NCBI GenBank assembly: GCA_902524345.1
Contig: CABZCX010000005.1
Location: 27,393 to 91,392, forward strand
Origin: an uncultured Pelagibacteraceae bacterium
GTDB taxonomy: Bacteria; Pseudomonadota; Alphaproteobacteria; Pelagibacterales; Pelagibacteraceae
DNA length: 64,000 bases
Direction of reading: 5' to 3'
Under the pieces are notes generated by a model. That model ran no database searches. It saw only the letters and a list, made by a program, of their open reading frames with translations, and was not told the DNA's origin. The position numbers and the translations under genes were made by a program. Shown in pieces: positions 1-64,000 of the stretch (position 1 is the stretch's first letter; the number at the start of each line of letters is the position of its first letter).

Positions 1-1478
1 AGATTTACAAATTTTGCTTTATTTATGACTGTCTTAAGTTCAACTAATTTTAATATTTTCAAGGCAAAAGACTCATCTGTAAGGTTAATCTTCCATTTAA
101 CTGCACTTTCCCTTAATCTTTGTCTTGACATTTCCAACAAACCAAAATTGCTTATTCTTCCAATTTGAATTCTCGCTCTATCAGTTCTACATTTTTCTTT
201 TAATCTTCTCTCTACAAGCTTTCTATTCCCATAACTAAGCATGTCTATAAAATCGATAATTATTAATCCTGACAAATCCCTTATCTTAATTTGTCTAGCA
301 ATTTCGTCAGCTGCTTCAAGATTGGTATCTAGTGCGGTGCTTTCAACATTTTTTTGTTTTATAGAACTGCCTGAATTTATATCAATTGAAACTAAAGCCT
401 CTGTAGGATTAATAACCAAATATCCTCCAGATTTTAATTTTATCTCTGTTTCAAATATTTGATTGAGCTTTTGCTCAATACCTTCCTCAATAAATAACGG
501 ATTTTTACCTCTATATTTTTTTATTTTTTTTACATGAGATGGCATCATCATTTTCATAAAATTTTGTGCTTTTTTGTATCCTTCGTTTCCTTCTACAAAT
601 ATATTTTGAGTATTTTCATCATACATATCTCTTAAAGTTCTTTTTATAATTTCACTTTCTTGGTGAATTAAAGATGGAGCAATAGAATTTATTGCATTTT
701 CTTTTATTTGGTTCCAAGTATTTATTAATGTTGTTAAATCGTGATCTATCTCGTTTTTTGTTTTATTACTACCAGCAGTCCTGACGATCAAACCCATTTC
801 TTTAGGTATTTCAATTTCATTAAGTATTGTTCTAATTTTTTTTCTATCAGCCGGATTGAATATTTTTCTGGAAATTCCTCCACCTTTGGCAGTATTCGGC
901 ATTAAAACTATATATTTACCTGCAATGGATATAAAGGTACTTAAGGCAGCTCCTTTTTGACCTCTTTCATCTTTAATAACTTGAACAAGTATTACTTGAT
1001 TTGGTTTAATGACCTCCTGTATTTTGTATCTTTTAAATTTTGGTTTATTGTCATTTTTTTTTTCTTTCGAAATTTCAACATTTTCTTTTTCATCTTGATT
1101 TTTTATATCTATAGGGTCCTCCAACTCTAAATTGCCTTCAGCAATTCGTTCTTCTTCTTTTTCCTCAACTTTTTTTGATAATTCTTCTCGAGCTTTTTCC
1201 TCTTCAAATTTGATTATTTCAAGATCACTTCTAGGAATTTGATAGTAGTCTGATTGAATATCATTAAAAGAGAGAAAACCATGTCTTTCTCTGCCAAAGT
1301 CTACAAAAGCAGCTTGTAAAGACGGTTCAATTCTACTTACCTTACCTAGATAAATATTATTTTTAATTAAATTATTTTTTAAGCCTTCGTACTCGTAATC
1401 CTCAATGTTGTCATTTGATTTAAGTACAACTCTAGTTTCATTTGGATGCGAAGCATCAATATATAAATTTTTATCCAT
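1..1478 (-). CDS. rne: Ribonuclease E/G, N-terminal part (cut by window edge)
   Basis: This is the endoribonuclease that processes rRNA precursors and starts mRNA decay. It is absent from the ORF track because it runs off the left edge. The reverse strand is open from an ATG at 1478 (MDKNLYIDASHPNETRVVL) to base 1, about 492 codons. An S1-like RNA-binding region (NIYLGKVSRIEPSLQAAFVD) comes first and is interrupted by a long acidic, Lys/Glu-rich insert. It resumes at VILVQVIKDERGQKGAALS and is followed by the RNase E catalytic region with VSIDINSGSS and DLSGLIIIDFIDM. The acidic insert is common in alphaproteobacterial RNase E. The C-terminal scaffold lies outside the window. The gene is divergent from the PBP1A gene with about 100 bp between them. 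Confidence 0.93.
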   Translation of the reverse strand, partial: MDKNLYIDASHPNETRVVLKSNDNIEDYEYEGLKNNLIKNNIYLGKVSRIEPSLQAAFVDFGRERHGFLSFNDIQSDYYQIPRSDLEIIKFEEEKAREELSKKVEEKEEERIAEGNLELEDPIDIKNQDEKENVEISKEKKNDNKPKFKRYKIQEVIKPNQVILVQVIKDERGQKGAALSTFISIAGKYIVLMPNTAKGGGISRKIFNPADRKKIRTILNEIEIPKEMGLIVRTAGSNKTKNEIDHDLTTLINTWNQIKENAINSIAPSLIHQESEIIKRTLRDMYDENTQNIFVEGNEGYKKAQNFMKMMMPSHVKKIKKYRGKNPLFIEEGIEQKLNQIFETEIKLKSGGYLVINPTEALVSIDINSGSSIKQKNVESTALDTNLEAADEIARQIKIRDLSGLIIIDFIDMLSYGNRKLVERRLKEKCRTDRARIQIGRISNFGLLEMSRQRLRESAVKWKINLTDESFALKILKLVELKTVINKAKFVN

Positions 1479-1576
1479 ATTGTTTGTGTTGATTTTTTGA
1501 TTGAGTAATTCATTGTAAATTTTGAGTATTCTTTATGCCATATCTTTAACAAATTCCCGTATATAATGGAATTAAA

Positions 1577-3913
1577 ATGAGTAGAATTTTAAAAAAAATA
1601 TTTATTGGTATTATTGGTATTTCGCTAATTACCTTTACATTGATAACGGTAATTTTGTGGAATTTTTCAAATAATATCCCTGACTATAAGTTTTTAAAGA
1701 ACTATAAACCACCAGTATCGAGTAAAATGTATTCAGGAAATGGTGAATTAGTATCTGACTTCTCAAAAGAAAAAAGAATATTTGTTCCTTATAGTTCCAT
1801 TCCACAAAAAGTTATTAATGCTTTTTTATCTGCCGAAGATAAAAATTTTTTTTCACATCCTGGTGTAGATGCAAAAGGAGTTCTTCGAGCAATTATTAAC
1901 AATATTGGTAATATATTTACTTCAAAAAGATTAGAGGGAGCATCTACGATTACTCAGCAAGTAGCAAAGAATTTTTTATTAACTAATGAAGTAAGTATAA
2001 ATAGAAAAATTAAAGAGGCAATTCTCGCATTTAGAATTGAAAGAGCACTTTCGAAGGAGAGGATACTTGAGTTATACTTGAATCAAATTTATTTAGGAAG
2101 TGGTGCATATGGGGTGGCAGCAGCTAGTTTGGAATATTTTGATAAATCAATAAAAGAACTTAATTATATTGAGTCTGCGATGCTAGCAGCATTACCTAAG
2201 GCACCAAGTAAATATAACCCATACCGCAATTTGGACTTAGCTAAATTCAGAAGAGATTTGGTATTAAAAAATTTATTAGAAAATAATTTTATTAACTCAA
2301 ATCAATATAAAAATTTTAAATCTCAAAAAATCCAACTTAAAAAAGCGAAAAAAGTTTTTCTTGAAGATGCTCAATATTACATTGAGGATGTGAGAAAAAA
2401 TGTAATTGAAACCTTAACTTACGAGAAAGTTTACAAACAAGGATTTAATATCAATACACCTATCAATCTAGAATTACAAAAAATTGCTACTACATCACTA
2501 AGAGAGGGATTAATTGAGTATGATAAAAGAAAAGGTTGGAGAGGACCAATTAAGAATAAAAAATTGAACAAAAATTGGTTTAATGATCTTGATAAGTACG
2601 AAATAGAAAAGTCGATAAAATGGAAAATAGCGATAATAAAAAAAATAAATAAATTTTCTGCTGAAATAGAAACTAAAGATAAATTAAAAGGCGTTATAAA
2701 ATATCAAGATATAACTTGGACTAAAAAAGAATTTGATGATTTATTAAAAGTTGGAGACGTTGTTTATGTTGAGCAAATTTCAGAAAATAATTTTAGTCTT
2801 CAACAAATTCCTAAAATTAATGGAGGTATCGTTGTTATGGATCCCTACACTGGAAGAGTAATTGCTATTTCAGGGGGTTTTAGTTTTAAAAATAGTGAGT
2901 TTAATAGAGCTTCACAAGCTTTAAGACAACCAGGATCAGCTTTTAAACCTTTTGTATATGCTTTAGCTTTAGAAAATAATTTCACCCCTTCGTCTTTAGT
3001 TTTAGATGCACCTCTAGTTTTAGATCAAGGATCAGATTTGAAGATGTGGAAGCCTGAAAATTATGGAAAAAAATTTTATGGTCCTTCTACTTTAAGAATA
3101 GGCTTAGAAAAATCTAGAAATTTGATGACTGTTCGAATTGCACAAAAAATAGGCATAAAAAATTTGGCTAAATTTTCTAAAAATCTTGGTATATATGATG
3201 AACCTGACGAACTTTTATCGATATCCTTAGGTTCTGCAGAAACAACACTATTGAAACTTACTTCTGCTTATTCTGCTTTCGTTAATGGAGGTAAGTTAGT
3301 AACACCAATTTTAATTGATCGTATTCAAGATAGTGAGGGAAATACGATTTTAAATAATGAAAAAAGAAACTGTAGTAATTGTGATATGATTTCATTCACC
3401 GGAAGTGCTTATCCTGAAATTAAAGATACTTATAAACAAATTTTCTCGCCTCAGACAGCTTATCAAGTTACTTCATTATTAGAGGGAGTAGTTAAAAGAG
3501 GAACTGGAAAAAAATTAAGAGATCTTAACTTAAATCTAGCAGGCAAAACTGGTACAACTAACGAAAATACTGACACATGGTTTATTGGTTTTACATCAAA
3601 CTTGGTTATAGGTGTTTATGTAGGAATGGATAATCCTGAACCCTTGGGTAAGTTTGAAACTGGTTCAAAAACAGCTTTACCTATATTTAAAAAATTTGTT
3701 GAAAGAGCTATTAAAAAATCAGATGCGAGACCTTTTAAAGTATCAAAAGGTATTACAATGATGGTAGTTGATCAATTAACTGGACAAAAAGCTAAATTTA
3801 CATCAAAGAACACAATTTTAGAGGCCTATAAAAGCAAAAATGTAATTGATGGAAAAATATTATATTTAAATAATAATAGATTAGATACTAATAATATATT
3901 AAGGTTTTATTAA
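1577..3913 (+). CDS. mrcA: Penicillin-binding protein 1A (bifunctional transglycosylase/transpeptidase)
   Basis: This membrane-anchored enzyme polymerises and cross-links peptidoglycan in the periplasm. An N-terminal signal anchor (IFIGIIGISLITFTLITVILW) precedes a GT51 glycosyltransferase domain with the motifs SAEDKNFFSHPG and GASTITQQVAKNFLL. An OB-like linker follows, then the transpeptidase domain with SxxK (GSAFK), KSRN and KTGTT. At 778 aa it is normal length for PBP1A. The stop overlaps the prfB start by one base (TAATG), so the genes are probably cotranscribed. In many Alphaproteobacteria an amidase gene sits between rne and this gene; here there is none. Confidence 0.96.
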   Translation: MSRILKKIFIGIIGISLITFTLITVILWNFSNNIPDYKFLKNYKPPVSSKMYSGNGELVSDFSKEKRIFVPYSSIPQKVINAFLSAEDKNFFSHPGVDAKGVLRAIINNIGNIFTSKRLEGASTITQQVAKNFLLTNEVSINRKIKEAILAFRIERALSKERILELYLNQIYLGSGAYGVAAASLEYFDKSIKELNYIESAMLAALPKAPSKYNPYRNLDLAKFRRDLVLKNLLENNFINSNQYKNFKSQKIQLKKAKKVFLEDAQYYIEDVRKNVIETLTYEKVYKQGFNINTPINLELQKIATTSLREGLIEYDKRKGWRGPIKNKKLNKNWFNDLDKYEIEKSIKWKIAIIKKINKFSAEIETKDKLKGVIKYQDITWTKKEFDDLLKVGDVVYVEQISENNFSLQQIPKINGGIVVMDPYTGRVIAISGGFSFKNSEFNRASQALRQPGSAFKPFVYALALENNFTPSSLVLDAPLVLDQGSDLKMWKPENYGKKFYGPSTLRIGLEKSRNLMTVRIAQKIGIKNLAKFSKNLGIYDEPDELLSISLGSAETTLLKLTSAYSAFVNGGKLVTPILIDRIQDSEGNTILNNEKRNCSNCDMISFTGSAYPEIKDTYKQIFSPQTAYQVTSLLEGVVKRGTGKKLRDLNLNLAGKTGTTNENTDTWFIGFTSNLVIGVYVGMDNPEPLGKFETGSKTALPIFKKFVERAIKKSDARPFKVSKGITMMVVDQLTGQKAKFTSKNTILEAYKSKNVIDGKILYLNNNRLDTNNILRFY

Positions 3914-5008
3914 TGGATACAAAATACTTAGATTTTAAAAGAGATATTGAAAAGATTAATCAAAGAGTGAAGGAGTATCTTTGAAAAGAATGATATTTAT
4001 AAAAAATTAGAAAGCCACAATAAAAAGATACTTGATGTAAATTTTTGGAAAGATAAATCAATCTCTCAAAAAGTTATTAAAGAAAAAAAATTGTATGAAG
4101 AATTAGTAAGTTCTTACGAAAAATCTATTAATAATTTAAAAGACTTTGATGAACTCAATAAATTGGCTATTGAAGAAAGAAACACAAATTTTCAAAATGA
4201 ATTATTAAAAAATATTAAAGATTTGAGAGCATTAGTAAAAAAAAATGAGATAAGATGTTTTTTGTCAAGTGAAGCAGATTCTCTTGATTGCTATATAGAG
4301 ATACATGCAGGTGCGGGTGGTACAGAAAGTCAGGATTGGGCAGAAATGTTGAGAAGAATGTATCTAAAATGGTCTGTTCAAAAAAAGTTTAAGTCAAGTT
4401 TGATCAGTGAACATAAAGGTGACGAAGCAGGAATTAAATCATCTACAATTAAAATTGAGGGAGATTATGTTTTTGGATGGTTAAAAAAAGAGTCAGGTAT
4501 TCATAGACTGGTAAGAATTTCACCGTTCGACTCTGGCGCTAGAAGACATACAAGTTTCGCAAGTGTTTGGGTTTATCCAGTTGTAGATGAAAACATCAAC
4601 ATAGAAATTTTGGATAAAGATTTAAGAATTGATACTTATCGTTCGAGTGGAGCAGGCGGACAACATGTTAATACGACAGATAGCGCTGTAAGAATTACTC
4701 ATATACCTACAAAAATTGTTGTTCAGTGCCAAAATGAGAGATCTCAACATAAAAATAAAGAAACATGTTTAAATATGCTCAAAGCAAGACTTTATGATTA
4801 TGAAATAAAAAAAAAGGAAAAAGAAAATCAAAGTCATGAATCTACAAAATCAGAAATTGGATGGGGTCATCAGATTAGATCTTATGTTTTACAACCTTAT
4901 AGACTTGTTAAGGACAATAGGTCAAATCATGAAAGTACAGATCCAGATAAAGTGTTAAATGGAGATATTGATCAGTTTCTAGAGAAATCATTATATCAAG
5001 ATATATGA
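3913..5008 (+). CDS. prfB: Peptide chain release factor 2, programmed +1 frameshift
   Basis: RF2 terminates translation at UGA and UAA. The ORF track reports only the downstream part (from TTG 4091). The true start is the ATG at 3913 (MDTKYLDFKRDIEKINQR), overlapping the mrcA stop. This frame ends at an in-frame TGA at 3982-3984 within AAGGAGTATCTTTGA, the classical RF2 slippage site: an internal Shine-Dalgarno, CUU and then UGA. A +1 shift continues as GAA AAG AAT GAT and reads without interruption into the 4091 frame, restoring the usual N-terminal domain (DVNFWKD). The stop-recognition SPF tripeptide (RISPFDSGAR) and catalytic GGQ (GAGGQHVN) are both present. Total length is close to the family norm of about 365 aa. 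Confidence 0.96.
3970..3985 (+). promoter_or_regulatory. Programmed +1 ribosomal frameshift site of RF2
   Basis: The sequence AAGGAGTATCTTTGA places an anti-Shine-Dalgarno-binding stretch (AGGAG) three bases before CUU UGA. In the known mechanism low RF2 slows decoding of UGA, the ribosome slips forward one base from CUU to UUU, and full-length RF2 is made. The two flanking frames here encode contiguous RF2 sequence only if that shift occurs. Confidence 0.95.
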
Positions 5009-7191
5009 AAATAATTTCAAAAATTACAATAATATTTACCCTAGTTACTATTATATTTTTAACTTATTTTAGTTTTGTAGGAATTGAAACAGATAAACTT
5101 AATAATCAAATAAAAAGTAAATTAACAAGTGTACATAAGAATCTCGATCTTGAATTAAAGCAAATAAATTTAAAGCTTAACCCATTAGAACTAAAAATAA
5201 ACGTAAAAATCTTAGGAGCAAAAATTAAAAGTAGAAAAGAAGTCTTAGAAACTGAAAGCATCAAAACTAAAATATCTTTAATTTCTTTTTTCAAAGATGA
5301 ATTTGTGATTAAAAATCTTGATATTTCAACTAAGTCTATGGATATTAGTGATTTAATATCATTTACAAAAACCTTTAACAACAACCCAAAATTAATAATT
5401 TTTGAAAAACTTATTCAGGTTAATGGTTTTATTTTAGCAGATTTAAAAATTAATTTCGACAATAAAGGAAATATAAAAAATGATTACTTTGCAAAAGGAT
5501 ATGTAAAAGATGCAAAATTAAGTTTTTTTAAAAATTATAAATTACATGATTTAAATTTTGTGTTTAAAATTGAAAAGGATAACTTAGAAATCCAAGATAT
5601 TGAATTTGTATTCAATGATATTAATTTTATATCAGATACAGTAAATTTAAAAAAAAATAAACTAGGATATACCTTGAAAGGAAACCTCGATAATAAGCTT
5701 GTTGAATTAAATAATAAAAACTTTGCTTTATTGGAGGAAAGATTTATTCCAGATTTGAGTGTTGAAAAAATAATTTTTGGCTCAAAAAATGAATTTTTAT
5801 TCAATTTAGATAAAAATTTTAAAATTTCAAATGAGTATATACTTTCTAATATTGATATTAAAAAATTTCAAATAACAAATAATTTTAAATTAAAAAATAT
5901 TTTTCCAAAAATTAATGATAAAGTTTTCATTGAAAATAATAATTTAAAAATAGAATATAATAAAAGTAATTTTTATATTGAAGGAAAAGGTGACATTTAT
6001 CTGCAAGATAATAAAGATTATATTGATTTTAAAATTGAGAAAAAAAATCAATTCATAAATTTTGAGGGTTTGATAAAATTAAACAAAGATCCTTTCATCA
6101 TAAATTTTTTAAACTTTAAAAAAGATCAAAATTATGAAACAAAAATTAAATTTAATGGATATAGGGATGCTACAAAAAAAATTTTTCTAAAATCGATTAG
6201 GCTCGATGAAAATAAAAATATTATTGAGGCAAAAAATATCCAACTTTCCTCTAAATTTAAGATAAAAAGTATTAACAATATTAATGCTGATTATGTAGAC
6301 ATCCAAGATCAACAAAATATTTTTAACATAAAAAAAACTAATAATAAATATGTACTACAGGGTAGTAGTTTTAATGGGGATAGCTTACTTGAAAATATTT
6401 TGGTTGGTGATGAGAATAAAGATTATTTTAAGGAAGATTTTGAGCTAATTTTGAAAATAAAAAAAGTTCGTTTAGATAACGAGTTTAATTTAAAAAATTT
6501 ATCCGGTAATTTAAAATTTAAAAAACAAAAATTGTTTGAAGGAAATCTTAAAGGAGATTTTACAAACCAAAAAGAAATGAAATTTACAGTTATTACGAAA
6601 GATAACAAAACTATCACTACTTTATTTTTAGATTTTGCTAAACCAATAGTCAAAAAATACAAATTTATTAAAGGGTTTGATGATGGGATTTTAGATTTTT
6701 ACAGTATTAAAGATGGTGATGTTTCTAATTCTACACTAAAAATCTATGATTTTAAGTTAAAAGAACTTCCTACTTTAACTAAATTATTAACCCTTGCTTC
6801 TCTTCAAGGTATTGCCGATATTTTGTCTGGTGAGGGAATAAGATTTGATGAATTTGAGATGAAGTTTGAAAATAAAAAAAAGTTAATGACTATAAATGAA
6901 ATCTATGCAATTGGTCCTGCTATATCTGTATTGATGAATGGATACGTCGAAAAAGATAAATTGATAAGCCTGAGAGGAACATTGGTTCCAGCAACTACAA
7001 TTAATAAAGCAATAGGTACTATTCCTGTTTTGGGGAAAATATTAGTTGGCTCGAAGACTGGGGAGGGTGTTTTTGGTGTAAGTTTTAAGGTTAAAGGTCC
7101 ACCTAAAAATTTAGAGACATCTGTTAACCCAATTAAAACTTTAACTCCCAGATTTATAACAAGAACTCTAGAAAAAATTAAAAAAAACTAA
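5005..7191 (+). CDS. AsmA/YhdP-like protein (AsmA-like C-terminal domain)
   Basis: This large envelope protein has one N-terminal membrane segment (IISKITIIFTLVTIIFLTYFSF). A long beta-rich body low in cysteine and rich in Asn, Lys and Ile follows. The C-terminus resembles the conserved AsmA_2/DUF3971 end (GEGIRFDEFEMKFENKK, then LRGTLVPATTINKAIGTIPVLG and a GVFGVSFKVKGP segment). Family members bridge the inner and outer membranes and are implicated in phospholipid transport; that role here is inference from family. The start ATG overlaps the prfB stop (ATGA), so it is probably translationally coupled. The 3' end overlaps the opposite-strand tyrS by 4 bp. Confidence 0.8.
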   Translation: MKIISKITIIFTLVTIIFLTYFSFVGIETDKLNNQIKSKLTSVHKNLDLELKQINLKLNPLELKINVKILGAKIKSRKEVLETESIKTKISLISFFKDEFVIKNLDISTKSMDISDLISFTKTFNNNPKLIIFEKLIQVNGFILADLKINFDNKGNIKNDYFAKGYVKDAKLSFFKNYKLHDLNFVFKIEKDNLEIQDIEFVFNDINFISDTVNLKKNKLGYTLKGNLDNKLVELNNKNFALLEERFIPDLSVEKIIFGSKNEFLFNLDKNFKISNEYILSNIDIKKFQITNNFKLKNIFPKINDKVFIENNNLKIEYNKSNFYIEGKGDIYLQDNKDYIDFKIEKKNQFINFEGLIKLNKDPFIINFLNFKKDQNYETKIKFNGYRDATKKIFLKSIRLDENKNIIEAKNIQLSSKFKIKSINNINADYVDIQDQQNIFNIKKTNNKYVLQGSSFNGDSLLENILVGDENKDYFKEDFELILKIKKVRLDNEFNLKNLSGNLKFKKQKLFEGNLKGDFTNQKEMKFTVITKDNKTITTLFLDFAKPIVKKYKFIKGFDDGILDFYSIKDGDVSNSTLKIYDFKLKELPTLTKLLTLASLQGIADILSGEGIRFDEFEMKFENKKKLMTINEIYAIGPAISVLMNGYVEKDKLISLRGTLVPATTINKAIGTIPVLGKILVGSKTGEGVFGVSFKVKGPPKNLETSVNPIKTLTPRFITRTLEKIKKN

Positions 7192-8417
7192 CTCAATTGA
7201 ATTCTAATATGTCTTTTTTTTCCAATTGATAGTTTTACATAGTTATCTTTAAAAATTTTATCTGAAATTATAAACTTTTCATCCTCAATAATTTGATTAT
7301 TTATTTTGACTGCTTTCCCTTTAATCAATCTCCTTACTTCACTTTTTGATTGCTCAAATTTTGCTAAAACCACTAAATCAAGAATATTTATATTTTCATT
7401 CAATATTTTTTTACTTAATTCAATCGATGGAAGACTTGAACCTGAAGAATTATCTGAAAATGCCTCTTTTGCGATTTTTTCTGATTTTAATGACTCTTTT
7501 TCACCATGAAGCATTTCAGTTGTTTTATTTGCGAGTAAAATTTTTAACTGATTTATATTTCGGTCACTAAGGTTTTCAATCTCTTGAGTTTCTATATCCG
7601 TGAAAAATTTTAAGAATTTTTTTACATCTCTATCATCTGTATTTCGCCAAAATTGCCAATAGTCGTATGGTGAAAGAAATTTTTTATCAAGCCAAACCGC
7701 GCCATCAGCAGTTTTACCCATTTTAGCTCCACTTGCTAAAGTAATCAGTGGCGTGGTTAAACCAAAAGCTTCTTTATCAGAATATTTTTTGATTAAATCA
7801 ACACCATTGATTATATTTCCCCACTGGTCTGACCCACCTATCTGCAATATGCAATTTTCTTTATTGTTTAATTCTAAAAAATCATATGCCTGGAGTATCA
7901 TATAATTGAACTCCATATAACTCAATGACTGTTCTCTTTCCAAACGTGTTTTAACACTATCAAATGATAGCATTTTATTTATAGTAAAGTGTTTACCAAT
8001 TTTTCTTAAAAAATTAATATAGTTAAGGTTCTTTAACCATTTATAATTATCCACAAATATCGGTTTAGTTTTCTTATTTTTTTTATCTAAATATTTTTCT
8101 AATATTTTTTTAATATTTTTTGAATTTTTTAAAATCTCTTTTTCAGATAGCAATTTACGTGTTTTATCTTTTCCAGATGGGTCCCCAATTCTTGTGGTAC
8201 CCCCTCCTAATAACACTATTGGTCTATGACCATGCTTTTGGAGAAGCCTTAAACACATTATTTGAAGTAAACTACCCACATGAAGACTTTCAGCAGTGCA
8301 ATCAAAACCGATATATGCTGAAATTTTTTTTTTGTCTAATAACTCTGATAGCCCTTTCTCACTAGTACATTGATAAAAAAAACCTCTTTCTTTAAATTCT
8401 TTCAAAAATTTATTCAT
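7188..8417 (-). CDS. tyrS: Tyrosine--tRNA ligase
   Basis: This enzyme charges tRNA-Tyr with tyrosine. The class I signatures are present as HVGS (TAESLHVGSLLQ), the HIGH equivalent, and KMGKT (SGAKMGKTADGAVW), the KMSKS equivalent. The tyrosine-binding motifs ILQAYDFLEL and QIGGSDQWGNI lie between them. A C-terminal S4-like RNA-binding domain (EVRRLIKGKAVKINNQII) completes the 409-aa protein, which is normal bacterial length. It is divergent from anmK, with 47 bp between the starts. The 3' ends of this gene and the AsmA-like gene overlap by 4 bp. Confidence 0.97.
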   Translation of the reverse strand: MNKFLKEFKERGFFYQCTSEKGLSELLDKKKISAYIGFDCTAESLHVGSLLQIMCLRLLQKHGHRPIVLLGGGTTRIGDPSGKDKTRKLLSEKEILKNSKNIKKILEKYLDKKNKKTKPIFVDNYKWLKNLNYINFLRKIGKHFTINKMLSFDSVKTRLEREQSLSYMEFNYMILQAYDFLELNNKENCILQIGGSDQWGNIINGVDLIKKYSDKEAFGLTTPLITLASGAKMGKTADGAVWLDKKFLSPYDYWQFWRNTDDRDVKKFLKFFTDIETQEIENLSDRNINQLKILLANKTTEMLHGEKESLKSEKIAKEAFSDNSSGSSLPSIELSKKILNENINILDLVVLAKFEQSKSEVRRLIKGKAVKINNQIIEDEKFIISDKIFKDNYVKLSIGKKRHIRIQLS

Positions 8418-8464
8418 AAGTTTATAGTCTTACAATATACAAATTTTTTTAAAAAAAAATAATA

Positions 8465-9628
8465 ATGGGTAAGTTATATACAGCATTAGGATTAATGAGT
8501 GGAACTTCAATAGATGGAGTAGATGCATCTATTATAAAGTCTGATGGTGATCGAGTATATTCAGCTTTATTTGATAGGTATTTTGAGTATGGGGATAAAA
8601 TAAGACAAAAAATACTTGATATTAGAGCAAAAATTTTAGTTCCAGATCACCTTATTAAACATGAAGGCGAAATTAAAGATATAGAAAGAGAAATTACACT
8701 CTTCCATTCAAATGTAGTTAAAGAAATTATAAACAATAATAAAATAGATGTAGATCTATTAGGCTTTCATGGACAAACGATATTTCACGATAGTAAAAAT
8801 AAAATTACTAAACAATTAGGTGATGGAAAACTCTTATCACAATTAACAAAAAAAAAGGTAGTTTATAATTTTAGAGAAAACGATTTAAATAATGGGGGTC
8901 AAGGTGCTCCATTAACACCGATTTTTCATAACTTAATTGCGAATAAATATTTAAAAGAAAAATTGGATAAATCTTATTCTGTTAATTTTGTTAATATTGG
9001 AGGAATTTCAAATATTACACAAACAGTTAAATGGGATGAATTAGATAAAAAAAAAAATTATATAAAAGCATGTGACATAGCTCCAGGAAATTGTTTAATA
9101 GATGAGTGGGTTAGAAAAAAATCAAAAAAGAAATATGATATTGGTGGAAAATTAGCAAGTATTGGTAAAACAGATGAACTAATTCTAAATCAAGCTTTAG
9201 AAAATTTTAATATTGGCCCACCTTATAAAGATTCATTGGATATAAAAGATTTTGATATATCTTTTGCAAAAGGTCTTTCTTTAGAAGATGGAACATCGAC
9301 ATTAGCAGATTTTACATCATCACAAATTTCAAAAGCTCTAAAATATTTTAAGGACCCAAAAAAAAATACAATATTTTTGGTTTGTGGCGGAGGTAGAAAA
9401 AATGAATATTTAATGAAATCAATCTTAAGATCATTTGATTTAATTGAAGATAAAAAAAAAATAAAATTTTATCCTATAGAAGAACATGGTATTGATGGTG
9501 ACTTTGTAGAATCACAAGCTTTTGGTTATCTTGCAATCAGATCTTTTTTAAATTTACCAATATCTTTTCCAAATACCACTGGATGCAAAAAGCCAATTTC
9601 TGGAGGCAAAATAATTCAGAATTTTTAA
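8465..9628 (+). CDS. anmK: Anhydro-N-acetylmuramic acid kinase
   Basis: This cytosolic cell-wall recycling enzyme converts 1,6-anhydro-MurNAc to MurNAc-6-phosphate using ATP. It opens with the family ATP-binding signature GLMSGTSIDGVDASI. Further hallmarks are LLGFHGQTIFHD, NVGGISN-like NIGGISNIT, GNCLIDEWV and CGGGRKNEYLM. At 387 aa it is full length. The tyrS-anmK divergent pair is frequent in Alphaproteobacteria. Its last 4 bp overlap the convergent hydrolase gene. Confidence 0.95.
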   Translation: MGKLYTALGLMSGTSIDGVDASIIKSDGDRVYSALFDRYFEYGDKIRQKILDIRAKILVPDHLIKHEGEIKDIEREITLFHSNVVKEIINNNKIDVDLLGFHGQTIFHDSKNKITKQLGDGKLLSQLTKKKVVYNFRENDLNNGGQGAPLTPIFHNLIANKYLKEKLDKSYSVNFVNIGGISNITQTVKWDELDKKKNYIKACDIAPGNCLIDEWVRKKSKKKYDIGGKLASIGKTDELILNQALENFNIGPPYKDSLDIKDFDISFAKGLSLEDGTSTLADFTSSQISKALKYFKDPKKNTIFLVCGGGRKNEYLMKSILRSFDLIEDKKKIKFYPIEEHGIDGDFVESQAFGYLAIRSFLNLPISFPNTTGCKKPISGGKIIQNF

Positions 9629-10281
9629 TATAATGTGGTTTCTTTTTTTATATATTTATCTAAAACTTTGACTAAGTCGGCTTCATTTTTTGAAAAAAAA
9701 TGATTTGCCTCTTGAATAGATTGAAATTCAACTTTGATACCTTTTTGATTGCTTAATCTTTTATTTAATTCATTGATGTACTCAACGGGAACTAGTTCAT
9801 CTTTCCTTCCATAAACCATTAATCCAGAAGTAGGACATGGAGATAAAAAAGAAAAATCATAAACATTTGGTTGAGGTGATATTGCAATAAATCTATTTAT
9901 TTCTGGTCGTCGCATTAATAACTGCATCGCTATTAATGAGCCAAAAGAAAAGCCAGAAACCCAACATTGTGAATTATCAAAATTTTCTCTTTCTAGCCAA
10001 TCTAATGCAGCAGCTGCATCAGCAAGTTCACCTTGTCCATTATCAAACTCCCCATCACTTTTTCCAACACCTCTAAAATTTACACGACAAACTGAGAAAT
10101 TGTTATCCATAAAAGAGTGAAATGTTTCCACAACAACTTTGTTATTCATTGTTCCTCCATACTGGGGATGTGGTTGTAAAATCAATGCTATTGGTGAGGT
10201 ACTTTTTTTACTTTTAAAATATTTAGCTTCGAGTCTTCCAGCTGGACCAGGAATAAAAATTTCTAAAATTTTATTATCCAT
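9625..10281 (-). CDS. Alpha/beta hydrolase
   Basis: This 218-aa cytosolic hydrolase belongs to a group of small serine hydrolases common in Alphaproteobacteria. The conserved LQPHPQYGGTMNN near the N-terminus fits an oxyanion/HPHP loop. The nucleophile elbow is GFSFGS (WVSGFSFGSLIAM). The acid is probably in YGRKDELVP and the catalytic His in EANHFF. The substrate cannot be told from sequence. The gene is divergent from iscR; its start lies about 135 bp from that of iscR. Confidence 0.82.
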   Translation of the reverse strand: MDNKILEIFIPGPAGRLEAKYFKSKKSTSPIALILQPHPQYGGTMNNKVVVETFHSFMDNNFSVCRVNFRGVGKSDGEFDNGQGELADAAAALDWLERENFDNSQCWVSGFSFGSLIAMQLLMRRPEINRFIAISPQPNVYDFSFLSPCPTSGLMVYGRKDELVPVEYINELNKRLSNQKGIKVEFQSIQEANHFFSKNEADLVKVLDKYIKKETTLY

Positions 10282-10365
10282 AATTGTTAATGATAACTAT
10301 TCTCAAAAAAAAAATAGACATATCACAAGTACGTGACAAATTGATAGTTTTTTTTTAAGGCTATA

Positions 10366-10392
10366 TACTTGACTAAATTAGTCAGGTTTATA
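10366..10392 (+). promoter_or_regulatory. Type 1 IscR operator upstream of iscR-suf
   Basis: The stretch around CTTGACTAAATTAGTCAGG, flanked by ATA on the left and TTTAT on the right, fits the E. coli type 1 IscR consensus (ATA..YGACT..WW.AGTC.R..TAT). It lies about 30-50 bases upstream of the iscR ATG, overlapping where a promoter would be. This predicts autorepression of the whole operon by [2Fe-2S]-IscR. The match is seen directly; binding is inferred. Confidence 0.8.
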
Positions 10393-10416
10393 TATATCCT
10401 TGCAAAATAAGGATTT

Positions 10417-10842
10417 ATGAAACTAACATCTAAAGGTAGATATGCGGTAATGGCTTTAGTTGATCTTGCAAGATTTAACAACCTCAACCCAGTATCACTT
10501 AGAGATATTTCTTTGAGACAGGGAATTTCCCTTGATTACTTAGAGCAAATTTTTTCTAAACTCAGAAAAAAAGAAATTGTTCAAAGTGTGAGAGGTACTC
10601 AAGGAGGTTATGTTCTTAGCAAAAAAGCCAAAGAAATAAAACTTACTAATATACTTGATGCAGTTGATGAAAAGGTAAAAACTTTACAATGCAAAAAAGA
10701 GTCAAAGAAAGGGTGTAACGGTAGATCAACAAAGTGTTTAACTCATAATTTATGGGATGAACTTGAAAATCATATTAATAATTTTTTTGAAAAAAAAAGT
10801 TTAGATGATCTTGTTAAAGATAATACTGAAAAAAGAGTTTAA
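10417..10842 (+). CDS. iscR: Rrf2-family Fe-S regulator IscR
   Basis: This cluster-sensing transcription factor represses Fe-S assembly genes when it carries a [2Fe-2S] cluster. The winged-helix N-terminus ([18 protein letters not shown]) is typical of the Rrf2 family. The cluster ligands are the three cysteines of [21 protein letters not shown], with the following His matching the IscR pattern. Length (141 aa) is usual. It is the first gene of the SUF operon and ends 2 bp before sufB. An IscR-type operator sits in its own promoter. Confidence 0.93.
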
Positions 10843-10844
10843 AA

Positions 10845-12287
10845 ATGGATACAAGAGAAAAAGATATAGAAAAGTTAAAAGATTATAAGTATGGTTTTAC
10901 AACTGATATAGAAAACATTAAAGCTCCAAAAGGCTTAAATGAAGATGTCATCAAGTTTATTTCTAATATTAAAAAAGAACCACAGTGGATGTTAGACTTT
11001 AGATTAAAAGCTTTTGAGCGATTAAAACTTTTAAAAGAACCTAATTGGCAAAAACCAAAATATCCTAAAATTGATTATCAAGACTTATATTACTACTCAG
11101 CACCAAAAAGCATGAAGGACAAACCAAAAAGTTTAGACGAGCTTGACCCTAAACTTTTAGAGACTTATAAAAAACTTGGGATACCATTACAGGAACAAGC
11201 TAGACTAAATGGAATTGCTGTCGATGCTGTATTTGACTCTGTTTCAGTAGCAACTACTTTTAAGGGTGAATTGACTAAACATGGAATAATTTTTTGCTCA
11301 ATGTCAGAGGCTATTCAAAAACATCCTGATCTAGTAAAAAAATATTTAGGTACTGTAATACCAGTCACTGATCATTTCTTTGCTACACTAAATTCTGCTG
11401 TTTTCACAGATGGTTCGTTTGTTTATATTCCTGAAGGTGTTAAGTGTCCAATGGAACTATCGACTTATTTTAGAATTAATGCATCAGAGACAGGACAGTT
11501 CGAAAGAACATTAATCATTGCTGATAAAGGCAGTTACGTAAGTTATCTCGAGGGATGTACTGCTCCAATGAGAGATGAAAACCAATTACATGCAGCGAAT
11601 GTAGAATTAATTGCCTTAGACGATGCGGAAATAAAATATTCAACAGTACAAAATTGGTATCCAGGCGATGAAAACGGCAAGGGAGGAATTTATAATTTTG
11701 TAACTAAAAGAGGCTTATGTAAGGGAAAAAATTCTAAAATTTCTTGGACACAAGTTGAAACTGGTTCAGCTATAACTTGGAAATATCCAAGCTGTATATT
11801 AAAGGGTGATAATTCAATTGGTGAATTTTATTCTATAGCAATTACAAATAATCATCAAAAAGCAGACACTGGAACAAAAATGATTCATCTAGGAAAAAAT
11901 ACCAAAAGTAAAATAATTTCCAAAGGTATAAGCGCTGGATTCTCAGACATGACTTATAGAGGTTTAGTGGATATTAATTCAAAAGCCAAAAATTCTAGTA
12001 ACTATACACAATGTGATTCTTTATTAATGGGTAACAAGTGTGGTGCGCACACAGTACCCTATATAAAAAATAAAAATTTTGATTCAAATATTGCACATGA
12101 AGCCACAACATCAAAAATTAGCGAAGAACAATTACATTATTGTCAACAAAGAGGACTTAATCCTGAGGAAGCTGTTGGATTAATTGTTAATGGTTTTTGC
12201 AAGGAAGTACTACAACAATTACCAATGGAGTTTGCAGTGGAAGCTCAGAAGCTTGTAGGTATTAGCTTAGAGGGGAGTGTTGGTTAG
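10845..12287 (+). CDS. sufB: Fe-S cluster assembly protein SufB
   Basis: SufB is the core scaffold of the SufBCD complex, where nascent Fe-S clusters form. The 480-aa protein has the conserved SufB stretches [20 protein letters not shown]-like ([16 protein letters not shown]), [18 protein letters not shown] and [18 protein letters not shown]. The C-terminal [19 protein letters not shown] motif is shared by SufB and SufD. Its TAG overlaps the GTG start of sufC by one base, consistent with coupled synthesis of complex partners. Confidence 0.97.
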
Positions 12288-13021
12288 TGCTTAAAATAAA
12301 CAATTTAAATGCCAATGTTGAAAATAAATCTATATTGAGGGAATTTTCTTTAAATATAAATCCTGGCGAAGTTCATGCAATTATGGGTCCTAACGGGTCA
12401 GGAAAAAGCACATTATCTAATATTCTATCAGGAAAAAAAGGGTACGAAGTATCAGGTGAAATTTTATTTGAAAATAAAAATTTATTTGATTTTGAGACAG
12501 AAGAAAGAGCGCATAAAGGAATATTTTTAGCTTTTCAATATCCTTTAGAAATTCCAGGAGTAAATACAAATATATTTTTAAAAACATCACTGAATGCAAT
12601 TAGAAAAGCACGTGGAGAAAAAGAATTAGATGCAATTGAATTTTTAAAGCTTGTTAAACAAAAAGCTAAAGAATTAAAATTTGATGAGGAAAAACTTAAC
12701 AGACAATTAAATGTTGGATTTTCAGGTGGAGAAAAAAAGAAAAATGAAATTTTACAAATGTCTATGTTAGCTCCAAAATTATCTATTTTAGATGAGACAG
12801 ACTCAGGTTTGGACATAGATGCTTTAAAAATAGTAGCCGATGGAGTTAATACTTTAAGAAACAAGAATAATTCTTTTTTAATAATTACTCACTATCAAAG
12901 GTTACTAGATTACATAAAACCTGACTTTGTTCATGTCTTAATGAATGGAAAAATAATTAGATCTGGTGGCCCAGAACTAGCAATTGAATTAGAAAAAAAA
13001 GGATACGAAAGTTTTCATTAA
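12287..13021 (+). CDS. sufC: SUF ATPase SufC
   Basis: SufC is the ABC-type ATPase of the SufBCD scaffold. It has Walker A (GPNGSGKST), signature motif (SGGEKKKNEIL) and Walker B (LSILDETDSGLD), the last in the form typical of SufC. There are no membrane segments and 244 aa is the family length. The start codon is GTG, overlapping the sufB stop. sufD begins immediately after the stop. Confidence 0.97.
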   Translation: MLKINNLNANVENKSILREFSLNINPGEVHAIMGPNGSGKSTLSNILSGKKGYEVSGEILFENKNLFDFETEERAHKGIFLAFQYPLEIPGVNTNIFLKTSLNAIRKARGEKELDAIEFLKLVKQKAKELKFDEEKLNRQLNVGFSGGEKKKNEILQMSMLAPKLSILDETDSGLDIDALKIVADGVNTLRNKNNSFLIITHYQRLLDYIKPDFVHVLMNGKIIRSGGPELAIELEKKGYESFH

Positions 13022-14269
13022 ATGAGCGATCAATTACAGTCAGATTTTGATAAATTAGTAAAAACTTCAAAATTTTCTAGTGAGGAAATTAAGTTTAAAA
13101 AAAATTTTTTGAATAATTTTATTAAAAACGGTTTTCCAAATAGAAAGCAAGAAGATTGGAAGTTTTTAGATATTAGTCAGATTATAAAAAAGAATATTGG
13201 CGATTTAAGTTTTTTCAATGACTATTCACAATCAAATAAAATTGATTCATCTGTTTTAGTTGATGGTTTGGAACATAATAAGATTATATTCATAAATGGA
13301 AAAATTGAAAAAATTGATTTTAACCTCGAAGACAAAAATAAAATTGAAATAATTGATGAAACTAAAAATGATATATCATTTGATTATAAAAATTCATTAA
13401 TTGATTTGAATAGTGCATTTATAGATAAAATTTTTAAGATTTTAATTAAAAAAAATTATTCTCTGAAGAAACCTTTGATGATTTATCATTTAACAAATGA
13501 TAAAATAAAGTCCACTAATATCAATTTGAGATTAGATTTTGAATTAGGTGAAAATAGTTGTTTAAAACTGATTGATTATTTTGCTAACACCACAGTGAAA
13601 AACTTTATTAATATTTTTTATAACTTCAATTTAGAAAAAGACTCAATCCTGAAAAACTATAAAATTGATAAATTTAGAAATAATAATTTAAAATACTCTT
13701 TTAACAATATTGATCAGGATAATAATAGTGTTTCAGAAACATTTATATTATCTGCTGGTTCAGATTATTTTAAAAATGATATTAATTGTAATTTAAATGG
13801 TGAGTATTCATCAGCATTCATTAACGGTATTTTTTTCTTAAAGGAAAATCAACAACACGAAATTAGAACTACAGTCAATCATTTAGTAGAAAACACAAAA
13901 AGTTATCAGCTTATTAAAAGTGTTCTTGGAAAAAATTCAAAATCTGCATATCAAGGAAGAATATTTGTAAATTCAAAAGCCCAAAAAACTGATGGATATC
14001 AATTGAGTAAAGCAATACTGCTCGATGAAACATCAGAGTTTAATGCAAAGCCAGAATTAGAAATTTATGCTGATGATGTAAAATGTTCTCACGGATCAGC
14101 ATCTGGTAGTTTAGATGAAAATTCAATTTTTTACTTAATGTCTCGTGGTTTGAATTATCAACAATCAAAAGAACTTTTAATTAATGGTTTTTTAATGGAT
14201 GTTGTTGAAAAGATTACAGACATAGAAATAAAAAACTTAATTACAAATATTATTGAATTAAAACAATGA
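13022..14269 (+). CDS. sufD: Fe-S cluster assembly protein SufD
   Basis: SufD pairs with SufB in the scaffold complex. The N-terminal half is divergent and Asn/Lys-rich (FPNRKQEDWKFLDISQI is the recognisable motif). The C-terminal beta-helix region is conserved (YQGRIFVNSKAQKTDGYQLSKAILL, then EIYADDVKCSHGSASGSLDE). It ends in YLMSRGLNYQQSKELLINGF, the SufB/D family tail. Length is 415 aa. Its stop overlaps the sufS start by 4 bp (ATGA). Confidence 0.95.
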   Translation: MSDQLQSDFDKLVKTSKFSSEEIKFKKNFLNNFIKNGFPNRKQEDWKFLDISQIIKKNIGDLSFFNDYSQSNKIDSSVLVDGLEHNKIIFINGKIEKIDFNLEDKNKIEIIDETKNDISFDYKNSLIDLNSAFIDKIFKILIKKNYSLKKPLMIYHLTNDKIKSTNINLRLDFELGENSCLKLIDYFANTTVKNFINIFYNFNLEKDSILKNYKIDKFRNNNLKYSFNNIDQDNNSVSETFILSAGSDYFKNDINCNLNGEYSSAFINGIFFLKENQQHEIRTTVNHLVENTKSYQLIKSVLGKNSKSAYQGRIFVNSKAQKTDGYQLSKAILLDETSEFNAKPELEIYADDVKCSHGSASGSLDENSIFYLMSRGLNYQQSKELLINGFLMDVVEKITDIEIKNLITNIIELKQ

Positions 14270-15483
14270 ATATAAATAACATTAGAAAAGAGTTTCCAAT
14301 TTTTGATAAAAAAATTCAGAATAATGATTTAGTTTACCTAGATAGCGCCAACTCATCTCAAAAACCTAAGGTAGTTCTAGATAGAATTAATGATTTCTAT
14401 TCTAAACAGTTTTCAAATGTAGGCAGAAGCATACATTATCTAGCTGTTGCAGCCACTAATTTGTATGAAAATACAAGAACTTCTGTACAAAAATATATAA
14501 ATGCGAAAGATAAAAATGAAATTGTATTTACTAAAGGTGCTACAGAAGCTTTAAATTTGGTCGCTAACACCTTAGGTCAAGCGATCTTGGAGCCAAATGA
14601 CGAAATTTTAATTACGGAGCTAGAACATCACTCAAATTATGTTCCATGGCATTTTTTAAGAAAATCCAAAAATATAAAAATAAAGTTTGCAGAGATAAAT
14701 GAAGACGGAGATATTCCGATTGAAAATATAGAAAAAGAAATTACAGATAAAACTAAAGTAATAGCAATAACTCATTTATCCAATGTCACTGGTGCAATTT
14801 TACCAATCAAAGAGATAACTCAATTAGCACATTCAAAGGGCATAGTTGTTGTAGTAGATGGATGTCAGGGAGGACCACATTTAAAATTAGATATGCAAGA
14901 CCTGGATTGCGATTTTTACGCAATATCATGTCATAAAATGTACGGCCCGACAGGACTTGGAGTTTTGTATGGAAAAAAGAAATGGTTAGAGCAACTTCCA
15001 CCATACCAAGGGGGTGGAGGAATGATAAATGAAGTTAAAAAAGATAGAATTTCTTATGGTGAGCTTCCAAATAAGTATGAAGCTGGAACAATGGCTACAG
15101 CTCAAGTCATCGCGTTTGACCAATCAATAAAATTTTTAGAAAGTATTGGAATTGATAATATTATTAAACATGAAAAAGAATTAATAGAATACGGCCAAGA
15201 AATTTTAAAAAAAAATAATTCTGTGAAGCTAATTGGAAATCCAAGAGAACGAGGCGGAGTTCTATCTTTTACTGTAGAAGGGGTACATCCTCATGACATT
15301 GCAACTATTCTAGATGAAACTGGAGTTGCTATTAGAGCGGGTCATCATTGTTGTCAAATACTTCATGACAAACTAGGTATACCCGCAAGTGCGCGAGCAT
15401 CATTAGGAGTTTATAATACTAAAGATGATTTAGATAAACTAAATGAAGGTATTAATAATTGTAAAAAAATTTTTGATTTATAA
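14266..15483 (+). CDS. sufS: Cysteine desulfurase SufS (class V aminotransferase, type II)
   Basis: This PLP enzyme takes sulfur from cysteine for Fe-S clusters. The PLP lysine is in AISCHKMYGPTGLG. The persulfide cysteine region is RAGHHCCQILH near the C-terminus, in the type II arrangement. VYLDSANSSQKP at the N-terminus and THLSNVTGAILPI are also typical. At 405 aa it is full length. It is followed by a SufU homologue overlapping by one base; SufU is the known sulfur acceptor of type II desulfurases when SufE is absent, and no sufE lies in this operon. Confidence 0.96.
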   Translation: MNINNIRKEFPIFDKKIQNNDLVYLDSANSSQKPKVVLDRINDFYSKQFSNVGRSIHYLAVAATNLYENTRTSVQKYINAKDKNEIVFTKGATEALNLVANTLGQAILEPNDEILITELEHHSNYVPWHFLRKSKNIKIKFAEINEDGDIPIENIEKEITDKTKVIAITHLSNVTGAILPIKEITQLAHSKGIVVVVDGCQGGPHLKLDMQDLDCDFYAISCHKMYGPTGLGVLYGKKKWLEQLPPYQGGGGMINEVKKDRISYGELPNKYEAGTMATAQVIAFDQSIKFLESIGIDNIIKHEKELIEYGQEILKKNNSVKLIGNPRERGGVLSFTVEGVHPHDIATILDETGVAIRAGHHCCQILHDKLGIPASARASLGVYNTKDDLDKLNEGINNCKKIFDL

Positions 15484-15947
15484 TGAACTTAAAAGAATTA
15501 TATCAAGAAATAATTTTAGAGCATGGTAAGAACCCCCGAAATTTAGGGAAAACAGAAAATTTTAATAAAGATGCAAAAGGCAATAATCCATTATGTGGAG
15601 ATAATGTACATGTATATCTAAAATTAAATGACCAAAGAAAGGTTGAGGATATTTCTTTTGAAGGAAGTGGATGTGCAATATCAATGGCATCAGCTTCTAT
15701 AATGACTGATTTGATTAAAGGTAAAAGTGATAATGAAGCTAAAGAAATAATAGAGGATTTTTTAGGAATGATAAAAGAAAATCCTAAACTTAAAAATAAT
15801 ATTTTAAAAGAGGACGATAAAACAAAATTAATGTGTTTATCAGGTGTTAAACAATATCCAATGAGAGTTAAATGTGCTACCTTATCATGGCACACTTTGG
15901 TATCTGCAATGGAAAATGATGGGAAAGAAATAACTACAGAAAATTAA
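15483..15947 (+). CDS. sufU: SufU-type Fe-S assembly / sulfurtransfer protein
   Basis: This IscU-fold protein receives sulfur from SufS. The three metal or persulfide cysteines appear in NPLCGDNVHVYL, EGSGCAISMASASIM and MRVKCATLSWHTL. An insert between the second and third cysteines favours SufU over IscU. It has 154 aa and overlaps the sufS stop (TAATG). Many Alphaproteobacteria use SufE here, so a SufU partner is notable. It could also act as a scaffold. Confidence 0.9.
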   Translation: MNLKELYQEIILEHGKNPRNLGKTENFNKDAKGNNPLCGDNVHVYLKLNDQRKVEDISFEGSGCAISMASASIMTDLIKGKSDNEAKEIIEDFLGMIKENPKLKNNILKEDDKTKLMCLSGVKQYPMRVKCATLSWHTLVSAMENDGKEITTEN

Positions 15948-15949
15948 TT

Positions 15950-16246
15950 ATGGAAGTAAAAAACAAAATAATTGAGGAAATTAAAAAAATTTATGATCCT
16001 GAATTACCAGTGAACATATATGAACTTGGTTTAATTTATGATATACAAGTAAATGGTCGTAAAGCTGAAATTAAGATGACATTAACTACACCGAATTGTC
16101 CTGTTGCAGAAAGTTTACCAAAAGAAGTAAAAGAGGGTGCAATGCAAGTAGAGGGAATAGATTATGTAAATCTTGAATTGGTTTGGGATCCTCCTTGGAA
16201 TAAAGATATGATGTCAGATGCAGCGAAATTGGAGTTAAACTTATAA
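15950..16246 (+). CDS. sufT: SUF-associated MIP18-like protein SufT (DUF59)
   Basis: This 98-aa protein consists of a single DUF59/MIP18 domain, with the typical IYDPELPVNIYELGLIYDI start and LTTPNCPVAESLP core. Homologues help mature Fe-S proteins, and in SUF operons the gene is called sufT. It lies 2 bp after sufU and shares one base with the next A-type carrier gene. Confidence 0.9.
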   Translation: MEVKNKIIEEIKKIYDPELPVNIYELGLIYDIQVNGRKAEIKMTLTTPNCPVAESLPKEVKEGAMQVEGIDYVNLELVWDPPWNKDMMSDAAKLELNL

Positions 16247-16578
16247 TGAACCCTATTATTAAATTAAGTGATAACGCAGCTTTAAGGATTAAAGAAATAA
16301 TGTCTAACGCTGAAAAAAATGCGATAGGTGTAAGAGTTTCTGTAAAATCAGGTGGTTGTGCAGGTATGTCATACGTAATGGAATACTCAAAAGAGGTAAA
16401 TCCTAATGATGAATTGATCGAAGATAAAGGAGTAAAAGTTTACATTGATTCGGCGGCAATTATGTATCTTTTAGGCACTGAGATGGATTATAAAAAGGAA
16501 GATTTCTCATCGTCATTTGTCTTCAATAATCCCAATGAAACTGAGCGTTGTGGCTGTGGAGAGTCTTTTAAAGTATAG
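16246..16578 (+). CDS. sufA: A-type Fe-S carrier SufA/IscA (HesB family)
   Basis: This small carrier moves clusters from the SUF scaffold to target proteins. The three conserved cysteines are in KSGGCAGMSYVMEY and the C-terminal CGCGESF. Its 110 aa is the normal size. It is the last clear gene of the iscR-suf operon, starting within the sufT stop (TAATG). Whether to call it sufA or iscA depends only on context. Confidence 0.9.
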   Translation: MNPIIKLSDNAALRIKEIMSNAEKNAIGVRVSVKSGGCAGMSYVMEYSKEVNPNDELIEDKGVKVYIDSAAIMYLLGTEMDYKKEDFSSSFVFNNPNETERCGCGESFKV

Positions 16579-16634
16579 TCCCATTTTAAACATATCAGAG
16601 TTGCATTAAACGCATGGATTGATAATATCTATCT

Positions 16635-16805
16635 ATGAATGTCTTTGAAATAAGAAATTTGCAAAACAGCGAGGACAGAAAAGAGAAGAGAAAAACTTTT
16701 TTAAGATCTCTTATAAAGTCTGTTGATACTGGAGCAAATGGAACACTTGATTACATTGTTAAAAAAGGTTCTGGCAAAAACAAAATTGCTAAAACTAGAC
16801 AATAA
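16635..16805 (+). CDS. Small basic hypothetical protein (56 aa)
   Basis: This ORF is too short for the track. It reads MNVFEIRNLQNSEDRKEKRK and continues in a Lys-rich stretch to KIAKTRQ, ending 2 bp before the convergent glnA stop. It lies 56 bp after sufA on the same strand and could be the operon tail. There is no obvious ribosome binding site and no membrane segment. I do not recognise a family. Amino acid use looks coding, but this is the only support besides its fit to the gap. Confidence 0.5.
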   Translation: MNVFEIRNLQNSEDRKEKRKTFLRSLIKSVDTGANGTLDYIVKKGSGKNKIAKTRQ

Positions 16806-16807
16806 AA

Positions 16808-18214
16808 TTAACAACTGTAATACATCTCAAACTCTATAGGATGAGGTGTGTGCTCAAAATTGTGTATTTCTTCAAACTTTAACGCAATGTAAGCATCTAT
16901 TTGATCATCAGTAAATACATTACCTTGTTTTAAGAAATCTCTATCTTTATCAAGACTTTCCATTGCTTCTCTTAAAGATCCACAAACAGTTGGAATTTTC
17001 TTAACTTCATCTTCTGATAAAGCATAAAGATCTTTATCAAATGATTTACCTGGATCAATTTTATTTTTAATTCCATCTAATCCAGCCATTAACATTGAAG
17101 CGAATGTTAAATATGGATTACCAGCAGCATCACCAAATCTAATTTCACATCTAGCTGCTTTTTTACTTAAAGTGATAGGAATTCTGCAAGATGCTGACCT
17201 GTTTCTTGCCGAATAAGCTAATAAAACTGGAGCTTCAAATCCTGGGATTAGTCTTTTGTAACTATTTGTTGTAGCATTTGAAAAAGCATTTATAGCTTTT
17301 GCATGTTTTAAAATTCCACCTATATAGTGTAAAGCTGTATCGGATAAACCAGCATATTTATCACCAGAAAATAATGCTGTATCACCTTTCCAAATCGATT
17401 GGTGAACATGCATTCCTGAACCATTATCACCTTTAACAGGTTTAGGCATAAATGTGGCTGTCTTACCAAATGAGTGAGAAACCATGTGAACAGCATATTT
17501 ATAAAGTTGTAGGTTATCTGCTTGGTCCACAAGGGTTCCAAAATACATTCCAAGCTCATGTTGGCTAGGTGCAACTTCGTGGTGGTGTTTTTCAACTTTA
17601 ATCCCCATTTCTTTCATTGCCTTTAAATATTCACTTCTCATATCCTGTTCACTATCAACAGGAGGAACTGGGAAATAACCGCCTTTAATTCCTGGTCTGT
17701 GACCCATGTTTCCATTTTCATATTCTTTGCCTGAATTGTAAGGACCTTCCTTACTATCTATTTTAAATCCAGTTTCATTCATGTCATTTTTAAATCTTAC
17801 ATCGTCGAATACAAAAAATTCAGCTTCAGGGCCAAAAAACGCTTTATCTCCAATCCCTGAACTTTTTAGGTATGCCTCAGCTTTTTTTGCTGTTCCTCTC
17901 GGATCTCTTTCGTAAGGATCTTTTTTAATTGCATCTAAAACATCGCAAAAAAGGTTTAAAGTGTTATGAGATGTAAATGGATCAACAATTGCTCTAGAAT
18001 TATCTGGTTTTAAGATCATGTCAGACTCATTAATTGCTTTCCAACCGGCTATAGATGAACCATCAAAAAAAATTCCATCTTTCAACATATCTTCATCAAC
18101 CATCTTAGCATCCATGGTCACGTGTTGAAGTTTTCCTCTTGGATCAGTGAATCTTAAATCTACGTATTCAATTTCTTTATCTTTTATAATTTTTAGTACA
18201 TTGCTCGAACTCAT
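16808..18214 (-). CDS. glnA: Glutamine synthetase, type I
   Basis: This enzyme makes glutamine from glutamate, ammonia and ATP and is the main ammonium assimilation step. The 468-aa protein has the GSI motifs [31 protein letters not shown] and [13 protein letters not shown]. It also has the ATP-binding [13 protein letters not shown] and RIP segments. The tyrosine in [12 protein letters not shown] occupies the position adenylylated in GSI-beta enzymes. A strong ribosome binding site (CGGAGG) precedes the ATG. The gene is divergent from ybaK, with an AT-rich promoter region of about 140 bp. Confidence 0.98.
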
Positions 18215-18353
18215 TTATAGCCTCCGTAATTCTGTGGGTTGTGATATCAAATAAAGATTGATAAATAATCCTCTTTTACTTAATAACACCTATGCATTTT
18301 TAACATAAGTGTATAATGAAATTAGATAAATAACTAACAATTAGAAGTTGAAA

Positions 18354-18833
18354 ATGACTGCAAAGGATAAAGAGCCTGTTAAAAGAGTTGAGAAGATAAT
18401 AAAGGAATTTGACGAGAAATTAAACATAAGTCTCTTAAAAACATCAGCAAGAACAGCCTTAGAGGCAGCCACTTCCTTAAATTGTGATGTTGGAGCAATC
18501 GTCAAAAGCTTACTTTTCAAGACAGACAATAAGTATGCTTTATTCTTGGTAGCTGGAGATAAAAGAGCTTCTTTAAAAAAGATAAAAAAAAATATCAAAT
18601 TTTCTGATGTTTCAATGGCTTCTGCTGATGAAGTAAAAAATATAACCGGATATACTATTGGAGGTGTTTCTCCAGTAGGTCATAAGAACAATGTTGATAT
18701 TTATATTGATAACTCATTAGAAAGATTCGACTTTTTGTTTGCTGCAGCTGGACATCCTAATTGCATATTCAAAATAAGCTTTTTAGATTTAAAAAAAATT
18801 ACAAAGGGTGTAATTGAAGATATAATAGAATGA
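18354..18833 (+). CDS. YbaK/EbsC-type aminoacyl-tRNA deacylase
   Basis: This 159-aa protein has the INS/YbaK fold, with TALEAATSLNCDVGAIVKSLLF, LVAGDKRASLKKI and a TIGGVSPVGH loop. The family hydrolyses mischarged tRNAs such as Cys-tRNA-Pro or Ala-tRNA-Pro. The exact substrate cannot be told. The track starts at a TTG (18348); the ATG two codons later (18354) is more likely. Its stop overlaps the transporter start by 4 bp (ATGA). Confidence 0.85.
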   Translation: MTAKDKEPVKRVEKIIKEFDEKLNISLLKTSARTALEAATSLNCDVGAIVKSLLFKTDNKYALFLVAGDKRASLKKIKKNIKFSDVSMASADEVKNITGYTIGGVSPVGHKNNVDIYIDNSLERFDFLFAAAGHPNCIFKISFLDLKKITKGVIEDIIE

Positions 18834-19729
18834 AACAACCAAGTTTTTTTGATTATCTTTTACTAATTTTTTTAGCACTAATTTGGGCATCTGCTTTTTT
18901 TAATATCAAAATTGCTACTTACTCATTCGGACCTATTACAATTGCATTTTTGAGAGTTTTTTTTGGAGCAATACCTGTTCTAATGCTTTGTTATTACAAA
19001 AAAATAAAATTAGAAGCATTTTCCAAAGATTGGTATTGGTTTGCTATGATTGGTTTAATAAATTTAGTTGTGCCTTTTTATTTAATTGCATATGGTGTGC
19101 AATCTGTTCAAAGTAATTTAGCAGCAATATTGATGTCAACAACACCATTAAGCTCTACAATACTAGGTCATTTTTATACTAAAAATGAAAAATTTAATTT
19201 TGTTAAAACAATTGGCATTTTAATAGGTTTTTCTGGAATACTATATCTCTTTTCAGACAACATTTTAATAAACGAAAATAATATTCTATCTGCATTATTA
19301 ATCCTTCTAGGATCGACTTGCTATGTAATTGGTGGAGTCTTAACTCTTAAAATTAGTAAAAAAAAAAATGAAAATGTGACAGGTTCAATATTAATTTGGG
19401 CTGTGATAATTTTGATACCAATTGTATGTTTTGTAGAACAACCTTGGAATATAAATCCTAGATTAGATTCTACCATATCAGTGATATATTTAGGTTTTGT
19501 CTCAACAGGAATAGCATGGCTGCTAAGATTTAAAATTTTAGTAAAAAATGGATTAATCTTCCAATCACAAGTTTCTTATTTAATTCCAATTTTTGGAACA
19601 ATTTTAAGTTATATATTTTTAAAAGAGTTAATTACTTTTAAAGTTTTGATCTCTTTAATCGCTGTTTCTATTGGTATTTATTTTGTTAGACGAGCTGATA
19701 ATAAAGCGAGTAAAATTAGTGTTGATTAG
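18830..19729 (+). CDS. EamA/DMT-superfamily permease
   Basis: This 299-aa inner-membrane transporter has about ten hydrophobic helices arranged as two EamA repeats. The first repeat contains LIWASAFFNIKIATYSFGP and the second STGIAWLLRFKILVKNG. Related proteins export amino acids, purines or other metabolites. The substrate here is unknown. It is translationally coupled to the ybaK-like gene upstream. Confidence 0.85.
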   Translation: MKQPSFFDYLLLIFLALIWASAFFNIKIATYSFGPITIAFLRVFFGAIPVLMLCYYKKIKLEAFSKDWYWFAMIGLINLVVPFYLIAYGVQSVQSNLAAILMSTTPLSSTILGHFYTKNEKFNFVKTIGILIGFSGILYLFSDNILINENNILSALLILLGSTCYVIGGVLTLKISKKKNENVTGSILIWAVIILIPIVCFVEQPWNINPRLDSTISVIYLGFVSTGIAWLLRFKILVKNGLIFQSQVSYLIPIFGTILSYIFLKELITFKVLISLIAVSIGIYFVRRADNKASKISVD

Positions 19730-19803
19730 CACAATCCAAGGTTGAAAACATTATTGACCCATTTACAACATTATCAAAAAAGTCTTTAATTATAAATATA
19801 TAA

Positions 19804-21522
19804 ATGGCTAAGAAAAAAAGGAAAAAAGCTGTAATTAAAAAAAGAAAGAAAATAAAAAAGTCGATTAAAAAAAGAAAAAAACTTAAAGCGGTACGACAAA
19901 AAAAACTTTCTTCAGTAAAAAAACCTAAAAAAATTCTTAAGTCAAAATCAACAAAACGTAAAACAAGAGGAGTAAAAATGAGTGCAGAAGCGATGAAAGT
20001 GTCATCTGTATTGGATACTTCTCATTTAAAGGTTAAATTTCCATTTAAAGCCAAATATGGAAACTACATAAATGGAAAATTTGTGGAACCTAAATCAGGC
20101 AAATATTTTGATAATGTTAGTCCGATTTCTAATGAGAAAATCTGTTCAGTTGCGCGATCAAATGAGCAAGACGTTGAAGCGGCATTAGATGCAGCTCACG
20201 CAGCTTTCCCTGAGTGGGGAAAGACAGACATCACTACAAGATCAAACATCTTGTATAAAATTGCTGATGTTTTAGAAAAAAATCTAAACTTATTAGCTGT
20301 AGCTGAATGTTTAGATAATGGAAAACCTATCAGAGAATGTATGGCAGCAGATTTGCCTTTGGTTATTGATCATTGGAGATATTTTGCTGGGGTAATTAGA
20401 GCGGAAGAAGGATCTATCGCTGAGATTGCTAATAACCAATACTCATACAATTTTCATGAACCATTAGGAGTAGTTGGTCAGATAGTTCCGTGGAATTTCC
20501 CATTATTAATGGCGACATGGAAGTTAGCACCAGCACTTGCTGCAGGAAACTGTTCAGTTTTAAAACCAGCTGAGCAAACTCCAGCATCAATTATGGTAAT
20601 GATGGAACTAATTGGAGATTTATTACCTCCAGGAGTAGTTAACATTGTTAGTGGTTTTGGATTAGAAGCAGGTAAACCTTTAGCGTCTTCTAAAAGAGTT
20701 GCTAAAGTTGCATTTACTGGTGAAACAACAACTGGAAGATTGATTATGCAGTATGCTGCACAAAACATAATTCCAATTACTTTGGAATTAGGAGGAAAAT
20801 CTCCGAATATTTTCTTTGAGGATGTTATGGAAAAAGATGATGACTTCTTTGATAAATGTATCGAAGGTTTTGTCATGTTCAATCTTAACCAAGGTGAAGT
20901 TTGTACTTGTCCAAGTAGAGCTTTAATACAAGAGTCAATCTATGATAAATTCATGGAAAGAGCTATTGCTAGAACTAAAGCTGTTGTTCAAGATAATCCT
21001 TTAAAAATGGAAACAATGATTGGAGCTCAAGCATCAGTAGAGCAAATGGAGAAGATAAAATCTTATCTAGAGCTTGGTAAAAAAGAAGGTGCTAAAGTTC
21101 TGACCGGTGGTAGCGTTGCTAAATTAAATAGTGGATTGGAGAAAGGAAACTATATCCAACCTACTGTTTTTGAAGCTAAAAACGACATGCGTATATCACA
21201 AGAGGAAATCTTTGGACCTGTTGTATCTGTGATTAAATTTAAAGATGAAGCAGAAGCATTAAAAATTGCTAATGATACTCTTTATGGTTTAGGTGCAGCT
21301 GTATGGACTAGAAATGGAAATATAGCTCACAGAATGGGAAGAGCAATACAAGCAGGGATAGTATGGACTAATTGCTATCATGCTTATCCTGCTCACTCTC
21401 CATTTGGTGGTTACAAACAATCTGGAGTTGGTAGAGAAACTCACAAAATGATGCTTAATCATTACCGACAGAATAAGAACTTACACGTTTCTTATGCTGA
21501 GAAAAAATTAGGCTTCTTTTAA
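19804..21522 (+). CDS. NAD-dependent (acet)aldehyde dehydrogenase with Lys/Arg-rich N-terminal extension
   Basis: The core (from about residue 59) is a complete ExaC/AldB-type aldehyde dehydrogenase that oxidises acetaldehyde-like substrates. It has the Rossmann segment [18 protein letters not shown], catalytic Glu in ELGGKSPN and catalytic Cys in [11 protein letters not shown]. The first 58 codons are extraordinary: [16 protein letters not shown] and onward, over half Lys/Arg. An internal in-frame ATG at 19978 (MSAEAMKV) is preceded by AGAGGAG at good spacing and gives 514 aa, the family's usual size. The product may therefore start there, or two forms may exist. The DUF779 gene follows, as in many acetaldehyde dehydrogenase loci. 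Confidence 0.9.
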
Positions 21523-21536
21523 ACAAATAATATATA

Positions 21537-21565
21537 CTGGCCCATGATTCGATATCATGGGCCAG
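21537..21565 (+). terminator. Perfect 12-bp inverted repeat between the aldehyde dehydrogenase and DUF779 genes
   Basis: CTGGCCCATGAT and ATCATGGGCCAG pair perfectly around the loop TCGAT, 15 bp after the dehydrogenase stop. No U run follows on the + strand (AGAAAAAAT). It may therefore be a partial terminator or an mRNA-stabilising hairpin rather than a strong intrinsic terminator. The repeat contains the ATG chosen by the ORF track for the next gene, which argues for the later start. Confidence 0.6.
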
Positions 21566-21574
21566 AGAAAAAAT

Positions 21575-21928
21575 ATGAAAGTATCTGCAACACGTTCGGC
21601 TTTAAGCTTATTATCTGAATTAAAAGAAAAGTATGGTGAAAAATTGATGTTTCACCAATCCGGAGGATGTTGTGATGGAAGTGCGCCTATGTGTTTTCAG
21701 GAAGGTGAATTTCCTTTAGGTGATAATGATATAAAATTAGGTGAAATTGGAGGCGTCCCGTTTTACATGAATGGAGACCAATATGAAAAATGGAAACACA
21801 CCGATTTAACAATAGATGCAGTTAAAGGTATTGGTGGAATGTTTTCACTGGATAATGGCACAGGAAGAAGATTCTTAACAAAATCTGAAATTTGTCTTGT
21901 TGTCGATAACGATAATCCAAATCATTAA
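21575..21928 (+). CDS. DUF779 family protein
   Basis: This 117-aa protein has the DUF779 pattern: KLMFHQSGGCCDGSAPMCF with paired cysteines, then a C-terminal DLTIDAVKGIGGMFSLDNGTGRRFL. Its biochemical role is not established, but the family is commonly adjacent to acetaldehyde dehydrogenases, as here. The track starts at 21557 inside a perfect hairpin; the ATG at 21575 (MKVSATRSALSLL) leaves the hairpin untranslated and is preferred. Confidence 0.85.
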   Translation: MKVSATRSALSLLSELKEKYGEKLMFHQSGGCCDGSAPMCFQEGEFPLGDNDIKLGEIGGVPFYMNGDQYEKWKHTDLTIDAVKGIGGMFSLDNGTGRRFLTKSEICLVVDNDNPNH

Positions 21929-21940
21929 ATTTATTTAACA

Positions 21941-22411
21941 ATGCCGATTTTTTTAAGTTCACAAAAAATTGTGAAGGATTGGATTGATTATAACAATCAT
22001 ATGAATGTTTCTTATTATCTTTTGATCTTTGATAAATATGGGGCTGATATATTAAATGACACCTTCAAAATGGGTGAGCATTCAGCAAGGACTACTGGAA
22101 AAAGTACAATGATTGTTGAGTCTCATATTACATATAATCAAGAATTAAAGATGAATGATGAGGTAAACGTAAATTTAGTTTTTTTTGATCACGATAAAAA
22201 AAGGTTGCAATATAAGATGGAAATGATCCATAAGCAAAAGCAATATTTAGCATCAACGATTGAAGTCCTTGCATTATATGTTGATTTGAATAATCGAAAA
22301 GTCTCAGAATTCGAGGGAGATAAATTAGAAATTATGGATAATTATATTAAAAACAATAAAGAAAAGTTTGATAATACAAACCTTAAGTTTTCCTCTAGAT
22401 TGAAAAAGTAA
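21941..22411 (+). CDS. Hot-dog fold acyl-CoA thioesterase (4HBT type)
   Basis: This 156-aa hot-dog protein has the motif DWIDYNNHMNVSYYLLIFD, in which the Asp/Asn-His region marks 4HBT thioesterases. Members hydrolyse acyl-CoA or similar thioesters in the cytosol. It resembles thioesterases found with carnitine/betaine catabolism genes, but no such genes adjoin it and the substrate is open. It lies 12 bp after DUF779 on the same strand. A hairpin follows the stop. Confidence 0.78.
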   Translation: MPIFLSSQKIVKDWIDYNNHMNVSYYLLIFDKYGADILNDTFKMGEHSARTTGKSTMIVESHITYNQELKMNDEVNVNLVFFDHDKKRLQYKMEMIHKQKQYLASTIEVLALYVDLNNRKVSEFEGDKLEIMDNYIKNNKEKFDNTNLKFSSRLKK

Positions 22412-22416
22412 ATAAA

Positions 22417-22446
22417 TTTACTTCCAGCCCGCGGACTGGAAGTAAA
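22417..22446. terminator. Bidirectional terminator hairpin
   Basis: TTTACTTCCAG and CTGGAAGTAAA form a perfect 11-bp stem around CCCGCGGA. It lies between the stop of the + strand thioesterase and the stop of the - strand GYD gene. The flanks are A/T-rich in both directions, so it probably serves both transcripts. Confidence 0.75.
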
Positions 22447-22453
22447 AATCTAT

Positions 22454-22780
22454 TTATTGTCCTGGCGCTTTGTATGCTTTTGATGCAACTTCACTCGCTT
22501 TAACAGTAGCTTTATTAAAATCAATAGCTTCTAACATTGTTAAATTTTTAACTGCTCCTGATGCTTCTACTACAAGTTTTACTGCTGCAAAGTCTTCAAA
22601 TGTTGTAAGTTCATTAACAACAATAAAGTCATATGGACCTCTAACTATATCCATACTATGCATTGTTCCACCCATAGCTTTTGTCAATTGTTCAACTACT
22701 GCTTTTCTATCACTTTTAGGATCTTTTAAAAAACCTTGAAAAGCTTTTTCAGTGTAGTTTCCCATTATATATGCTTTCAT
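22454..22780 (-). CDS. GYD domain protein
   Basis: This 108-aa protein has the GYD-family pattern: MKAYIMGNYTEKAFQGF, a Gly-Gly turn (AMGGTMHSMDIVRGPYDFIVV) and a hydrophobic C-terminal half. GYD proteins are small ferredoxin-like fold proteins without an assigned reaction. A very good ribosome binding site (AAGGAG) precedes the start, suggesting high expression. The gene stands alone between the thioesterase and the sugar ABC operon, same strand as the latter. Confidence 0.75.
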   Translation of the reverse strand: MKAYIMGNYTEKAFQGFLKDPKSDRKAVVEQLTKAMGGTMHSMDIVRGPYDFIVVNELTTFEDFAAVKLVVEASGAVKNLTMLEAIDFNKATVKASEVASKAYKAPGQ

Positions 22781-22849
22781 ATGTTACTCCTTTCTTATTT
22801 TAAAAAAATATTATAGCAAAATTTATGTCTGTAGAAGTGGTATATTTGT

Positions 22850-23647
22850 CTAATTATTTTCTATTCGGTCCATTTCTTTAAGTTCGACTTCTAACTTATC
22901 TAATTCCTCACCACCTGCCATCATGCTTAAAAGTTTTTCTCTAGATATATCTTTTTTTTGATATGTTCCCATACTTTTTCCTCGATTTAAAACTGTAAAA
23001 CTATTCCCAACAGGATAAGCATGATGAACGTTATGTGTTATTAAAATTACAGCTAAACCTTGTGATGCTGCTTTAACAATATATTTCAGGACCATTGAAG
23101 CTTGATGTACACCTAGTGCTGACGTTGGTTCATCTAATACCAAAACTTTTGCTCCAAAATAAATTGCTCTAGAAATTGCGAGACATTGTCTTTCACCCCC
23201 AGACATCGTGCCTACAGCTTGTGATGGGTCTCTAACATCAATACCTATTTGACCCATTCTTTCAGCGGCTATGGTGTTTGCTTTTTCAATGTCAAAAGTT
23301 TTGAAAAAAGGCAAACCTTTTTGTGGTTCTCTACCCATAAAAAAATTTCTTGTAACACTCATAAGGGAAACCAACGCTAGATCTTGATAAACAGTACCTA
23401 TCCCAATATCCAAAGCATCTCGTGGTGAGTCAAAAACTATTTTTTTGTCTTCAAAAATAATTTCACCTTCATCAGGCTTATGAACGCCTGCTAAAGTTTT
23501 TATCAAAGTAGATTTTCCAGCTCCATTGTCACCAAGTAAGCACATTATTTCGCCTTTTTTTAGTTTCATGGTGACGTCTTTCAAAGCAATTACTTTACCA
23601 AAAAATTTACTTATATTATTAAATTGAACTAAATATTCAGACATCAC
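22850..23647 (-). CDS. CUT2-type sugar/inositol ABC transporter ATP-binding protein
   Basis: This 265-aa ATPase powers import of a sugar or cyclitol. It has Walker A (GDNGAGKST), the signature [15 protein letters not shown] and Walker B ([12 protein letters not shown]). It has a single nucleotide-binding domain, like FrcA or the inositol transporter IatA-type ATPases in size class, not the double RbsA form. Its start overlaps the permease stop by 4 bp. It is the last gene of the iolG-like, binding protein, permease, ATPase series. Confidence 0.9.
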
Positions 23648-24771
23648 TTAGTCTCCGTAACTTTTTTTCTAATATAATTATTGAATACTACTGCAATTAA
23701 CATCATTGCGCCTAAAAAAACCTTAAACCAATCAGTATCGACATCTGTATAAAAAATTCCCATTGATACAGTGCCAAAAATAATAGCGCCCAATGCTGCT
23801 CCGATGGCAGAGCCATAACCTCCAGTCAAAAGACAACCGCCAACCACGGCAGCTGCTATTGCTTCCAATTCTTTTAAAGTTCCTCTCATAGTATCTGCTG
23901 AACCTGCATCTAAAACTTGAATACAAGCAAATATTGTCGATGCTACAGCTGTTCCAATAAATAGACTTATTTTTACTCTTCCAACAGGCACACCAACATT
24001 TGTAGCACCAACTTTATCTCCACCTGATGCAAATATCCAATTTCCATATCTAGTTTTCATAAGTATCCAAGTCGCAAATAATGTAAGAGCAATAAACCAT
24101 ATTACTGATGGTGGAATACCTGTAGCTAATGGTGTACCGTCAGTTCTCAGTGCAATTAATTTCATCGATCCTAGCCATGTGAATAACCATTGAAAAGTAT
24201 CTGTTGCAAACAACCAAGCAATTGGATCATCCTCTATTAAAACTCTTAACCCTGGTACTTGAGTTCTTCCTGTAATTAATCTCGTAATAGCCAAAGTTGC
24301 CCCTCTTAAAATGAACAACATTGCTAGAGTTACTATGAAGGATGGAAGACCAGTTTTTACCACCATTATACCATTGAAATAACCAATCAGTATTGCCATA
24401 GCAAAAGCAAAAATAATACTCGTCCATAAAGGCCAGCCCCAATAAATTGCAGGTATAGCGATACAGATTCCTGCAAAACCAATCATTGATCCAATTGATA
24501 AATCAAACTCTCCACCGATCATTAACATTGCAGCAGCAATAGCAATAATTCCTAAATTAGCCGAAACATCTAAAAAATTTAATGTTCCATAAGCGCTAAA
24601 CATTCCAGTGTCACCAGCAACTATTCCAAAAAAAATAAAAACTAAAATTGAGCCACCCAAAGCACCAAGCTCTGGTCTGTTTAATAAAACTCTAAGAGGT
24701 GAAATTTTTTTAAGTCTTTCATCTTGTCCACTATCTTTTTTAGATTGAATGCTCTCTGATTTTACAGACAT
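23644..24771 (-). CDS. CUT2-type sugar/inositol ABC transporter permease
   Basis: This 375-aa inner-membrane protein has the RbsC/FrcC-family pattern of about ten helices. The conserved [17 protein letters not shown] segment and the EAA-like region [27 protein letters not shown] are both clear. The N-terminus is a longer, charged cytoplasmic stretch ([21 protein letters not shown]). It follows the binding-protein gene after an intercistronic hairpin and overlaps the ATPase gene. Confidence 0.92.
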
Positions 24772-24802
24772 ATAAAAATTATAATTTAAAGATGATTAAA
24801 AA

Positions 24803-24832
24803 AAAGGCCTGACTAATATTAGTCAGGCCTTT
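24803..24832 (-). terminator. Intra-operon terminator/attenuator downstream of the binding-protein gene
   Basis: A 30-bp perfect palindrome (arms AAAGGCCTGACTAAT and ATTAGTCAGGCCTTT) lies 11 bp past the binding-protein stop. In the direction of transcription it is followed by a run of T's, giving a textbook intrinsic terminator. Since the permease and ATPase genes follow on the same strand, partial termination would keep the binding protein in excess. Confidence 0.85.
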
Positions 24833-24843
24833 AATTCATATTT

Positions 24844-25767
24844 TTATCTATAACCTTGAGCTGCCCATTTAATTACTTTAGACGCATTGTCAGGAGTAAC
24901 AAACCCAGGTCCAGTCATTACTACACCTGCTGGCATTGTTCCCCATCTCATATATTGTCCAAAGATAGCTATTGGTAAATATCCTTGTAGATATTGCTGT
25001 TGATCAATTAAAAACTCTACTTTTCCTGCAGCAGCAGCTTTTAACATATTTGGAGACATATCAAATGTTCCTAATCTTACAGAACCAACTTTTCCAGCAG
25101 ACTCGAGTGCTTTCAAAGCTGCTTCACCAGACAATCCAGCACCTAAAGTTAGAATAGTGTCATAGCCACCACCTAATTTTGCAGCAACAGCTTTTTGAAT
25201 TTCTGTTGGGTCATTTGATGTACCTAAAATATCAACAGATCCACCAAAACCTTTTTTGAAACCAGCACATCTTCTATCAAGTGCAACGTTTCCTACCTCA
25301 TGGTTAACACATAATGCTTTTTTTCCACCAGCAGCTTTCATTTTTTGTCCACCACCTACACCTGCTTCAAACTCAGTTTGTCCAACGTGTGCACTAATTC
25401 CTAAAGATGCATAATCATCAGATCCAGAGTTCATTGATATTACAGGAATACCAGCAGCAATTGCAGCTTTAACTGATTTTCCTAAGGCTGCAGCATCTGG
25501 TAATGTGATCACTATACCTTTTGGTTTTTGTGATACAGCATTATCAATTAATTTTGCCATTTCTACCATGTCAAAAGTAGCTGGTGCTGTGTATTTGCAA
25601 GACACTCCCATGTCTTTACATCCAGCATCAACTCCATTTTTAGCAACTGACCAGAAAGGATCGTTTGCTTGACCATGAGAAACAACAATTATATCTACAG
25701 CTAAAGCAGATACAGACATCATTGTCCATGCAGCTAAAGCCAATATAAAGTTTTTTATTGTTTTCAT
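24844..25767 (-). CDS. Periplasmic sugar/inositol-binding protein of ABC transporter
   Basis: This 307-aa solute-binding protein has a signal peptide (NFILALAAWTMMSVSALA, cleavage likely after ALA) and the periplasmic-binding-protein type I fold. Typical segments are SHGQANDPFWSVAKNG, PAGIPVISMNSG-like (AAGIPVISMNSGSD) and IDQQQYLQGYLPIAIFGQY. The family binds ribose, fructose, xylose or inositol. Neighbouring IolG-, IolE- and IolD-like enzymes make myo-inositol or a relative the best guess. A 101-bp leader separates it from the upstream IolG-like gene. Confidence 0.9.
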   Translation of the reverse strand: MKTIKNFILALAAWTMMSVSALAVDIIVVSHGQANDPFWSVAKNGVDAGCKDMGVSCKYTAPATFDMVEMAKLIDNAVSQKPKGIVITLPDAAALGKSVKAAIAAGIPVISMNSGSDDYASLGISAHVGQTEFEAGVGGGQKMKAAGGKKALCVNHEVGNVALDRRCAGFKKGFGGSVDILGTSNDPTEIQKAVAAKLGGGYDTILTLGAGLSGEAALKALESAGKVGSVRLGTFDMSPNMLKAAAAGKVEFLIDQQQYLQGYLPIAIFGQYMRWGTMPAGVVMTGPGFVTPDNASKVIKWAAQGYR

Positions 25768-25782
25768 TATTCCCCTTTCATT

Positions 25783-25794
25783 AAAGTTAACTTT
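25783..25794. promoter_or_regulatory. Palindrome in the binding-protein leader (possible operator)
   Basis: AAAGTTAACTTT is a perfect 12-bp palindrome 16 bp upstream of the binding-protein start. It could be a regulator site or a chance AT palindrome. No regulator gene is present in the inositol island to match it. Confidence 0.25.
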
Positions 25795-25868
25795 TAAAAG
25801 TAAAATCTAATCAAAATATCATTTAGTTGTAAAGCAGACAGGTTGTATTCTACTTAGGGTTGATTCAA

Positions 25869-26870
25869 TTAAAGATTAAGTTTTTCAAACTTTTTTGATC
25901 TTAAAGATTTTTGAGCTGCATTCGCAATTATCAGAGCTTTTCTTCCCTCCTCAAATCCTGCAAGAGGTTGAATTTTCTTTCTAATAAATTTTGCAAAATC
26001 CTTTAATTGATTTTTATAAGCATCTTTATACCTCTCAATAAAAAAATTAAGCAAAGGAGATTTGTTCGAAGTTGATTGTGCAGAATATAAAGATGTCTCG
26101 TTTTGTCTTTTATTTTCTGAAATTAACATACCTTTTGATCCAAATAATTCTATTCTTTGATCATAACCGAAACTACAATGTCTGGAATTAGTTATTATGC
26201 ACTGAACACCAGCTCTAGATCTAATTATAGTAGATGCTAATTCAAAATCTTTTATTTTATCAAATCTTTTGTCTGATATGTTGCTACCAGAAGCTATTAT
26301 TTTTATAGGCTCATCATTACCAAGGTAGAATCTAACAAGATCAAAATCATGGATCATCATATCTCTAAAAATACCACCAGATTCTTTTAGATATTTCATA
26401 GTTGGTGGGGCAGGATCACGACTAGTGATAATAATTTTTTCTAATTTACCTATTTTTCCACTAAGTAATTGTTTTCTCAAACTATTGTGTGTTGGATCAT
26501 ATCGTCTATTAAAACCTAATTGTATTTTTGGATTTAATTTATTAATTTTTTTTTTACAGGTTTCAATTTTTTTAATACTTAAATCCAGTGGTTTTTCACA
26601 AAAGATAATTTTTCTATTTTTAACACCATCTAAAATAAATCTAATATGTGTCGATGTTGTTGAGGCAATAAAAATAGCTTTTACATCTTTATCTTTATAA
26701 GCCACAGATGGATTGTTTATAGCTTTTGTTTTTAATGTTTTTGAATATTTTTTAGATAATTTTTGTTCAATGTCATAAATATATTTAAGATTAAAATCTT
26801 TACTACGCATTAAATTTTTTCCATGCATAATACCAATTCTACCAAGTCCAAATAAAGCTATATCAATCAT
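25869..26870 (-). CDS. iolG: Inositol 2-dehydrogenase-like Gfo/Idh/MocA oxidoreductase
   Basis: This 333-aa NAD-dependent dehydrogenase probably oxidises myo-inositol to 2-keto-myo-inositol, the first step of inositol catabolism. The Rossmann fingerprint is IALFGLGRIGIMHGKNL. The EKP motif (IFCEKPLDL) carries the cofactor-binding lysine, and GGIFRDMMIHDFDLVRFYLG contains the catalytic Asp-His pair seen in IolG. The start is 44 bp from that of the divergent iolE-like gene. Assignment to inositol rests on the neighbouring iolE and iolD. Confidence 0.85.
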   Translation of the reverse strand: MIDIALFGLGRIGIMHGKNLMRSKDFNLKYIYDIEQKLSKKYSKTLKTKAINNPSVAYKDKDVKAIFIASTTSTHIRFILDGVKNRKIIFCEKPLDLSIKKIETCKKKINKLNPKIQLGFNRRYDPTHNSLRKQLLSGKIGKLEKIIITSRDPAPPTMKYLKESGGIFRDMMIHDFDLVRFYLGNDEPIKIIASGSNISDKRFDKIKDFELASTIIRSRAGVQCIITNSRHCSFGYDQRIELFGSKGMLISENKRQNETSLYSAQSTSNKSPLLNFFIERYKDAYKNQLKDFAKFIRKKIQPLAGFEEGRKALIIANAAQKSLRSKKFEKLNL

Positions 26871-26914
26871 TTAAAATTTGTATTAAAATAATAACTTAAC
26901 TAAAAAAATTTCTT

Positions 26915-27817
26915 ATGTCAGTAAAATTAGGAGTTGCACCTATCGCATGGAGTAATGATGACATGCCTGAGTTAGGTGGTGAAACTACATTAGAACAATG
27001 TTTAAAAGAAGCCAATGAAGCAGGCTACATAGGCATAGAGTCTGGTGGAAAATTTCCAAAGAAATCTTCGGAATTAATACCAAAATTAGATCAATTTAAT
27101 CTTAAACTTTGCTCAGGATGGTATGGCGCTAATCTAAGAAAAAATTCTGTTGAGGAAGAAAAAAAATCCATTCAAGAACAACTAGATTTATTTAAAGATT
27201 GTGATGCACCTTGTATAGTTTTCGCAGAAGTTTCTGGCTCTATACAAGGAGATCCTAATAGAAAATTATCAACTCGGCCTCAAATGGAAAGGGATGAATG
27301 GCAGAAGTTTTGTGAAAAAATTTCTGAACTAGGAAAATATTTAGAGGATCAAGGGATGCCTTTGGCATATCATCATCATATGGGAACAGTAATTGAAACT
27401 CAAAAAGACACTGAAAGACTCATAGAAAATACTCATGAAAGTGTAAAATTAACATTAGATACAGGACATATGTTATTTGCAAAAGGGGACTCCAAATCCA
27501 TATTACAAAATTATTATGAAAGAATTTTGCACGTCCACTGTAAAGATATAAGAAAACAAGTTCTTGAAAAATCTTTAAAAGAGGACTTAAGTTTTAGAGG
27601 TGCTTTCTTAGAAGGTGCGTTTACAGTACCAGGAGATGGTTGTATTGATTATCAACCTTTATTTAATGTATTAAAAAATAATAATTATTCAGGATGGTTG
27701 GTAGTTGAGGCAGAGCAGGATCCGGCAAAAGCAAATCCGTTAGAGTATGCAAAAATTGGTTATAATTATCTTACAGATACATTAAAAAAATCTGAAATTG
27801 AAATTTATAAAAATTGA
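26915..27817 (+). CDS. iolE: Inosose dehydratase-like TIM-barrel protein (IolE)
   Basis: IolE dehydrates 2-keto-myo-inositol to 3D-trihydroxycyclohexane-1,2-dione. The start LGVAPIAWSNDDMPELGGET is the IolE signature, followed by GYIGIESGGKFPK. Metal-site residues appear in MPLAYHHHMGTVIE, LTLDTGHMLFAKGD, LHVHCKDIR and WLVVEAEQDP. At 300 aa it is full length. It is divergent from iolG and ends adjacent to the convergent pilin-like gene. Confidence 0.92.
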   Translation: MSVKLGVAPIAWSNDDMPELGGETTLEQCLKEANEAGYIGIESGGKFPKKSSELIPKLDQFNLKLCSGWYGANLRKNSVEEEKKSIQEQLDLFKDCDAPCIVFAEVSGSIQGDPNRKLSTRPQMERDEWQKFCEKISELGKYLEDQGMPLAYHHHMGTVIETQKDTERLIENTHESVKLTLDTGHMLFAKGDSKSILQNYYERILHVHCKDIRKQVLEKSLKEDLSFRGAFLEGAFTVPGDGCIDYQPLFNVLKNNNYSGWLVVEAEQDPAKANPLEYAKIGYNYLTDTLKKSEIEIYKN

Positions 27818-28318
27818 TTATCTATAGAGTGAAGTTAGTTCATTATTTCCGGCAGCAACACATGGAGATTTAAAACAAGTACCCACAACCCATTCAGATC
27901 CAGGATCAGGTAAAAAATTTGATGACATCACAAATATAACACCCATCTCAACTGATTGCCCCGCCTTACCTTCTGCTTTAATTCTAGGATCAGGATCAGT
28001 TTTTACTTTAGTATCCTCTGAAAAAGGATTCTCTATATTAAGATTTTTGTTTATATAATTCACAACTTTGGATGAGGACCACTCGCCATTACACGGATCA
28101 CCCCAAACAGTCAATTTACCTTCATCATTATTCCCGCAATTATTTATTTCTCCATTGATAAAATCGACTACTTTCTTATGATTTTCTTTGACTAAGTTAG
28201 CTTTTGCTTCAACTGCGGGCCTTGTACTTGCGGTCCAAATCAACATCCCAACCACATATACTAACGACAACAACACTAATGCTTCTAATAGTCCAAAATT
28301 TTTGAAATTTATTCGCAT
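27818..28318 (-). CDS. Pilin-like single-pass membrane protein, unknown function
   Basis: This 166-aa protein has an N-terminal hydrophobic segment (NFGLLEALVLLSLVYVVGMLIW) that echoes a type IV pilin helix with its Glu, although the usual Gly-Phe processing site is not present. The rest looks extracytoplasmic. Four cysteines (INNCGNND, GDPCNGEW, GTCFKSPCVAAGN) could form two disulfides, the last pair near the C-terminus as in pilin D-loops. It is the last gene after the hydroxyacid dehydrogenase (2-bp gap), an odd place for a pilin-like protein. Function is not known. Confidence 0.65.
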   Translation of the reverse strand: MRINFKNFGLLEALVLLSLVYVVGMLIWTASTRPAVEAKANLVKENHKKVVDFINGEINNCGNNDEGKLTVWGDPCNGEWSSSKVVNYINKNLNIENPFSEDTKVKTDPDPRIKAEGKAGQSVEMGVIFVMSSNFLPDPGSEWVVGTCFKSPCVAAGNNELTSLYR

Positions 28319-28320
28319 AA

Positions 28321-29286
28321 TTAAAGTTTAATAATTTTTGATTTGTCTAATTTTTTTTCAAAAAAATCAATTATATTTTGTATTGTTTCTTTTCCCATTC
28401 TTATCATGCATTCCTCAGTAAATGCAGCGGTATGAGGACTTAAAAAAACTTTATTGTTTTTTAGCAAAGGATTATCCTCTTTAGGTGGTTCTGTTTCAAA
28501 AACATCTAAACCTGCACCAAATATGAGACTTTCATTTAATGCTTTATCTAAGTCATTCTCATTAATCATCCCACCTCTTGCAGCATTAATAATTATACAA
28601 TTTTTCCTCATTGTTTTAAGTAAGTCATAATTAATAATATTTTTCGTTTTTTCATTAAGAGGCATATGTAAAGAAATGGCATCCATAGATTTTACTGCTT
28701 CTGTAAGATCTTCAATTTTTTTTCCACCCAATTCCTCAATAATATCTTTTGAAACAAATGGATCATAAACAAAAACATTCATTTCAAATCCTTTACATCT
28801 TCTTATTAAAGATTGACCTATTCTTCCAAATCCAGCAATTAAAATATTTTTTTTCCAAAGTTCAATTGTTTTTGGAAGTTTGTTTCTGTTAGAAAAATTT
28901 CCTGATTTAACAGTCTCATCATACATGTTTTTTCTCTTCGATATATTGAGCAACATAAACATAACATGTTCTGCCACCGCAACAGCATTTGCTGTAGCCG
29001 TAATTGCCAAGGTGATATTTTTTTCTTTAGAAGACTTGAGGTCAATATTGTCGTACCCAACGCCGTGGCGAGATATAATTTTAAGTTTTTTTGATATATT
29101 GATTAATTCGCTAGATAAATTTGCTGTTCTAATTGATAGACCATCACACTCCAAAATTTTTTGTTTAATATCTTTGTTATCTATATTTTCAATAATCTCA
29201 TAATCATAATTTGGGTTATTCTTTATGAGATCTATCCCCGCGTTATGAATAGGTTGAATTATCAAAATTTTTTTTTTATCCGACAC
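28321..29286 (-). CDS. D-2-hydroxyacid dehydrogenase (SerA/glyoxylate-hydroxypyruvate reductase-like)
   Basis: This 321-aa NAD(P)-dependent enzyme reduces a 2-keto acid or oxidises a D-2-hydroxy acid. The Rossmann motif is AGFGRIGQSLIRRCKGF. Catalytic Arg, Glu and His fall in NAARGGMINENDL, GLDVFETEPP and FLSPHTAAF. It lacks the long C-terminal regulatory domain of true SerA. It follows the HpaI-type aldolase by 6 bp, so its substrate may be an aldolase product such as hydroxypyruvate, glyoxylate or a semialdehyde tautomer; this is inference. Confidence 0.87.
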   Translation of the reverse strand: MSDKKKILIIQPIHNAGIDLIKNNPNYDYEIIENIDNKDIKQKILECDGLSIRTANLSSELINISKKLKIISRHGVGYDNIDLKSSKEKNITLAITATANAVAVAEHVMFMLLNISKRKNMYDETVKSGNFSNRNKLPKTIELWKKNILIAGFGRIGQSLIRRCKGFEMNVFVYDPFVSKDIIEELGGKKIEDLTEAVKSMDAISLHMPLNEKTKNIINYDLLKTMRKNCIIINAARGGMINENDLDKALNESLIFGAGLDVFETEPPKEDNPLLKNNKVFLSPHTAAFTEECMIRMGKETIQNIIDFFEKKLDKSKIIKL

Positions 29287-29292
29287 TTGAAT

Positions 29293-30084
29293 TTAGTAAG
29301 CTTTAGAGTCTTCTTTTGATTTGATTGATTTTAATTTAGATACAGCATCTTTTGCACCTGCACTCATATACCTTTGATCAGATCCAATAGTTACCAAATT
29401 AAATCCTAAATTAAGCATTTTTTTTGCATACTCTGGACTAGCAATATGAATACCTGCAAAAATTTTATTTTTTTTTGCATGTTCCAAGATATTCAAAATC
29501 TTTTCATAAGTTGGACTTCCTTCAGGATTATCAAAAGCTGGTTTTTGACCTATGGCTAGACTTAAATCAGCAGGTCCAATATAAATTCCATCTATTCCAG
29601 GTGTACTCATAATTTCATCTAATTTATCCAAGGCCTCTTTTGTCTCTATCATTGCCATTTTTAAAATCTCATCATTTGCAAAATCTCCATAATCTGAACC
29701 TCCATAAATTAATCCTCTAATTGGTCCAAAACTTCTATACCCTTTAGGGGGATACATGCATGCTTGAACAAATTTTTCAGCTTCAAATTTGTTGCTCACC
29801 ATTGGACAAATTACGCCGTAGCACCCTGCATCTAAAATTTTCATTATTTGTCCTGGTTCATTCCAGTTTACTCTTGCTAAAGGAGTAACATCCGTAGATG
29901 AAATTGATTGCAGCATTTGTAATGCATTTGGATAATCTATAACACCATGTTGCATATCAATTGTAAGCGAGTCCCAACCTTGATGAGACATTACTTCCGC
30001 TGAAAAAGAGCTAGGAATTTGTAACCAGCCATTAATTATTTGCTCACCATCTCTCATCATCTTTTTTATTTTATTTGGCCTCAT
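29293..30084 (-). CDS. HpcH/HpaI-family aldolase
   Basis: This 263-aa class II aldolase cleaves a 4-hydroxy-2-keto acid to pyruvate and an aldehyde. The N-terminal INGWLQIPSSFSAEVMSHQGWDSLTIDMQHG matches the family, with metal-binding Glu and Asp in MIETKEALD and DGIYIGPADLSLAIG. The family includes 2-keto-3-deoxyglucarate aldolase and HpaI. It sits directly after an aldehyde dehydrogenase gene and before a hydroxyacid dehydrogenase, in an operon divergent from iolD. Confidence 0.9.
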   Translation of the reverse strand: MRPNKIKKMMRDGEQIINGWLQIPSSFSAEVMSHQGWDSLTIDMQHGVIDYPNALQMLQSISSTDVTPLARVNWNEPGQIMKILDAGCYGVICPMVSNKFEAEKFVQACMYPPKGYRSFGPIRGLIYGGSDYGDFANDEILKMAMIETKEALDKLDEIMSTPGIDGIYIGPADLSLAIGQKPAFDNPEGSPTYEKILNILEHAKKNKIFAGIHIASPEYAKKMLNLGFNLVTIGSDQRYMSAGAKDAVSKLKSIKSKEDSKAY

Positions 30085-31527
30085 TTAAGATTTCAAACCA
30101 AGGTGAGTGTACTTTATATTTAGATAATCTTTAATTGCCATTGAACCACCTTCACGACCATATCCAGTTTGTTTAATTCCACCAAAAGGTGCCTCAGCTA
30201 TCGCAACTGCAGGAGTATTTACTGCAACAGTACCAGTTTCCATTAATTCTGAAGCTCTGTGAGCTTTATCCATAGAATTTGTATAAATATAACTACATAA
30301 TCCTAAGTCATTATTATTAGCTCTCTCAACTACTTCATCAAAAGTTTTAAATGACAACATTGGAACTAATGGACCAAATGGTTCTTGTTGCATTATTGTA
30401 AAATTATCCTTTACATTGTCAAAAACTGTTGGTTCATAAAAATAGCCTTTGTTAAAACCTTGAGGTCTTTTTCCACCCAATAAAACTTTTGCTCCTTCCT
30501 TTTTAGTTGTTTCAACTAATTCTTCGATTTCTCCTAATCTTTTTGCAGTTGTTAAAGGACCTAATTGAACTCCATCATCTAAACCATTTCCTATTTTTAA
30601 TTTTTTTGTTCTTTCAATAAACGCATTAATGAATTCATCTTTTCTATTTTCTTGTATATAAAATCTGTTAGGTGAAATACAAACTTGACCATTATTTCTA
30701 AATTTTGCAGTAATTGCCATATCTGCAACTTTATTTATATCAACATCATCAAAAACTATAAAAGGTGAGTGTCCACTAAGCTCCATTGTTACTCTTTGAA
30801 CTTTGTCTGCGGCTTTTTTTAAGATTAATTTTCCTACTCTTGTTGATCCAGTAATTGAAACCTTTTTAATAATATCAGACTCTAACAACTCATTTGAAAT
30901 ACTTTCAGGATCTCCTGATAATAAGTTTACAACTCCAGGAGGGACTCCCGCTTCTTTACAAATATCTACTAACTCCATTACTGTTCCTGGAGTAATTACA
31001 TCAGGCTTACAAATTACTGAACATCCGGCAGCTAATGCTGTTGAAATTTTTCTCGCTGCTAGAATTAAAGGAAAATTCCATGGCACTAAAGCTGCTACAA
31101 CTCCAACTGGCTGATAATAAACATGAACTCTCGTATCTGGAAATCGACTTTCGACTGTTTGTCCATAAATTCTCTTTGTTTCTTCAGCATTCCACTCAAA
31201 AATATCAGCAGCCCCACCAGTTTCGCCAATTCCCTCAGCTAAAGGTTTTCCAACTTCAATCGTTAACCATTTTGCTAAAACATCTTGTTTTTTTCTTAAA
31301 AGATCAGCAATTTTTCTAATAATATATGATCTCTGCCAAGGTAAAGTGTTTTTCCAAACTTCCAAACCTTTCTCTGCAGATTTAAGAGCTTTTTGAACAT
31401 CTGCTGAAGACGCTTTAGACGCTTGGCCAATAATTTCTTCCGTAGCAGGATTTATAACATCGTAAGTTTCTTTTTTTTCAGCTTGTTGCCACTTACCATC
31501 AATGAACTGCCCAAATTTACTATACAT
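30085..31527 (-). CDS. NAD(P)-dependent aldehyde dehydrogenase (succinate-semialdehyde dehydrogenase-like)
   Basis: This 480-aa aldehyde dehydrogenase of the GabD type has VPWNFPLILAARKISTALAAG, catalytic Glu in MELSGHSPFIV and catalytic Cys in NNGQVCISPNRFY. The track begins at 31638, but its first 37 residues (Cys/Phe-rich, unlike any dehydrogenase) overlap the divergent iolD. The ATG at 31527 (MYSKFGQFIDGKWQ) is the family start. It leads an operon with the aldolase and hydroxyacid dehydrogenase. The likely substrate is a semialdehyde or uronate-type aldehyde from the neighbouring pathway. Confidence 0.92.
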   Translation of the reverse strand: MYSKFGQFIDGKWQQAEKKETYDVINPATEEIIGQASKASSADVQKALKSAEKGLEVWKNTLPWQRSYIIRKIADLLRKKQDVLAKWLTIEVGKPLAEGIGETGGAADIFEWNAEETKRIYGQTVESRFPDTRVHVYYQPVGVVAALVPWNFPLILAARKISTALAAGCSVICKPDVITPGTVMELVDICKEAGVPPGVVNLLSGDPESISNELLESDIIKKVSITGSTRVGKLILKKAADKVQRVTMELSGHSPFIVFDDVDINKVADMAITAKFRNNGQVCISPNRFYIQENRKDEFINAFIERTKKLKIGNGLDDGVQLGPLTTAKRLGEIEELVETTKKEGAKVLLGGKRPQGFNKGYFYEPTVFDNVKDNFTIMQQEPFGPLVPMLSFKTFDEVVERANNNDLGLCSYIYTNSMDKAHRASELMETGTVAVNTPAVAIAEAPFGGIKQTGYGREGGSMAIKDYLNIKYTHLGLKS

Positions 31528-31581
31528 AATTTTTATTTTATGGTTAATTAAGCGAAATTTTAAGAGAATATATCTACAATT

Positions 31582-33426
31582 ATGAAAAAAATAAAGCTTA
31601 CATGTGCTCATGCAATTGTAAAGTTCCTGACTTCTCAAAAAATTCTTATCGATGGTAAAAAAGAACCTTTATTCGCTGGTGCTTTTGGAATATTTGGTCA
31701 TGGTAATGTAGCTTGTTTAGGACAAGCTTTAGAGGAAAATAAAGATAAACTTCCAACTTATAGAGGTCATCATGAGCAAAATATGGCTTTAACAGGAATT
31801 GCTTACGCTAGAGCAAAAAGAAGAAAACAAGTATTTGTAGCAACAAGTTCTGTAGGTCCTGGATCTACAAATATGGTAACAGCTGCAGCAGTTGCGATGA
31901 GTAATAGACTGCCAATTTTATTTCTTCCGGGTGATACTTACGCAAACAGGATGCCTGATCCAGTTTTACAACAAGTAGAACATTTTAATAATCCAGGAAT
32001 TACTCAAAATGATGCTTTTAAACCAGTTACAAAATATTTTGATAGAATAACCAGACCAGAACAAATTTTACAAACATTTCCCCAAGCTGTACAAGTTTTA
32101 CTAGACCCAGCTGATTGTGGTCCAGTATGCATATCTCTATGCCAGGATATACAAGGTGAAATTTTTGATTATCCTGAGGATTTTTTTAAAGAAAAAATCC
32201 ATAATATACGAAGACCAAGACCTGATGATTTTCAAATAAAAGAGGCAGCTGAAAAAATTAAAAAATCAAAAAATCCAATTATAATTTCTGGTGGAGGTGT
32301 TTTTTACTCAGATGCAATGGAGGAACTTTCTACATTTGCAGTTAAACACAATATACCTGTAACACAAACTGTAATGGGTTATTCTTCTATGAAAAGAGAT
32401 CATTCTCATTTTTTAGGACCTATTGGAGGTCTAGGAGGAAAAGCAGCAAACAACTTTGCAAAAAAAACTGATTTAGCAATTGCTATTGGAACTAAGTTAG
32501 GAGATTTCACAACTGGGTCATGGTCCAATTTTGAAAATCCAAATTTTTCATTAGTATCAATTAATGTTGCAAGATTTGATGCTAGTAAACATATGGCACA
32601 ATCAATTATTGGAGATGCAAAAGTTTCTTTAAATGAACTATCACAAGCTTTAGGTGATTGGAGAGCATCTGAGGAATGGCATAAAAAATCAAGAGATGAA
32701 CTTAAATCTTGGAATGAATATGTTGATAAAGAAAGTGGACCAACTAATCAAAAACTTCCAAGTTATGCACATGCAGTTGGTGCAATTTATAGAAACTCTG
32801 ATCCAAGTGATATCGCTGTTACTGCAGCTGGAGGTTTGGTAGGTGAAGTTGTTCAAATTTGGAGACCAAGAGAACTTAATACTCATGAAACAGAGTGGGG
32901 CTTTAGTTGTATGAGTTATGAAATTTCTGGAGCTTTAGGAATTAAAATGGCCAACCCAAACAAAGAAGTTATCACATTTGTAGGTGATGGATCATATTTA
33001 CTTTATAATTCAGATATATATTCATCTGTAATAACTAATAATAAACTAATTGTAATTGTCTGTGATAATGGTGGTCACGCTGTCATTAATAGGCTTCAAT
33101 TATTTAAAGGTGGAAAAGAATTTAATTGTTTGTTTGAGAGTTCAAATGTTTCAAATTTAGTAAAAGTAAATTTTGCAAAACATGCAGAAAGTATGGGGGC
33201 AAAGTCTGAAGAGGTAAGTTCTATCAGTGAATTAGAGGAAGCTTTCAAAAGAGCGAAGAAATCAAAAGTGACTTACGTTATTTCAATCAAAACTCATTCG
33301 TATCAATGGCTTGAAGGATCAGCTTATTGGGAAAGTCCAACTTTAGAAATTCCCAAAACCAAAGAAAATGAAAAAGCTCTAAAATTACACAAAGAAGGTA
33401 AAGCAAAACAAAGACAGGGAGTATAA
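31582..33426 (+). CDS. iolD: 3D-(3,5/4)-trihydroxycyclohexane-1,2-dione hydrolase IolD
   Basis: This ThDP-dependent enzyme opens the inositol ring to give 5-deoxy-D-glucuronate. It has IolD features along its 614 aa: GAFGIFGHGNVACLGQAL, YRGHHEQNMALTGIAYARA (ThDP Glu in HEQ) and SSVGPGSTNMVTAAA. The C-terminal ThDP-binding motif is FVGDGSYLLYNSDIYSSVITNN. It is divergent from the aldehyde dehydrogenase operon and heads a + strand series with a Gfo/Idh enzyme and ROK kinase. This is the strongest marker of inositol catabolism here. Confidence 0.95.
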   Translation: MKKIKLTCAHAIVKFLTSQKILIDGKKEPLFAGAFGIFGHGNVACLGQALEENKDKLPTYRGHHEQNMALTGIAYARAKRRKQVFVATSSVGPGSTNMVTAAAVAMSNRLPILFLPGDTYANRMPDPVLQQVEHFNNPGITQNDAFKPVTKYFDRITRPEQILQTFPQAVQVLLDPADCGPVCISLCQDIQGEIFDYPEDFFKEKIHNIRRPRPDDFQIKEAAEKIKKSKNPIIISGGGVFYSDAMEELSTFAVKHNIPVTQTVMGYSSMKRDHSHFLGPIGGLGGKAANNFAKKTDLAIAIGTKLGDFTTGSWSNFENPNFSLVSINVARFDASKHMAQSIIGDAKVSLNELSQALGDWRASEEWHKKSRDELKSWNEYVDKESGPTNQKLPSYAHAVGAIYRNSDPSDIAVTAAGGLVGEVVQIWRPRELNTHETEWGFSCMSYEISGALGIKMANPNKEVITFVGDGSYLLYNSDIYSSVITNNKLIVIVCDNGGHAVINRLQLFKGGKEFNCLFESSNVSNLVKVNFAKHAESMGAKSEEVSSISELEEAFKRAKKSKVTYVISIKTHSYQWLEGSAYWESPTLEIPKTKENEKALKLHKEGKAKQRQGV

Positions 33427-33431
33427 CCCTA

Positions 33432-34592
33432 ATGGGCAAAGTATTTAAAGTTGGTTTAATTGGTTGTGGTCATATCGCAGAAACATATTTCAGAGCTCAC
33501 AAATATTTTAAAAATTTTAAAATCATTAAATGTGCAGATGTTAAAGAAAAAGCAGCTAAGAAATGTGCTAAAATTAATAAAATTGAAGCAGTTTCGGTAA
33601 GTAATTTATTTAAAGATAAACAGGTTGAAATAATTTTAAATCTAACCCCTCCAAAAGTTCATTACCAAATTGCAAAAAAGTCTTTGTTAAATGGAAAACA
33701 TGTATACTCAGAAAAACCATTAGCAATTAATTTAAAAGACGGAAAAGAATTACTAAAGCTCTCAAAAAAAAAGAAATTATATTTAGGAAATGCTCCAGAT
33801 ACTTTTTTAGGAGGAGGCAATCAAAAATCAAAAGAATTATTAGAAAGTAAAAGTTTAGGCAAAGTAAATTTAGGTAATGCGATTTTTGCTTTTCCAGGAG
33901 TTCAATCTTATCATCCAGACCCAGAACCATGGTTTGCAAAAAAAGAAGGTGGTCCAGTAATTGATATGGGACCTTATTATCTCACAGCATTAGTAAATTT
34001 ATTGGGTCCAGCAAAAGAGGTAAAAGCAGCAAGTTTAATGAAAGGTTCAAGATTTAGAACAATTGGTATTGGTCCAAAAAAAGGAAAAAGAATTAAGGTA
34101 GATTGTCCGACGACATATTTTACAACAATCATATTTAAAAATGGAAGCATAATCAGACTCACTTTATCTTTTGATGTTATAGCCCATCAAAGAAATCATA
34201 TCGAACTTTATGGAACCAAAGGTTCAATGATTGTACCAGATCCTAATATGTTTGGTGGTTCAGTTTATGTATGTAAAAAATTAGGAAGCCCATGGAGAGA
34301 ATTTAAAACAAATCAAATGCCACTAGGAAAAATTAATATTAGAACGCAAAGTTCTAGAGCAAATGAGTCACCTACTAACGCAAATTACAGAGGAGTTGGT
34401 CTTGCAGAAATGGCTTATTGTATTGATAAAAAAAAGATACATAGATGCAATGGAGAAGTATCTTTGCATGTTCTTGACTTGATACAATCAACTATGCAAT
34501 CTGCTAAAACAAATAAACCAATTAGACTTAGTACAACATGTAAAATTCCAAAACTTTTTATTAATAAAGAAATAAATAAATTAATGAGATAA
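33432..34592 (+). CDS. Gfo/Idh/MocA-family oxidoreductase
   Basis: This 386-aa dehydrogenase has the Rossmann motif VGLIGCGHIAETYFRAH and the cofactor lysine in VYSEKPLAINL. The catalytic region GGPVIDMGPYYLTALVNLLGPAKEV has Asp and Tyr where IolG has Asp and His, so its substrate differs from that of the iolG-like gene at 25869. It follows iolD by 5 bp and precedes a sugar kinase by 3 bp. It may act on another inositol isomer or a related sugar. Confidence 0.85.
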   Translation: MGKVFKVGLIGCGHIAETYFRAHKYFKNFKIIKCADVKEKAAKKCAKINKIEAVSVSNLFKDKQVEIILNLTPPKVHYQIAKKSLLNGKHVYSEKPLAINLKDGKELLKLSKKKKLYLGNAPDTFLGGGNQKSKELLESKSLGKVNLGNAIFAFPGVQSYHPDPEPWFAKKEGGPVIDMGPYYLTALVNLLGPAKEVKAASLMKGSRFRTIGIGPKKGKRIKVDCPTTYFTTIIFKNGSIIRLTLSFDVIAHQRNHIELYGTKGSMIVPDPNMFGGSVYVCKKLGSPWREFKTNQMPLGKINIRTQSSRANESPTNANYRGVGLAEMAYCIDKKKIHRCNGEVSLHVLDLIQSTMQSAKTNKPIRLSTTCKIPKLFINKEINKLMR

Positions 34593-34595
34593 AAT

Positions 34596-35498
34596 ATGCA
34601 GATTGGTATTGATCTTGGGGCAAGTAAGATAGAGTATGTGTTATTAGATGATGTTGGCAATGAGCATCATAGAGAAAGAACTGAGGTTCCAAAAAATTAT
34701 AAAGATACATTATCCATAATTAAAAAAATAGTTATCGAACTTGAGCGTAAAGCTGGTAAAGAATTACCAGTGGGTGTATGTCATCCAGGGATTCATTCTA
34801 TTCAAACAGGACTAGTTAAAAATGCGCCTAATTCTTTTTGGATAAATGGCAAACCTTTACAAAGAGATTTACGGAGTGAGATTGGTAAAGAAATTTATTG
34901 TGAAAATGATGCAAACTGTTTTGCTTTATCAGAAGCAATAGATGGTTCTGGAAAACATTACAAAATAGTTTTTGGGGTAATTCTTGGATCTGGTGTTGGG
35001 GGCGGTTTAGTTATAGATAAACGAATTGTCAATGGACCTAATGGGATTACTGGAGAATGGGGGCATAATCAAATACCGAGCGCTTGTATTGAAGGTGTTC
35101 AAATAAAAAAAACCAATTTAAGAGCTGGAGAAATAGAAAACTTTGTTGCGGGTATAGGTATTTCTAAAGCGTTCAAAAACGAGTTTAAAAAGGATTTATC
35201 TGCCCAAAAGATATTTGAGATGCATAGAAAACTTGATTTAGATGCAGAAAAATTAATTGATAAATATAAAGATCAACTCGCTATGTCTTTAGCCACTGTT
35301 GTTAATATTATTGATCCAGATGTGTTTGTTTTCGGGGGCGGGGTATCTAACGAAATAAATTTTTTAGATGAAATTAAACAAAAAATGAAAAAATTTGTAG
35401 CAGGGGGTGAATTTGAGGGGACTTTTTTAAAACCCAAATTTGGTGATGCAAGCGGTGTTCGGGGCGCAGCTCGATTAGCAAGAACCACAAATTATTGA
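34596..35498 (+). CDS. ROK-family kinase lacking the zinc-site cysteines
   Basis: This 300-aa protein has the ASKHA phosphate motif IGIDLGASKIEYVLLDD, the CENDANCFALSEA active-site region (Asp catalytic base) and LGSGVGGGLVI. ITGEWGHNQIP keeps the ROK histidine. The usual CxCGxxGCxE zinc loop is replaced by NLRAGEIENFVAG with no cysteine. Mak/NagK-type enzymes phosphorylate fructose, N-acetylglucosamine or mannose. Its place in the iolD operon suggests a sugar or sugar acid from that pathway. It is not related to IolC, which is a PfkB-type kinase. Confidence 0.88.
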   Translation: MQIGIDLGASKIEYVLLDDVGNEHHRERTEVPKNYKDTLSIIKKIVIELERKAGKELPVGVCHPGIHSIQTGLVKNAPNSFWINGKPLQRDLRSEIGKEIYCENDANCFALSEAIDGSGKHYKIVFGVILGSGVGGGLVIDKRIVNGPNGITGEWGHNQIPSACIEGVQIKKTNLRAGEIENFVAGIGISKAFKNEFKKDLSAQKIFEMHRKLDLDAEKLIDKYKDQLAMSLATVVNIIDPDVFVFGGGVSNEINFLDEIKQKMKKFVAGGEFEGTFLKPKFGDASGVRGAARLARTTNY

Positions 35499-35559
35499 CT
35501 AGTGAATAAAATTCATTTACTACAAAAGGAGCTAATTATTTAAGTCTAGGAAGATAAAT

Positions 35560-36408
35560 ATGAAATTATGTAGAATAGGTAGTGTTGGAGAAGAAAAACC
35601 AGCAATCATAGATAGTGAAAACAATTACCGAGATTTGTCATCAATAATTAATGATTTTAACCCTGACACATTAAATTTTGATACATTAGAGAAAATAAAA
35701 AAAACTGATATTTCAAGTTTACCAAAGCTTGATTCAAGTTCTAGAATAGGTGCATGCGTCTCTAACCCATCAAAATTTATTGGCATTGGTTTGAATTTCA
35801 AAGATCATGCTGAAGAACAAAATTTACCAATTCCAAAAGAGCCAATTATTTTCTCAAAGTTTACAAGTTGTATCACAGGACCAAATGATCCAATAGTTGT
35901 ACCAAAAGGATCTAATCATACCGACTGGGAAGTTGAAATTGGTTTTGTAATAGGAAAAAAAGCTATCAATGTCAGTGTTGAAAACGCCTTAGATCATGTT
36001 CTAGGTTTTTTTCTTGTAAATGATGTGAGTGAAAGAGATTTCCAAAAAAATAGAGGTTTAACTTGGGATAAAGGAAAAGGTTTTGATACATTTGGTCCAA
36101 TAGGACCATTCGTAGTTACTAAAGATGAATTACCAGACTATCAAAATTTAGATATGTTTTTAGATGTCAATGGGAAAAGGATGCAAACCGGAAATACAAG
36201 TAAAATGATTTTTAATATCAAAAATTTAGTATCTTACATGAGCTCATGTATGAGCTTACATCCTGGTGACATTTGTTGCACGGGAACTCCACCTGGTGTT
36301 GGTGAAAACATGAAACCACCTGTTTTCTTAAAAGGCGGTGAAGAAGTCGTTTTGGGAATAGACAAGCTAGGTCAACAAAAACATAAAGTCATTCCTTATA
36401 AAGATTAA
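35560..36408 (+). CDS. Fumarylacetoacetate hydrolase-family protein
   Basis: This 282-aa enzyme of the FAH superfamily has the core FIGIGLNFKDHAEEQNLPIP, then DWEVEIGFVIGKKA, NDVSERDFQ and GDICCTGTPPGVG. The metal-binding acids are in the DWEVE segment and upstream Glu residues. Members hydrolyse or decarboxylate diketo or 2-keto acids, including 2,4-diketo-3-deoxy sugar acids. Its proximity to the iolD operon (61-bp gap after the kinase) and the HpaI aldolase suggests a keto-sugar-acid step. The exact reaction is unknown. Confidence 0.87.
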   Translation: MKLCRIGSVGEEKPAIIDSENNYRDLSSIINDFNPDTLNFDTLEKIKKTDISSLPKLDSSSRIGACVSNPSKFIGIGLNFKDHAEEQNLPIPKEPIIFSKFTSCITGPNDPIVVPKGSNHTDWEVEIGFVIGKKAINVSVENALDHVLGFFLVNDVSERDFQKNRGLTWDKGKGFDTFGPIGPFVVTKDELPDYQNLDMFLDVNGKRMQTGNTSKMIFNIKNLVSYMSSCMSLHPGDICCTGTPPGVGENMKPPVFLKGGEEVVLGIDKLGQQKHKVIPYKD

Positions 36409-36420
36409 TACAATTAAATA

Positions 36421-37125
36421 ATGGAACTATTTATTGCTTTAGGCGCTGGATTGATAAGTTTTTTATCCCCATGCGTTTTACCGCTTATTCCAGGATATAT
36501 TTCTTACATATCTGGAAGTTCAATTAATGAATTAATTGAAAAAAAAAATGTAAATTTATTTCCTATTATTTTATTTGCAGTTGGATTTTCAATCGTATTT
36601 ATCTTTTTTGGCGCAGCATCTACATTACTCGGACAAGTTCTTTTACAAAATTCTTATGAGTTAAGAATAATAGCAGGAGTGATAATTATTATTCTATCTC
36701 TTCACATAATTGGAATTATAAATATAAAATTCTTGAATTATGAAAAAAGAGTACAAACTAATATAAAAAAAAATTTTTTTAGTCCAATATTAATTGGTAT
36801 GGCTTTTGCTTTTGGATGGACACCTTGTATTGGTCCAATACTTGGATCAATATTAGTTTTAGCGTCAACAGAAGAAAGTTTAAAACAAGGTATCTTACTT
36901 TTGGCTTTTTATTCTATTGGATTGGCAGTTCCGTTCATTTTATCTGGATATTTGATACAGAAATTTTTAATATTTTCAAAAAATTTTAAAAAAAATATTG
37001 ATAAAGTGTCAAAAATAGGTGGATCGATTCTACTTATCACTGGTATTTTAATGATTACAAATCAATTACAAGCTTTTGGTTATTATTTATTAAAAATATT
37101 TCCTTTTTTACAAAATTTTGGATAA
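36421..37125 (+). CDS. ccdA: Cytochrome c biogenesis protein CcdA-like
   Basis: This 234-aa membrane protein with six helices transfers reducing equivalents from cytosolic thioredoxin to the periplasm. The two redox cysteines are in FLSPCVLPLIPGYISYI and FGWTPCIGPILGSIL, the DsbD-core/CcdA arrangement. No thioredoxin-like partner lies beside it. It starts 12 bp after the FAH-family gene and precedes the azoreductase gene by 7 bp. Confidence 0.92.
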   Translation: MELFIALGAGLISFLSPCVLPLIPGYISYISGSSINELIEKKNVNLFPIILFAVGFSIVFIFFGAASTLLGQVLLQNSYELRIIAGVIIIILSLHIIGIINIKFLNYEKRVQTNIKKNFFSPILIGMAFAFGWTPCIGPILGSILVLASTEESLKQGILLLAFYSIGLAVPFILSGYLIQKFLIFSKNFKKNIDKVSKIGGSILLITGILMITNQLQAFGYYLLKIFPFLQNFG

Positions 37126-37132
37126 TTAAGTT

Positions 37133-37717
37133 ATGAAAATTTATCAAATAGATTCAAGCGCCAGAAAAGAGGGATCAACTTCAAGAGCTCTAGCTAAAAA
37201 GTTATTAGATAAAATTAAAAGTCCAGAGGATGAGATAATTTATAGAGATTTGAATGAGGAAATGGTTTTCGTCTCAGGGTTAACAGAGTCAGGGATGAAT
37301 ATTGAAAAAAAAGATCAAACTGATCATCATAGAAAAATGTTTGAGTTATCAGATCAACTGGTTAAAGAGCTTAAAGAAAGTGATATTATTATAATTTCAG
37401 CTCCAATTTATAATTACGGACCACCAGCTACATTAAAAGCGTGGTCAGATTTAGCTGCAAGAGTTGGTGAAACTTTTAAATTTAAGCCAAATGGAAGAAG
37501 AGAGGGTTTATTAAAAAACAAAAAAGCTTATTTAGTTATTACATCTGGCGGAACTAAATTAAATAGTAAAGAGGATTTTTTAACACCTTGGTTGAAATTT
37601 ATATTAAATTTTTTTGGTATTGATAAAATAGAGACAATCAATGCCGATCAAATGGCTCTAAATTATGAAAAATCAATAAAGGATGCTGAAAAACAAATTG
37701 ATAATATAATTTTGTAA
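37133..37717 (+). CDS. azoR: FMN-dependent NADH:quinone oxidoreductase/azoreductase
   Basis: This 194-aa flavodoxin-like protein reduces quinones or azo compounds with NAD(P)H. The FMN phosphate loop is SSARKEGSTSRALAKK. The family-typical APIYNYGPPATLKAWSDLAARVGETF and LVITSGG segments are present. Its metabolic role here is not apparent. It ends about 30 bp before the TPP riboswitch. Confidence 0.9.
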   Translation: MKIYQIDSSARKEGSTSRALAKKLLDKIKSPEDEIIYRDLNEEMVFVSGLTESGMNIEKKDQTDHHRKMFELSDQLVKELKESDIIIISAPIYNYGPPATLKAWSDLAARVGETFKFKPNGRREGLLKNKKAYLVITSGGTKLNSKEDFLTPWLKFILNFFGIDKIETINADQMALNYEKSIKDAEKQIDNIIL

Positions 37718-37749
37718 AATTTTAATTTCGTATATATTGTAATTGAATT

Positions 37750-37812
37750 AAGGGGTGTCTATACAGACTGAGATTAAACCCTAAGAACCTGTCCGGTAAT
37801 TCAGAAAGGGAA
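37750..37812 (+). ncRNA. TPP riboswitch (THI element)
   Basis: The leader contains AAGGGGTGTC, CTGAGATTAAACCCT, AAGAACCTGTCCGG and TTCAGAAAGGGA in order. These are the conserved P1/P2 and pyrimidine-sensing CUGAGA part, the ACCC pairing strand, the GAACCUG pyrophosphate-sensing part and the closing AGGGA. The closing strand abuts the ATG at 37814 and doubles as the ribosome binding site. Control is therefore probably translational, shutting off when TPP binds. Confidence 0.95.
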
Positions 37813-37813
37813 A

Positions 37814-39262
37814 ATGGATAAGTATTTTATAAGCCAATCAACTTCATTAGCTCTAGTAATTTGCACTTGCTTATTTTTCACTTTTTTTGGAGTTTACTAT
37901 TCGAGGAAATTCCAAGATTTGAGCAATTATTTAACTGCAAACCGTAGTGTAGGATTGTTCTCTCTTACTACCAGCTTAACTGCATCAGCATTAGGAGCAT
38001 GGATTTTGTTTGGACCAGTATCTGCATCAACCTGGGGAGGGATCGGGTCAATTATAGGATACTCTTTAGGAACAGCATTTCCAATGTTCTTTCTCATTTT
38101 TTTAGGAAAAAAAATTAGAAAAGAATTTCCAAAAGGATCAACTTTAGTTGAATTTTTAAGAAAAAAATTTGGACAGAGTTTATTTAAACTTATTTTGTTA
38201 ATGATGATTTTTTATATGTTTATATTTTTATGCGCAGAAGTAACCGCTATTTCTGTTTTAATAAATTATATTTCAGGAACTCCATTATGGTTGACTGCCT
38301 TTATAGTATTATTAGCAACATTAACCTATACTCTTTATGGTGGTTTAAGAGCTTCACTTTTTACAGACAATATTCAAATGATCTTAGTTATAGCTCTTTT
38401 GATTATTTCTTTTTTTATAATTAAAAATTTAAATTTAGATCAATTTTCATTTAAATTTATAGGTGAAAAAAATCCTCATTTAATTAGTGCATCTTATATT
38501 CCAGGTTATACTGCAGGATTAACCTTTTTTATTGCAGTAGCTGCTACAAATTTGTTTCATCAAGGTAATTGGCAACGAGTTTATGCTGCTAAGAATTTGG
38601 TGACTTTAAAGAAAAGTTTAATATTCTCTTTTTTTATTATTATTCCAATAGTTTTTTATACGGGTTTTGTTGGAATGGTTGCTTTTTCTATTGATCCAGT
38701 TAATAGACCTGATCTTGGTTTTTTTTCACTCTTACTTAAAAATAACTCTACTATGTTATCTTTAATAGTAATAATTCTTGGGCTTGCTTTAACGATTTCA
38801 ACGGTTGATACATTGGTCAATGCAATCTCAAGCTTAATTGTAGTTGATGGTAAAGCAGTAATTGAGTTTAAAAAGAGAAAGAAAATAAACTATCTTAAAT
38901 TTTCAAAATACGTAATTTTACTCTTATCTTTGATCTCTTTTTTTATAGCATCTAAAGGATTTGATATTTTGTATCTTTTTTTATTGGCAGATTTATTTTG
39001 TTGTGCATTTGTTTTTACTATCTTTTATAGTTTTTTTGATAAGAGAATTAATGAAAAAACAGCATATTTTTCAATTATAATAGGGCTAATTGGTGGCTTA
39101 CTATTGTTTCCATCACCAGATTTTTCTAAAAGTTTATTAGTTGGTTTTCTTTTATCAAAGGAGCTATTTACACCTTTTATTAATCAATCATTGCTGTTTG
39201 TATCATTTCTGATAGCTACCTTTTTACCTCTAGTAGTTTTAAAGTTAACAAAGTTTAGATAA
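37814..39262 (+). CDS. thiV: Sodium:solute symporter, putative thiamin-precursor (HMP) transporter ThiV
   Basis: This 482-aa SSS-family symporter has about 13 membrane helices. The first contain SLALVICTCLFFTFFGVYYSRKF and the sodium-site region SLTASALGAWILFGP. The adjoining TPP riboswitch ties it to thiamin metabolism. In SAR11 a symporter in this position has been proposed to import the pyrimidine precursor HMP, which these cells cannot make. That substrate is taken from established work on the clade, not from sequence alone. Confidence 0.88.
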   Translation: MDKYFISQSTSLALVICTCLFFTFFGVYYSRKFQDLSNYLTANRSVGLFSLTTSLTASALGAWILFGPVSASTWGGIGSIIGYSLGTAFPMFFLIFLGKKIRKEFPKGSTLVEFLRKKFGQSLFKLILLMMIFYMFIFLCAEVTAISVLINYISGTPLWLTAFIVLLATLTYTLYGGLRASLFTDNIQMILVIALLIISFFIIKNLNLDQFSFKFIGEKNPHLISASYIPGYTAGLTFFIAVAATNLFHQGNWQRVYAAKNLVTLKKSLIFSFFIIIPIVFYTGFVGMVAFSIDPVNRPDLGFFSLLLKNNSTMLSLIVIILGLALTISTVDTLVNAISSLIVVDGKAVIEFKKRKKINYLKFSKYVILLLSLISFFIASKGFDILYLFLLADLFCCAFVFTIFYSFFDKRINEKTAYFSIIIGLIGGLLLFPSPDFSKSLLVGFLLSKELFTPFINQSLLFVSFLIATFLPLVVLKLTKFR

Positions 39263-39306
39263 TACAAGATTGTATAAGTTAAATTAATCGCTATATAACA
39301 CTTCAA

Positions 39307-40242
39307 ATGCTGGAAAAACAAATCGAAATTAAAAATCTCTCAAAGGTTTATGATAATGGCTTCAAGGCTTTAAATAATATTAATTTACAAATTAATAAAG
39401 GAGAAATTTTTGCAATGTTAGGCCCAAATGGAGCTGGCAAAACATCTTTAATAAGTATAATTTGTGGTATTGTAAAACCAACTTCTGGAAAAATTACTGT
39501 CGAAAATTTTGATATAATTAAAGATTATAGGGAAACTAGATCAAGAATTGGATTGGTTCCACAGGAGCTTACTCTAGAACAATTCGAGACAGTTTTTAAT
39601 AATGTTTCATATTCAAGAGGTTTATATGGAAAAAAACCCGATCCAAAACATATAGAAAAAGTTTTAAGACAATTGACACTGTGGGACAAGAAAGATTTAA
39701 AACTTCGTCAGCTATCTGGTGGAATGAAAAGAAGAGTTTTAATTGCAAAAGCACTATCACATGAACCTCAAATTTTATTTTTAGATGAGCCAACTGCAGG
39801 CGTAGATGTTGAGTTAAGACAAGAAATGTGGAAAGTAGTTAAGTCTTTAAGAGAGACAGGTGTTACTATAATTCTTACAACTCATTATATAGAGGAAGCT
39901 GAGGCGATTGCGGATCGTGTGGGTGTAATTAATCAAGGAGAAATTATAATTGTAGAGGAAAAAAATGAATTATTAAAAAAAATGGGACAAAAAACATTAA
40001 CAGTTGAATTACAAGAGGAAATAAAAAATATTCCGGTTTCCTTAAAGAAATATAGATTGGAAATTGGAAATAATAGAATGTCTCTAGACTACACTTATAA
40101 TCTCAGTGAAAAACAAACAGGTATTACAAATCTTTTACAAGATATTAGGGATTCTGGTTTAAAATTGAAAGATTTAAAGACTGAGCAGAGCAATCTAGAA
40201 AAAATATTTGTAACATTGGTAAGGGAAAATAATGAAAATTAA
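39307..40242 (+). CDS. ABC-2 type transporter ATP-binding protein
   Basis: This 311-aa ATPase has Walker A (GPNGAGKTS), signature RQLSGGMKRRVLIAKAL and Walker B (ILFLDEPTAGVDVELR). It has the C-terminal extension usual for drug/polysaccharide exporters of the DrrA/CcmA-like group. It overlaps its permease partner by 11 bp. The exported compound is unknown; the pair resembles the YadG/YadH exporter type. Confidence 0.92.
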   Translation: MLEKQIEIKNLSKVYDNGFKALNNINLQINKGEIFAMLGPNGAGKTSLISIICGIVKPTSGKITVENFDIIKDYRETRSRIGLVPQELTLEQFETVFNNVSYSRGLYGKKPDPKHIEKVLRQLTLWDKKDLKLRQLSGGMKRRVLIAKALSHEPQILFLDEPTAGVDVELRQEMWKVVKSLRETGVTIILTTHYIEEAEAIADRVGVINQGEIIIVEEKNELLKKMGQKTLTVELQEEIKNIPVSLKKYRLEIGNNRMSLDYTYNLSEKQTGITNLLQDIRDSGLKLKDLKTEQSNLEKIFVTLVRENNEN

Positions 40243-40999
40243 TTTTTATGGCTTTAAAGCAATTTATTTTCATGAAATGGATCGTTTTAGGCGAACACTA
40301 GGTCAGTCACTTTTATCTCCTGTTATATCTACCTCATTATATTTCATTGTATTTGGTTCAGTTATAGGAGGTTACGTTCAAAAAATCGATGGAATTAGTT
40401 ATGGATCATATATTGTACCTGGACTCTTAATGTTAACCTTATTAACCCAATCAATAAGTAATACCTCTTTTGGTATTTTTTTTCCTAAATTTAATGGGAC
40501 TATTTATGAAATTTTGGCTGCCCCAATTTCAACTTTTGAAATCGTATTAGCTTTTGTAAGTGCGGGTGCCACAAAAACCTTAATAGTTGGAACTGTTATA
40601 TTTATGACCTCTTTATTTTTTGTTGATGTTGAGGTTCAATTCCCGTTGTTAATGATCTTTTTACTAATTTTGGTCTCTTTTACTTTTGCCTTATTTGGAT
40701 TTTTAATTGGAATTTTGAGTAAAGATTTTGAACAGATGTCTATAGTGCCATCATTAGTTATAACACCTATGGTGTTTTTAGGCGGAAGTCTTTATTCTTT
40801 AGATATGCTGCCAGAATTTTGGCAAATGATTACTTATTTTAATCCAGTAGTTTATTTAATAAATGGTCTTAGATTTTCCTTTTATGGTATTTCAGATTTT
40901 AATATTTTGATCAGTGTTGGATTGATGGTTTTATTTCTAATAATTTGTGTGTTTGCTGTCTCAATATTACTCAAGAAGGGTTATAACATTAAGTCATAA
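40232..40999 (+). CDS. ABC-2 type transporter permease
   Basis: This 255-aa permease has six hydrophobic helices. The ABC-2 signature region is MSIVPSLVITPMVFLGGSLYSLDMLPEFWQ and it ends with FNPVVYLINGLRFSFYG. It begins inside the 3' end of the ATPase gene. It is similar to YadH-like exporters. A hairpin follows the stop. Confidence 0.92.
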   Translation: MKINFYGFKAIYFHEMDRFRRTLGQSLLSPVISTSLYFIVFGSVIGGYVQKIDGISYGSYIVPGLLMLTLLTQSISNTSFGIFFPKFNGTIYEILAAPISTFEIVLAFVSAGATKTLIVGTVIFMTSLFFVDVEVQFPLLMIFLLILVSFTFALFGFLIGILSKDFEQMSIVPSLVITPMVFLGGSLYSLDMLPEFWQMITYFNPVVYLINGLRFSFYGISDFNILISVGLMVLFLIICVFAVSILLKKGYNIKS

Positions 41000-41021
41000 C
41001 TGACCCATCACTGGGCCAGTT
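40998..41021. terminator. Terminator hairpin between the ABC-2 operon and aceA
   Basis: AACTGACCCA and TGGGCCAGTT pair with one A/C mismatch around the loop TCAC. The hairpin begins within the permease stop codon and lies between convergent genes. It has no long U tract on either side, so strength is uncertain. Confidence 0.55.
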
Positions 41022-41050
41022 AAAACTAATTTATAAGAGGAATTTATTTA

Positions 41051-42325
41051 TTAGAATTGCTCAGACTCTGTTGAGCCGTTCATAGCGGTAGTAGCACTTT
41101 TCCCGCTACTAATTGTATTTGATACAGCGTCAAAGTATGAAGTACCGACTTCTCTTTGATGTTTTACGCTGGTGTACCCATCTTTTTCACGAGCGAATTC
41201 TTGTTGTTGAATTTTAGAATAAGCGGTCATTCCTTCTTTTTTATATTTTTCTGCTAATTCAAATATAGCTATATTTTGAGTATGAAATCCTGCTAGAGTA
41301 ATAAACTGGAATTTATATCCCATTTTACTTATTTCAGTTTGAAAAGTTGCTATCTCGCTATCTGATAAATGTTTTTTCCAATTAAAAGATGGTGAACAAT
41401 TATAAGCTAACAGTTTTCCAGGAAATTTTTCATGGATAGCATCTGCAAATTTTTTCGCCTCTTTAAGGTTAGGAGTTGCAGTTTCACACCATATTAAATC
41501 TGAATAAGGTGCATACGCCAATCCTCTAGAGATCGCTTGATCAATTCCCGCTTTTACATAATAAAAGCCCTCTGGTGATCTTTCTCCAGTTAAGAAAGGT
41601 TTATCATTGTCGTCAAAATCATTAGTAATAAGTTTTGCGGCATTAGCATCAGTTCTAGCTAAAATTATTAATGGAACATCTGCTATATCAGCAGCTAACC
41701 TTGCGGCTTTTAAATTTTTAATCATTGTGCCTGTTGGTACAAGAACTTTACCACCCATGTGTCCACATTTTTTTTCGCTGGCAAGTTGATCTTCAAAATG
41801 CACACCTGCAGCTCCAGCTTTGATAAATTTTTTAGCTAGCTCAAATACATTTAAAGGTCCACCAAAACCTGCCTCACCATCAGCAATAATTGGAAGCATA
41901 TAATCGGTTCTTTTTTCTTTCTTCATATCACCATCATTAATTTCCATATGTTGAATTTGATCTGCTCTAATTAAAGCATTGTTCATAGATTCAACTAATT
42001 TTGGTGCACTGTCATAAGGATATAAAGATTGATCTGGATACATTTCACCAGCAGTATTTGCATCAGCTGCTACCTGCCATCCACTTAAATAGATTGCTTT
42101 AAGTCCAGCTTTTGCATGTTGAACTGCATGATTTCCTGATAAAGATCCTAAAGTGTTAACATAAGGCTCTGAATTTAAAAGATTCCATAATTTAACAGAT
42201 TGTTGTTTACACAATGAATATTCAATTTTAATCGAACCTCGTAACCTCTCTACTTCTTTGGGTGTATAATCCCTTTTTATTCCAGCAAATCTTTTTAGGT
42301 CGTATGATATATTCTCTGCACTCAT
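41051..42325 (-). CDS. aceA: Isocitrate lyase
   Basis: This enzyme splits isocitrate into succinate and glyoxylate for the glyoxylate shunt. The catalytic motif KKCGHMGG is intact. Mg/substrate residues occur in [23 protein letters not shown] and NCSPSFNW. At 424 aa it matches bacterial AceA. The gene lies 49 bp after a 53-aa ORF on the same strand, and the regulator gene divergent to both is RamB-like, a family known to control acetate and glyoxylate genes. Confidence 0.97.
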
Positions 42326-42374
42326 TTACTCTCTTTCTAAATTAGGCTTTGAAAATGAGATGTTAAAAATTAAA

Positions 42375-42536
42375 CTAGTTTGACTCTCTTGGAGTCTCAA
42401 CTAAATCTTGCATTCCACTTGAACCCCAATCACAATGATCGTCTCTCATGTAGGTGCCTCTTCTATTATGCTGAGCTAAGTCCTCATGACTAATGATTTG
42501 AGCCTCATTTTCGTAGTTTTTTAATTTTTCGTCCAT
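42375..42536 (-). CDS. Small acidic hypothetical protein upstream of aceA (53 aa)
   Basis: This ORF, too short for the track, reads MDEKLKNYENEAQIISHEDLAQ, continues through RRGTYMRDDHCDWGSSGMQD and ends in VETPRESN. It is hydrophilic, slightly acidic, with no membrane segment and one cysteine. It occupies the start-proximal side of the divergent aceA/regulator promoter region and would be cotranscribed with aceA. Amino acid composition looks coding. I recognise no family; it may be a short metabolic or regulatory protein linked to the glyoxylate shunt. Confidence 0.6.
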   Translation of the reverse strand: MDEKLKNYENEAQIISHEDLAQHNRRGTYMRDDHCDWGSSGMQDLVETPRESN

Positions 42537-42549
42537 GTAAATCTTATAA

Positions 42550-42639
42550 TTTACAAAATTTACAAAATCTACAAAAAAGCATAAAAAGGTTGTAAATTAA
42601 GGAAAATTATTGTAAATATAAATTTACAAAATTTACAAA
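42550..42639. promoter_or_regulatory. Iterated TTTACAAA boxes between the aceA unit and the RamB-like gene
   Basis: TTTACAAA occurs at 42550, 42559, 42623 and 42632, with a variant TCTACAAA at 42568, so copies are spaced by 9 bp within two clusters. The reverse form TTGTAAA occurs at 42590 and 42610. The two clusters flank the centre of the divergent promoter region. RamB/ScfR-type regulators are known to bind A/T-rich sites containing TTTGCAAA-like cores, so these are probably autoregulatory and aceA operator sites. Confidence 0.65.
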
Positions 42640-42647
42640 TAGAAAAT

Positions 42648-44081
42648 ATGAGTCAATTAAATTTAAAAATAGGCCCAAAAATAAAGGCTTTTAGAAGACA
42701 GTTAGGTTTACAAGCCAATAAGCTTGCAGAGGAATTAAATATTTCACCAAGTTATTTAAATCTTATTGAAGGGGGTAAAAGAAAGATAGATGGAGATTTA
42801 TTATTAAAGATTTGTGATAAATTGAATATAGAACTTTCACAATTAACTTCAAAAATTGATGTAAATTTAGAGAACACTTTATCAGAAATTTTAGATGATA
42901 AGTTATTTGAAGACCTAGATATTTTAGGTCCCGAGGTAAAAGATTTAGTTAGCACAAATCCAAAAATTGGAAAAGCAATTGTTCGGTTGGGTGATATTCT
43001 GAAGAAAAAGGATCATGAATTAGTTAATAAAATAGAAAAAATTTCTGGTAAAATTGTGGATAATAGAAAAAATTCTTTCCCAGGTGAAGTAATTTCAGAT
43101 TTTTTACAAGAAAATAAGAATTATTTTCCAAAATTAGAAGATTTTGCAAATCAAGTTTTTGAGAAAGTACAAAAAAATAATAGAACTAGATATATTGCTC
43201 TTTGTGATTATTTGAAATCAGAATATGGAATTGTAGTTAAAGACGTAATTCCTGAGGAAGACAAACCTTTTTCTAAAATTTTTATAAAAAATAAAAAAGA
43301 ACTATTGTTAAGTGATTATAGTTCGTTAGAGACAAAAAAACTTCATGCTGCTGCTCAAATTGCGCAAGAGGGTGCAAGTAAAGATATTGAAGATTATTTA
43401 TCTAAATTTTCTTTTCCTTCCGAGGAGTCTAAGAAGCTTTCGAAAGTAGCATTATTGAATTATTGTGGAGCAGCAATCTTAATGCCGTATAAACTTTTTC
43501 ACTCTGAATGTAAAAAACTCAAATATGATTTAGAATTACTTCAAAATACCTTTGCAACATCTTTTGAACAAGTTGCACATAGAGTAACTTGTTTACAAGA
43601 TCCAAAGTTACCTGGAATTCCATTTCATTTTTTGAGAGTTGACATGGCTGGAAATATTTCAAAAAGATTTTCTTTATCAGGTATTGAAATTCCAAGATAT
43701 GGAGGGGCATGTCCTAGATGGAACGTGTATTCAGCATTTACTAGACCGGGGGTTATCCAAAGTGCTGTAAGCAAAATGACTAATGGAGAAAAGTATGTTT
43801 GTATAGCTAGAACAGTTGAGAAGGGTATAGGACGGTTTGGTAGGACCAAAAGTATTTTATCAATAGGATTAGGATGTGAAGCAAAATATGCAAAAGACTT
43901 TATTTATACAGAAAATTTAAATATGAGTGATAAATCAACAGAGATACCTATTGGTGTGTCATGTAGAACCTGTGATAGATTAGACTGTTCTCAAAGAGCA
44001 TTTCCACCATTACACAAAAAATTTGACGTTGATATTAATGCAAGAGGTGTCTCTATTTACGTCAGCGATAAAAAAGATTAA
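42648..44081 (+). CDS. RamB/ScfR-like short-chain fatty acyl-responsive regulator
   Basis: This 477-aa regulator has an N-terminal XRE helix-turn-helix (IKAFRRQLGLQANKLAEELNISPSYLNLIEGG). A central IrrE-like region follows (LHAAAQIAQEG and NYCGAAILMPYKLFHSECKKL), but without an intact HExxH. The C-terminal part is DUF2083-like, with cysteines in GVSCRTCDRLDCSQRAFPP. RamB/PrpC-type family members control acetate, propionate and glyoxylate genes in response to acyl-CoAs. It is divergent from the aceA unit, its likely target. Confidence 0.87.
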   Translation: MSQLNLKIGPKIKAFRRQLGLQANKLAEELNISPSYLNLIEGGKRKIDGDLLLKICDKLNIELSQLTSKIDVNLENTLSEILDDKLFEDLDILGPEVKDLVSTNPKIGKAIVRLGDILKKKDHELVNKIEKISGKIVDNRKNSFPGEVISDFLQENKNYFPKLEDFANQVFEKVQKNNRTRYIALCDYLKSEYGIVVKDVIPEEDKPFSKIFIKNKKELLLSDYSSLETKKLHAAAQIAQEGASKDIEDYLSKFSFPSEESKKLSKVALLNYCGAAILMPYKLFHSECKKLKYDLELLQNTFATSFEQVAHRVTCLQDPKLPGIPFHFLRVDMAGNISKRFSLSGIEIPRYGGACPRWNVYSAFTRPGVIQSAVSKMTNGEKYVCIARTVEKGIGRFGRTKSILSIGLGCEAKYAKDFIYTENLNMSDKSTEIPIGVSCRTCDRLDCSQRAFPPLHKKFDVDINARGVSIYVSDKKD

Positions 44082-44083
44082 AA

Positions 44084-44248
44084 ATGATAAAATTTATTAT
44101 TCCAGCGATTATTGTTTTTTTGATAGTATTATTTTGGGAAAAAATACAAGAATTTTTTTATAATAAATTTAATATAAAAATGAATTATATTGTATTGGCT
44201 ATTTTCACTATAATTTTAACTATTGTAATAGCTTTATTATATTTTTAA
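44084..44248 (+). CDS. Small two-helix membrane protein (54 aa)
   Basis: This short ORF begins 2 bp after the regulator stop. It reads MIKFIIPAIIVFLIVLFWEK, a charged connector, then NYIVLAIFTIILTIVIALLYF. Two hydrophobic helices fill almost its whole length. The tight spacing to the regulator suggests cotranscription. I do not recognise a family, and hydrophobic AT-rich ORFs can arise by chance, so confidence is moderate. Confidence 0.5.
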   Translation: MIKFIIPAIIVFLIVLFWEKIQEFFYNKFNIKMNYIVLAIFTIILTIVIALLYF

Positions 44249-44287
44249 TTTAATGGACTTAAAAATTGAAATTATAAAAATTAGATC

Positions 44288-44917
44288 ATGAGAGAAATAT
44301 TTAAAAATGTAAGAGATAAGTTGGCTTCAAAGTATTTAGAAAACAGCCTATCCAAAAGTAATAAAAAATTTAAACCTCGAATAAAAGCTCGAATAAGAAA
44401 AAACAAACATCTAATAAGTAAAAATATAATTAATTTCTTTGATTGGATCAAAGGAGCAGAATTAGTTGAATTAAAAGAATGTAATACTAATGAGGACCCG
44501 GTGAGACCGGAATTAGACAACACTTTTAGAACAAGTTTTGGAAGAAAAATATACGGAGTTAAATATAAAAATGAAATTCATGCAGTAATGTGTTTTGCTT
44601 TTACAAACAAAGTGCCTAAAGACGTTGTGCAACTTGATAAATTTAGTCATGATGCTTTCCTACAAAGCACCCAAAGAGGTCAAAGTGTTGGGCAAATTGC
44701 TATTGCATATACTGTGTGGTCTAAAAAAAGAGGTGGTGGAAAATTAATTGTAAAAGAGGTATTTAAAAAAATTAAAAAATCAAATCATTTAAATAGACTG
44801 GTGACTTTGTCTCCGCTAACCGATATGGCAACTAAGTTTCACTTAAGAAATGGCGCTAAATTGTTACAGGTTAACGAGTCTACACAAAATTTTGAATATA
44901 TTGTAAGCAAAAAATGA
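44288..44917 (+). CDS. Hypothetical protein with GNAT-like C-terminal half
   Basis: This 209-aa protein starts with a very basic segment (KSNKKFKPRIKARIRKNKHLISK). The second half resembles an acetyltransferase fold: AIAYTVWSKKRGGGKLIVKEVFKKI fits the acetyl-CoA helix region and TKFHLRNGAKLLQ the last strand. No family can be named with certainty. It overlaps rseP by 4 bp (ATGA). Confidence 0.6.
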   Translation: MREIFKNVRDKLASKYLENSLSKSNKKFKPRIKARIRKNKHLISKNIINFFDWIKGAELVELKECNTNEDPVRPELDNTFRTSFGRKIYGVKYKNEIHAVMCFAFTNKVPKDVVQLDKFSHDAFLQSTQRGQSVGQIAIAYTVWSKKRGGGKLIVKEVFKKIKKSNHLNRLVTLSPLTDMATKFHLRNGAKLLQVNESTQNFEYIVSKK

Positions 44918-46038
44918 TTTCATTTATCCTAAGTTATCTGGTTCCATTTCTCATACTTATTATGATTGTTGTTTTCATCCATGAATATGGACATTATTAT
45001 TTTGCAAAAAAATATGGTGTGGGTGTTACAGACTTTTCAATTGGATTCGGTAAAGAAATATTTGGCTGGAATGACAAGTCTGGTACGCGTTGGAAATTAT
45101 GTTGGATACCACTTGGAGGCTACGTAAAATTTTTTGGAGATCGAAATGTTTTTTCTCAAGCTGATCAAGAAGAATTAATTAAACAATATAATGATCAAGA
45201 TAGGAAAAAATTATTTGTTCTCAAACCATTATATCAAAGAGTATTGATAGTATTTGGTGGTCCACTAGCTAATTTTATTTTAGCTTTAGTCATCTTTTTT
45301 TCAATTTATACTTTTATTGGTAAAGATTTTACCCCTGCTGTAATTAATGAAGTACAAAAAGATAGCCCTGCAATGATTGGTGGCCTTAAACAAGATGACA
45401 TTATTTTAGAAATTGATGGTAACGAGGTTCAAAGTATTATGGATGTGTCTAAATATATAACAATGTCTTCAGCTGATATTATTGATTTTAAGGTCAAAAG
45501 ATTTTCTGATGAAATTATATTAAGAGTAAAACCTAATACTGTTCTTGGTGAAGATAACCTTGGTAACAAAATCCAAAAAAGAATGGTTGGGATTAAACTA
45601 GGTGCTTACAATAATGAAATCAATCATGTAAAGTTAGGGCCTGTTAAAGCTCTATACCACGCTGCAAATGAGGTTTTTTATGTTTGCACTGCATCATTAA
45701 AATATATAGGTAGCATGATAATTGGCAAAGCTGATACATCACAATTAGGAGGACCCATAAGAATTGCAAAAATATCGGGTCAAGTTGCTGAATTCGGGTT
45801 TTTAGCATTTGTTAGTATGATGGCCTACATTTCTATTAGTTTAGGCTTAATAAACTTATTTCCAATACCTATGTTAGATGGAGGTCATTTAATGTTTTAT
45901 ACATTTGAGAAAATTTTAGGTAGGCCGTTATCACAAAAAACCCAGGAAAGTTTTTTTCGAATCGGTATGATTTTACTTCTAACATTGATGTTTTTTACAA
46001 CATTTAATGACTTAAAGGATCTTGGCGTATTACAATAG
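44914..46038 (+). CDS. rseP: Site-2 zinc metalloprotease RseP
   Basis: This intramembrane protease cleaves membrane-bound regulators such as anti-sigma factors. The zinc site HEYGH is in the first helix region (IVVFIHEYGHYYFAKK). A periplasmic PDZ domain follows (NEVQKDSPAMIGGLKQDDIILEIDG). The second metal motif is PMLDGGHLMFY near the C-terminus. At 374 aa it has one PDZ domain, as in many Alphaproteobacteria. No bamA or dxr neighbours are present, unlike the common arrangement. Confidence 0.93.
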   Translation: MISFILSYLVPFLILIMIVVFIHEYGHYYFAKKYGVGVTDFSIGFGKEIFGWNDKSGTRWKLCWIPLGGYVKFFGDRNVFSQADQEELIKQYNDQDRKKLFVLKPLYQRVLIVFGGPLANFILALVIFFSIYTFIGKDFTPAVINEVQKDSPAMIGGLKQDDIILEIDGNEVQSIMDVSKYITMSSADIIDFKVKRFSDEIILRVKPNTVLGEDNLGNKIQKRMVGIKLGAYNNEINHVKLGPVKALYHAANEVFYVCTASLKYIGSMIIGKADTSQLGGPIRIAKISGQVAEFGFLAFVSMMAYISISLGLINLFPIPMLDGGHLMFYTFEKILGRPLSQKTQESFFRIGMILLLTLMFFTTFNDLKDLGVLQ

Positions 46039-46190
46039 GGTTTATCTAAAAATTCAAAAAAGCCAATAAAATCAATATTTTTTTACTATACTAGATATTG
46101 TGCATAAGTATTTTATATACACTAAAAAAAGTCTTGATTTATCAACACTTTTGATAAAGATAGTAAATAACCTAATAAACCGGAGCTAAA

Positions 46191-46466
46191 ATGAACAAAA
46201 AACAATTAGTGGTCAAGCTTTCAGGAGCTTTAAACTTGAGTAAAGCTGATGCTGAGAGAACTTTTGACACAATTACCAACACTATTTTGGACGCTTTAAA
46301 AGCTGACGATTCAGTCAAAATTGCTGGATTTGGCACATATAAAGTGGCTAAGAGAAAAGCTAGGGTTGGAAGAAACCCAAGAACTGGTGAGCAAATTCAA
46401 ATTGCTGCATCACAGAAGGTCAAATTCTTACCTGCAAAAGCTTTAAAAGAAGTTTTCAATAAATAA
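46191..46466 (+). CDS. hup: DNA-binding protein HU
   Basis: This 91-aa nucleoid protein has the start MNKKQLVVKLSGALNLSKADAE and the HU signature GFGTYKVAKRKARVGRNPRTGE, which forms the DNA-binding arm. It is encoded alone, with a 152-bp AT-rich upstream region and a strong terminator hairpin behind. A CCGGAGC ribosome binding site precedes the ATG. High expression is expected. Confidence 0.96.
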   Translation: MNKKQLVVKLSGALNLSKADAERTFDTITNTILDALKADDSVKIAGFGTYKVAKRKARVGRNPRTGEQIQIAASQKVKFLPAKALKEVFNK

Positions 46467-46474
46467 AGGTCTTT

Positions 46475-46506
46475 ACAGCCTTAACATAATTGTGTGTTAA
46501 GGCTGT
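46475..46506 (+). terminator. Terminator hairpin of the HU gene
   Basis: ACAGCCTTAACA and TGTTAAGGCTGT form a perfect 12-bp stem 8 bp past the HU stop, separating it from the Amt leader. The downstream sequence (TACTATATGC) has no strong U run. Confidence 0.75.
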
Positions 46507-46510
46507 TACT

Positions 46511-46529
46511 ATATGCATATTCTGCATAT
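46511..46529. promoter_or_regulatory. ATATGCA inverted repeat upstream of the Amt gene
   Basis: ATATGCA and TGCATAT face each other across TATTC, about 80 bp upstream of the Amt start. The dyad has the size of a dimeric regulator site. A similar TATGCAT occurs upstream of glnA (near 18290). A nitrogen regulator such as NtrX is a candidate binder; this is speculative. Confidence 0.35.
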
Positions 46530-46579
46530 CAAATTCTCATAATCAACGTTAGTTTTTCATAATTTTGAAAATATAAGAA

Positions 46580-46595
46580 CTCCCTTAACAGGGAG
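46580..46595 (+). promoter_or_regulatory. Small hairpin over the Amt ribosome binding site
   Basis: CTCCCT and AGGGAG form a 6-bp stem with a TAAC loop. The 3' arm and next base (AGGGAGG) are the Shine-Dalgarno sequence for the ATG at 46602. Folding would mask the ribosome binding site, so translation may be controlled by RNA structure. Confidence 0.5.
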
Positions 46596-46601
46596 GTCTT
46601 A

Positions 46602-47900
46602 ATGACTAAATTTTTAAAAAAAATAAGTGTGCCACTTGTTAGTTTAATTTTTTTATTAAACATGAGTAGTGCAGGATATGCAGAATCAACTGTTTCTGCA
46701 GAAGTAGGGTTTATTTTTAATACTCTACTATTTTTAATGTGTGGATTCCTGGTCTTTTTTATGGCTTGTGGATTTGCAATGTTAGAGTCAGGTATGGTTA
46801 CATCGAAAAGTGTATCTGTAATCTGTGCAAAAAATATAGGTTTAGTATCCATTGGAGCAATAATGTTCTGGTTGGTTGGATATAACCTAGCATATGGTAT
46901 CCCAGAAGGAGGATACATTGGAAAATTCATTCCATGGAGCGACGCTAGTAAGATAGATACTGGTTATGCAGATGGATCAGATTGGTATTTCCAAATGGTA
47001 TTTTGTGTAACAACAGTTTCAATTGTTTCTGGAACAATGGCTGAAAGAATTAAATTATGGCCATTCTTTTTATTTGCAGCAATTTTAGCTGGTGTTATTT
47101 ATCCAATTGTAATGGGTTGGCAGTGGGGAGGCGGCTGGTTAGCTAAAGCTGGTTTCTCAGACTTTGCTGGTTCAACATTAGTACACTCAACTGGTGGAGC
47201 AGCTGCTTTAGCTGGTGCAATACTTATTGGGCCTAGATTAGGTAGATTTACTAAGTCTGGAGCTCCAGCACCACTTAAACCTTTTGCAGCATCATCAATT
47301 CCATTAGTTACATTAGGTGTATTCATCTTATGGCTAGGTTGGTTTGGATTTAATGGTGGTTCACAATTAGCAATAGGAACCGCTCCTGATGCAATTGCTG
47401 TATCGAAAATATTTATAAACACTCTATTAGCTGGTGCAGGTGGTGTAATGGCCGCTGCAGCTGTCACTAGATTATCTGGTAAAACAGACGTTGTGCAAAT
47501 GCTTAATGGATGTATTGGTGGCCTAGTTGCTATTACTGCAGAACCATTAATGCCTTCACCGTTTGCTTCAATTTTAATTGGTGCAGTAGGAGGTATAATA
47601 GTTGTTTATGGTACGAAGATGTTGTTTGCTTTAAAAATCGATGACGTAGTCGGAGCAATTCCTGCTCACATGTTTGCAGGTATCTGGGGAACTTTAATAG
47701 TTCCAGCTACAAACTCGGGTGCGAATTTTGGTACTCAGTTACTAGGCGTAATTTCAATAAATGCATTTGTATTTGTTGCTGCGTTTATAGTTTGGTCATT
47801 GATGAAAGCTACAATGGGTATCAGATTGAGTAAAGAAGCTGAAATGAAAGGAACTGACGTGTCAGAGACTGGAGTTATAGCTTACTCAATTAGAGACTAA
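46602..47900 (+). CDS. amt: Ammonium transporter Amt
   Basis: This 432-aa transporter moves ammonium across the inner membrane. It begins with a probable signal peptide (ISVPLVSLIFLLNMSSAGYA) and has eleven further helices. Amt hallmarks are FMACGFAMLESGMV, DFAGSTLVHSTGGAAALAGA and HMFAGIWGTL with the two pore histidines (one in LVHSTGG). No glnK/glnB gene adjoins it, unlike in most bacteria. Ca. P. ubique is reported to respond to nitrogen limitation without PII proteins, which fits. Confidence 0.96.
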   Translation: MTKFLKKISVPLVSLIFLLNMSSAGYAESTVSAEVGFIFNTLLFLMCGFLVFFMACGFAMLESGMVTSKSVSVICAKNIGLVSIGAIMFWLVGYNLAYGIPEGGYIGKFIPWSDASKIDTGYADGSDWYFQMVFCVTTVSIVSGTMAERIKLWPFFLFAAILAGVIYPIVMGWQWGGGWLAKAGFSDFAGSTLVHSTGGAAALAGAILIGPRLGRFTKSGAPAPLKPFAASSIPLVTLGVFILWLGWFGFNGGSQLAIGTAPDAIAVSKIFINTLLAGAGGVMAAAAVTRLSGKTDVVQMLNGCIGGLVAITAEPLMPSPFASILIGAVGGIIVVYGTKMLFALKIDDVVGAIPAHMFAGIWGTLIVPATNSGANFGTQLLGVISINAFVFVAAFIVWSLMKATMGIRLSKEAEMKGTDVSETGVIAYSIRD

Positions 47901-47912
47901 TTGCTTGCAATA

Positions 47913-47965
47913 TAAAGGAACTCTTCGCTCTCTGTAAAAGAATTACTCATCGGAGAGTTCCTTTA
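47913..47965 (+). terminator. Inverted repeat downstream of the Amt gene
   Basis: TAAAGGAACTC and GAGTTCCTTTA are perfectly complementary and 31 bases apart, starting 13 bp past the Amt stop. It is the first of two hairpins in series. It may be a 3' end protection structure or an mRNA target site. Confidence 0.5.
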
Positions 47966-47995
47966 AAACTTTTCTCTCTCTAGTTAGTTAAAACT

Positions 47996-48026
47996 AAAAG
48001 CCCCCTCCCTCAGGGGGCTTTTTTTT
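47996..48026 (+). terminator. Strong intrinsic terminator of the Amt gene
   Basis: AAAAGCCCCCT and AGGGGGCTTTT form an 11-bp stem with a CCCTC loop, followed by a T run. Its GC-rich core is striking against the AT-rich background. It ends where the convergent glycosyltransferase gene stops. Confidence 0.92.
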
Positions 48027-49017
48027 ATATGTTTTTTATAATTTCCTCAAAAACTCTTAAGGGTTTTAATTCTCTCATACCCTTCCTGTCTCTAATCCAA
48101 ATATTATCAACATAATTTTCAGGAGTTATAGGTTTAATCTTGCTATATTTTAATTCACTTACAGGGTCAGTCGCAATAAGCCCGAAGGTTTTTACACCTA
48201 AAGCTGCAGCTAAATTTAATGGACCTGAGTTATTACCTATAAAAAAATTAGAATTTTTTATAGCAAGAATTACGCCACTTAAATCTTTGTTTGAACAATC
48301 TATAAAGTATGGTTTTTTTGAGTTTTGTATAATTTTTTTTGCAATATAAGACTTTTCAGGGCCGCAAATTAAATAAATAAAGTCAAATAACTTTTTTTCA
48401 TGTAATAAATCTGCTAACTTTATAAAATCTTCTTCGTACCACATTTTAAAATCTTCAAAAGAATCAACTCCAAAAGCTATTTTTTTTCCTTCAACTAAAA
48501 GATCACTATTACCATCTTTAAATCTTTGGATATTTACCTCCAACTTAGGAAATTTTTCTTTTATTTTAATTGAATTTATTTTCAAAAATTTTTGAGATTG
48601 TTCTGAATAATTTAAATTCCAATCTTCTTCATTTAAATAATTTTTAACTGTAATCCATTTTTTTTGATTTTTAAGCCCAGGTGCAATTATATTTTTAATT
48701 CCAGCAAGTTTTGCTGCAATAGCAGGTTTGTTTACTTTATCTAAAATATAAACAAAATCATAGTTTTCTAAATTAAAAATTTTTTTTAATCTAAAAACGT
48801 CAATCCAGTAAGCTAGTCCTTTTCGAAAATCATTATAATATATTTTATTAATGTGACTAAGATCTTTTAAAATATTTTGAGCTTGAGTTTTTTTTCTTAC
48901 AATCAAATCAATTTTTTCATTATGATGTTCGCTTATAGCCTTAATGTAAGGTAGCTGCCAGATTAAATCACCTAATTTATGATGTGTATAAACTATGCAA
49001 ATTTTATTATTCATCAA
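48025..49017 (-). CDS. Glycosyltransferase family 9 (heptosyltransferase-like)
   Basis: This 330-aa enzyme probably adds a heptose or related sugar to lipopolysaccharide core. The N-terminal VYTHHKLGDLIWQLPYIKAIS and C-terminal FIGNNSGPLNLAAALGVKTFGLI are GT9 signatures. It overlaps the FkbM-like methyltransferase gene by 11 bp, so the pair likely forms an envelope-glycan operon. The exact sugar and acceptor are unknown. Confidence 0.87.
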   Translation of the reverse strand: MMNNKICIVYTHHKLGDLIWQLPYIKAISEHHNEKIDLIVRKKTQAQNILKDLSHINKIYYNDFRKGLAYWIDVFRLKKIFNLENYDFVYILDKVNKPAIAAKLAGIKNIIAPGLKNQKKWITVKNYLNEEDWNLNYSEQSQKFLKINSIKIKEKFPKLEVNIQRFKDGNSDLLVEGKKIAFGVDSFEDFKMWYEEDFIKLADLLHEKKLFDFIYLICGPEKSYIAKKIIQNSKKPYFIDCSNKDLSGVILAIKNSNFFIGNNSGPLNLAAALGVKTFGLIATDPVSELKYSKIKPITPENYVDNIWIRDRKGMRELKPLRVFEEIIKNI

Positions 49018-49795
49018 ATTTTAATTTAATTTCTGGGCCACTTTTATGATTTTTAAAATCTAATCCTTCAATAGGATAGCTTCTTTTTGTTATCTCATTT
49101 GTAATCTCGAACCTTTTTGGATTTATAAATGTCATTTCAATAACTTGTGGAATACCATTTTCATCAACCATTGCATAATTATTTGCATTTATATGAATAT
49201 TTTTAAGCATAGTATTTTCAATAAATTTTTCGACCTGTCTTAAATTCTGTTGGAAACTTAAATTATGAAACTCAATAATAAGTAAATTTATTCTATCTAA
49301 ATTTTTATTTATCTCACTTAAAATTTTAAATTCATCTCCCTCAATATCTATTTTTAAAAGTATATTATTATTATCACCAATCGCTTCTGAAAGTGTTACT
49401 TGTTTATCACCATCTTCTTTTTGAAAAACAATCTTTTTCATATAATGTTTATTTTTTCCTCTAAAAAAACTTAAATAACTGAGATATTTAAATATACCTA
49501 AAATTTTATTAGGTGTATTTTTTTTTAGCATCAAAAATGAAATAAGATCCTTTTTGAATCTTTTCAGCCAAAACTTAGTGTCGACTGTATGATCATATGC
49601 CTCGACTCTAGAATTCTTATTTTTATTAATAAAATCTTTTTCAAATTCCCAATCATCGTTTAAACCGCAGGTGATAATTATATCTGTATTATCAATTACT
49701 CTTTTGTCAATTACATATCCGCCATCCTTTTTAGGACCTATTCTTATTAAATTTGATTTATCTAAATGATATGGTTTTAATTTTTTAGGTAACAC
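49007..49795 (-). CDS. FkbM-like methyltransferase domain protein
   Basis: This 262-aa protein has a FkbM-type SAM-binding core, DIIITCGLNDDWEFEKDF, and the characteristic ILLKIDIEGDEFKIL. It is preceded by IRIGPKKDGGYVI. FkbM-family enzymes methylate sugar hydroxyls in glycans and natural products. The start codon is GTG. It shares 11 bp with the GT9 gene and is divergent from the rhodanese gene. Confidence 0.72.
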   Translation of the reverse strand: MLPKKLKPYHLDKSNLIRIGPKKDGGYVIDKRVIDNTDIIITCGLNDDWEFEKDFINKNKNSRVEAYDHTVDTKFWLKRFKKDLISFLMLKKNTPNKILGIFKYLSYLSFFRGKNKHYMKKIVFQKEDGDKQVTLSEAIGDNNNILLKIDIEGDEFKILSEINKNLDRINLLIIEFHNLSFQQNLRQVEKFIENTMLKNIHINANNYAMVDENGIPQVIEMTFINPKRFEITNEITKRSYPIEGLDFKNHKSGPEIKLKFDE

Positions 49796-49838
49796 AATTT
49801 TATTTATGTATCATAAAAAAAATTATATAATAATACTA

Positions 49839-50222
49839 ATGAATATAAAAACATCTCAAACACTAGTTTCAGAAGCATTAAATGAAATTAAAACTATTTC
49901 ACCTGATAATGCTTTTGAAATGTCAGAAAATAATCAGTGTAATTTAATTGACATAAGAGATATTCGTGAACTTGAAAAAGAAGGAAGGATTGATAAGTCT
50001 CTTCACATACCAAGAGGAATGTTGGAATTTTGGCTTGATCCTCAAAGTCCATACTTTAAAGAGGGAAAAATAGATATGAGTAAAGAAATGGTTCTTTTTT
50101 GTGCTGGCGGTTTAAGATCCGCATTAGGCGCTAAAACTTTAAAAGATATGGGTTTTGAAAAAGTTTCACATATTGACGGGGGTTTCGCTGCTCTAAAACA
50201 AAGTAAATTTAAAATAACTTAA
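49839..50222 (+). CDS. Rhodanese-like domain protein
   Basis: This 127-aa single-domain rhodanese has the entry NLIDIRDIRELEKEGRIDKSLHIPRG and the active-site loop FCAGGLRSA with its cysteine. Such proteins transfer sulfane sulfur in the cytosol. The track's start at 49806 adds 11 residues that lie within the short promoter space; the ATG at 49839 (MNIKTSQTL) is preferred. It overlaps the convergent isomerase by 4 bp. Confidence 0.88.
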   Translation: MNIKTSQTLVSEALNEIKTISPDNAFEMSENNQCNLIDIRDIRELEKEGRIDKSLHIPRGMLEFWLDPQSPYFKEGKIDMSKEMVLFCAGGLRSALGAKTLKDMGFEKVSHIDGGFAALKQSKFKIT

Positions 50223-50797
50223 GACTTAAATTCATCAAGTGCGTATTCGAGTCTATCCTGTCCCCAAAAAAGTTTATTGTTTACAATAAAAGTTGGAGCA
50301 CCAAATATATTTTTTTCAAATGCAAGATTTGTTAAATTTTTTAATTCATTTTTAATTTTTTCATCTTTAATACCTGTGATAAATGACTTTTGATCAATTC
50401 TACAATTAGATAAAATTTCTTTTACATTTTCTTCTTTTGATATATCTACATTTTCTTTCCAATAAGCATCAAAACAAGTGTCAAAAAATTTATCTTTTTT
50501 ATTTGTGTCAATAAAAAGATAACCCCTCATTAAATATAATGAGTTTATTGGGAACTTTTCATTCCATCTAAATGAAATATTATTTTTTTTTGCAATTAAA
50601 ATACAGTCTTCTCTCATGTTTTTCATTTTTCTTTCATTAAATGCAGGTGCAGTAATATTACCTAAATTATGTAGACCACCCAATAATATAGCTTTGTAAT
50701 TAAAATTTTTTCTTTCATTGATATTTAAAATCTTTTTATGGGCTAAATATGAATATGGGCTAATAAAATCAAAATAAAAATCAATTAATTTATTCAT
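50219..50797 (-). CDS. 2-hydroxychromene-2-carboxylate isomerase-like (DsbA-fold, kappa GST)
   Basis: This 192-aa thioredoxin-fold protein has the DFYFDFISPYSYLAHKK motif, in which serine replaces the DsbA CxxC, and a C-terminal FGAPTFIVNNKLFWGQDRLEYAL. The family includes naphthalene-pathway isomerases and kappa glutathione transferases. Its actual substrate is unknown. The track start at 50818 adds seven residues; the ATG at 50797 fits the family and leaves an 8-bp overlap with the upstream gene. Confidence 0.87.
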   Translation of the reverse strand: MNKLIDFYFDFISPYSYLAHKKILNINERKNFNYKAILLGGLHNLGNITAPAFNERKMKNMREDCILIAKKNNISFRWNEKFPINSLYLMRGYLFIDTNKKDKFFDTCFDAYWKENVDISKEENVKEILSNCRIDQKSFITGIKDEKIKNELKNLTNLAFEKNIFGAPTFIVNNKLFWGQDRLEYALDEFKS

Positions 50798-51263
50798 AAA
50801 GATTAATATTTTTTGCATAAAATATTCTTATTAACCAATATATGAATACTCCTAGAGGACCAATCAAGTAAGTTAATATTAAAGGAAAAGCGACTAGTAT
50901 TTTGTTAATATATAACTTTTGTGAGTCTCTAACCATCCATCCTCCAACAAATAAATTTATAGATACAAAATGTATCCAAAATAAAATAAGAAATAAATTA
51001 TTTGAAAATAAATTGGATAAATTTGACATACTTAAATAAAGTTCAAAGTTACCGATAAAATCATATGAACTTAAATAAGATTTATATAATGCAAATATAT
51101 AAGTTCCAGTTAGTAATAAGATTGGCAGAATAGAAGTAACAAAAAATTTATTTATATTTGATGATGGAAAAAAAATTAATATTAGCCAGAATGGCAATAC
51201 ACCTAAATTTACCCAAAAATACAGAATTTCAATTGTAAAATATGTATAAATTTGTTCGATCAT
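50790..51263 (-). CDS. ABA4-like (DUF4281) membrane protein
   Basis: This 157-aa protein has four hydrophobic helices. It carries the DUF4281 pattern: LFWIHFVSINLFVGGWMVRDSQK followed by PLILTYLIGPLGVFIYWLIR. Plant ABA4 is needed for neoxanthin synthesis; bacterial members have no clear role. It starts 28 bp from recX on the opposite strand and overlaps the isomerase gene. Confidence 0.8.
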   Translation of the reverse strand: MIEQIYTYFTIEILYFWVNLGVLPFWLILIFFPSSNINKFFVTSILPILLLTGTYIFALYKSYLSSYDFIGNFELYLSMSNLSNLFSNNLFLILFWIHFVSINLFVGGWMVRDSQKLYINKILVAFPLILTYLIGPLGVFIYWLIRIFYAKNINLYE

Positions 51264-51291
51264 TTAGAATTATATTATATTAAATCTAATA

Positions 51292-51855
51292 ATGATTCCT
51301 ATAAGAAATAAACGAAAAACATTACAAGCAACTGTAGATGAAATAAGAAATTTTGCACTGGCTTATGTTGATAAATATGCACCATCAAAACAACAATTAC
51401 GCACATATTTATTGAAAAAATATTTAAAATTATCGGTGCCAAATATAAAAAAACAAGATGTCACTAATTTAATTGACGTTGTTCTTTCTGATTTAGAAAA
51501 GAGTAAATTTATAAATGACAAATTCTATTCAGAAAGTAAGGCTAAAAGTATGATCCGTAGGGGCAGTTCAATAAATAAAATCAGAAATTATCTAATTGGA
51601 AAAGGCGTGAAAGATCAATTCATCAAGGATACTGTTAATAAAATTAATGAGAATAATTCAGATCAAGATTTTTTTTCAGCAATTAAAATTTGCAAAAAGA
51701 AAAGAATAGGCCCAGCAAGAACCGAAGATAATCGCTCATTATTTTATAAAAAAGATATATCTCTATTAGCAAGAAATGGATTTGACTTTGAGACTTCAAA
51801 AAAAGTTATGGATTTACAAAAAGATGATTATATAAAAATAATAAGATTACTTTAA
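51292..51855 (+). CDS. recX: RecX-family regulatory protein
   Basis: This 187-aa protein resembles RecX, which limits RecA filament extension. RecX-like helical repeats appear in ALAYVDKYAPSKQQLRTYLLKKYLK, KFINDKFYSESKAKSMIRRGSSINKIRNYLIGKGV and DISLLARNGFDFETSKKVM. recA is not adjacent. The 3' end overlaps a small membrane protein ORF on the other strand. Confidence 0.82.
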   Translation: MIPIRNKRKTLQATVDEIRNFALAYVDKYAPSKQQLRTYLLKKYLKLSVPNIKKQDVTNLIDVVLSDLEKSKFINDKFYSESKAKSMIRRGSSINKIRNYLIGKGVKDQFIKDTVNKINENNSDQDFFSAIKICKKKRIGPARTEDNRSLFYKKDISLLARNGFDFETSKKVMDLQKDDYIKIIRLL

Positions 51856-51990
51856 TTTATTTTTTTTTTCATCTCTAATTAAATTATTGATTTTATTTTT
51901 TATATAGTTTTTTACAAAAACAAATACTAATAGACCAAAAATTGATACGGAGACAATAATAATCAAAATTATTCTTAATTGATCATCCAT
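51847..51990 (-). CDS. Small single-pass membrane protein (47 aa)
   Basis: This ORF starts one base after the cysQ stop (TAA A ATG). It reads MDDQLRIILIIIVSVSIFGL, continues LVFVFVKNYIKNKINNLI and ends in a basic tail. One transmembrane helix with a charged cytoplasmic end is seen. It overlaps the recX 3' end by 9 bp tail-to-tail. The tight junction with cysQ supports it as a real gene; no family is recognised. Confidence 0.6.
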   Translation of the reverse strand: MDDQLRIILIIIVSVSIFGLLVFVFVKNYIKNKINNLIRDEKKNKLK

Positions 51991-51991
51991 T

Positions 51992-52762
51992 TTAAATATT
52001 ACTTCTTTTTAAAATTAAGCTAGTGTTTTTAAAATCTTTCTTGCCATATTTAATTTTTTCATTATTAAAATTAGTCACAATACCACCTGCGTGCTCCAAT
52101 ATAGCATGACCAGCAGCTATATCCCACTCTCGGGCTCTTGGTTCTGCCACATAACCATCGTACTCGCCAGCCGCTATAACACAAAATTTTAAAGAACTTT
52201 TCATTTTAATAAATTGTTTTACATTTAACTTTTTGTAAATACTTTCGATTTCAGGCTTAATATTATTTGAGTAAGAAACGAATTTTATTAAATTTTTGTC
52301 AAAATTTTTTGAACATTCTAGTTTAACTTTATTCTCACCTACAATCTCATAAGAATTATTTAATCCGTATGAATAAAACATTCTTTTTTTTGCTGGAGCA
52401 AAAATTAGTCCAGCAACTGGTTGATTGTTTAAAATTAGTCCTGCATTAAGTGTAAATTCCTCTAAATTATTTATATAATCATATGTGCCATCAATAGGAT
52501 CAACTAACCAAAAATCATTAAGATTTTTCTTATCTTTATTTTCAGAACTTTCTTCAGAAATAATTGGCAATTCAGGTGTTAGAGCCTTTATCTTAGCAGT
52601 TAAAATATCATTAACTTCTATGTCTCCATTACTAACAGGCGTATTATCAGACTTTATTTTTTTTTTTAGACCTATCTCTCTCAAATTTAAAGCTACTTGA
52701 CCAGCGTGTAAAAAAGTAGAGATTAAACTCTCAACAATTTTTTTTATATTTTCATCATTCAT
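51992..52762 (-). CDS. cysQ: 3'(2'),5'-bisphosphate nucleotidase CysQ-like
   Basis: This 256-aa Mg-dependent phosphatase of the inositol monophosphatase superfamily probably hydrolyses PAP from sulfate metabolism. The metal sites are LPIISEESSE, WLVDPIDGTYDYINNLEEFTLNAGL and EWDIAAGHAILEHAGG. The wording of these motifs fits CysQ better than SuhB. It overlaps the DUF3553 gene by 8 bp. An inositol phosphate substrate cannot be excluded. Confidence 0.87.
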   Translation of the reverse strand: MNDENIKKIVESLISTFLHAGQVALNLREIGLKKKIKSDNTPVSNGDIEVNDILTAKIKALTPELPIISEESSENKDKKNLNDFWLVDPIDGTYDYINNLEEFTLNAGLILNNQPVAGLIFAPAKKRMFYSYGLNNSYEIVGENKVKLECSKNFDKNLIKFVSYSNNIKPEIESIYKKLNVKQFIKMKSSLKFCVIAAGEYDGYVAEPRAREWDIAAGHAILEHAGGIVTNFNNEKIKYGKKDFKNTSLILKRSNI

Positions 52763-52925
52763 ATATTTTTATTAATACTATATTTTTTATATTAATTACT
52801 TTTTTTCCTACATTTTCAAAATTAACTGTAACTTTGTCATCAATAATTGATTGAACTTGACCAACACCCCATTCACTGTTTGCTGGATTTTTTACTTTAT
52901 CTCCTGGTTCAAAATCTAAAATCAT
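52755..52925 (-). CDS. DUF3553 domain protein (56 aa)
   Basis: This gene is missing from the track. It reads [20 protein letters not shown], then [20 protein letters not shown] and a basic end, ending IKIYE. That is the DUF3553 pattern of an SH3-like small barrel (FEPGD, EWGxGQVQS, VTVNFENAGKK). The family resembles the small domain of UvrD/CarD-like tails; function is unknown. It overlaps the cysQ start by 8 bp and lies divergent to mnmA. Confidence 0.85.
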
Positions 52926-52966
52926 TCTATTTTATTTATAGTAAAAATGAGTATAAATACCAGCAA

Positions 52967-54085
52967 ATGAATGATGAATTAAACTCAATCGGGTTAAACA
53001 AAAAAGCATCGGATACGACCGTGGTTGTTGCTATGTCAGGTGGTGTAGATTCCTCAACAGTTGCTGGTATGATGAGAAAAGAAGGTTATAAAGTTATTGG
53101 CATTACTTTAAAACTTTATGATGACAGTAAAGAGGTAGCAAAATCCAAACAATGTTGTTCAGGTCAAGATATTATGGACGCCAAAAGAGTAGCCAATAAA
53201 CTAGATATTGAACATAAAGTTTTGTATTACCAAAATAAATTTAAACAAGGTGTTGTTGATAATTTTGTAGATAGCTATTTAAAAGGTGAAACACCAATAC
53301 CATGTGTGCAATGTAACCAGACTGTAAAATTTAGAGATTTATTTGAATTTTCAAAGGAATTAAACGCTGATGCTTTAGTTACGGGTCATTATGTAAAAAG
53401 TGTTACTTCAAACAATACTACTAATATGTATAGAGCAATCGATGAAAATCGAGATCAAAGTTATTTTTTATTTAACACAACAAGAGATCAATTAGACTAT
53501 TTAAGATTTCCCCTAGGTGTCTTGCACAAAAGTGAAACTAGAGAGATAGCGCAAGAGTTAAATTTAAATGTTGCAGATAAACCTGACAGTCAAGATATTT
53601 GTTTTGTTCCCAACGGTGATTATGCATCTGTTATTCAAAAATTTAGGCCTGACTCTTTTAAAAAAGGTAACATTAAAAATTCACAAGGAAAAGTTATTGG
53701 TGTTCATGATGGAATAGTAAATTTTACGATAGGTCAGAGAAAAGGTATTAAGATTTCAAATAATGAACCACTCTATGTTGTAAAGATAAATTCTGATAAA
53801 AATGAGATCATTGTAGGTCCAAGAGAGTTTTTAGGAAAAAAAGAAATTTTATTAAAAGATGTTAATTTATTATCTGAGCAACAGGAATTTGAAAAAAACA
53901 TTTACGTAAAAGTAAGATCTACAGGAAAATTATTAGGTGCTAAAGTTAAATTAGCTAAAAATAATAGCGCAAACGTCGAGCTAGATATACCTGAGGACGG
54001 TATATCTCCAGGTCAAGCGTGTGTTTTTTACAACAAAGACTCTCAGGGTTATAAAGTTTTAGGAGGTGGTTGGATAAAAGAATAA
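52967..54085 (+). CDS. mnmA: tRNA-specific 2-thiouridylase MnmA
   Basis: This enzyme thiolates uridine 34 of Lys, Glu and Gln tRNAs. The PP-loop is [18 protein letters not shown]. The two catalytic cysteines are in [12 protein letters not shown] and [12 protein letters not shown]. The C-terminal beta-barrel ([11 protein letters not shown]) is complete. The track start at 52847 would add 40 residues and run through the opposite-strand DUF3553 gene; the ATG at 52967 ([13 protein letters not shown]) fits and gives 372 aa. Confidence 0.95.
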
Positions 54086-54086
54086 G

Positions 54087-54170
54087 CTATTTTTTCTTGT
54101 TCTTTTTTCGAGCTCTTCTCTTTTTAGAACCCATTTTTCTTCTGCCTCTATGTTTCTTTGGATAACTCAT
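54087..54170 (-). CDS. Tiny Arg/Lys-rich peptide (27 aa), ribosome-associated type
   Basis: This ORF reads MSYPKKHRGRRKMGSKKRRA followed by RKKNKKK. Roughly two thirds of its residues are Lys, Arg or His. A good ribosome binding site (AAAGGA) lies in front of the ATG. Its size and charge suggest an RNA-binding or ribosomal peptide comparable with bTHX or AURKAIP1-like peptides, but no family assignment is secure. Confidence 0.6.
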   Translation of the reverse strand: MSYPKKHRGRRKMGSKKRRARKKNKKK

Positions 54171-54204
54171 TAAATCCTTTTCATTAATTTATTGAATTTT
54201 TCAT

Positions 54205-55419
54205 ATGGATATAGCATTGTCAACTTATCATATCAAATTTTTTATGGTTAAATCTTTTAAAACATTCTTAAAGCACACAGCAAAAGATTTTCATAATCAA
54301 TCAGTAAATCCTCCAGTGGTTAGAGCTTCAACAATTATTTTTAAGTCAATGCAACACATAAGAAAGACACAAGTTAAAGCCCAAAAAAAACCTACAGGAG
54401 GTCACTTTGACTATGGAAGACAAGGAACATCAACAACTTATATATTGCAGAGAATATTGACTAAGCTTGAAGATAGTTATCACGTTTTCACAACTCCTAC
54501 AGGTTTTGGATCAGTTTTTTTGGCTATATTTAGCGTTGTTAGACCTGGAGATGAAATACTAGTTGCTGACCCTGTTTACAGTCCAACAAGAATTCTTACA
54601 GAAAACTATTTGAAAGAATTTAATGTGAGGACTGTTTTTTATAATCCTCATGACTTGAAAACTTTAGAGAACAATATAACGAAAAAAACAAAATTAATTT
54701 TTGTAGAAAATCCAGGAAGTAATACTTTTGATTTTCAAGATTTAGGTAAAATCATTTCAATCGCAAAAAAACATAAAATATTTACTGCGATTGATAACAC
54801 TTGGGGAACTCCATATTATTTGAAACCAATGAAATTAGGTTTTGATATGTCAATTGTTTCAGCAACCAAATACTATTCTGGTCACTCTGACGTGATGGGA
54901 GGTAGTTTAGCAGTAAACAAAAAAGTTTTTAATAAAGTAAAAGCAGCAGAAAAAATCACAGGTTTAAGACTTGGTCCAGATGATGCATATTTAATTACAA
55001 GAGGTTTGAGAACTCTTGACGTGAGATTAGATAAACATAGTGAGAATGCCAAAAAAATTGCAGCTTTTTTATCAAAAAATAAAAAAATTCAGTTACTCTA
55101 TCCATTTAAGAAAAATTCAGAGAATTATAGAATGTGGAAAAAATATTACTCAGGTGCATCTGGTTTAATGGGTCTAAAAATAAAATCAAGTAGTGCTAAG
55201 TCGGTAAAAAAATTTGTAAATTCGCTTAAATTATTTGGTTATGGATATAGCTGGGGTGGATTTGAAAGTTTGGTATTACATCAAGAATTTAGAGAAACAG
55301 GAAAAAGAAAATACATGAATTTGTTAAAAGATGAACATTTAGTCCGATTGCATATAGGACTAGAAGACCCTAAAGACTTAATTCAGGATATCAAACAAGC
55401 GTTAAGATATTTAAGATGA
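54205..55419 (+). CDS. metC: Cystathionine beta-lyase-like PLP enzyme
   Basis: This Cys/Met metabolism PLP enzyme probably cleaves cystathionine or a related thioether. The PLP lysine is in SIVSATKYYSGHSDVMGG, and GGHFDYGRQGTSTTYILQ, VENPGSNTFDFQDL and AIDNTWGTPYYLKP are typical of bacterial MetC. The track's start gives 404 aa; the ATG at 54244 (MVKSFKTFLKHTAKD) would give 391 aa and may be the real start. Its stop overlaps the MFS gene (ATGA). Confidence 0.88.
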   Translation: MDIALSTYHIKFFMVKSFKTFLKHTAKDFHNQSVNPPVVRASTIIFKSMQHIRKTQVKAQKKPTGGHFDYGRQGTSTTYILQRILTKLEDSYHVFTTPTGFGSVFLAIFSVVRPGDEILVADPVYSPTRILTENYLKEFNVRTVFYNPHDLKTLENNITKKTKLIFVENPGSNTFDFQDLGKIISIAKKHKIFTAIDNTWGTPYYLKPMKLGFDMSIVSATKYYSGHSDVMGGSLAVNKKVFNKVKAAEKITGLRLGPDDAYLITRGLRTLDVRLDKHSENAKKIAAFLSKNKKIQLLYPFKKNSENYRMWKKYYSGASGLMGLKIKSSSAKSVKKFVNSLKLFGYGYSWGGFESLVLHQEFRETGKRKYMNLLKDEHLVRLHIGLEDPKDLIQDIKQALRYLR

Positions 55420-56636
55420 TCTCTGAAAAATTTTTCCAATCTAAAACTGCAATTGTAACTTTGATAGCTGCATGTTTCGTTGTTTTAATTTCTTTAGGAG
55501 TCAGGCAAACTTTCGGACTATTTTTTATAGATTTTAATGAAAGTTTAAAAATCAGCAATACCGCGTTTGGTTTTGCCATAGGAATGCAAATGCTTATGTG
55601 GGGTATCACAGGTCCTATTTTTGGGGCAATTGCAGATAAATATGGCGGACATATAGCTATAATTGCAGCTTTTATTTTTTATACATTGGGTATTTATTTT
55701 TTATACACAGGGCCTAACAGTGGAATATTTTTTCAAATACATATGGGTTTATTAATTGGAATTGGACTTGGTGGTACAGCGATCAGTATTCCAATGTCGA
55801 TAGTTGGAAAACATTTTCCATTATCAACAAGAACAATTGCTATGAGTATTGTAACTGCAATAGGATCATTTGGTTATTTTCTTTCACCAATTTTTACAAA
55901 TTATTCATTAAATGAGTTTGGATGGAATTATACATTATATATATTCAGTTTATTTTTATTATCAGGATTAGTTGCGGCATATTTTGTAAGATCTCCATCA
56001 GATTCAGAAAAAGTTGAAAAAACCTCTGACCAATCATTTAAAGAAGCTCTTTCAGAAGCATTTAAAACCAAGAGTTACATATTACTAGTCTCAGGGTTTT
56101 TTGTTTGTGGTTTTCATATAACTTTAGTTGGAACTCATGTTCCAAAGTATGTGGTTGATAGAGGATTAGAGGACTGGACAGCTGCAGCAATATTATCCTT
56201 AATCGGAGTTTTTAATATTTTTGGTTCATTATTGAGTGGTTATCTTTCAGCGAAGATGAGTAAAAAAATTATACTGAGTGCGATCTATTTTTTAAGGGGT
56301 ATTTCGATTGCACTGTTTATATTTCTTCCTGCAAGTAATATTAATGCATTCTTATTTGGAGCAAGTTTTGGTTTCTTATGGCTTTCAACAGTTCCAGCTA
56401 CGAGTGGAATAGTAGCTCATTTATTTGGTACTAAATATTTAGGTCTTTTATACGGTATTGTTTTTTTAAGTCATCAAATTGGATCTTTTTTTGGCGCTTA
56501 TTTGGGTGGATTATTTCATGATACATATGGGTCATATGATTACGCGTGGTATTTAGCAATTGCTTTATCCATATTCGCTGCAATAATCCATCTTCCAATT
56601 AGGGAAGAACCAGTTTTAAGATTAAAAACAGAATAA
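55416..56636 (+). CDS. MFS transporter
   Basis: This 406-aa permease has twelve hydrophobic helices. The MFS loop motif is GAIADKYGGHIAIIAAF between helices 2 and 3, and a second copy (GYLSAKMSKKIIL) occurs in the C-terminal half. It resembles the oxalate/monocarboxylate-type MFS group. The substrate is unknown. It is coupled to the MetC-like gene, so a sulfur or amino acid compound is possible. Confidence 0.87.
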   Translation: MISEKFFQSKTAIVTLIAACFVVLISLGVRQTFGLFFIDFNESLKISNTAFGFAIGMQMLMWGITGPIFGAIADKYGGHIAIIAAFIFYTLGIYFLYTGPNSGIFFQIHMGLLIGIGLGGTAISIPMSIVGKHFPLSTRTIAMSIVTAIGSFGYFLSPIFTNYSLNEFGWNYTLYIFSLFLLSGLVAAYFVRSPSDSEKVEKTSDQSFKEALSEAFKTKSYILLVSGFFVCGFHITLVGTHVPKYVVDRGLEDWTAAAILSLIGVFNIFGSLLSGYLSAKMSKKIILSAIYFLRGISIALFIFLPASNINAFLFGASFGFLWLSTVPATSGIVAHLFGTKYLGLLYGIVFLSHQIGSFFGAYLGGLFHDTYGSYDYAWYLAIALSIFAAIIHLPIREEPVLRLKTE

Positions 56637-56637
56637 A

Positions 56638-57789
56638 TTGAGCAAATCAAATCAATTAGCAAAATTAGATCAATCGGGGAAACCTTATATTATATACAAA
56701 TCTCAAACGGGGTTTGATCTTTACACAAATTTTTCAAAAAAAATTTTTTTAAACAATAAAAATATTAAAAGTTTTTTGAAGAAAAAAAATAAAAAAAAAA
56801 TAAAAAATACTGATCTTTATATTGGTTTTTTTGGCTACGAACTTTTGAATAATTTAATTGATATAAAATTACCTAGACAAAAAGATTTGAATTTTCCAAA
56901 AGGTATTTTTTATAAACCAGAAAAAAAAATCAAATTAAGTAACAACCTTAGTTATTTTAAAAGAGATTTTGAGTCTGGAAGTTTTAAAATAAATATAAAT
57001 AAAAAAAGCTATACAAAAATATTTAATAAATTTAAAAAAAAAATTAAAAGTGGAGAAACGTATCAAATTAAAATTTGCACCAAATATAAAACTAAATCTA
57101 AAATAGATCCATTAGATTTTTTTTCAAGGTTATCTAAGACAAATTTAGCTCCAGAAGCATTTATGATTAAAGACAAGAACTATTCAATAGTTAGTTGTTC
57201 ACCCGAGAATTTAATAACAAAAAAAGGCTCAGAAATATCTACAAAACCAATTGCTGGAACAGTAAAAAAAACAAAAAATCTTAATAAGTCAAAAGCATTA
57301 AATTATTTTAGAAAAAACATTAAAGAAACCAAAGAACATAATATGATTGTAGATATGGAACGAAATGATCTGTCAAGAATTTGCAAGATTGGCACTGTAA
57401 GACTATCAAAACAAAAAATTGTTGAGGAATATAAAGACTTATTTCATTACGTCAGTCTAATTAAAGGAAAATTAAGAAAAAATATCAATAACGTGGATAT
57501 AATTAAAGCGATGATGCCAGGTGGTTCAGTTATTGGATGTCCTAAGATAAACACGCTTAATCTTTTAAATAATCAAGAAAAAGAAAATAGAAATATTTAT
57601 ACAGGTAGCTTTGGTTATATAAAATTTAATGGTGATATGAGATTTAATATTATTATTAGATCAATTTTAAATTTTAAAAATATGTCAGAGATATCTGTTG
57701 CTTCAGGTGTCGTAGTTGATAGTAATGCCAACCATGAATTTAATGAAAATTTTTTAAAGGCCAAAGCACTAATTGATTTATTCAAATGA
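56638..57789 (+). CDS. pabB: Aminodeoxychorismate synthase component I
   Basis: This enzyme converts chorismate to 4-amino-4-deoxychorismate in folate synthesis. The chorismate-binding core is clear: SGETYQIKICTKYK, EHNMIVDMERNDLSRIC and MMPGGSVIGCPK. MIVDMERNDL and YTGSFGYIKFNGDMRFN favour PabB over TrpE. The nucleophilic-lysine motif PIKGT of E. coli PabB is PIAGT here, as in TrpE. The start codon is TTG, one base after the MFS stop. It is followed by pabA and pabC, which supports the assignment. Confidence 0.88.
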   Translation: MSKSNQLAKLDQSGKPYIIYKSQTGFDLYTNFSKKIFLNNKNIKSFLKKKNKKKIKNTDLYIGFFGYELLNNLIDIKLPRQKDLNFPKGIFYKPEKKIKLSNNLSYFKRDFESGSFKININKKSYTKIFNKFKKKIKSGETYQIKICTKYKTKSKIDPLDFFSRLSKTNLAPEAFMIKDKNYSIVSCSPENLITKKGSEISTKPIAGTVKKTKNLNKSKALNYFRKNIKETKEHNMIVDMERNDLSRICKIGTVRLSKQKIVEEYKDLFHYVSLIKGKLRKNINNVDIIKAMMPGGSVIGCPKINTLNLLNNQEKENRNIYTGSFGYIKFNGDMRFNIIIRSILNFKNMSEISVASGVVVDSNANHEFNENFLKAKALIDLFK

Positions 57790-58343
57790 TATATGTGATA
57801 GATCATAACGACTCATTTACTTACAATGTGGTTCACCAATTTGCTTTATTTGATAGAGTTGAATGTGATAACTATAATGAGATTAGTGAAAAAAAAATCC
57901 ATCAAGCTTCAACAATAGTTTTTTCACCGGGGCCAGGTAGCCCAAAAGATTATCCAATAACTTCTAAAATCTATAAAAGATTTAAAGGAAAGAAAAAGAT
58001 GATTGGCATTTGTCTAGGGTTTCAACATATTCTTTTTTGTGAAGGTGGAAGGATTGTTGAACAGAAAAAGATATATCATGGTTTTCAATCAAATATCAAA
58101 GTAGTTAATGATAAATCTTTATTTCAAAAAGGAAAAATATTTAAAGTTGGAAGGTATCATTCTTTAAAGTTACAAGAACCTTTTAAATCTAATAATTTTG
58201 AGATAACTATGAGATGTTTAAATTCAAAAGTCGCAATGGCATTTGAAAATCAAAAGGAGAAAATATATGGATTTCAATTTCATCCAGAATCTTTTTTAAC
58301 TATCAATGGCAAAATACTTATTAAAAAAATCTTATCAGCTTAA
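57786..58343 (+). CDS. pabA: Aminodeoxychorismate synthase glutamine amidotransferase component
   Basis: This 185-aa class I glutamine amidotransferase supplies ammonia to PabB. The catalytic cysteine is in GICLGFQHILF and the His-Glu pair in FQFHPESFL. The N-terminal IDHNDSFTYNVVHQF and FSPGPGSPKDYP match PabA/TrpG. It overlaps pabB by 4 bp (ATGA) and pabC by 38 bp. Confidence 0.92.
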   Translation: MIYVIDHNDSFTYNVVHQFALFDRVECDNYNEISEKKIHQASTIVFSPGPGSPKDYPITSKIYKRFKGKKKMIGICLGFQHILFCEGGRIVEQKKIYHGFQSNIKVVNDKSLFQKGKIFKVGRYHSLKLQEPFKSNNFEITMRCLNSKVAMAFENQKEKIYGFQFHPESFLTINGKILIKKILSA

Positions 58344-59079
58344 AAATTTAGAGGAAATAGAATTTCATGACCTTTGGGGAGATCATGGAATTTTCACGAC
58401 GATGTGGATTTTTGGTAGGCCAGGAAAAATTTTATTTTTTAAAAATCATTTAAATAATTTAATTAAATCCTTAAATGATTATAAGATCACTAAGAAATCT
58501 TTACGAGCTGATATTTTAGCTATTATTAAAAAAAATTTGTCCAAAAAGAAAAGATATAATCATCTATTAAGAATTGCCCTAAATAAAAAAATAATTTCAA
58601 TATCTTTAAGAAAAAGAATTAAACCAAAATTAAATTTTAATTTGAAATTAGTAAAATTAAAACGAGAAAAACCTGAATATAAAAACCTTAAATACAAAAA
58701 GATTTTATCATATTTATCTAAAATGGATAATTCCCAATCAGATATTGGATTGGTATCTAATAAAAGATTATTGGAAACTGGAACCTCAAATTTATTATTT
58801 GTTAAAGATCAAAAATTTTTTACCCCTAGAAAAGGATATTATGAGGGTAATACTTATAAATTTTTTAAAACAAAAATAAAAAAGATAATCAAAAAAGATA
58901 TTTTCCTCAAAGAGATAAATAGTTATGATGAAATCTTATTGTTGGGTTCTGGTAAAGGTGTTACATCGGTTAAAACAATAAATGAGATTAAATGGAAAAG
59001 AAAAAATTTAGATAAGTTTAGGTTTCTTTCAAAACATTATAATACAGCTATAAATAAATGTAATTCATATAGATTTTAA
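58306..59079 (+). CDS. pabC: Aminodeoxychorismate lyase-like class IV aminotransferase
   Basis: This 257-aa PLP-fold IV protein probably releases p-aminobenzoate from aminodeoxychorismate. DLWGDHGIFTTMWIFGRPGKI corresponds to the family's GDGVFET region and LLETGTSNLLFV to the cofactor-proximal loop. It is Lys-rich and rather divergent. The start inside pabA (38-bp overlap) is needed to supply the N-terminal strand. Context as the third gene after pabB and pabA makes PabC most likely. Confidence 0.8.
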   Translation: MAKYLLKKSYQLKNLEEIEFHDLWGDHGIFTTMWIFGRPGKILFFKNHLNNLIKSLNDYKITKKSLRADILAIIKKNLSKKKRYNHLLRIALNKKIISISLRKRIKPKLNFNLKLVKLKREKPEYKNLKYKKILSYLSKMDNSQSDIGLVSNKRLLETGTSNLLFVKDQKFFTPRKGYYEGNTYKFFKTKIKKIIKKDIFLKEINSYDEILLLGSGKGVTSVKTINEIKWKRKNLDKFRFLSKHYNTAINKCNSYRF

Positions 59080-59083
59080 GAGA

Positions 59084-59482
59084 ATGAAAGATCCAAACGA
59101 ACCTTGTTTATTTTGTAATGTTAAAAAAACAGGATACACTCATGATAATAATCTTGCATATGTTAGTTATGATTCTTATCCGGTTACAGAACACCATTGT
59201 CTTATTATTCCTAAAAGACATACGATAGACTTTTTTGATCTATCTAATGAAGAATTGCTAGCCTGTAATGATCTTATTAAAATAATTAAAAATGAAATAA
59301 TTAAAAAAGATAAGTCAGTTAAAGGATTTAATTTAGGGACAAATATTGGAAAAGTATCCGGACAATCAATTTTCCATTGTCATTTTCACTTAATTCCTCG
59401 TAGAGAAGGAGATGTTGATAATCCTCAGGGTGGAGTAAGATCAGTTATTCCAAATAAACAACATTATAAAAGAAATGATTAA
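59084..59482 (+). CDS. HIT-family nucleotide hydrolase
   Basis: This 132-aa protein has the histidine triad motif HCHFHLIPRR and the N-terminal zinc-like CLFCNVKK. The HIT family hydrolyses nucleoside phosphoramidates and dinucleotides. LIIPKRHTIDFFDLSNEELL is also typical. It begins 4 bp after pabC, probably in the same transcript. Confidence 0.9.
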   Translation: MKDPNEPCLFCNVKKTGYTHDNNLAYVSYDSYPVTEHHCLIIPKRHTIDFFDLSNEELLACNDLIKIIKNEIIKKDKSVKGFNLGTNIGKVSGQSIFHCHFHLIPRREGDVDNPQGGVRSVIPNKQHYKRND

Positions 59483-59579
59483 TCTTGTATAAAAAGACAA
59501 ATTGACCTTAGTTTGAGGTTGAACTATTGATTCACAATATATAAAATTTAAAAAATTCAAAAATTTAACAAAGGCGGAA

Positions 59580-60374
59580 ATGTTAAGTAATAATCCTTTT
59601 TCAATTTTATCAGAGTCAATTTCACCGTTGGCAATGCAATCTTTTATTGTGGCTATGATTTTGTTGATTGTAATCGGTACAATCATTCAAATGATACATC
59701 ATAAAAATCTGACCTATTTTTTTAATAATGCAAAAAAAGCAAAACTTTCAGCAACTAAAAAACTAGGTGTAGGAGAAAGAGTCTCTGTTATTGCTAAAAC
59801 AACAGTAGTGGATATTGGTACAACTTCAGAACTTGGTTTTGGAAAGAGGAGACTTGCTCATGTTCTAGGAATGTATGGTACAATTTTATTTTGGGTATCT
59901 TCGGCTATTTTAGTTTTTTGTTACACAGGTGCTGATAAACCTAGTTCTCAAACTTGGTCAATGCTTTGGCATGTCGGAGCAATACTCACATGCTTAGGAG
60001 GATATTGGTTTTGGTTTTTTTTAAGAGTTGACGTTTCTGCTGAAGCTCATCCTTGGTATAGAATTATTAAAGCTGATTTGTTTGTCTTAGCTTTACTTGC
60101 GTGTTCAACTTTTGGGTTGGCTTGGTCTTTCACTCAATTCAATGGACAAATTGGTCTGTCTTATTTATTTTTAGTTCTATTTATCGCAGCTAATTTAATT
60201 CTATTTGGTGGTGTGTATTGGTCAAAATTTGCACACATGTTTTATAAACCTGGAGCTGCTATTCAAAAAAATTTAGCTGAAGCTGATGGATCAAGAGATA
60301 ATTTACCTCCACCAGCTGATGCGCCTGAACAATTTGGCTTGGGTATAAAAAGAGAAGAGCCAAAACACTATTAA
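59580..60374 (+). CDS. aprM: Adenylylsulfate reductase-associated membrane protein AprM
   Basis: This 264-aa integral membrane protein has about six helices, with HVLGMYGTILFWVSSAILVFCY and TWSMLWHVGAILTCLGGYWFWF. It precedes aprB and aprA, the arrangement in which AprM is proposed to anchor the reductase and pass electrons to or from quinones. The ATG at 59580 has a good ribosome binding site (AAAGGCGG). Identification depends on the neighbours as much as on sequence. Confidence 0.88.
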   Translation: MLSNNPFSILSESISPLAMQSFIVAMILLIVIGTIIQMIHHKNLTYFFNNAKKAKLSATKKLGVGERVSVIAKTTVVDIGTTSELGFGKRRLAHVLGMYGTILFWVSSAILVFCYTGADKPSSQTWSMLWHVGAILTCLGGYWFWFFLRVDVSAEAHPWYRIIKADLFVLALLACSTFGLAWSFTQFNGQIGLSYLFLVLFIAANLILFGGVYWSKFAHMFYKPGAAIQKNLAEADGSRDNLPPPADAPEQFGLGIKREEPKHY

Positions 60375-60403
60375 TATGTTACATAGAAAGGATAATTAAA
60401 ATT

Positions 60404-60874
60404 ATGTCAACTTTTGTATACATGACTAGATGTGATGGCTGTGGTCATTGCGTAGATATTTGCCCTTCAGATATCATGCACATTGATGAAAATATTAGAC
60501 GTGCAAAAAATATTGAACCCAACTTTTGTTGGGAATGTTATTCGTGTGTTAAAGCATGTCCTAATCATGCTATTGATGTAAGAGGGTATGCTGATTTTGC
60601 CCCAATGGGTCACAGTGTTAGAGTTAGAAGAGAAGAAGAAAAAGGAACTATCTCTTGGAAAATAAAATTTAGAAACGGAACAGAGAAAAACTTCGTCTCA
60701 CCTATAACAACTAAACCTTGGGGGAAATTTATTCCTAAGCTTGCAGAAGGGGACACACCCAATCAAGGAGAAATTAACTCACAGAGGTTATATAGTGAGC
60801 CAGAGGGTTTAAATACTAATCAAGAATTACCATCGGTCCCAAAAGAGTCTTTTAAAAAAGGAGTTTATTATTAA
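60404..60874 (+). CDS. aprB: Adenylylsulfate reductase, beta subunit
   Basis: This 156-aa electron-transfer subunit carries two [4Fe-4S] clusters, in CDGCGHCVDICPSDIMH and CWECYSCVKACPNHAID. A C-terminal tail (FVSPITTKPWGKFIPKL) wraps the alpha subunit in known structures. The tight coupling to aprA is shown by the one-base stop/start overlap (TAATG). Confidence 0.96.
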   Translation: MSTFVYMTRCDGCGHCVDICPSDIMHIDENIRRAKNIEPNFCWECYSCVKACPNHAIDVRGYADFAPMGHSVRVRREEEKGTISWKIKFRNGTEKNFVSPITTKPWGKFIPKLAEGDTPNQGEINSQRLYSEPEGLNTNQELPSVPKESFKKGVYY

Positions 60875-62733
60875 TGGCCAAACATAAGACCCATTATGAA
60901 GAGTGTGATGTATTGGTTGTTGGTGGTGGAATGGCTGGAACGGGAGCAACTTTCGAAGCTCGTCATTGGGGTAGAGATTTAAAGATTGTTTGTGTTGAGA
61001 AAGCTAACATCGATAGAAGTGGAGCTGTAGCTCAAGGATTATATGCCATCAACTGTTACATGGGTATGCAGTGGGATGAAAATCAACCTGAAGACCATGT
61101 AAGATATGCACGAAATGATTTAATGGGAATGGTCAGAGAAGACTTAGGATATGACATGGCTCGACATGTAGACTCAACTGTTCACATGTTTGATGAGTGG
61201 GGTCTTCCAATGATGAAAAATGAAAAAACAGGAAGATATTTAAGAGAAGGAAAGTGGCAGATCATGATTCATGGTGAGAGTTATAAACCAATTGTAGCTG
61301 AAGCAGCAAAAAAATCTGCCGATAAAATTTATAATAGAATAATGGTTACACATTTATTGATGGATGAAGCTCAAGAGAATAGAATTGGTGGAGCAGTTGG
61401 CTTTAATATGAGAACTGGAGATTTCCATGTGTTTAGAGCAAAAGCTGTTATCGTCTCTGCAGGTGGAGCATCACATATATTCAAACCAAGAGCTGTAGGT
61501 GAAGGTATGGGTAGAACCTGGTACGCGCCATGGAGTAATGGATCAGCATATGCTTTACCCATAGCAGCTGGTGCAAAGATGACTCAAATGGAAAATAGAA
61601 TTGTTTTATGTAGATTTAAAGATGGTTATGGACCTGTTGGTGCATACTTTTTACATTTAAAAACATATACTCAAAATGCTAATGGTGAAAACTATGAAAA
61701 AAAATGGTACGACCAAACAAAAGAGTTAGTAGGTGAGTATATTGATCACCATCCAACTCCAACATGTTTAAGAAATCACGCATTTATTCAAGAAGTGGCT
61801 GCGGGAGGTGGACCAATCCACATGGTGACTAAAGAGGCTTTCCAAGATCCACATTTAGAGACCGTAGGATGGGAAAATTTTTTAGGTATGACAGTTGGGC
61901 AAGCTGTTGTTTGGGCTTCGCAAAATATTGATCCAAAATATACCAATCCTGAATTAACAACCTCGGAACCTTATGTGATGGGATCACACGCAACGTGTTC
62001 TGGAGCTTGGGTGAGTGGACCAGAAGATTTATCTCCACCTGAATATTTTTGGGGATATAACCGAATGTTAACTATTGATGGCCTATTTGGAGCTGGTGAC
62101 ACTGTTGGTGGAAGCGCTCATAAATTTTCATCAGGCTCATTTACTGAAGGAAGACTAGCAGCCAAAGCAGCAGTGAAATACATACAGGACAAAAAAGCAG
62201 ACGGAATTAAAGTTTCGGATAAACAATGTGATGACTTCAAAAAAGCTGTTTATAAACCTCTAGATACTTATACTGTTGCTCAAAACGAAATAACTGGGGG
62301 AACAGTTTCACCGAGCTATATTTCACCTATTCAAGGTCTACAAAGACTTCAAAAAATTATGGACGAATATGTGGGAGGAATTACCTCTAACTATATGACA
62401 AATGGAAACTTATTAAAAAAAGCTCTGCAATTGTTAGACTGGCTTCAAGAAGATTTAGAAAAAGTAGGAGCTGAAGATTATCATCAATTAATGAGAGCTT
62501 GGGAATTAAAGCATAGGGCGCTGACTTCTCAGTGTGTGACTGAACATACATTATTTAGAGAAGAAACTCGTTGGCCAGGATATTATTATAGAGGTGATCA
62601 TATGAAGTTAGATGATGAAAACTGGCATTGTTTGACGGTATCTAGAAGGGATCCTAAAACTGGTAAATTTAGTCTTGAGAAGGTCCCTGTGTATCATATT
62701 GTTGATGAAAAAGAGAAGAAAAAAGCTTCTTAA
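60874..62733 (+). CDS. aprA: Adenylylsulfate reductase, alpha subunit
   Basis: This 619-aa FAD enzyme interconverts APS and sulfite plus AMP. The FAD motif is CDVLVVGGGMAGTGATFEA, and AprA-specific stretches include VEKANIDRSGAVAQGLYAINCYMG and FGAGDTVGGSAHKFSSGSFTEGR. In SAR11-like aerobes lacking sulfate respiration it is thought to work in the sulfite-oxidising direction, disposing of sulfite from organosulfur breakdown. The downstream TauE/SafE gene agrees. Confidence 0.97.
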   Translation: MAKHKTHYEECDVLVVGGGMAGTGATFEARHWGRDLKIVCVEKANIDRSGAVAQGLYAINCYMGMQWDENQPEDHVRYARNDLMGMVREDLGYDMARHVDSTVHMFDEWGLPMMKNEKTGRYLREGKWQIMIHGESYKPIVAEAAKKSADKIYNRIMVTHLLMDEAQENRIGGAVGFNMRTGDFHVFRAKAVIVSAGGASHIFKPRAVGEGMGRTWYAPWSNGSAYALPIAAGAKMTQMENRIVLCRFKDGYGPVGAYFLHLKTYTQNANGENYEKKWYDQTKELVGEYIDHHPTPTCLRNHAFIQEVAAGGGPIHMVTKEAFQDPHLETVGWENFLGMTVGQAVVWASQNIDPKYTNPELTTSEPYVMGSHATCSGAWVSGPEDLSPPEYFWGYNRMLTIDGLFGAGDTVGGSAHKFSSGSFTEGRLAAKAAVKYIQDKKADGIKVSDKQCDDFKKAVYKPLDTYTVAQNEITGGTVSPSYISPIQGLQRLQKIMDEYVGGITSNYMTNGNLLKKALQLLDWLQEDLEKVGAEDYHQLMRAWELKHRALTSQCVTEHTLFREETRWPGYYYRGDHMKLDDENWHCLTVSRRDPKTGKFSLEKVPVYHIVDEKEKKKAS

Positions 62734-62756
62734 TCTAATATTATAAAGAGTAATCA

Positions 62757-63107
62757 ATGGATCTATTATCTAAATCAGATGAGGAGATATTCGAAATTGG
62801 TAAACCCTTCTGGGAAAACTTAGTTAGATCCTCCAATTTGAAAGATTATGGCGGTTTTACCAGAGATTTTTCCACTCAAATGCTTTTCGGAGCTAATGAG
62901 GTCGAATTAGGTAAACAATGGGCTAATAACAAACTAATTGTAAACTTAAATGAAACATATGAGCCATTTGGCACTCTAAGAAGAGGTGATCATATAACAG
63001 TATTAATAAAGCAGACAAACAAAGAAATCAAAGGTGAATTTTTAGGCAGACTTGTACTTGGAGTAGAGGATGGCGAGGTTAAAGTTTTTGGTGCAACTAT
63101 CTACTAA
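62757..63107 (+). CDS. Hypothetical protein downstream of aprA (116 aa)
   Basis: This soluble protein starts 23 bp after aprA and is probably cotranscribed. It is mixed alpha/beta, with EIFEIGKPFWENLVRSSNLKDYGGFTRDFS and a beta-rich C-terminal half (RRGDHITVLIKQTNKEIKGEFLGRLVLG). There are no cysteines, signal peptide or membrane segments. I recognise no characterised family. Position suggests a role with the APS reductase or sulfite handling. Confidence 0.72.
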   Translation: MDLLSKSDEEIFEIGKPFWENLVRSSNLKDYGGFTRDFSTQMLFGANEVELGKQWANNKLIVNLNETYEPFGTLRRGDHITVLIKQTNKEIKGEFLGRLVLGVEDGEVKVFGATIY

Positions 63108-63133
63108 AAAAAGAATTAATTTTTCAATAATAG

Positions 63134-63155
63134 TTTGACAATTTATCTACCGGGT
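63134..63155 (+). promoter_or_regulatory. Possible sigma-70 promoter
   Basis: TTGACA at 63134 and a weak TATGAG -10 after a 16-base spacer precede the 44-aa ORF and the TauE/SafE gene. The -35 is a perfect match. The -10 has two mismatches, so this is a modest call. Confidence 0.35.
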
Positions 63156-63170
63156 GTATGAGAAATATAG

Positions 63171-63305
63171 ATGCACCTTCCAAATATAAAAATACCTCAA
63201 ATACTTTCTGAAAAAAAAACAACATTAATTAAAACTGGAATTTTTTCAGCGATTGTAGCTTGTTGGGGCGTGATCTTATTTGGAACTTTTATAACTTTTA
63301 GTTAA
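63171..63305 (+). CDS. Small single-pass membrane peptide (44 aa)
   Basis: This ORF reads MHLPNIKIPQILSEKKTTLI, then KTGIFSAIVACWGVILFGTF and ITFS. A short cytoplasmic N-terminus is followed by one membrane helix. It lies 63 bp after the 116-aa gene and 22 bp before the TauE/SafE gene on the same strand. It may accompany the exporter or the Apr complex. No family is recognised. Confidence 0.5.
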   Translation: MHLPNIKIPQILSEKKTTLIKTGIFSAIVACWGVILFGTFITFS

Positions 63306-63327
63306 GTTATATTTAAAGTTTTTTTAG

Positions 63328-64000
63328 ATGGATGTTTTTTTACCTATAGCCCAAGTATTTATTAACCCTGTCGAAATACTTTTAATAAGTGCTATAGTTG
63401 GAGTTCTTTCTGGTTTATTTGGTGTAGGAGGTGGTTTCTTAATGACACCTTTTTTAATCTTCATGGGCGTTCCCCCAGCTTATGCAGTTGCTAACGAGGC
63501 CAACAATATCTTGGCAACTTCTGTATCTGGATCCACCACTCATTGGTTAAAAAATACTTTAGATTACAAAATGGGATTAATGATTGTAATTGGTGGAACT
63601 ATAGGAACTATAGTAGGTATTTTTACTTTCACATATTTTAAAGACATCGGTAAAATAGATACGGTAATTTCTTTAGCCTATATGTATATTCTTGCAATAA
63701 TTGGGACTCTGATGTTAGTGGAAAGTCTAGGTGAGATTGATAAAGCCAAAAAGAATATTGTAGAGAAAAAAAAATTACATGTTCATTATTGGATACATGG
63801 ACTTCCTTTTAGAATGAGGTTTCCAAAATCAAAACTATATGAAAGTATATTCACACCGATCATAATTGGATTAGTTGTTGGGTTTATAGCAGCTATAATG
63901 GGGATCGGCGGTGCATTTATCTTAGTGCCGGCAATGATTTATATTATTAAGATGCCGACAAAATTAGTTCCTGGAACTTCCTTATTCGTAACAATTTTTG
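63328..64000 (+). CDS. TauE/SafE-family sulfite/sulfonate exporter, N-terminal part (cut by window edge)
   Basis: This gene is absent from the track because it runs off the right edge. The reading frame opens at ATG 63328 (MDVFLPIAQVFINPVEILL) and stays open for at least 224 codons. The TauE/SafE repeat motif appears twice: VGVLSGLFGVGGGFLMTPFLIFMGVPPAYAVANEA and GFIAAIMGIGGAFILVPAMIY. Members export sulfite or sulfoacetate. Placement after aprBA points to sulfite export alongside sulfite oxidation. Confidence 0.9.
   Translation, partial: MDVFLPIAQVFINPVEILLISAIVGVLSGLFGVGGGFLMTPFLIFMGVPPAYAVANEANNILATSVSGSTTHWLKNTLDYKMGLMIVIGGTIGTIVGIFTFTYFKDIGKIDTVISLAYMYILAIIGTLMLVESLGEIDKAKKNIVEKKKLHVHYWIHGLPFRMRFPKSKLYESIFTPIIIGLVVGFIAAIMGIGGAFILVPAMIYIIKMPTKLVPGTSLFVTIF

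What the first reader, a model, noticed from the sequence alone, without database searches (positions are those of the whole stretch)
25869..36408. Inositol catabolism island with IolG, IolE and IolD but no IolB, IolC or IolJ; an aldehyde dehydrogenase, HpaI aldolase, hydroxyacid dehydrogenase, FAH enzyme and ROK kinase stand in their place
The island can open the inositol ring to 5-deoxyglucuronate. The usual isomerase, PfkB-type kinase and DKGP aldolase are not in the window. An oxidative route would fit the genes present: aldehyde oxidation to a deoxy-aldarate, dehydration or keto-acid chemistry by the FAH protein, retro-aldol cleavage to pyruvate by the HpaI-type aldolase, and reduction of the other fragment by the D-2-hydroxyacid dehydrogenase. 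This resembles glucarate catabolism. The route is my inference and may be new. Alternatively the missing genes lie elsewhere in the genome.
Basis: partly seen in the sequence, partly recalled or inferred. Interest (0 to 1): 0.8.

Follow-up and report, generated by a model that had tools for sequence, protein, structure and literature searches.

The report
Inositol breakdown with an oxidative ending
Many genomes of SAR11, the ocean's most abundant bacteria, carry a compact set of genes that starts inositol breakdown in the textbook way but lacks the textbook later enzymes and instead carries three conserved enzymes that could finish the job by oxidation; this has not been tested in the laboratory.

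Summary
IolG, IolE and IolD are encoded in this Pelagibacteraceae window, with a CUT2 ABC transporter. IolB is absent from the genome and from all 67 other IolD-positive SAR11 genomes tested, including two single-contig ones. No IolC reaches its cut-off, and the usual proteobacterial aldolase DUF2090 is absent. In complete-enough loci, the divergent operon aldehyde dehydrogenase (76/76), HpaI-family aldolase (75/75) and D-2-hydroxyacid dehydrogenase (71/72) accompanies iolD. ROK (31/67) and FAH (31/64) do not. The aldolase is in 47/48 IolD+ SAR11 genomes and 1/20 IolD- ones. Similar modules sit beside iol genes in other alphaproteobacteria, several lacking IolB. The best reading is a non-phosphorylating lower branch: 5-deoxyglucuronate is oxidised to 5-deoxyglucarate, then at C2 by the hydroxyacid dehydrogenase, then cleaved by HpaI to malonate semialdehyde and hydroxypyruvate. 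Functional groups and stereochemistry fit, and HpaI-family aldolases can use hydroxypyruvate (PMC7610986). Its FAH and ROK roles, and reduction after the aldolase, are not. No enzyme activity has been shown. I found no description in the open literature held here.

The parts
22850..23647 (-). ABC transporter ATPase of the CUT2 type; island uptake system
   Evidence: PF00005; in 53/54 SAR11 iolD loci with enough flank
23644..24771 (-). ABC transporter permease
   Evidence: PF02653; 53/54 loci
24844..25767 (-). Periplasmic binding protein, probably for inositol or an inositol derivative
   Evidence: Best NCBIfam model is the rhizopine substrate-binding protein, 316 bits, cut-off 420; nearest solved structure 4ru1, CUT2 binding protein; 53/54 loci
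25869..26870 (-). IolG, inositol 2-dehydrogenase
   Evidence: TIGR04380 355.2 bits, just at the 355 cut-off; 53/54 loci
26915..27817 (+). IolE, inosose dehydratase
   Evidence: TIGR04379 413.8 bits, cut-off 290; 60/60 loci
27818..28318 (-). Conserved small protein of unknown function, last gene of the divergent operon; long N-terminal helix
   Evidence: 67/69 loci; no Pfam match; AlphaFold2 pLDDT 74, no fold match
28321..29286 (-). D-2-hydroxyacid dehydrogenase (PGDH-like); proposed to oxidise C2 of 5-deoxyglucarate
   Evidence: PF02826/PF00389; catalytic R237, E266, H285 invariant in 28/28; 71/72 loci
29293..30084 (-). HpcH/HpaI class II aldolase; proposed retro-aldol to malonate semialdehyde and hydroxypyruvate
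   Evidence: PF03328; nearest solved structure is the hydroxyketoacid aldolase 6r62; Q45, H46, R71, R123 invariant in 36/36; 75/75 loci
30085..31527 (-). NAD(P)-dependent aldehyde dehydrogenase, SSADH-like; proposed 5-deoxyglucuronate to 5-deoxyglucarate
   Evidence: PF00171; nearest structure GabD 3jz4; E249, C283 and two arginines R159, R288 that align with GabD invariant in 19/19; 76/76 loci
31582..33426 (+). IolD, ring-opening hydrolase giving 5-deoxyglucuronate
   Evidence: TIGR04377 807 bits, cut-off 715
33432..34592 (+). Second Gfo/Idh/MocA oxidoreductase; probably feeds another inositol isomer or derivative
   Evidence: PF01408/PF22725; 73/74 loci
34596..35498 (+). ROK sugar kinase; accessory, not core
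   Evidence: PF00480; in this place in only 31/67 loci
35560..36408 (+). FAH-family hydrolase; accessory, not core
   Evidence: PF01557; NF053535 392 bits, cut-off 500; in only 31/64 loci

Best explanation
This is an inositol catabolic island with a non-phosphorylating, oxidative lower branch. Shown by homology: a CUT2 ABC transporter, IolG, IolE and IolD, which take myo-inositol to 5-deoxyglucuronate. Inferred: the ALDH oxidises the aldehyde to 5-deoxyglucarate, which creates a carboxylate next to the C2 hydroxyl. The D-2-hydroxyacid dehydrogenase oxidises that R-configured hydroxyl, giving (3S,4R)-3,4-dihydroxy-2-oxoadipate. The HpaI-family aldolase cleaves C3-C4 to malonate semialdehyde and hydroxypyruvate. 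The bond broken is the one IolJ/DUF2090 breaks in the canonical route, with a carboxylate in place of the phosphate. Malonate semialdehyde would go to acetyl-CoA through the MMSDH encoded elsewhere. Hydroxypyruvate would be reduced to glycerate or aminated to serine; those enzymes were not looked for.
For: IolB was found in 0/80 SAR11 genomes, IolC over its cut-off in 0/80, DUF2090 in 0/20. HpaI is in 47/48 IolD+ SAR11 genomes and 1/20 IolD- ones (Fisher p about 1e-14 without correction for relatedness); in the one IolD- exception, G156, the contig ends inside the ALDH next to it. ALDH, HpaI and HADH flank iolD in 76/76, 75/75 and 71/72 complete-enough loci. Outside SAR11: an IolG-ALDH-HpaI-HADH operon divergent from IolD-IolE, with no dehydratase among the operon genes (G466); an ALDH-HpaI-HADH operon in IolB-less G480; HADH-HpaI-IolG divergent from IolD in IolB-less G742. 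Pairs or shared clusters of HpaI and HADH: 10/22 IolB-negative against 2/32 IolB-positive IolD+ alphaproteobacteria (p = 0.001, uncorrected); both exceptions lie in iol clusters with their own iolD. HADH proteins beside iolD in SAR11, HIMB59-like genomes and G556 form a 99/97 clade. Stereochemistry: C2 is R, as a D-2-hydroxyacid dehydrogenase requires; the oxo acid is 3S,4R. HpcH/HpaI aldolases accept hydroxypyruvate and make products with C3 exclusively S (PMC7610986). Catalytic residues are conserved.
Against: No enzyme was assayed. ALDH, HpaI and 2-hydroxyacid dehydrogenases are broad superfamilies, and none of the three passes an equivalog cut-off. Hydroxyacid dehydrogenases usually favour reduction, so HADH could act after the aldolase. 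The SSADH-like ALDH could act on malonate semialdehyde instead. Some IolB-less, IolD+ genomes lack HpaI (G483, G517, G523, G595, G763 and others), so at least one further route exists. Several IolB+ genomes also have HpaI homologues. G018 and G742 lack an over-cut-off MMSDH. The genome comparisons are not phylogenetically independent.
Confidence: 0.55

Rival explanations
1. Oxidative route by dehydration: 5-deoxyglucarate is dehydrated to 4-hydroxy-2-oxoadipate, HpaI gives pyruvate and malonate semialdehyde, and HADH reduces a product.
For: HpaI, GarL and RhmA aldolases naturally cleave 2-keto-3-deoxy acids, and HpaI/GarL are the best profile matches. The chemistry is sound and also yields malonate semialdehyde.
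Against: Needs a dehydratase. None is in the core island or among the operon genes of G466, G480 and G742. The FAH gene is in only 31/64 loci.
Confidence: 0.15
2. The canonical isomerisation, phosphorylation and aldol route runs with non-homologous enzymes (an unknown isomerase, ROK or PfkB kinase, HpaI as aldolase), and ALDH serves malonate semialdehyde.
For: A sugar kinase follows iolD in many loci: ROK here, PfkB in G063-type genomes.
Against: ROK is in 31/67 loci. The PfkB copy read in full (G063) sits with an RbsD-like gene and a ribose-type ABC transporter, so it looks like a ribokinase. HpaI acts on 2-oxo acids, not on the ketose phosphate of this route. No isomerase candidate was found. 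DUF2090 is absent.
Confidence: 0.1
3. The island's natural substrate is another inositol, such as scyllo-inositol, an inosamine or an O-methyl-inositol, entering through the second Gfo/Idh/MocA enzyme, with the same lower branch.
For: The binding protein is nearest to the rhizopine model. The second dehydrogenase is in 73/74 loci. G466 keeps canonical clusters alongside the oxidative one.
Against: IolG and IolE pass their myo-inositol models. The binding protein is below the rhizopine cut-off. Compatible with the best explanation rather than exclusive of it.
Confidence: 0.15

Closest known systems
Canonical iol pathway (B. subtilis iolGEDBCJA; proteobacterial iolC-DUF2090)
   Same: IolG, IolE and IolD, malonate semialdehyde as one product, and cleavage of the same C-C bond in the proposed route.
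   Different: No IolB, IolC or DUF2090. Two oxidations in place of isomerisation and phosphorylation; the other C3 product would be hydroxypyruvate, not DHAP.
D-glucarate/galactarate pathway (GudD/GarD, GarL, GarR)
   Same: An aldarate intermediate and an HpcH/HpaI-family aldolase.
   Different: Substrate is a deoxy-aldarate; no dehydratase in the core island; the aldolase scores 136 bits against the GarL cut-off of 406.75; C2 oxidation proposed in place of dehydration.
Sphingomonas wittichii hydroxyketoacid aldolase (HpcH1; PDB 6r62)
   Same: Nearest solved relative of the aldolase (E about 1e-53); HpcH1 accepts hydroxypyruvate as nucleophile (PMC7610986). That 6r62 is HpcH1 is from my own knowledge.
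   Different: The residue aligned with its active-site phenylalanine is His here, as in other HpaI paralogues; activity of the SAR11 enzyme unknown.
Thermotoga inositol pathway (IolM/IolN/IolO; from general knowledge)
   Same: A known inositol route that avoids IolB and IolC.
   Different: It avoids IolE and IolD as well, whereas both are present here.

Membership tests
Canonical iol pathway | Inositol dehydrogenase, inosose dehydratase and ring-opening hydrolase (IolG, IolE, IolD) | tested here: met
   TIGR04380, TIGR04379 and TIGR04377 all reach their cut-offs
Canonical iol pathway | IolB isomerase (PF04962) | tested here: not met
   0/80 SAR11 genomes; 6 control genomes ring
Canonical iol pathway | IolC kinase (TIGR04382 over cut-off) | tested here: not met
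   0/80 over 300 bits; best 110
Canonical iol pathway | DKGP aldolase, DUF2090 form | tested here: not met
   PF09863 in 0/20 SAR11 genomes
Canonical iol pathway | DKGP aldolase, Bacillus-type class II IolJ | not tested
   The profile overlaps fructose-bisphosphate aldolases; no search spent on it
Canonical iol pathway | Malonate semialdehyde dehydrogenase IolA/MMSDH | tested here: met
   G000:C1:275305-276738, 703 bits, cut-off 448.5; also in IolD- genomes, so not specific
Glucarate/galactarate pathway | GarL equivalog | tested here: not met
   136.4 bits, cut-off 406.75
Glucarate/galactarate pathway | Aldarate dehydratase in the cluster | tested here: not met
   None among the island genes or among the operon genes of G466, G480, G742; elsewhere in the genome not searched
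4-hydroxyphenylacetate meta-cleavage HpaI | TIGR02311 equivalog | tested here: not met
   160.5 bits, cut-off 368.8
HpcH/HpaI class II aldolase superfamily | PF03328 and conserved catalytic residues | tested here: met
   112 bits, cut-off 25; Q45, H46, R71, R123 invariant in 36/36
Hydroxypyruvate-using hydroxyketoacid aldolase | Retro-aldol activity on 3,4-dihydroxy-2-oxo acids | not testable with these tools
   Needs an enzyme assay

The most novel reading that the evidence does not exclude
SAR11 and several other alphaproteobacterial lineages run an undescribed ATP-independent inositol pathway through 5-deoxyglucarate and 3,4-dihydroxy-2-oxoadipate. Its aldolase has hydroxypyruvate as a natural product, which would link marine inositol to glycerate and to the glycine/serine needs of SAR11.
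Probability: 0.45. Interest if true: 0.85.

Novelty: new variant of a known kind. Interest (0 to 1): 0.7.

Why it matters
SAR11 are the most abundant heterotrophs of the surface ocean, and about 40% of the sampled family genomes carry iolD (159/397). [quoted passage not shown] If the route is right, inositol is a carbon source for a large share of ocean bacteria through a new lower pathway. It would also give 2-hydroxyacid dehydrogenase/HpaI pairs, now annotated generically, a testable function.

Tried and rejected
(1) That iolB and iolC were lost to the incomplete assembly: rejected, since they are also missing from single-contig G003 and G063. (2) FAH and ROK as core enzymes: rejected on synteny. 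(3) A histidine at the position aligned with the hydroxypyruvate-contacting phenylalanine of the Sphingomonas aldolase as a signature: rejected, because other HpaI paralogues in SAR11 have it too. (4) The PfkB kinase downstream of iolD in other SAR11 genomes as a replacement IolC: the copy read in full (G063) sits with an RbsD-like gene and a ribose-type ABC transporter. (5) A single transfer of one module: the HpaI tree puts the SAR11 proteins and the G466/G480/G742 proteins in separate clades with an unresolved backbone. (6) Fold search of the small conserved protein: nothing significant. (8) Literature on 5-deoxyglucarate, or on inositol with hydroxypyruvate and malonate semialdehyde: none describing this route.
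Full report
WHAT IS THERE. The window lies in a Pelagibacteraceae (SAR11) genome of 1.085 Mb in 16 contigs, estimated 90% complete; the nearest named iolD loci are all uncultured Pelagibacteraceae. IolG, IolE and IolD reach their curated NCBIfam cut-offs; IolG only just, 355.2 against 355. To the left lies a CUT2-type ABC transporter (22850-25767) whose binding protein best matches a rhizopine-binding model below its cut-off and the solved CUT2 protein 4ru1.

WHAT IS MISSING. IolB (PF04962) gave no match in this genome, nor in any of 80 SAR11 genomes, 68 of them IolD-positive, although six control genomes rang. IolC (TIGR04382) gave only sub-threshold matches of 73 to 110 bits against a cut-off of 300, also in IolD-negative genomes. 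DUF2090, the aldolase fused to IolC in most characterised proteobacterial users (PMC9007349), was absent from all 20 SAR11 genomes tested and present in the two canonical comparison genomes. Two of the IolD-positive genomes, G003 and G063, are single contigs at 99% completeness, so missing sequence is not the explanation. An IolA-type dehydrogenase is encoded elsewhere in the genome (703 bits), but also in IolD-negative relatives, so it is compatible rather than specific.

WHAT TRAVELS WITH IOLD. In 80 named SAR11 iolD loci, counting only those with enough flank, ALDH is present in 76/76, HpaI in 75/75, HADH in 71/72, the small unknown protein in 67/69, IolE in 60/60, IolG and the ABC transporter in 53/54, and the second Gfo/Idh/MocA gene in 73/74; ROK is in place in 31/67 and FAH in 31/64 (from the comparison). 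Genome-wide, a close HpaI homologue (at least 67% identity) is in 47 of 48 IolD-positive genomes and 1 of 20 IolD-negative ones. That one, G156, has the gene beside an ALDH that runs into the end of a contig. So the divergent operon is tied to iolD, while ROK and FAH are replaceable neighbours. In G063-type genomes that stretch instead holds another 2-hydroxyacid dehydrogenase, a ribose-type ABC transporter, an RbsD-like protein and a ribokinase-like PfkB.

OUTSIDE SAR11. Of 385 alphaproteobacterial genomes, 56 have IolD, and of the 54 outside SAR11, 33 have a PF04962 match, one of them (G627) degenerate with internal stops. Counting G627 as IolB-negative, HpaI homologues at E up to 1e-40 are in 14 of 22 IolB-negative and 11 of 32 IolB-positive genomes. 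HpaI paired or clustered with HADH is in 10 of 22 against 2 of 32 (p = 0.001, uncorrected for relatedness). The two IolB-positive cases carry the pair inside an iol cluster of its own: G466 has IolG-ALDH-HpaI-HADH divergent from IolD-IolE besides canonical IolC-DUF2090 copies, and G411 has HpaI beside IolD with ALDH, HADH and IolE close by. G480 (IolB-negative) has an ALDH-HpaI-HADH operon, and G742 (IolB-negative) has HADH-HpaI-IolG divergent from IolD. In the HADH tree the iolD-adjacent proteins of SAR11, HIMB59-like genomes and G556 form one clade (99/97), and G466, G480 and G742 another (100/99). The HpaI tree also places G466, G480 and G742 within one clade (with G683, G728 and the HIMB59-like proteins) and keeps SAR11 as a separate clade with an unresolved backbone. 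The association is therefore repeated across lineages and is not a SAR11 accident. The name HIMB59-like for G426 and G730 rests on genome size and gene content, not on a record title.

MECHANISM. 5-Deoxyglucuronate has an aldehyde at C1 and a CH2-COOH end. HpaI-family aldolases need a 2-oxo acid with a 4-hydroxyl (established knowledge of the family). With only the three core enzymes, one order works: ALDH makes the C1 carboxylate; the D-2-hydroxyacid dehydrogenase oxidises the now alpha-positioned C2 hydroxyl; HpaI cleaves C3-C4. A small script with controls gives R at C2, the configuration taken by D-2-hydroxyacid dehydrogenases, and 3S,4R in the oxo acid. A review of HpcH/HpaI enzymes states that they accept hydroxypyruvate as nucleophile and that C3 of the products is exclusively S (PMC7610986). 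The nearest solved relative of the aldolase is the hydroxyketoacid aldolase 6r62, which from my own knowledge is the Sphingomonas wittichii HpcH1 of that review. Active-site residues are intact: HpaI Q45, H46, R71, R123; HADH R237, E266, H285; ALDH E249, C283 and two arginines that align with GabD. The products, malonate semialdehyde and hydroxypyruvate, parallel the malonate semialdehyde and DHAP of the canonical route. All three enzymatic steps are inferred, not shown.

WEAK POINTS. The three families are broad and none passes an equivalog cut-off. The SSADH-like ALDH could act on malonate semialdehyde, and HADH could reduce hydroxypyruvate, which would leave the 2-oxo acid unexplained unless a dehydratase exists elsewhere. 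Several IolB-negative alphaproteobacteria (G483, G517, G523, G595, G763) have bare iolG-iolD or iolG-iolD-iolE groups and no HpaI, so they need yet another explanation. HIMB59-like genomes combine HpaI beside IolG/IolE, HADH beside IolD, and divergent IolB- and IolC-like proteins under their cut-offs. The fate of hydroxypyruvate was not tested.

NOVELTY. The survey of more than 6,000 inositol-positive species required three of iolB, iolC, iolD and iolE together (PMC9430895). Searches of the open library found no paper on 5-deoxyglucarate or on inositol with hydroxypyruvate and malonate semialdehyde, and none on inositol catabolism in SAR11. Subscription journals and preprints are not in that library, so prior description cannot be excluded. 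I file it as a new variant of the inositol pathway: same upper half, apparently new lower half.

Noticed in passing
window 27818-28318 (-): A 166-residue protein with a long N-terminal helix and conserved cysteines is part of the operon in 67/69 SAR11 loci but matches no Pfam family and no known fold.
   Followed up: partly
L208, L209, L212, L237 (genomes G517, G523, G595, G763): IolD-positive alphaproteobacteria that lack both IolB and an HpaI homologue and carry only iolG-iolD or iolG-iolD-iolE; how they process 5-deoxyglucuronate is unclear.
   Followed up: partly
L235, L236 (HIMB59-like genomes G730, G426): Divergent IolB-like and IolC-like proteins below their cut-offs (152/205 and 296/300 bits, scanned in G426) lie near HpaI, ALDH and the second Gfo/Idh gene, so both lower branches may coexist or have mixed.
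   Followed up: partly
L164, 1879-7959 (genome G063): Where this window has ROK and FAH, other SAR11 genomes have a 2-hydroxyacid dehydrogenase, a ribose-type ABC transporter, an RbsD-like protein and a PfkB kinase: a swappable sugar cassette next to the iol island.
   Followed up: partly
window 19804-21928 (+): An aldehyde dehydrogenase followed by a DUF779 protein; the same pair lies near the oxidative iol cluster of G466 (L224, 12670-15716).
   Followed up: no
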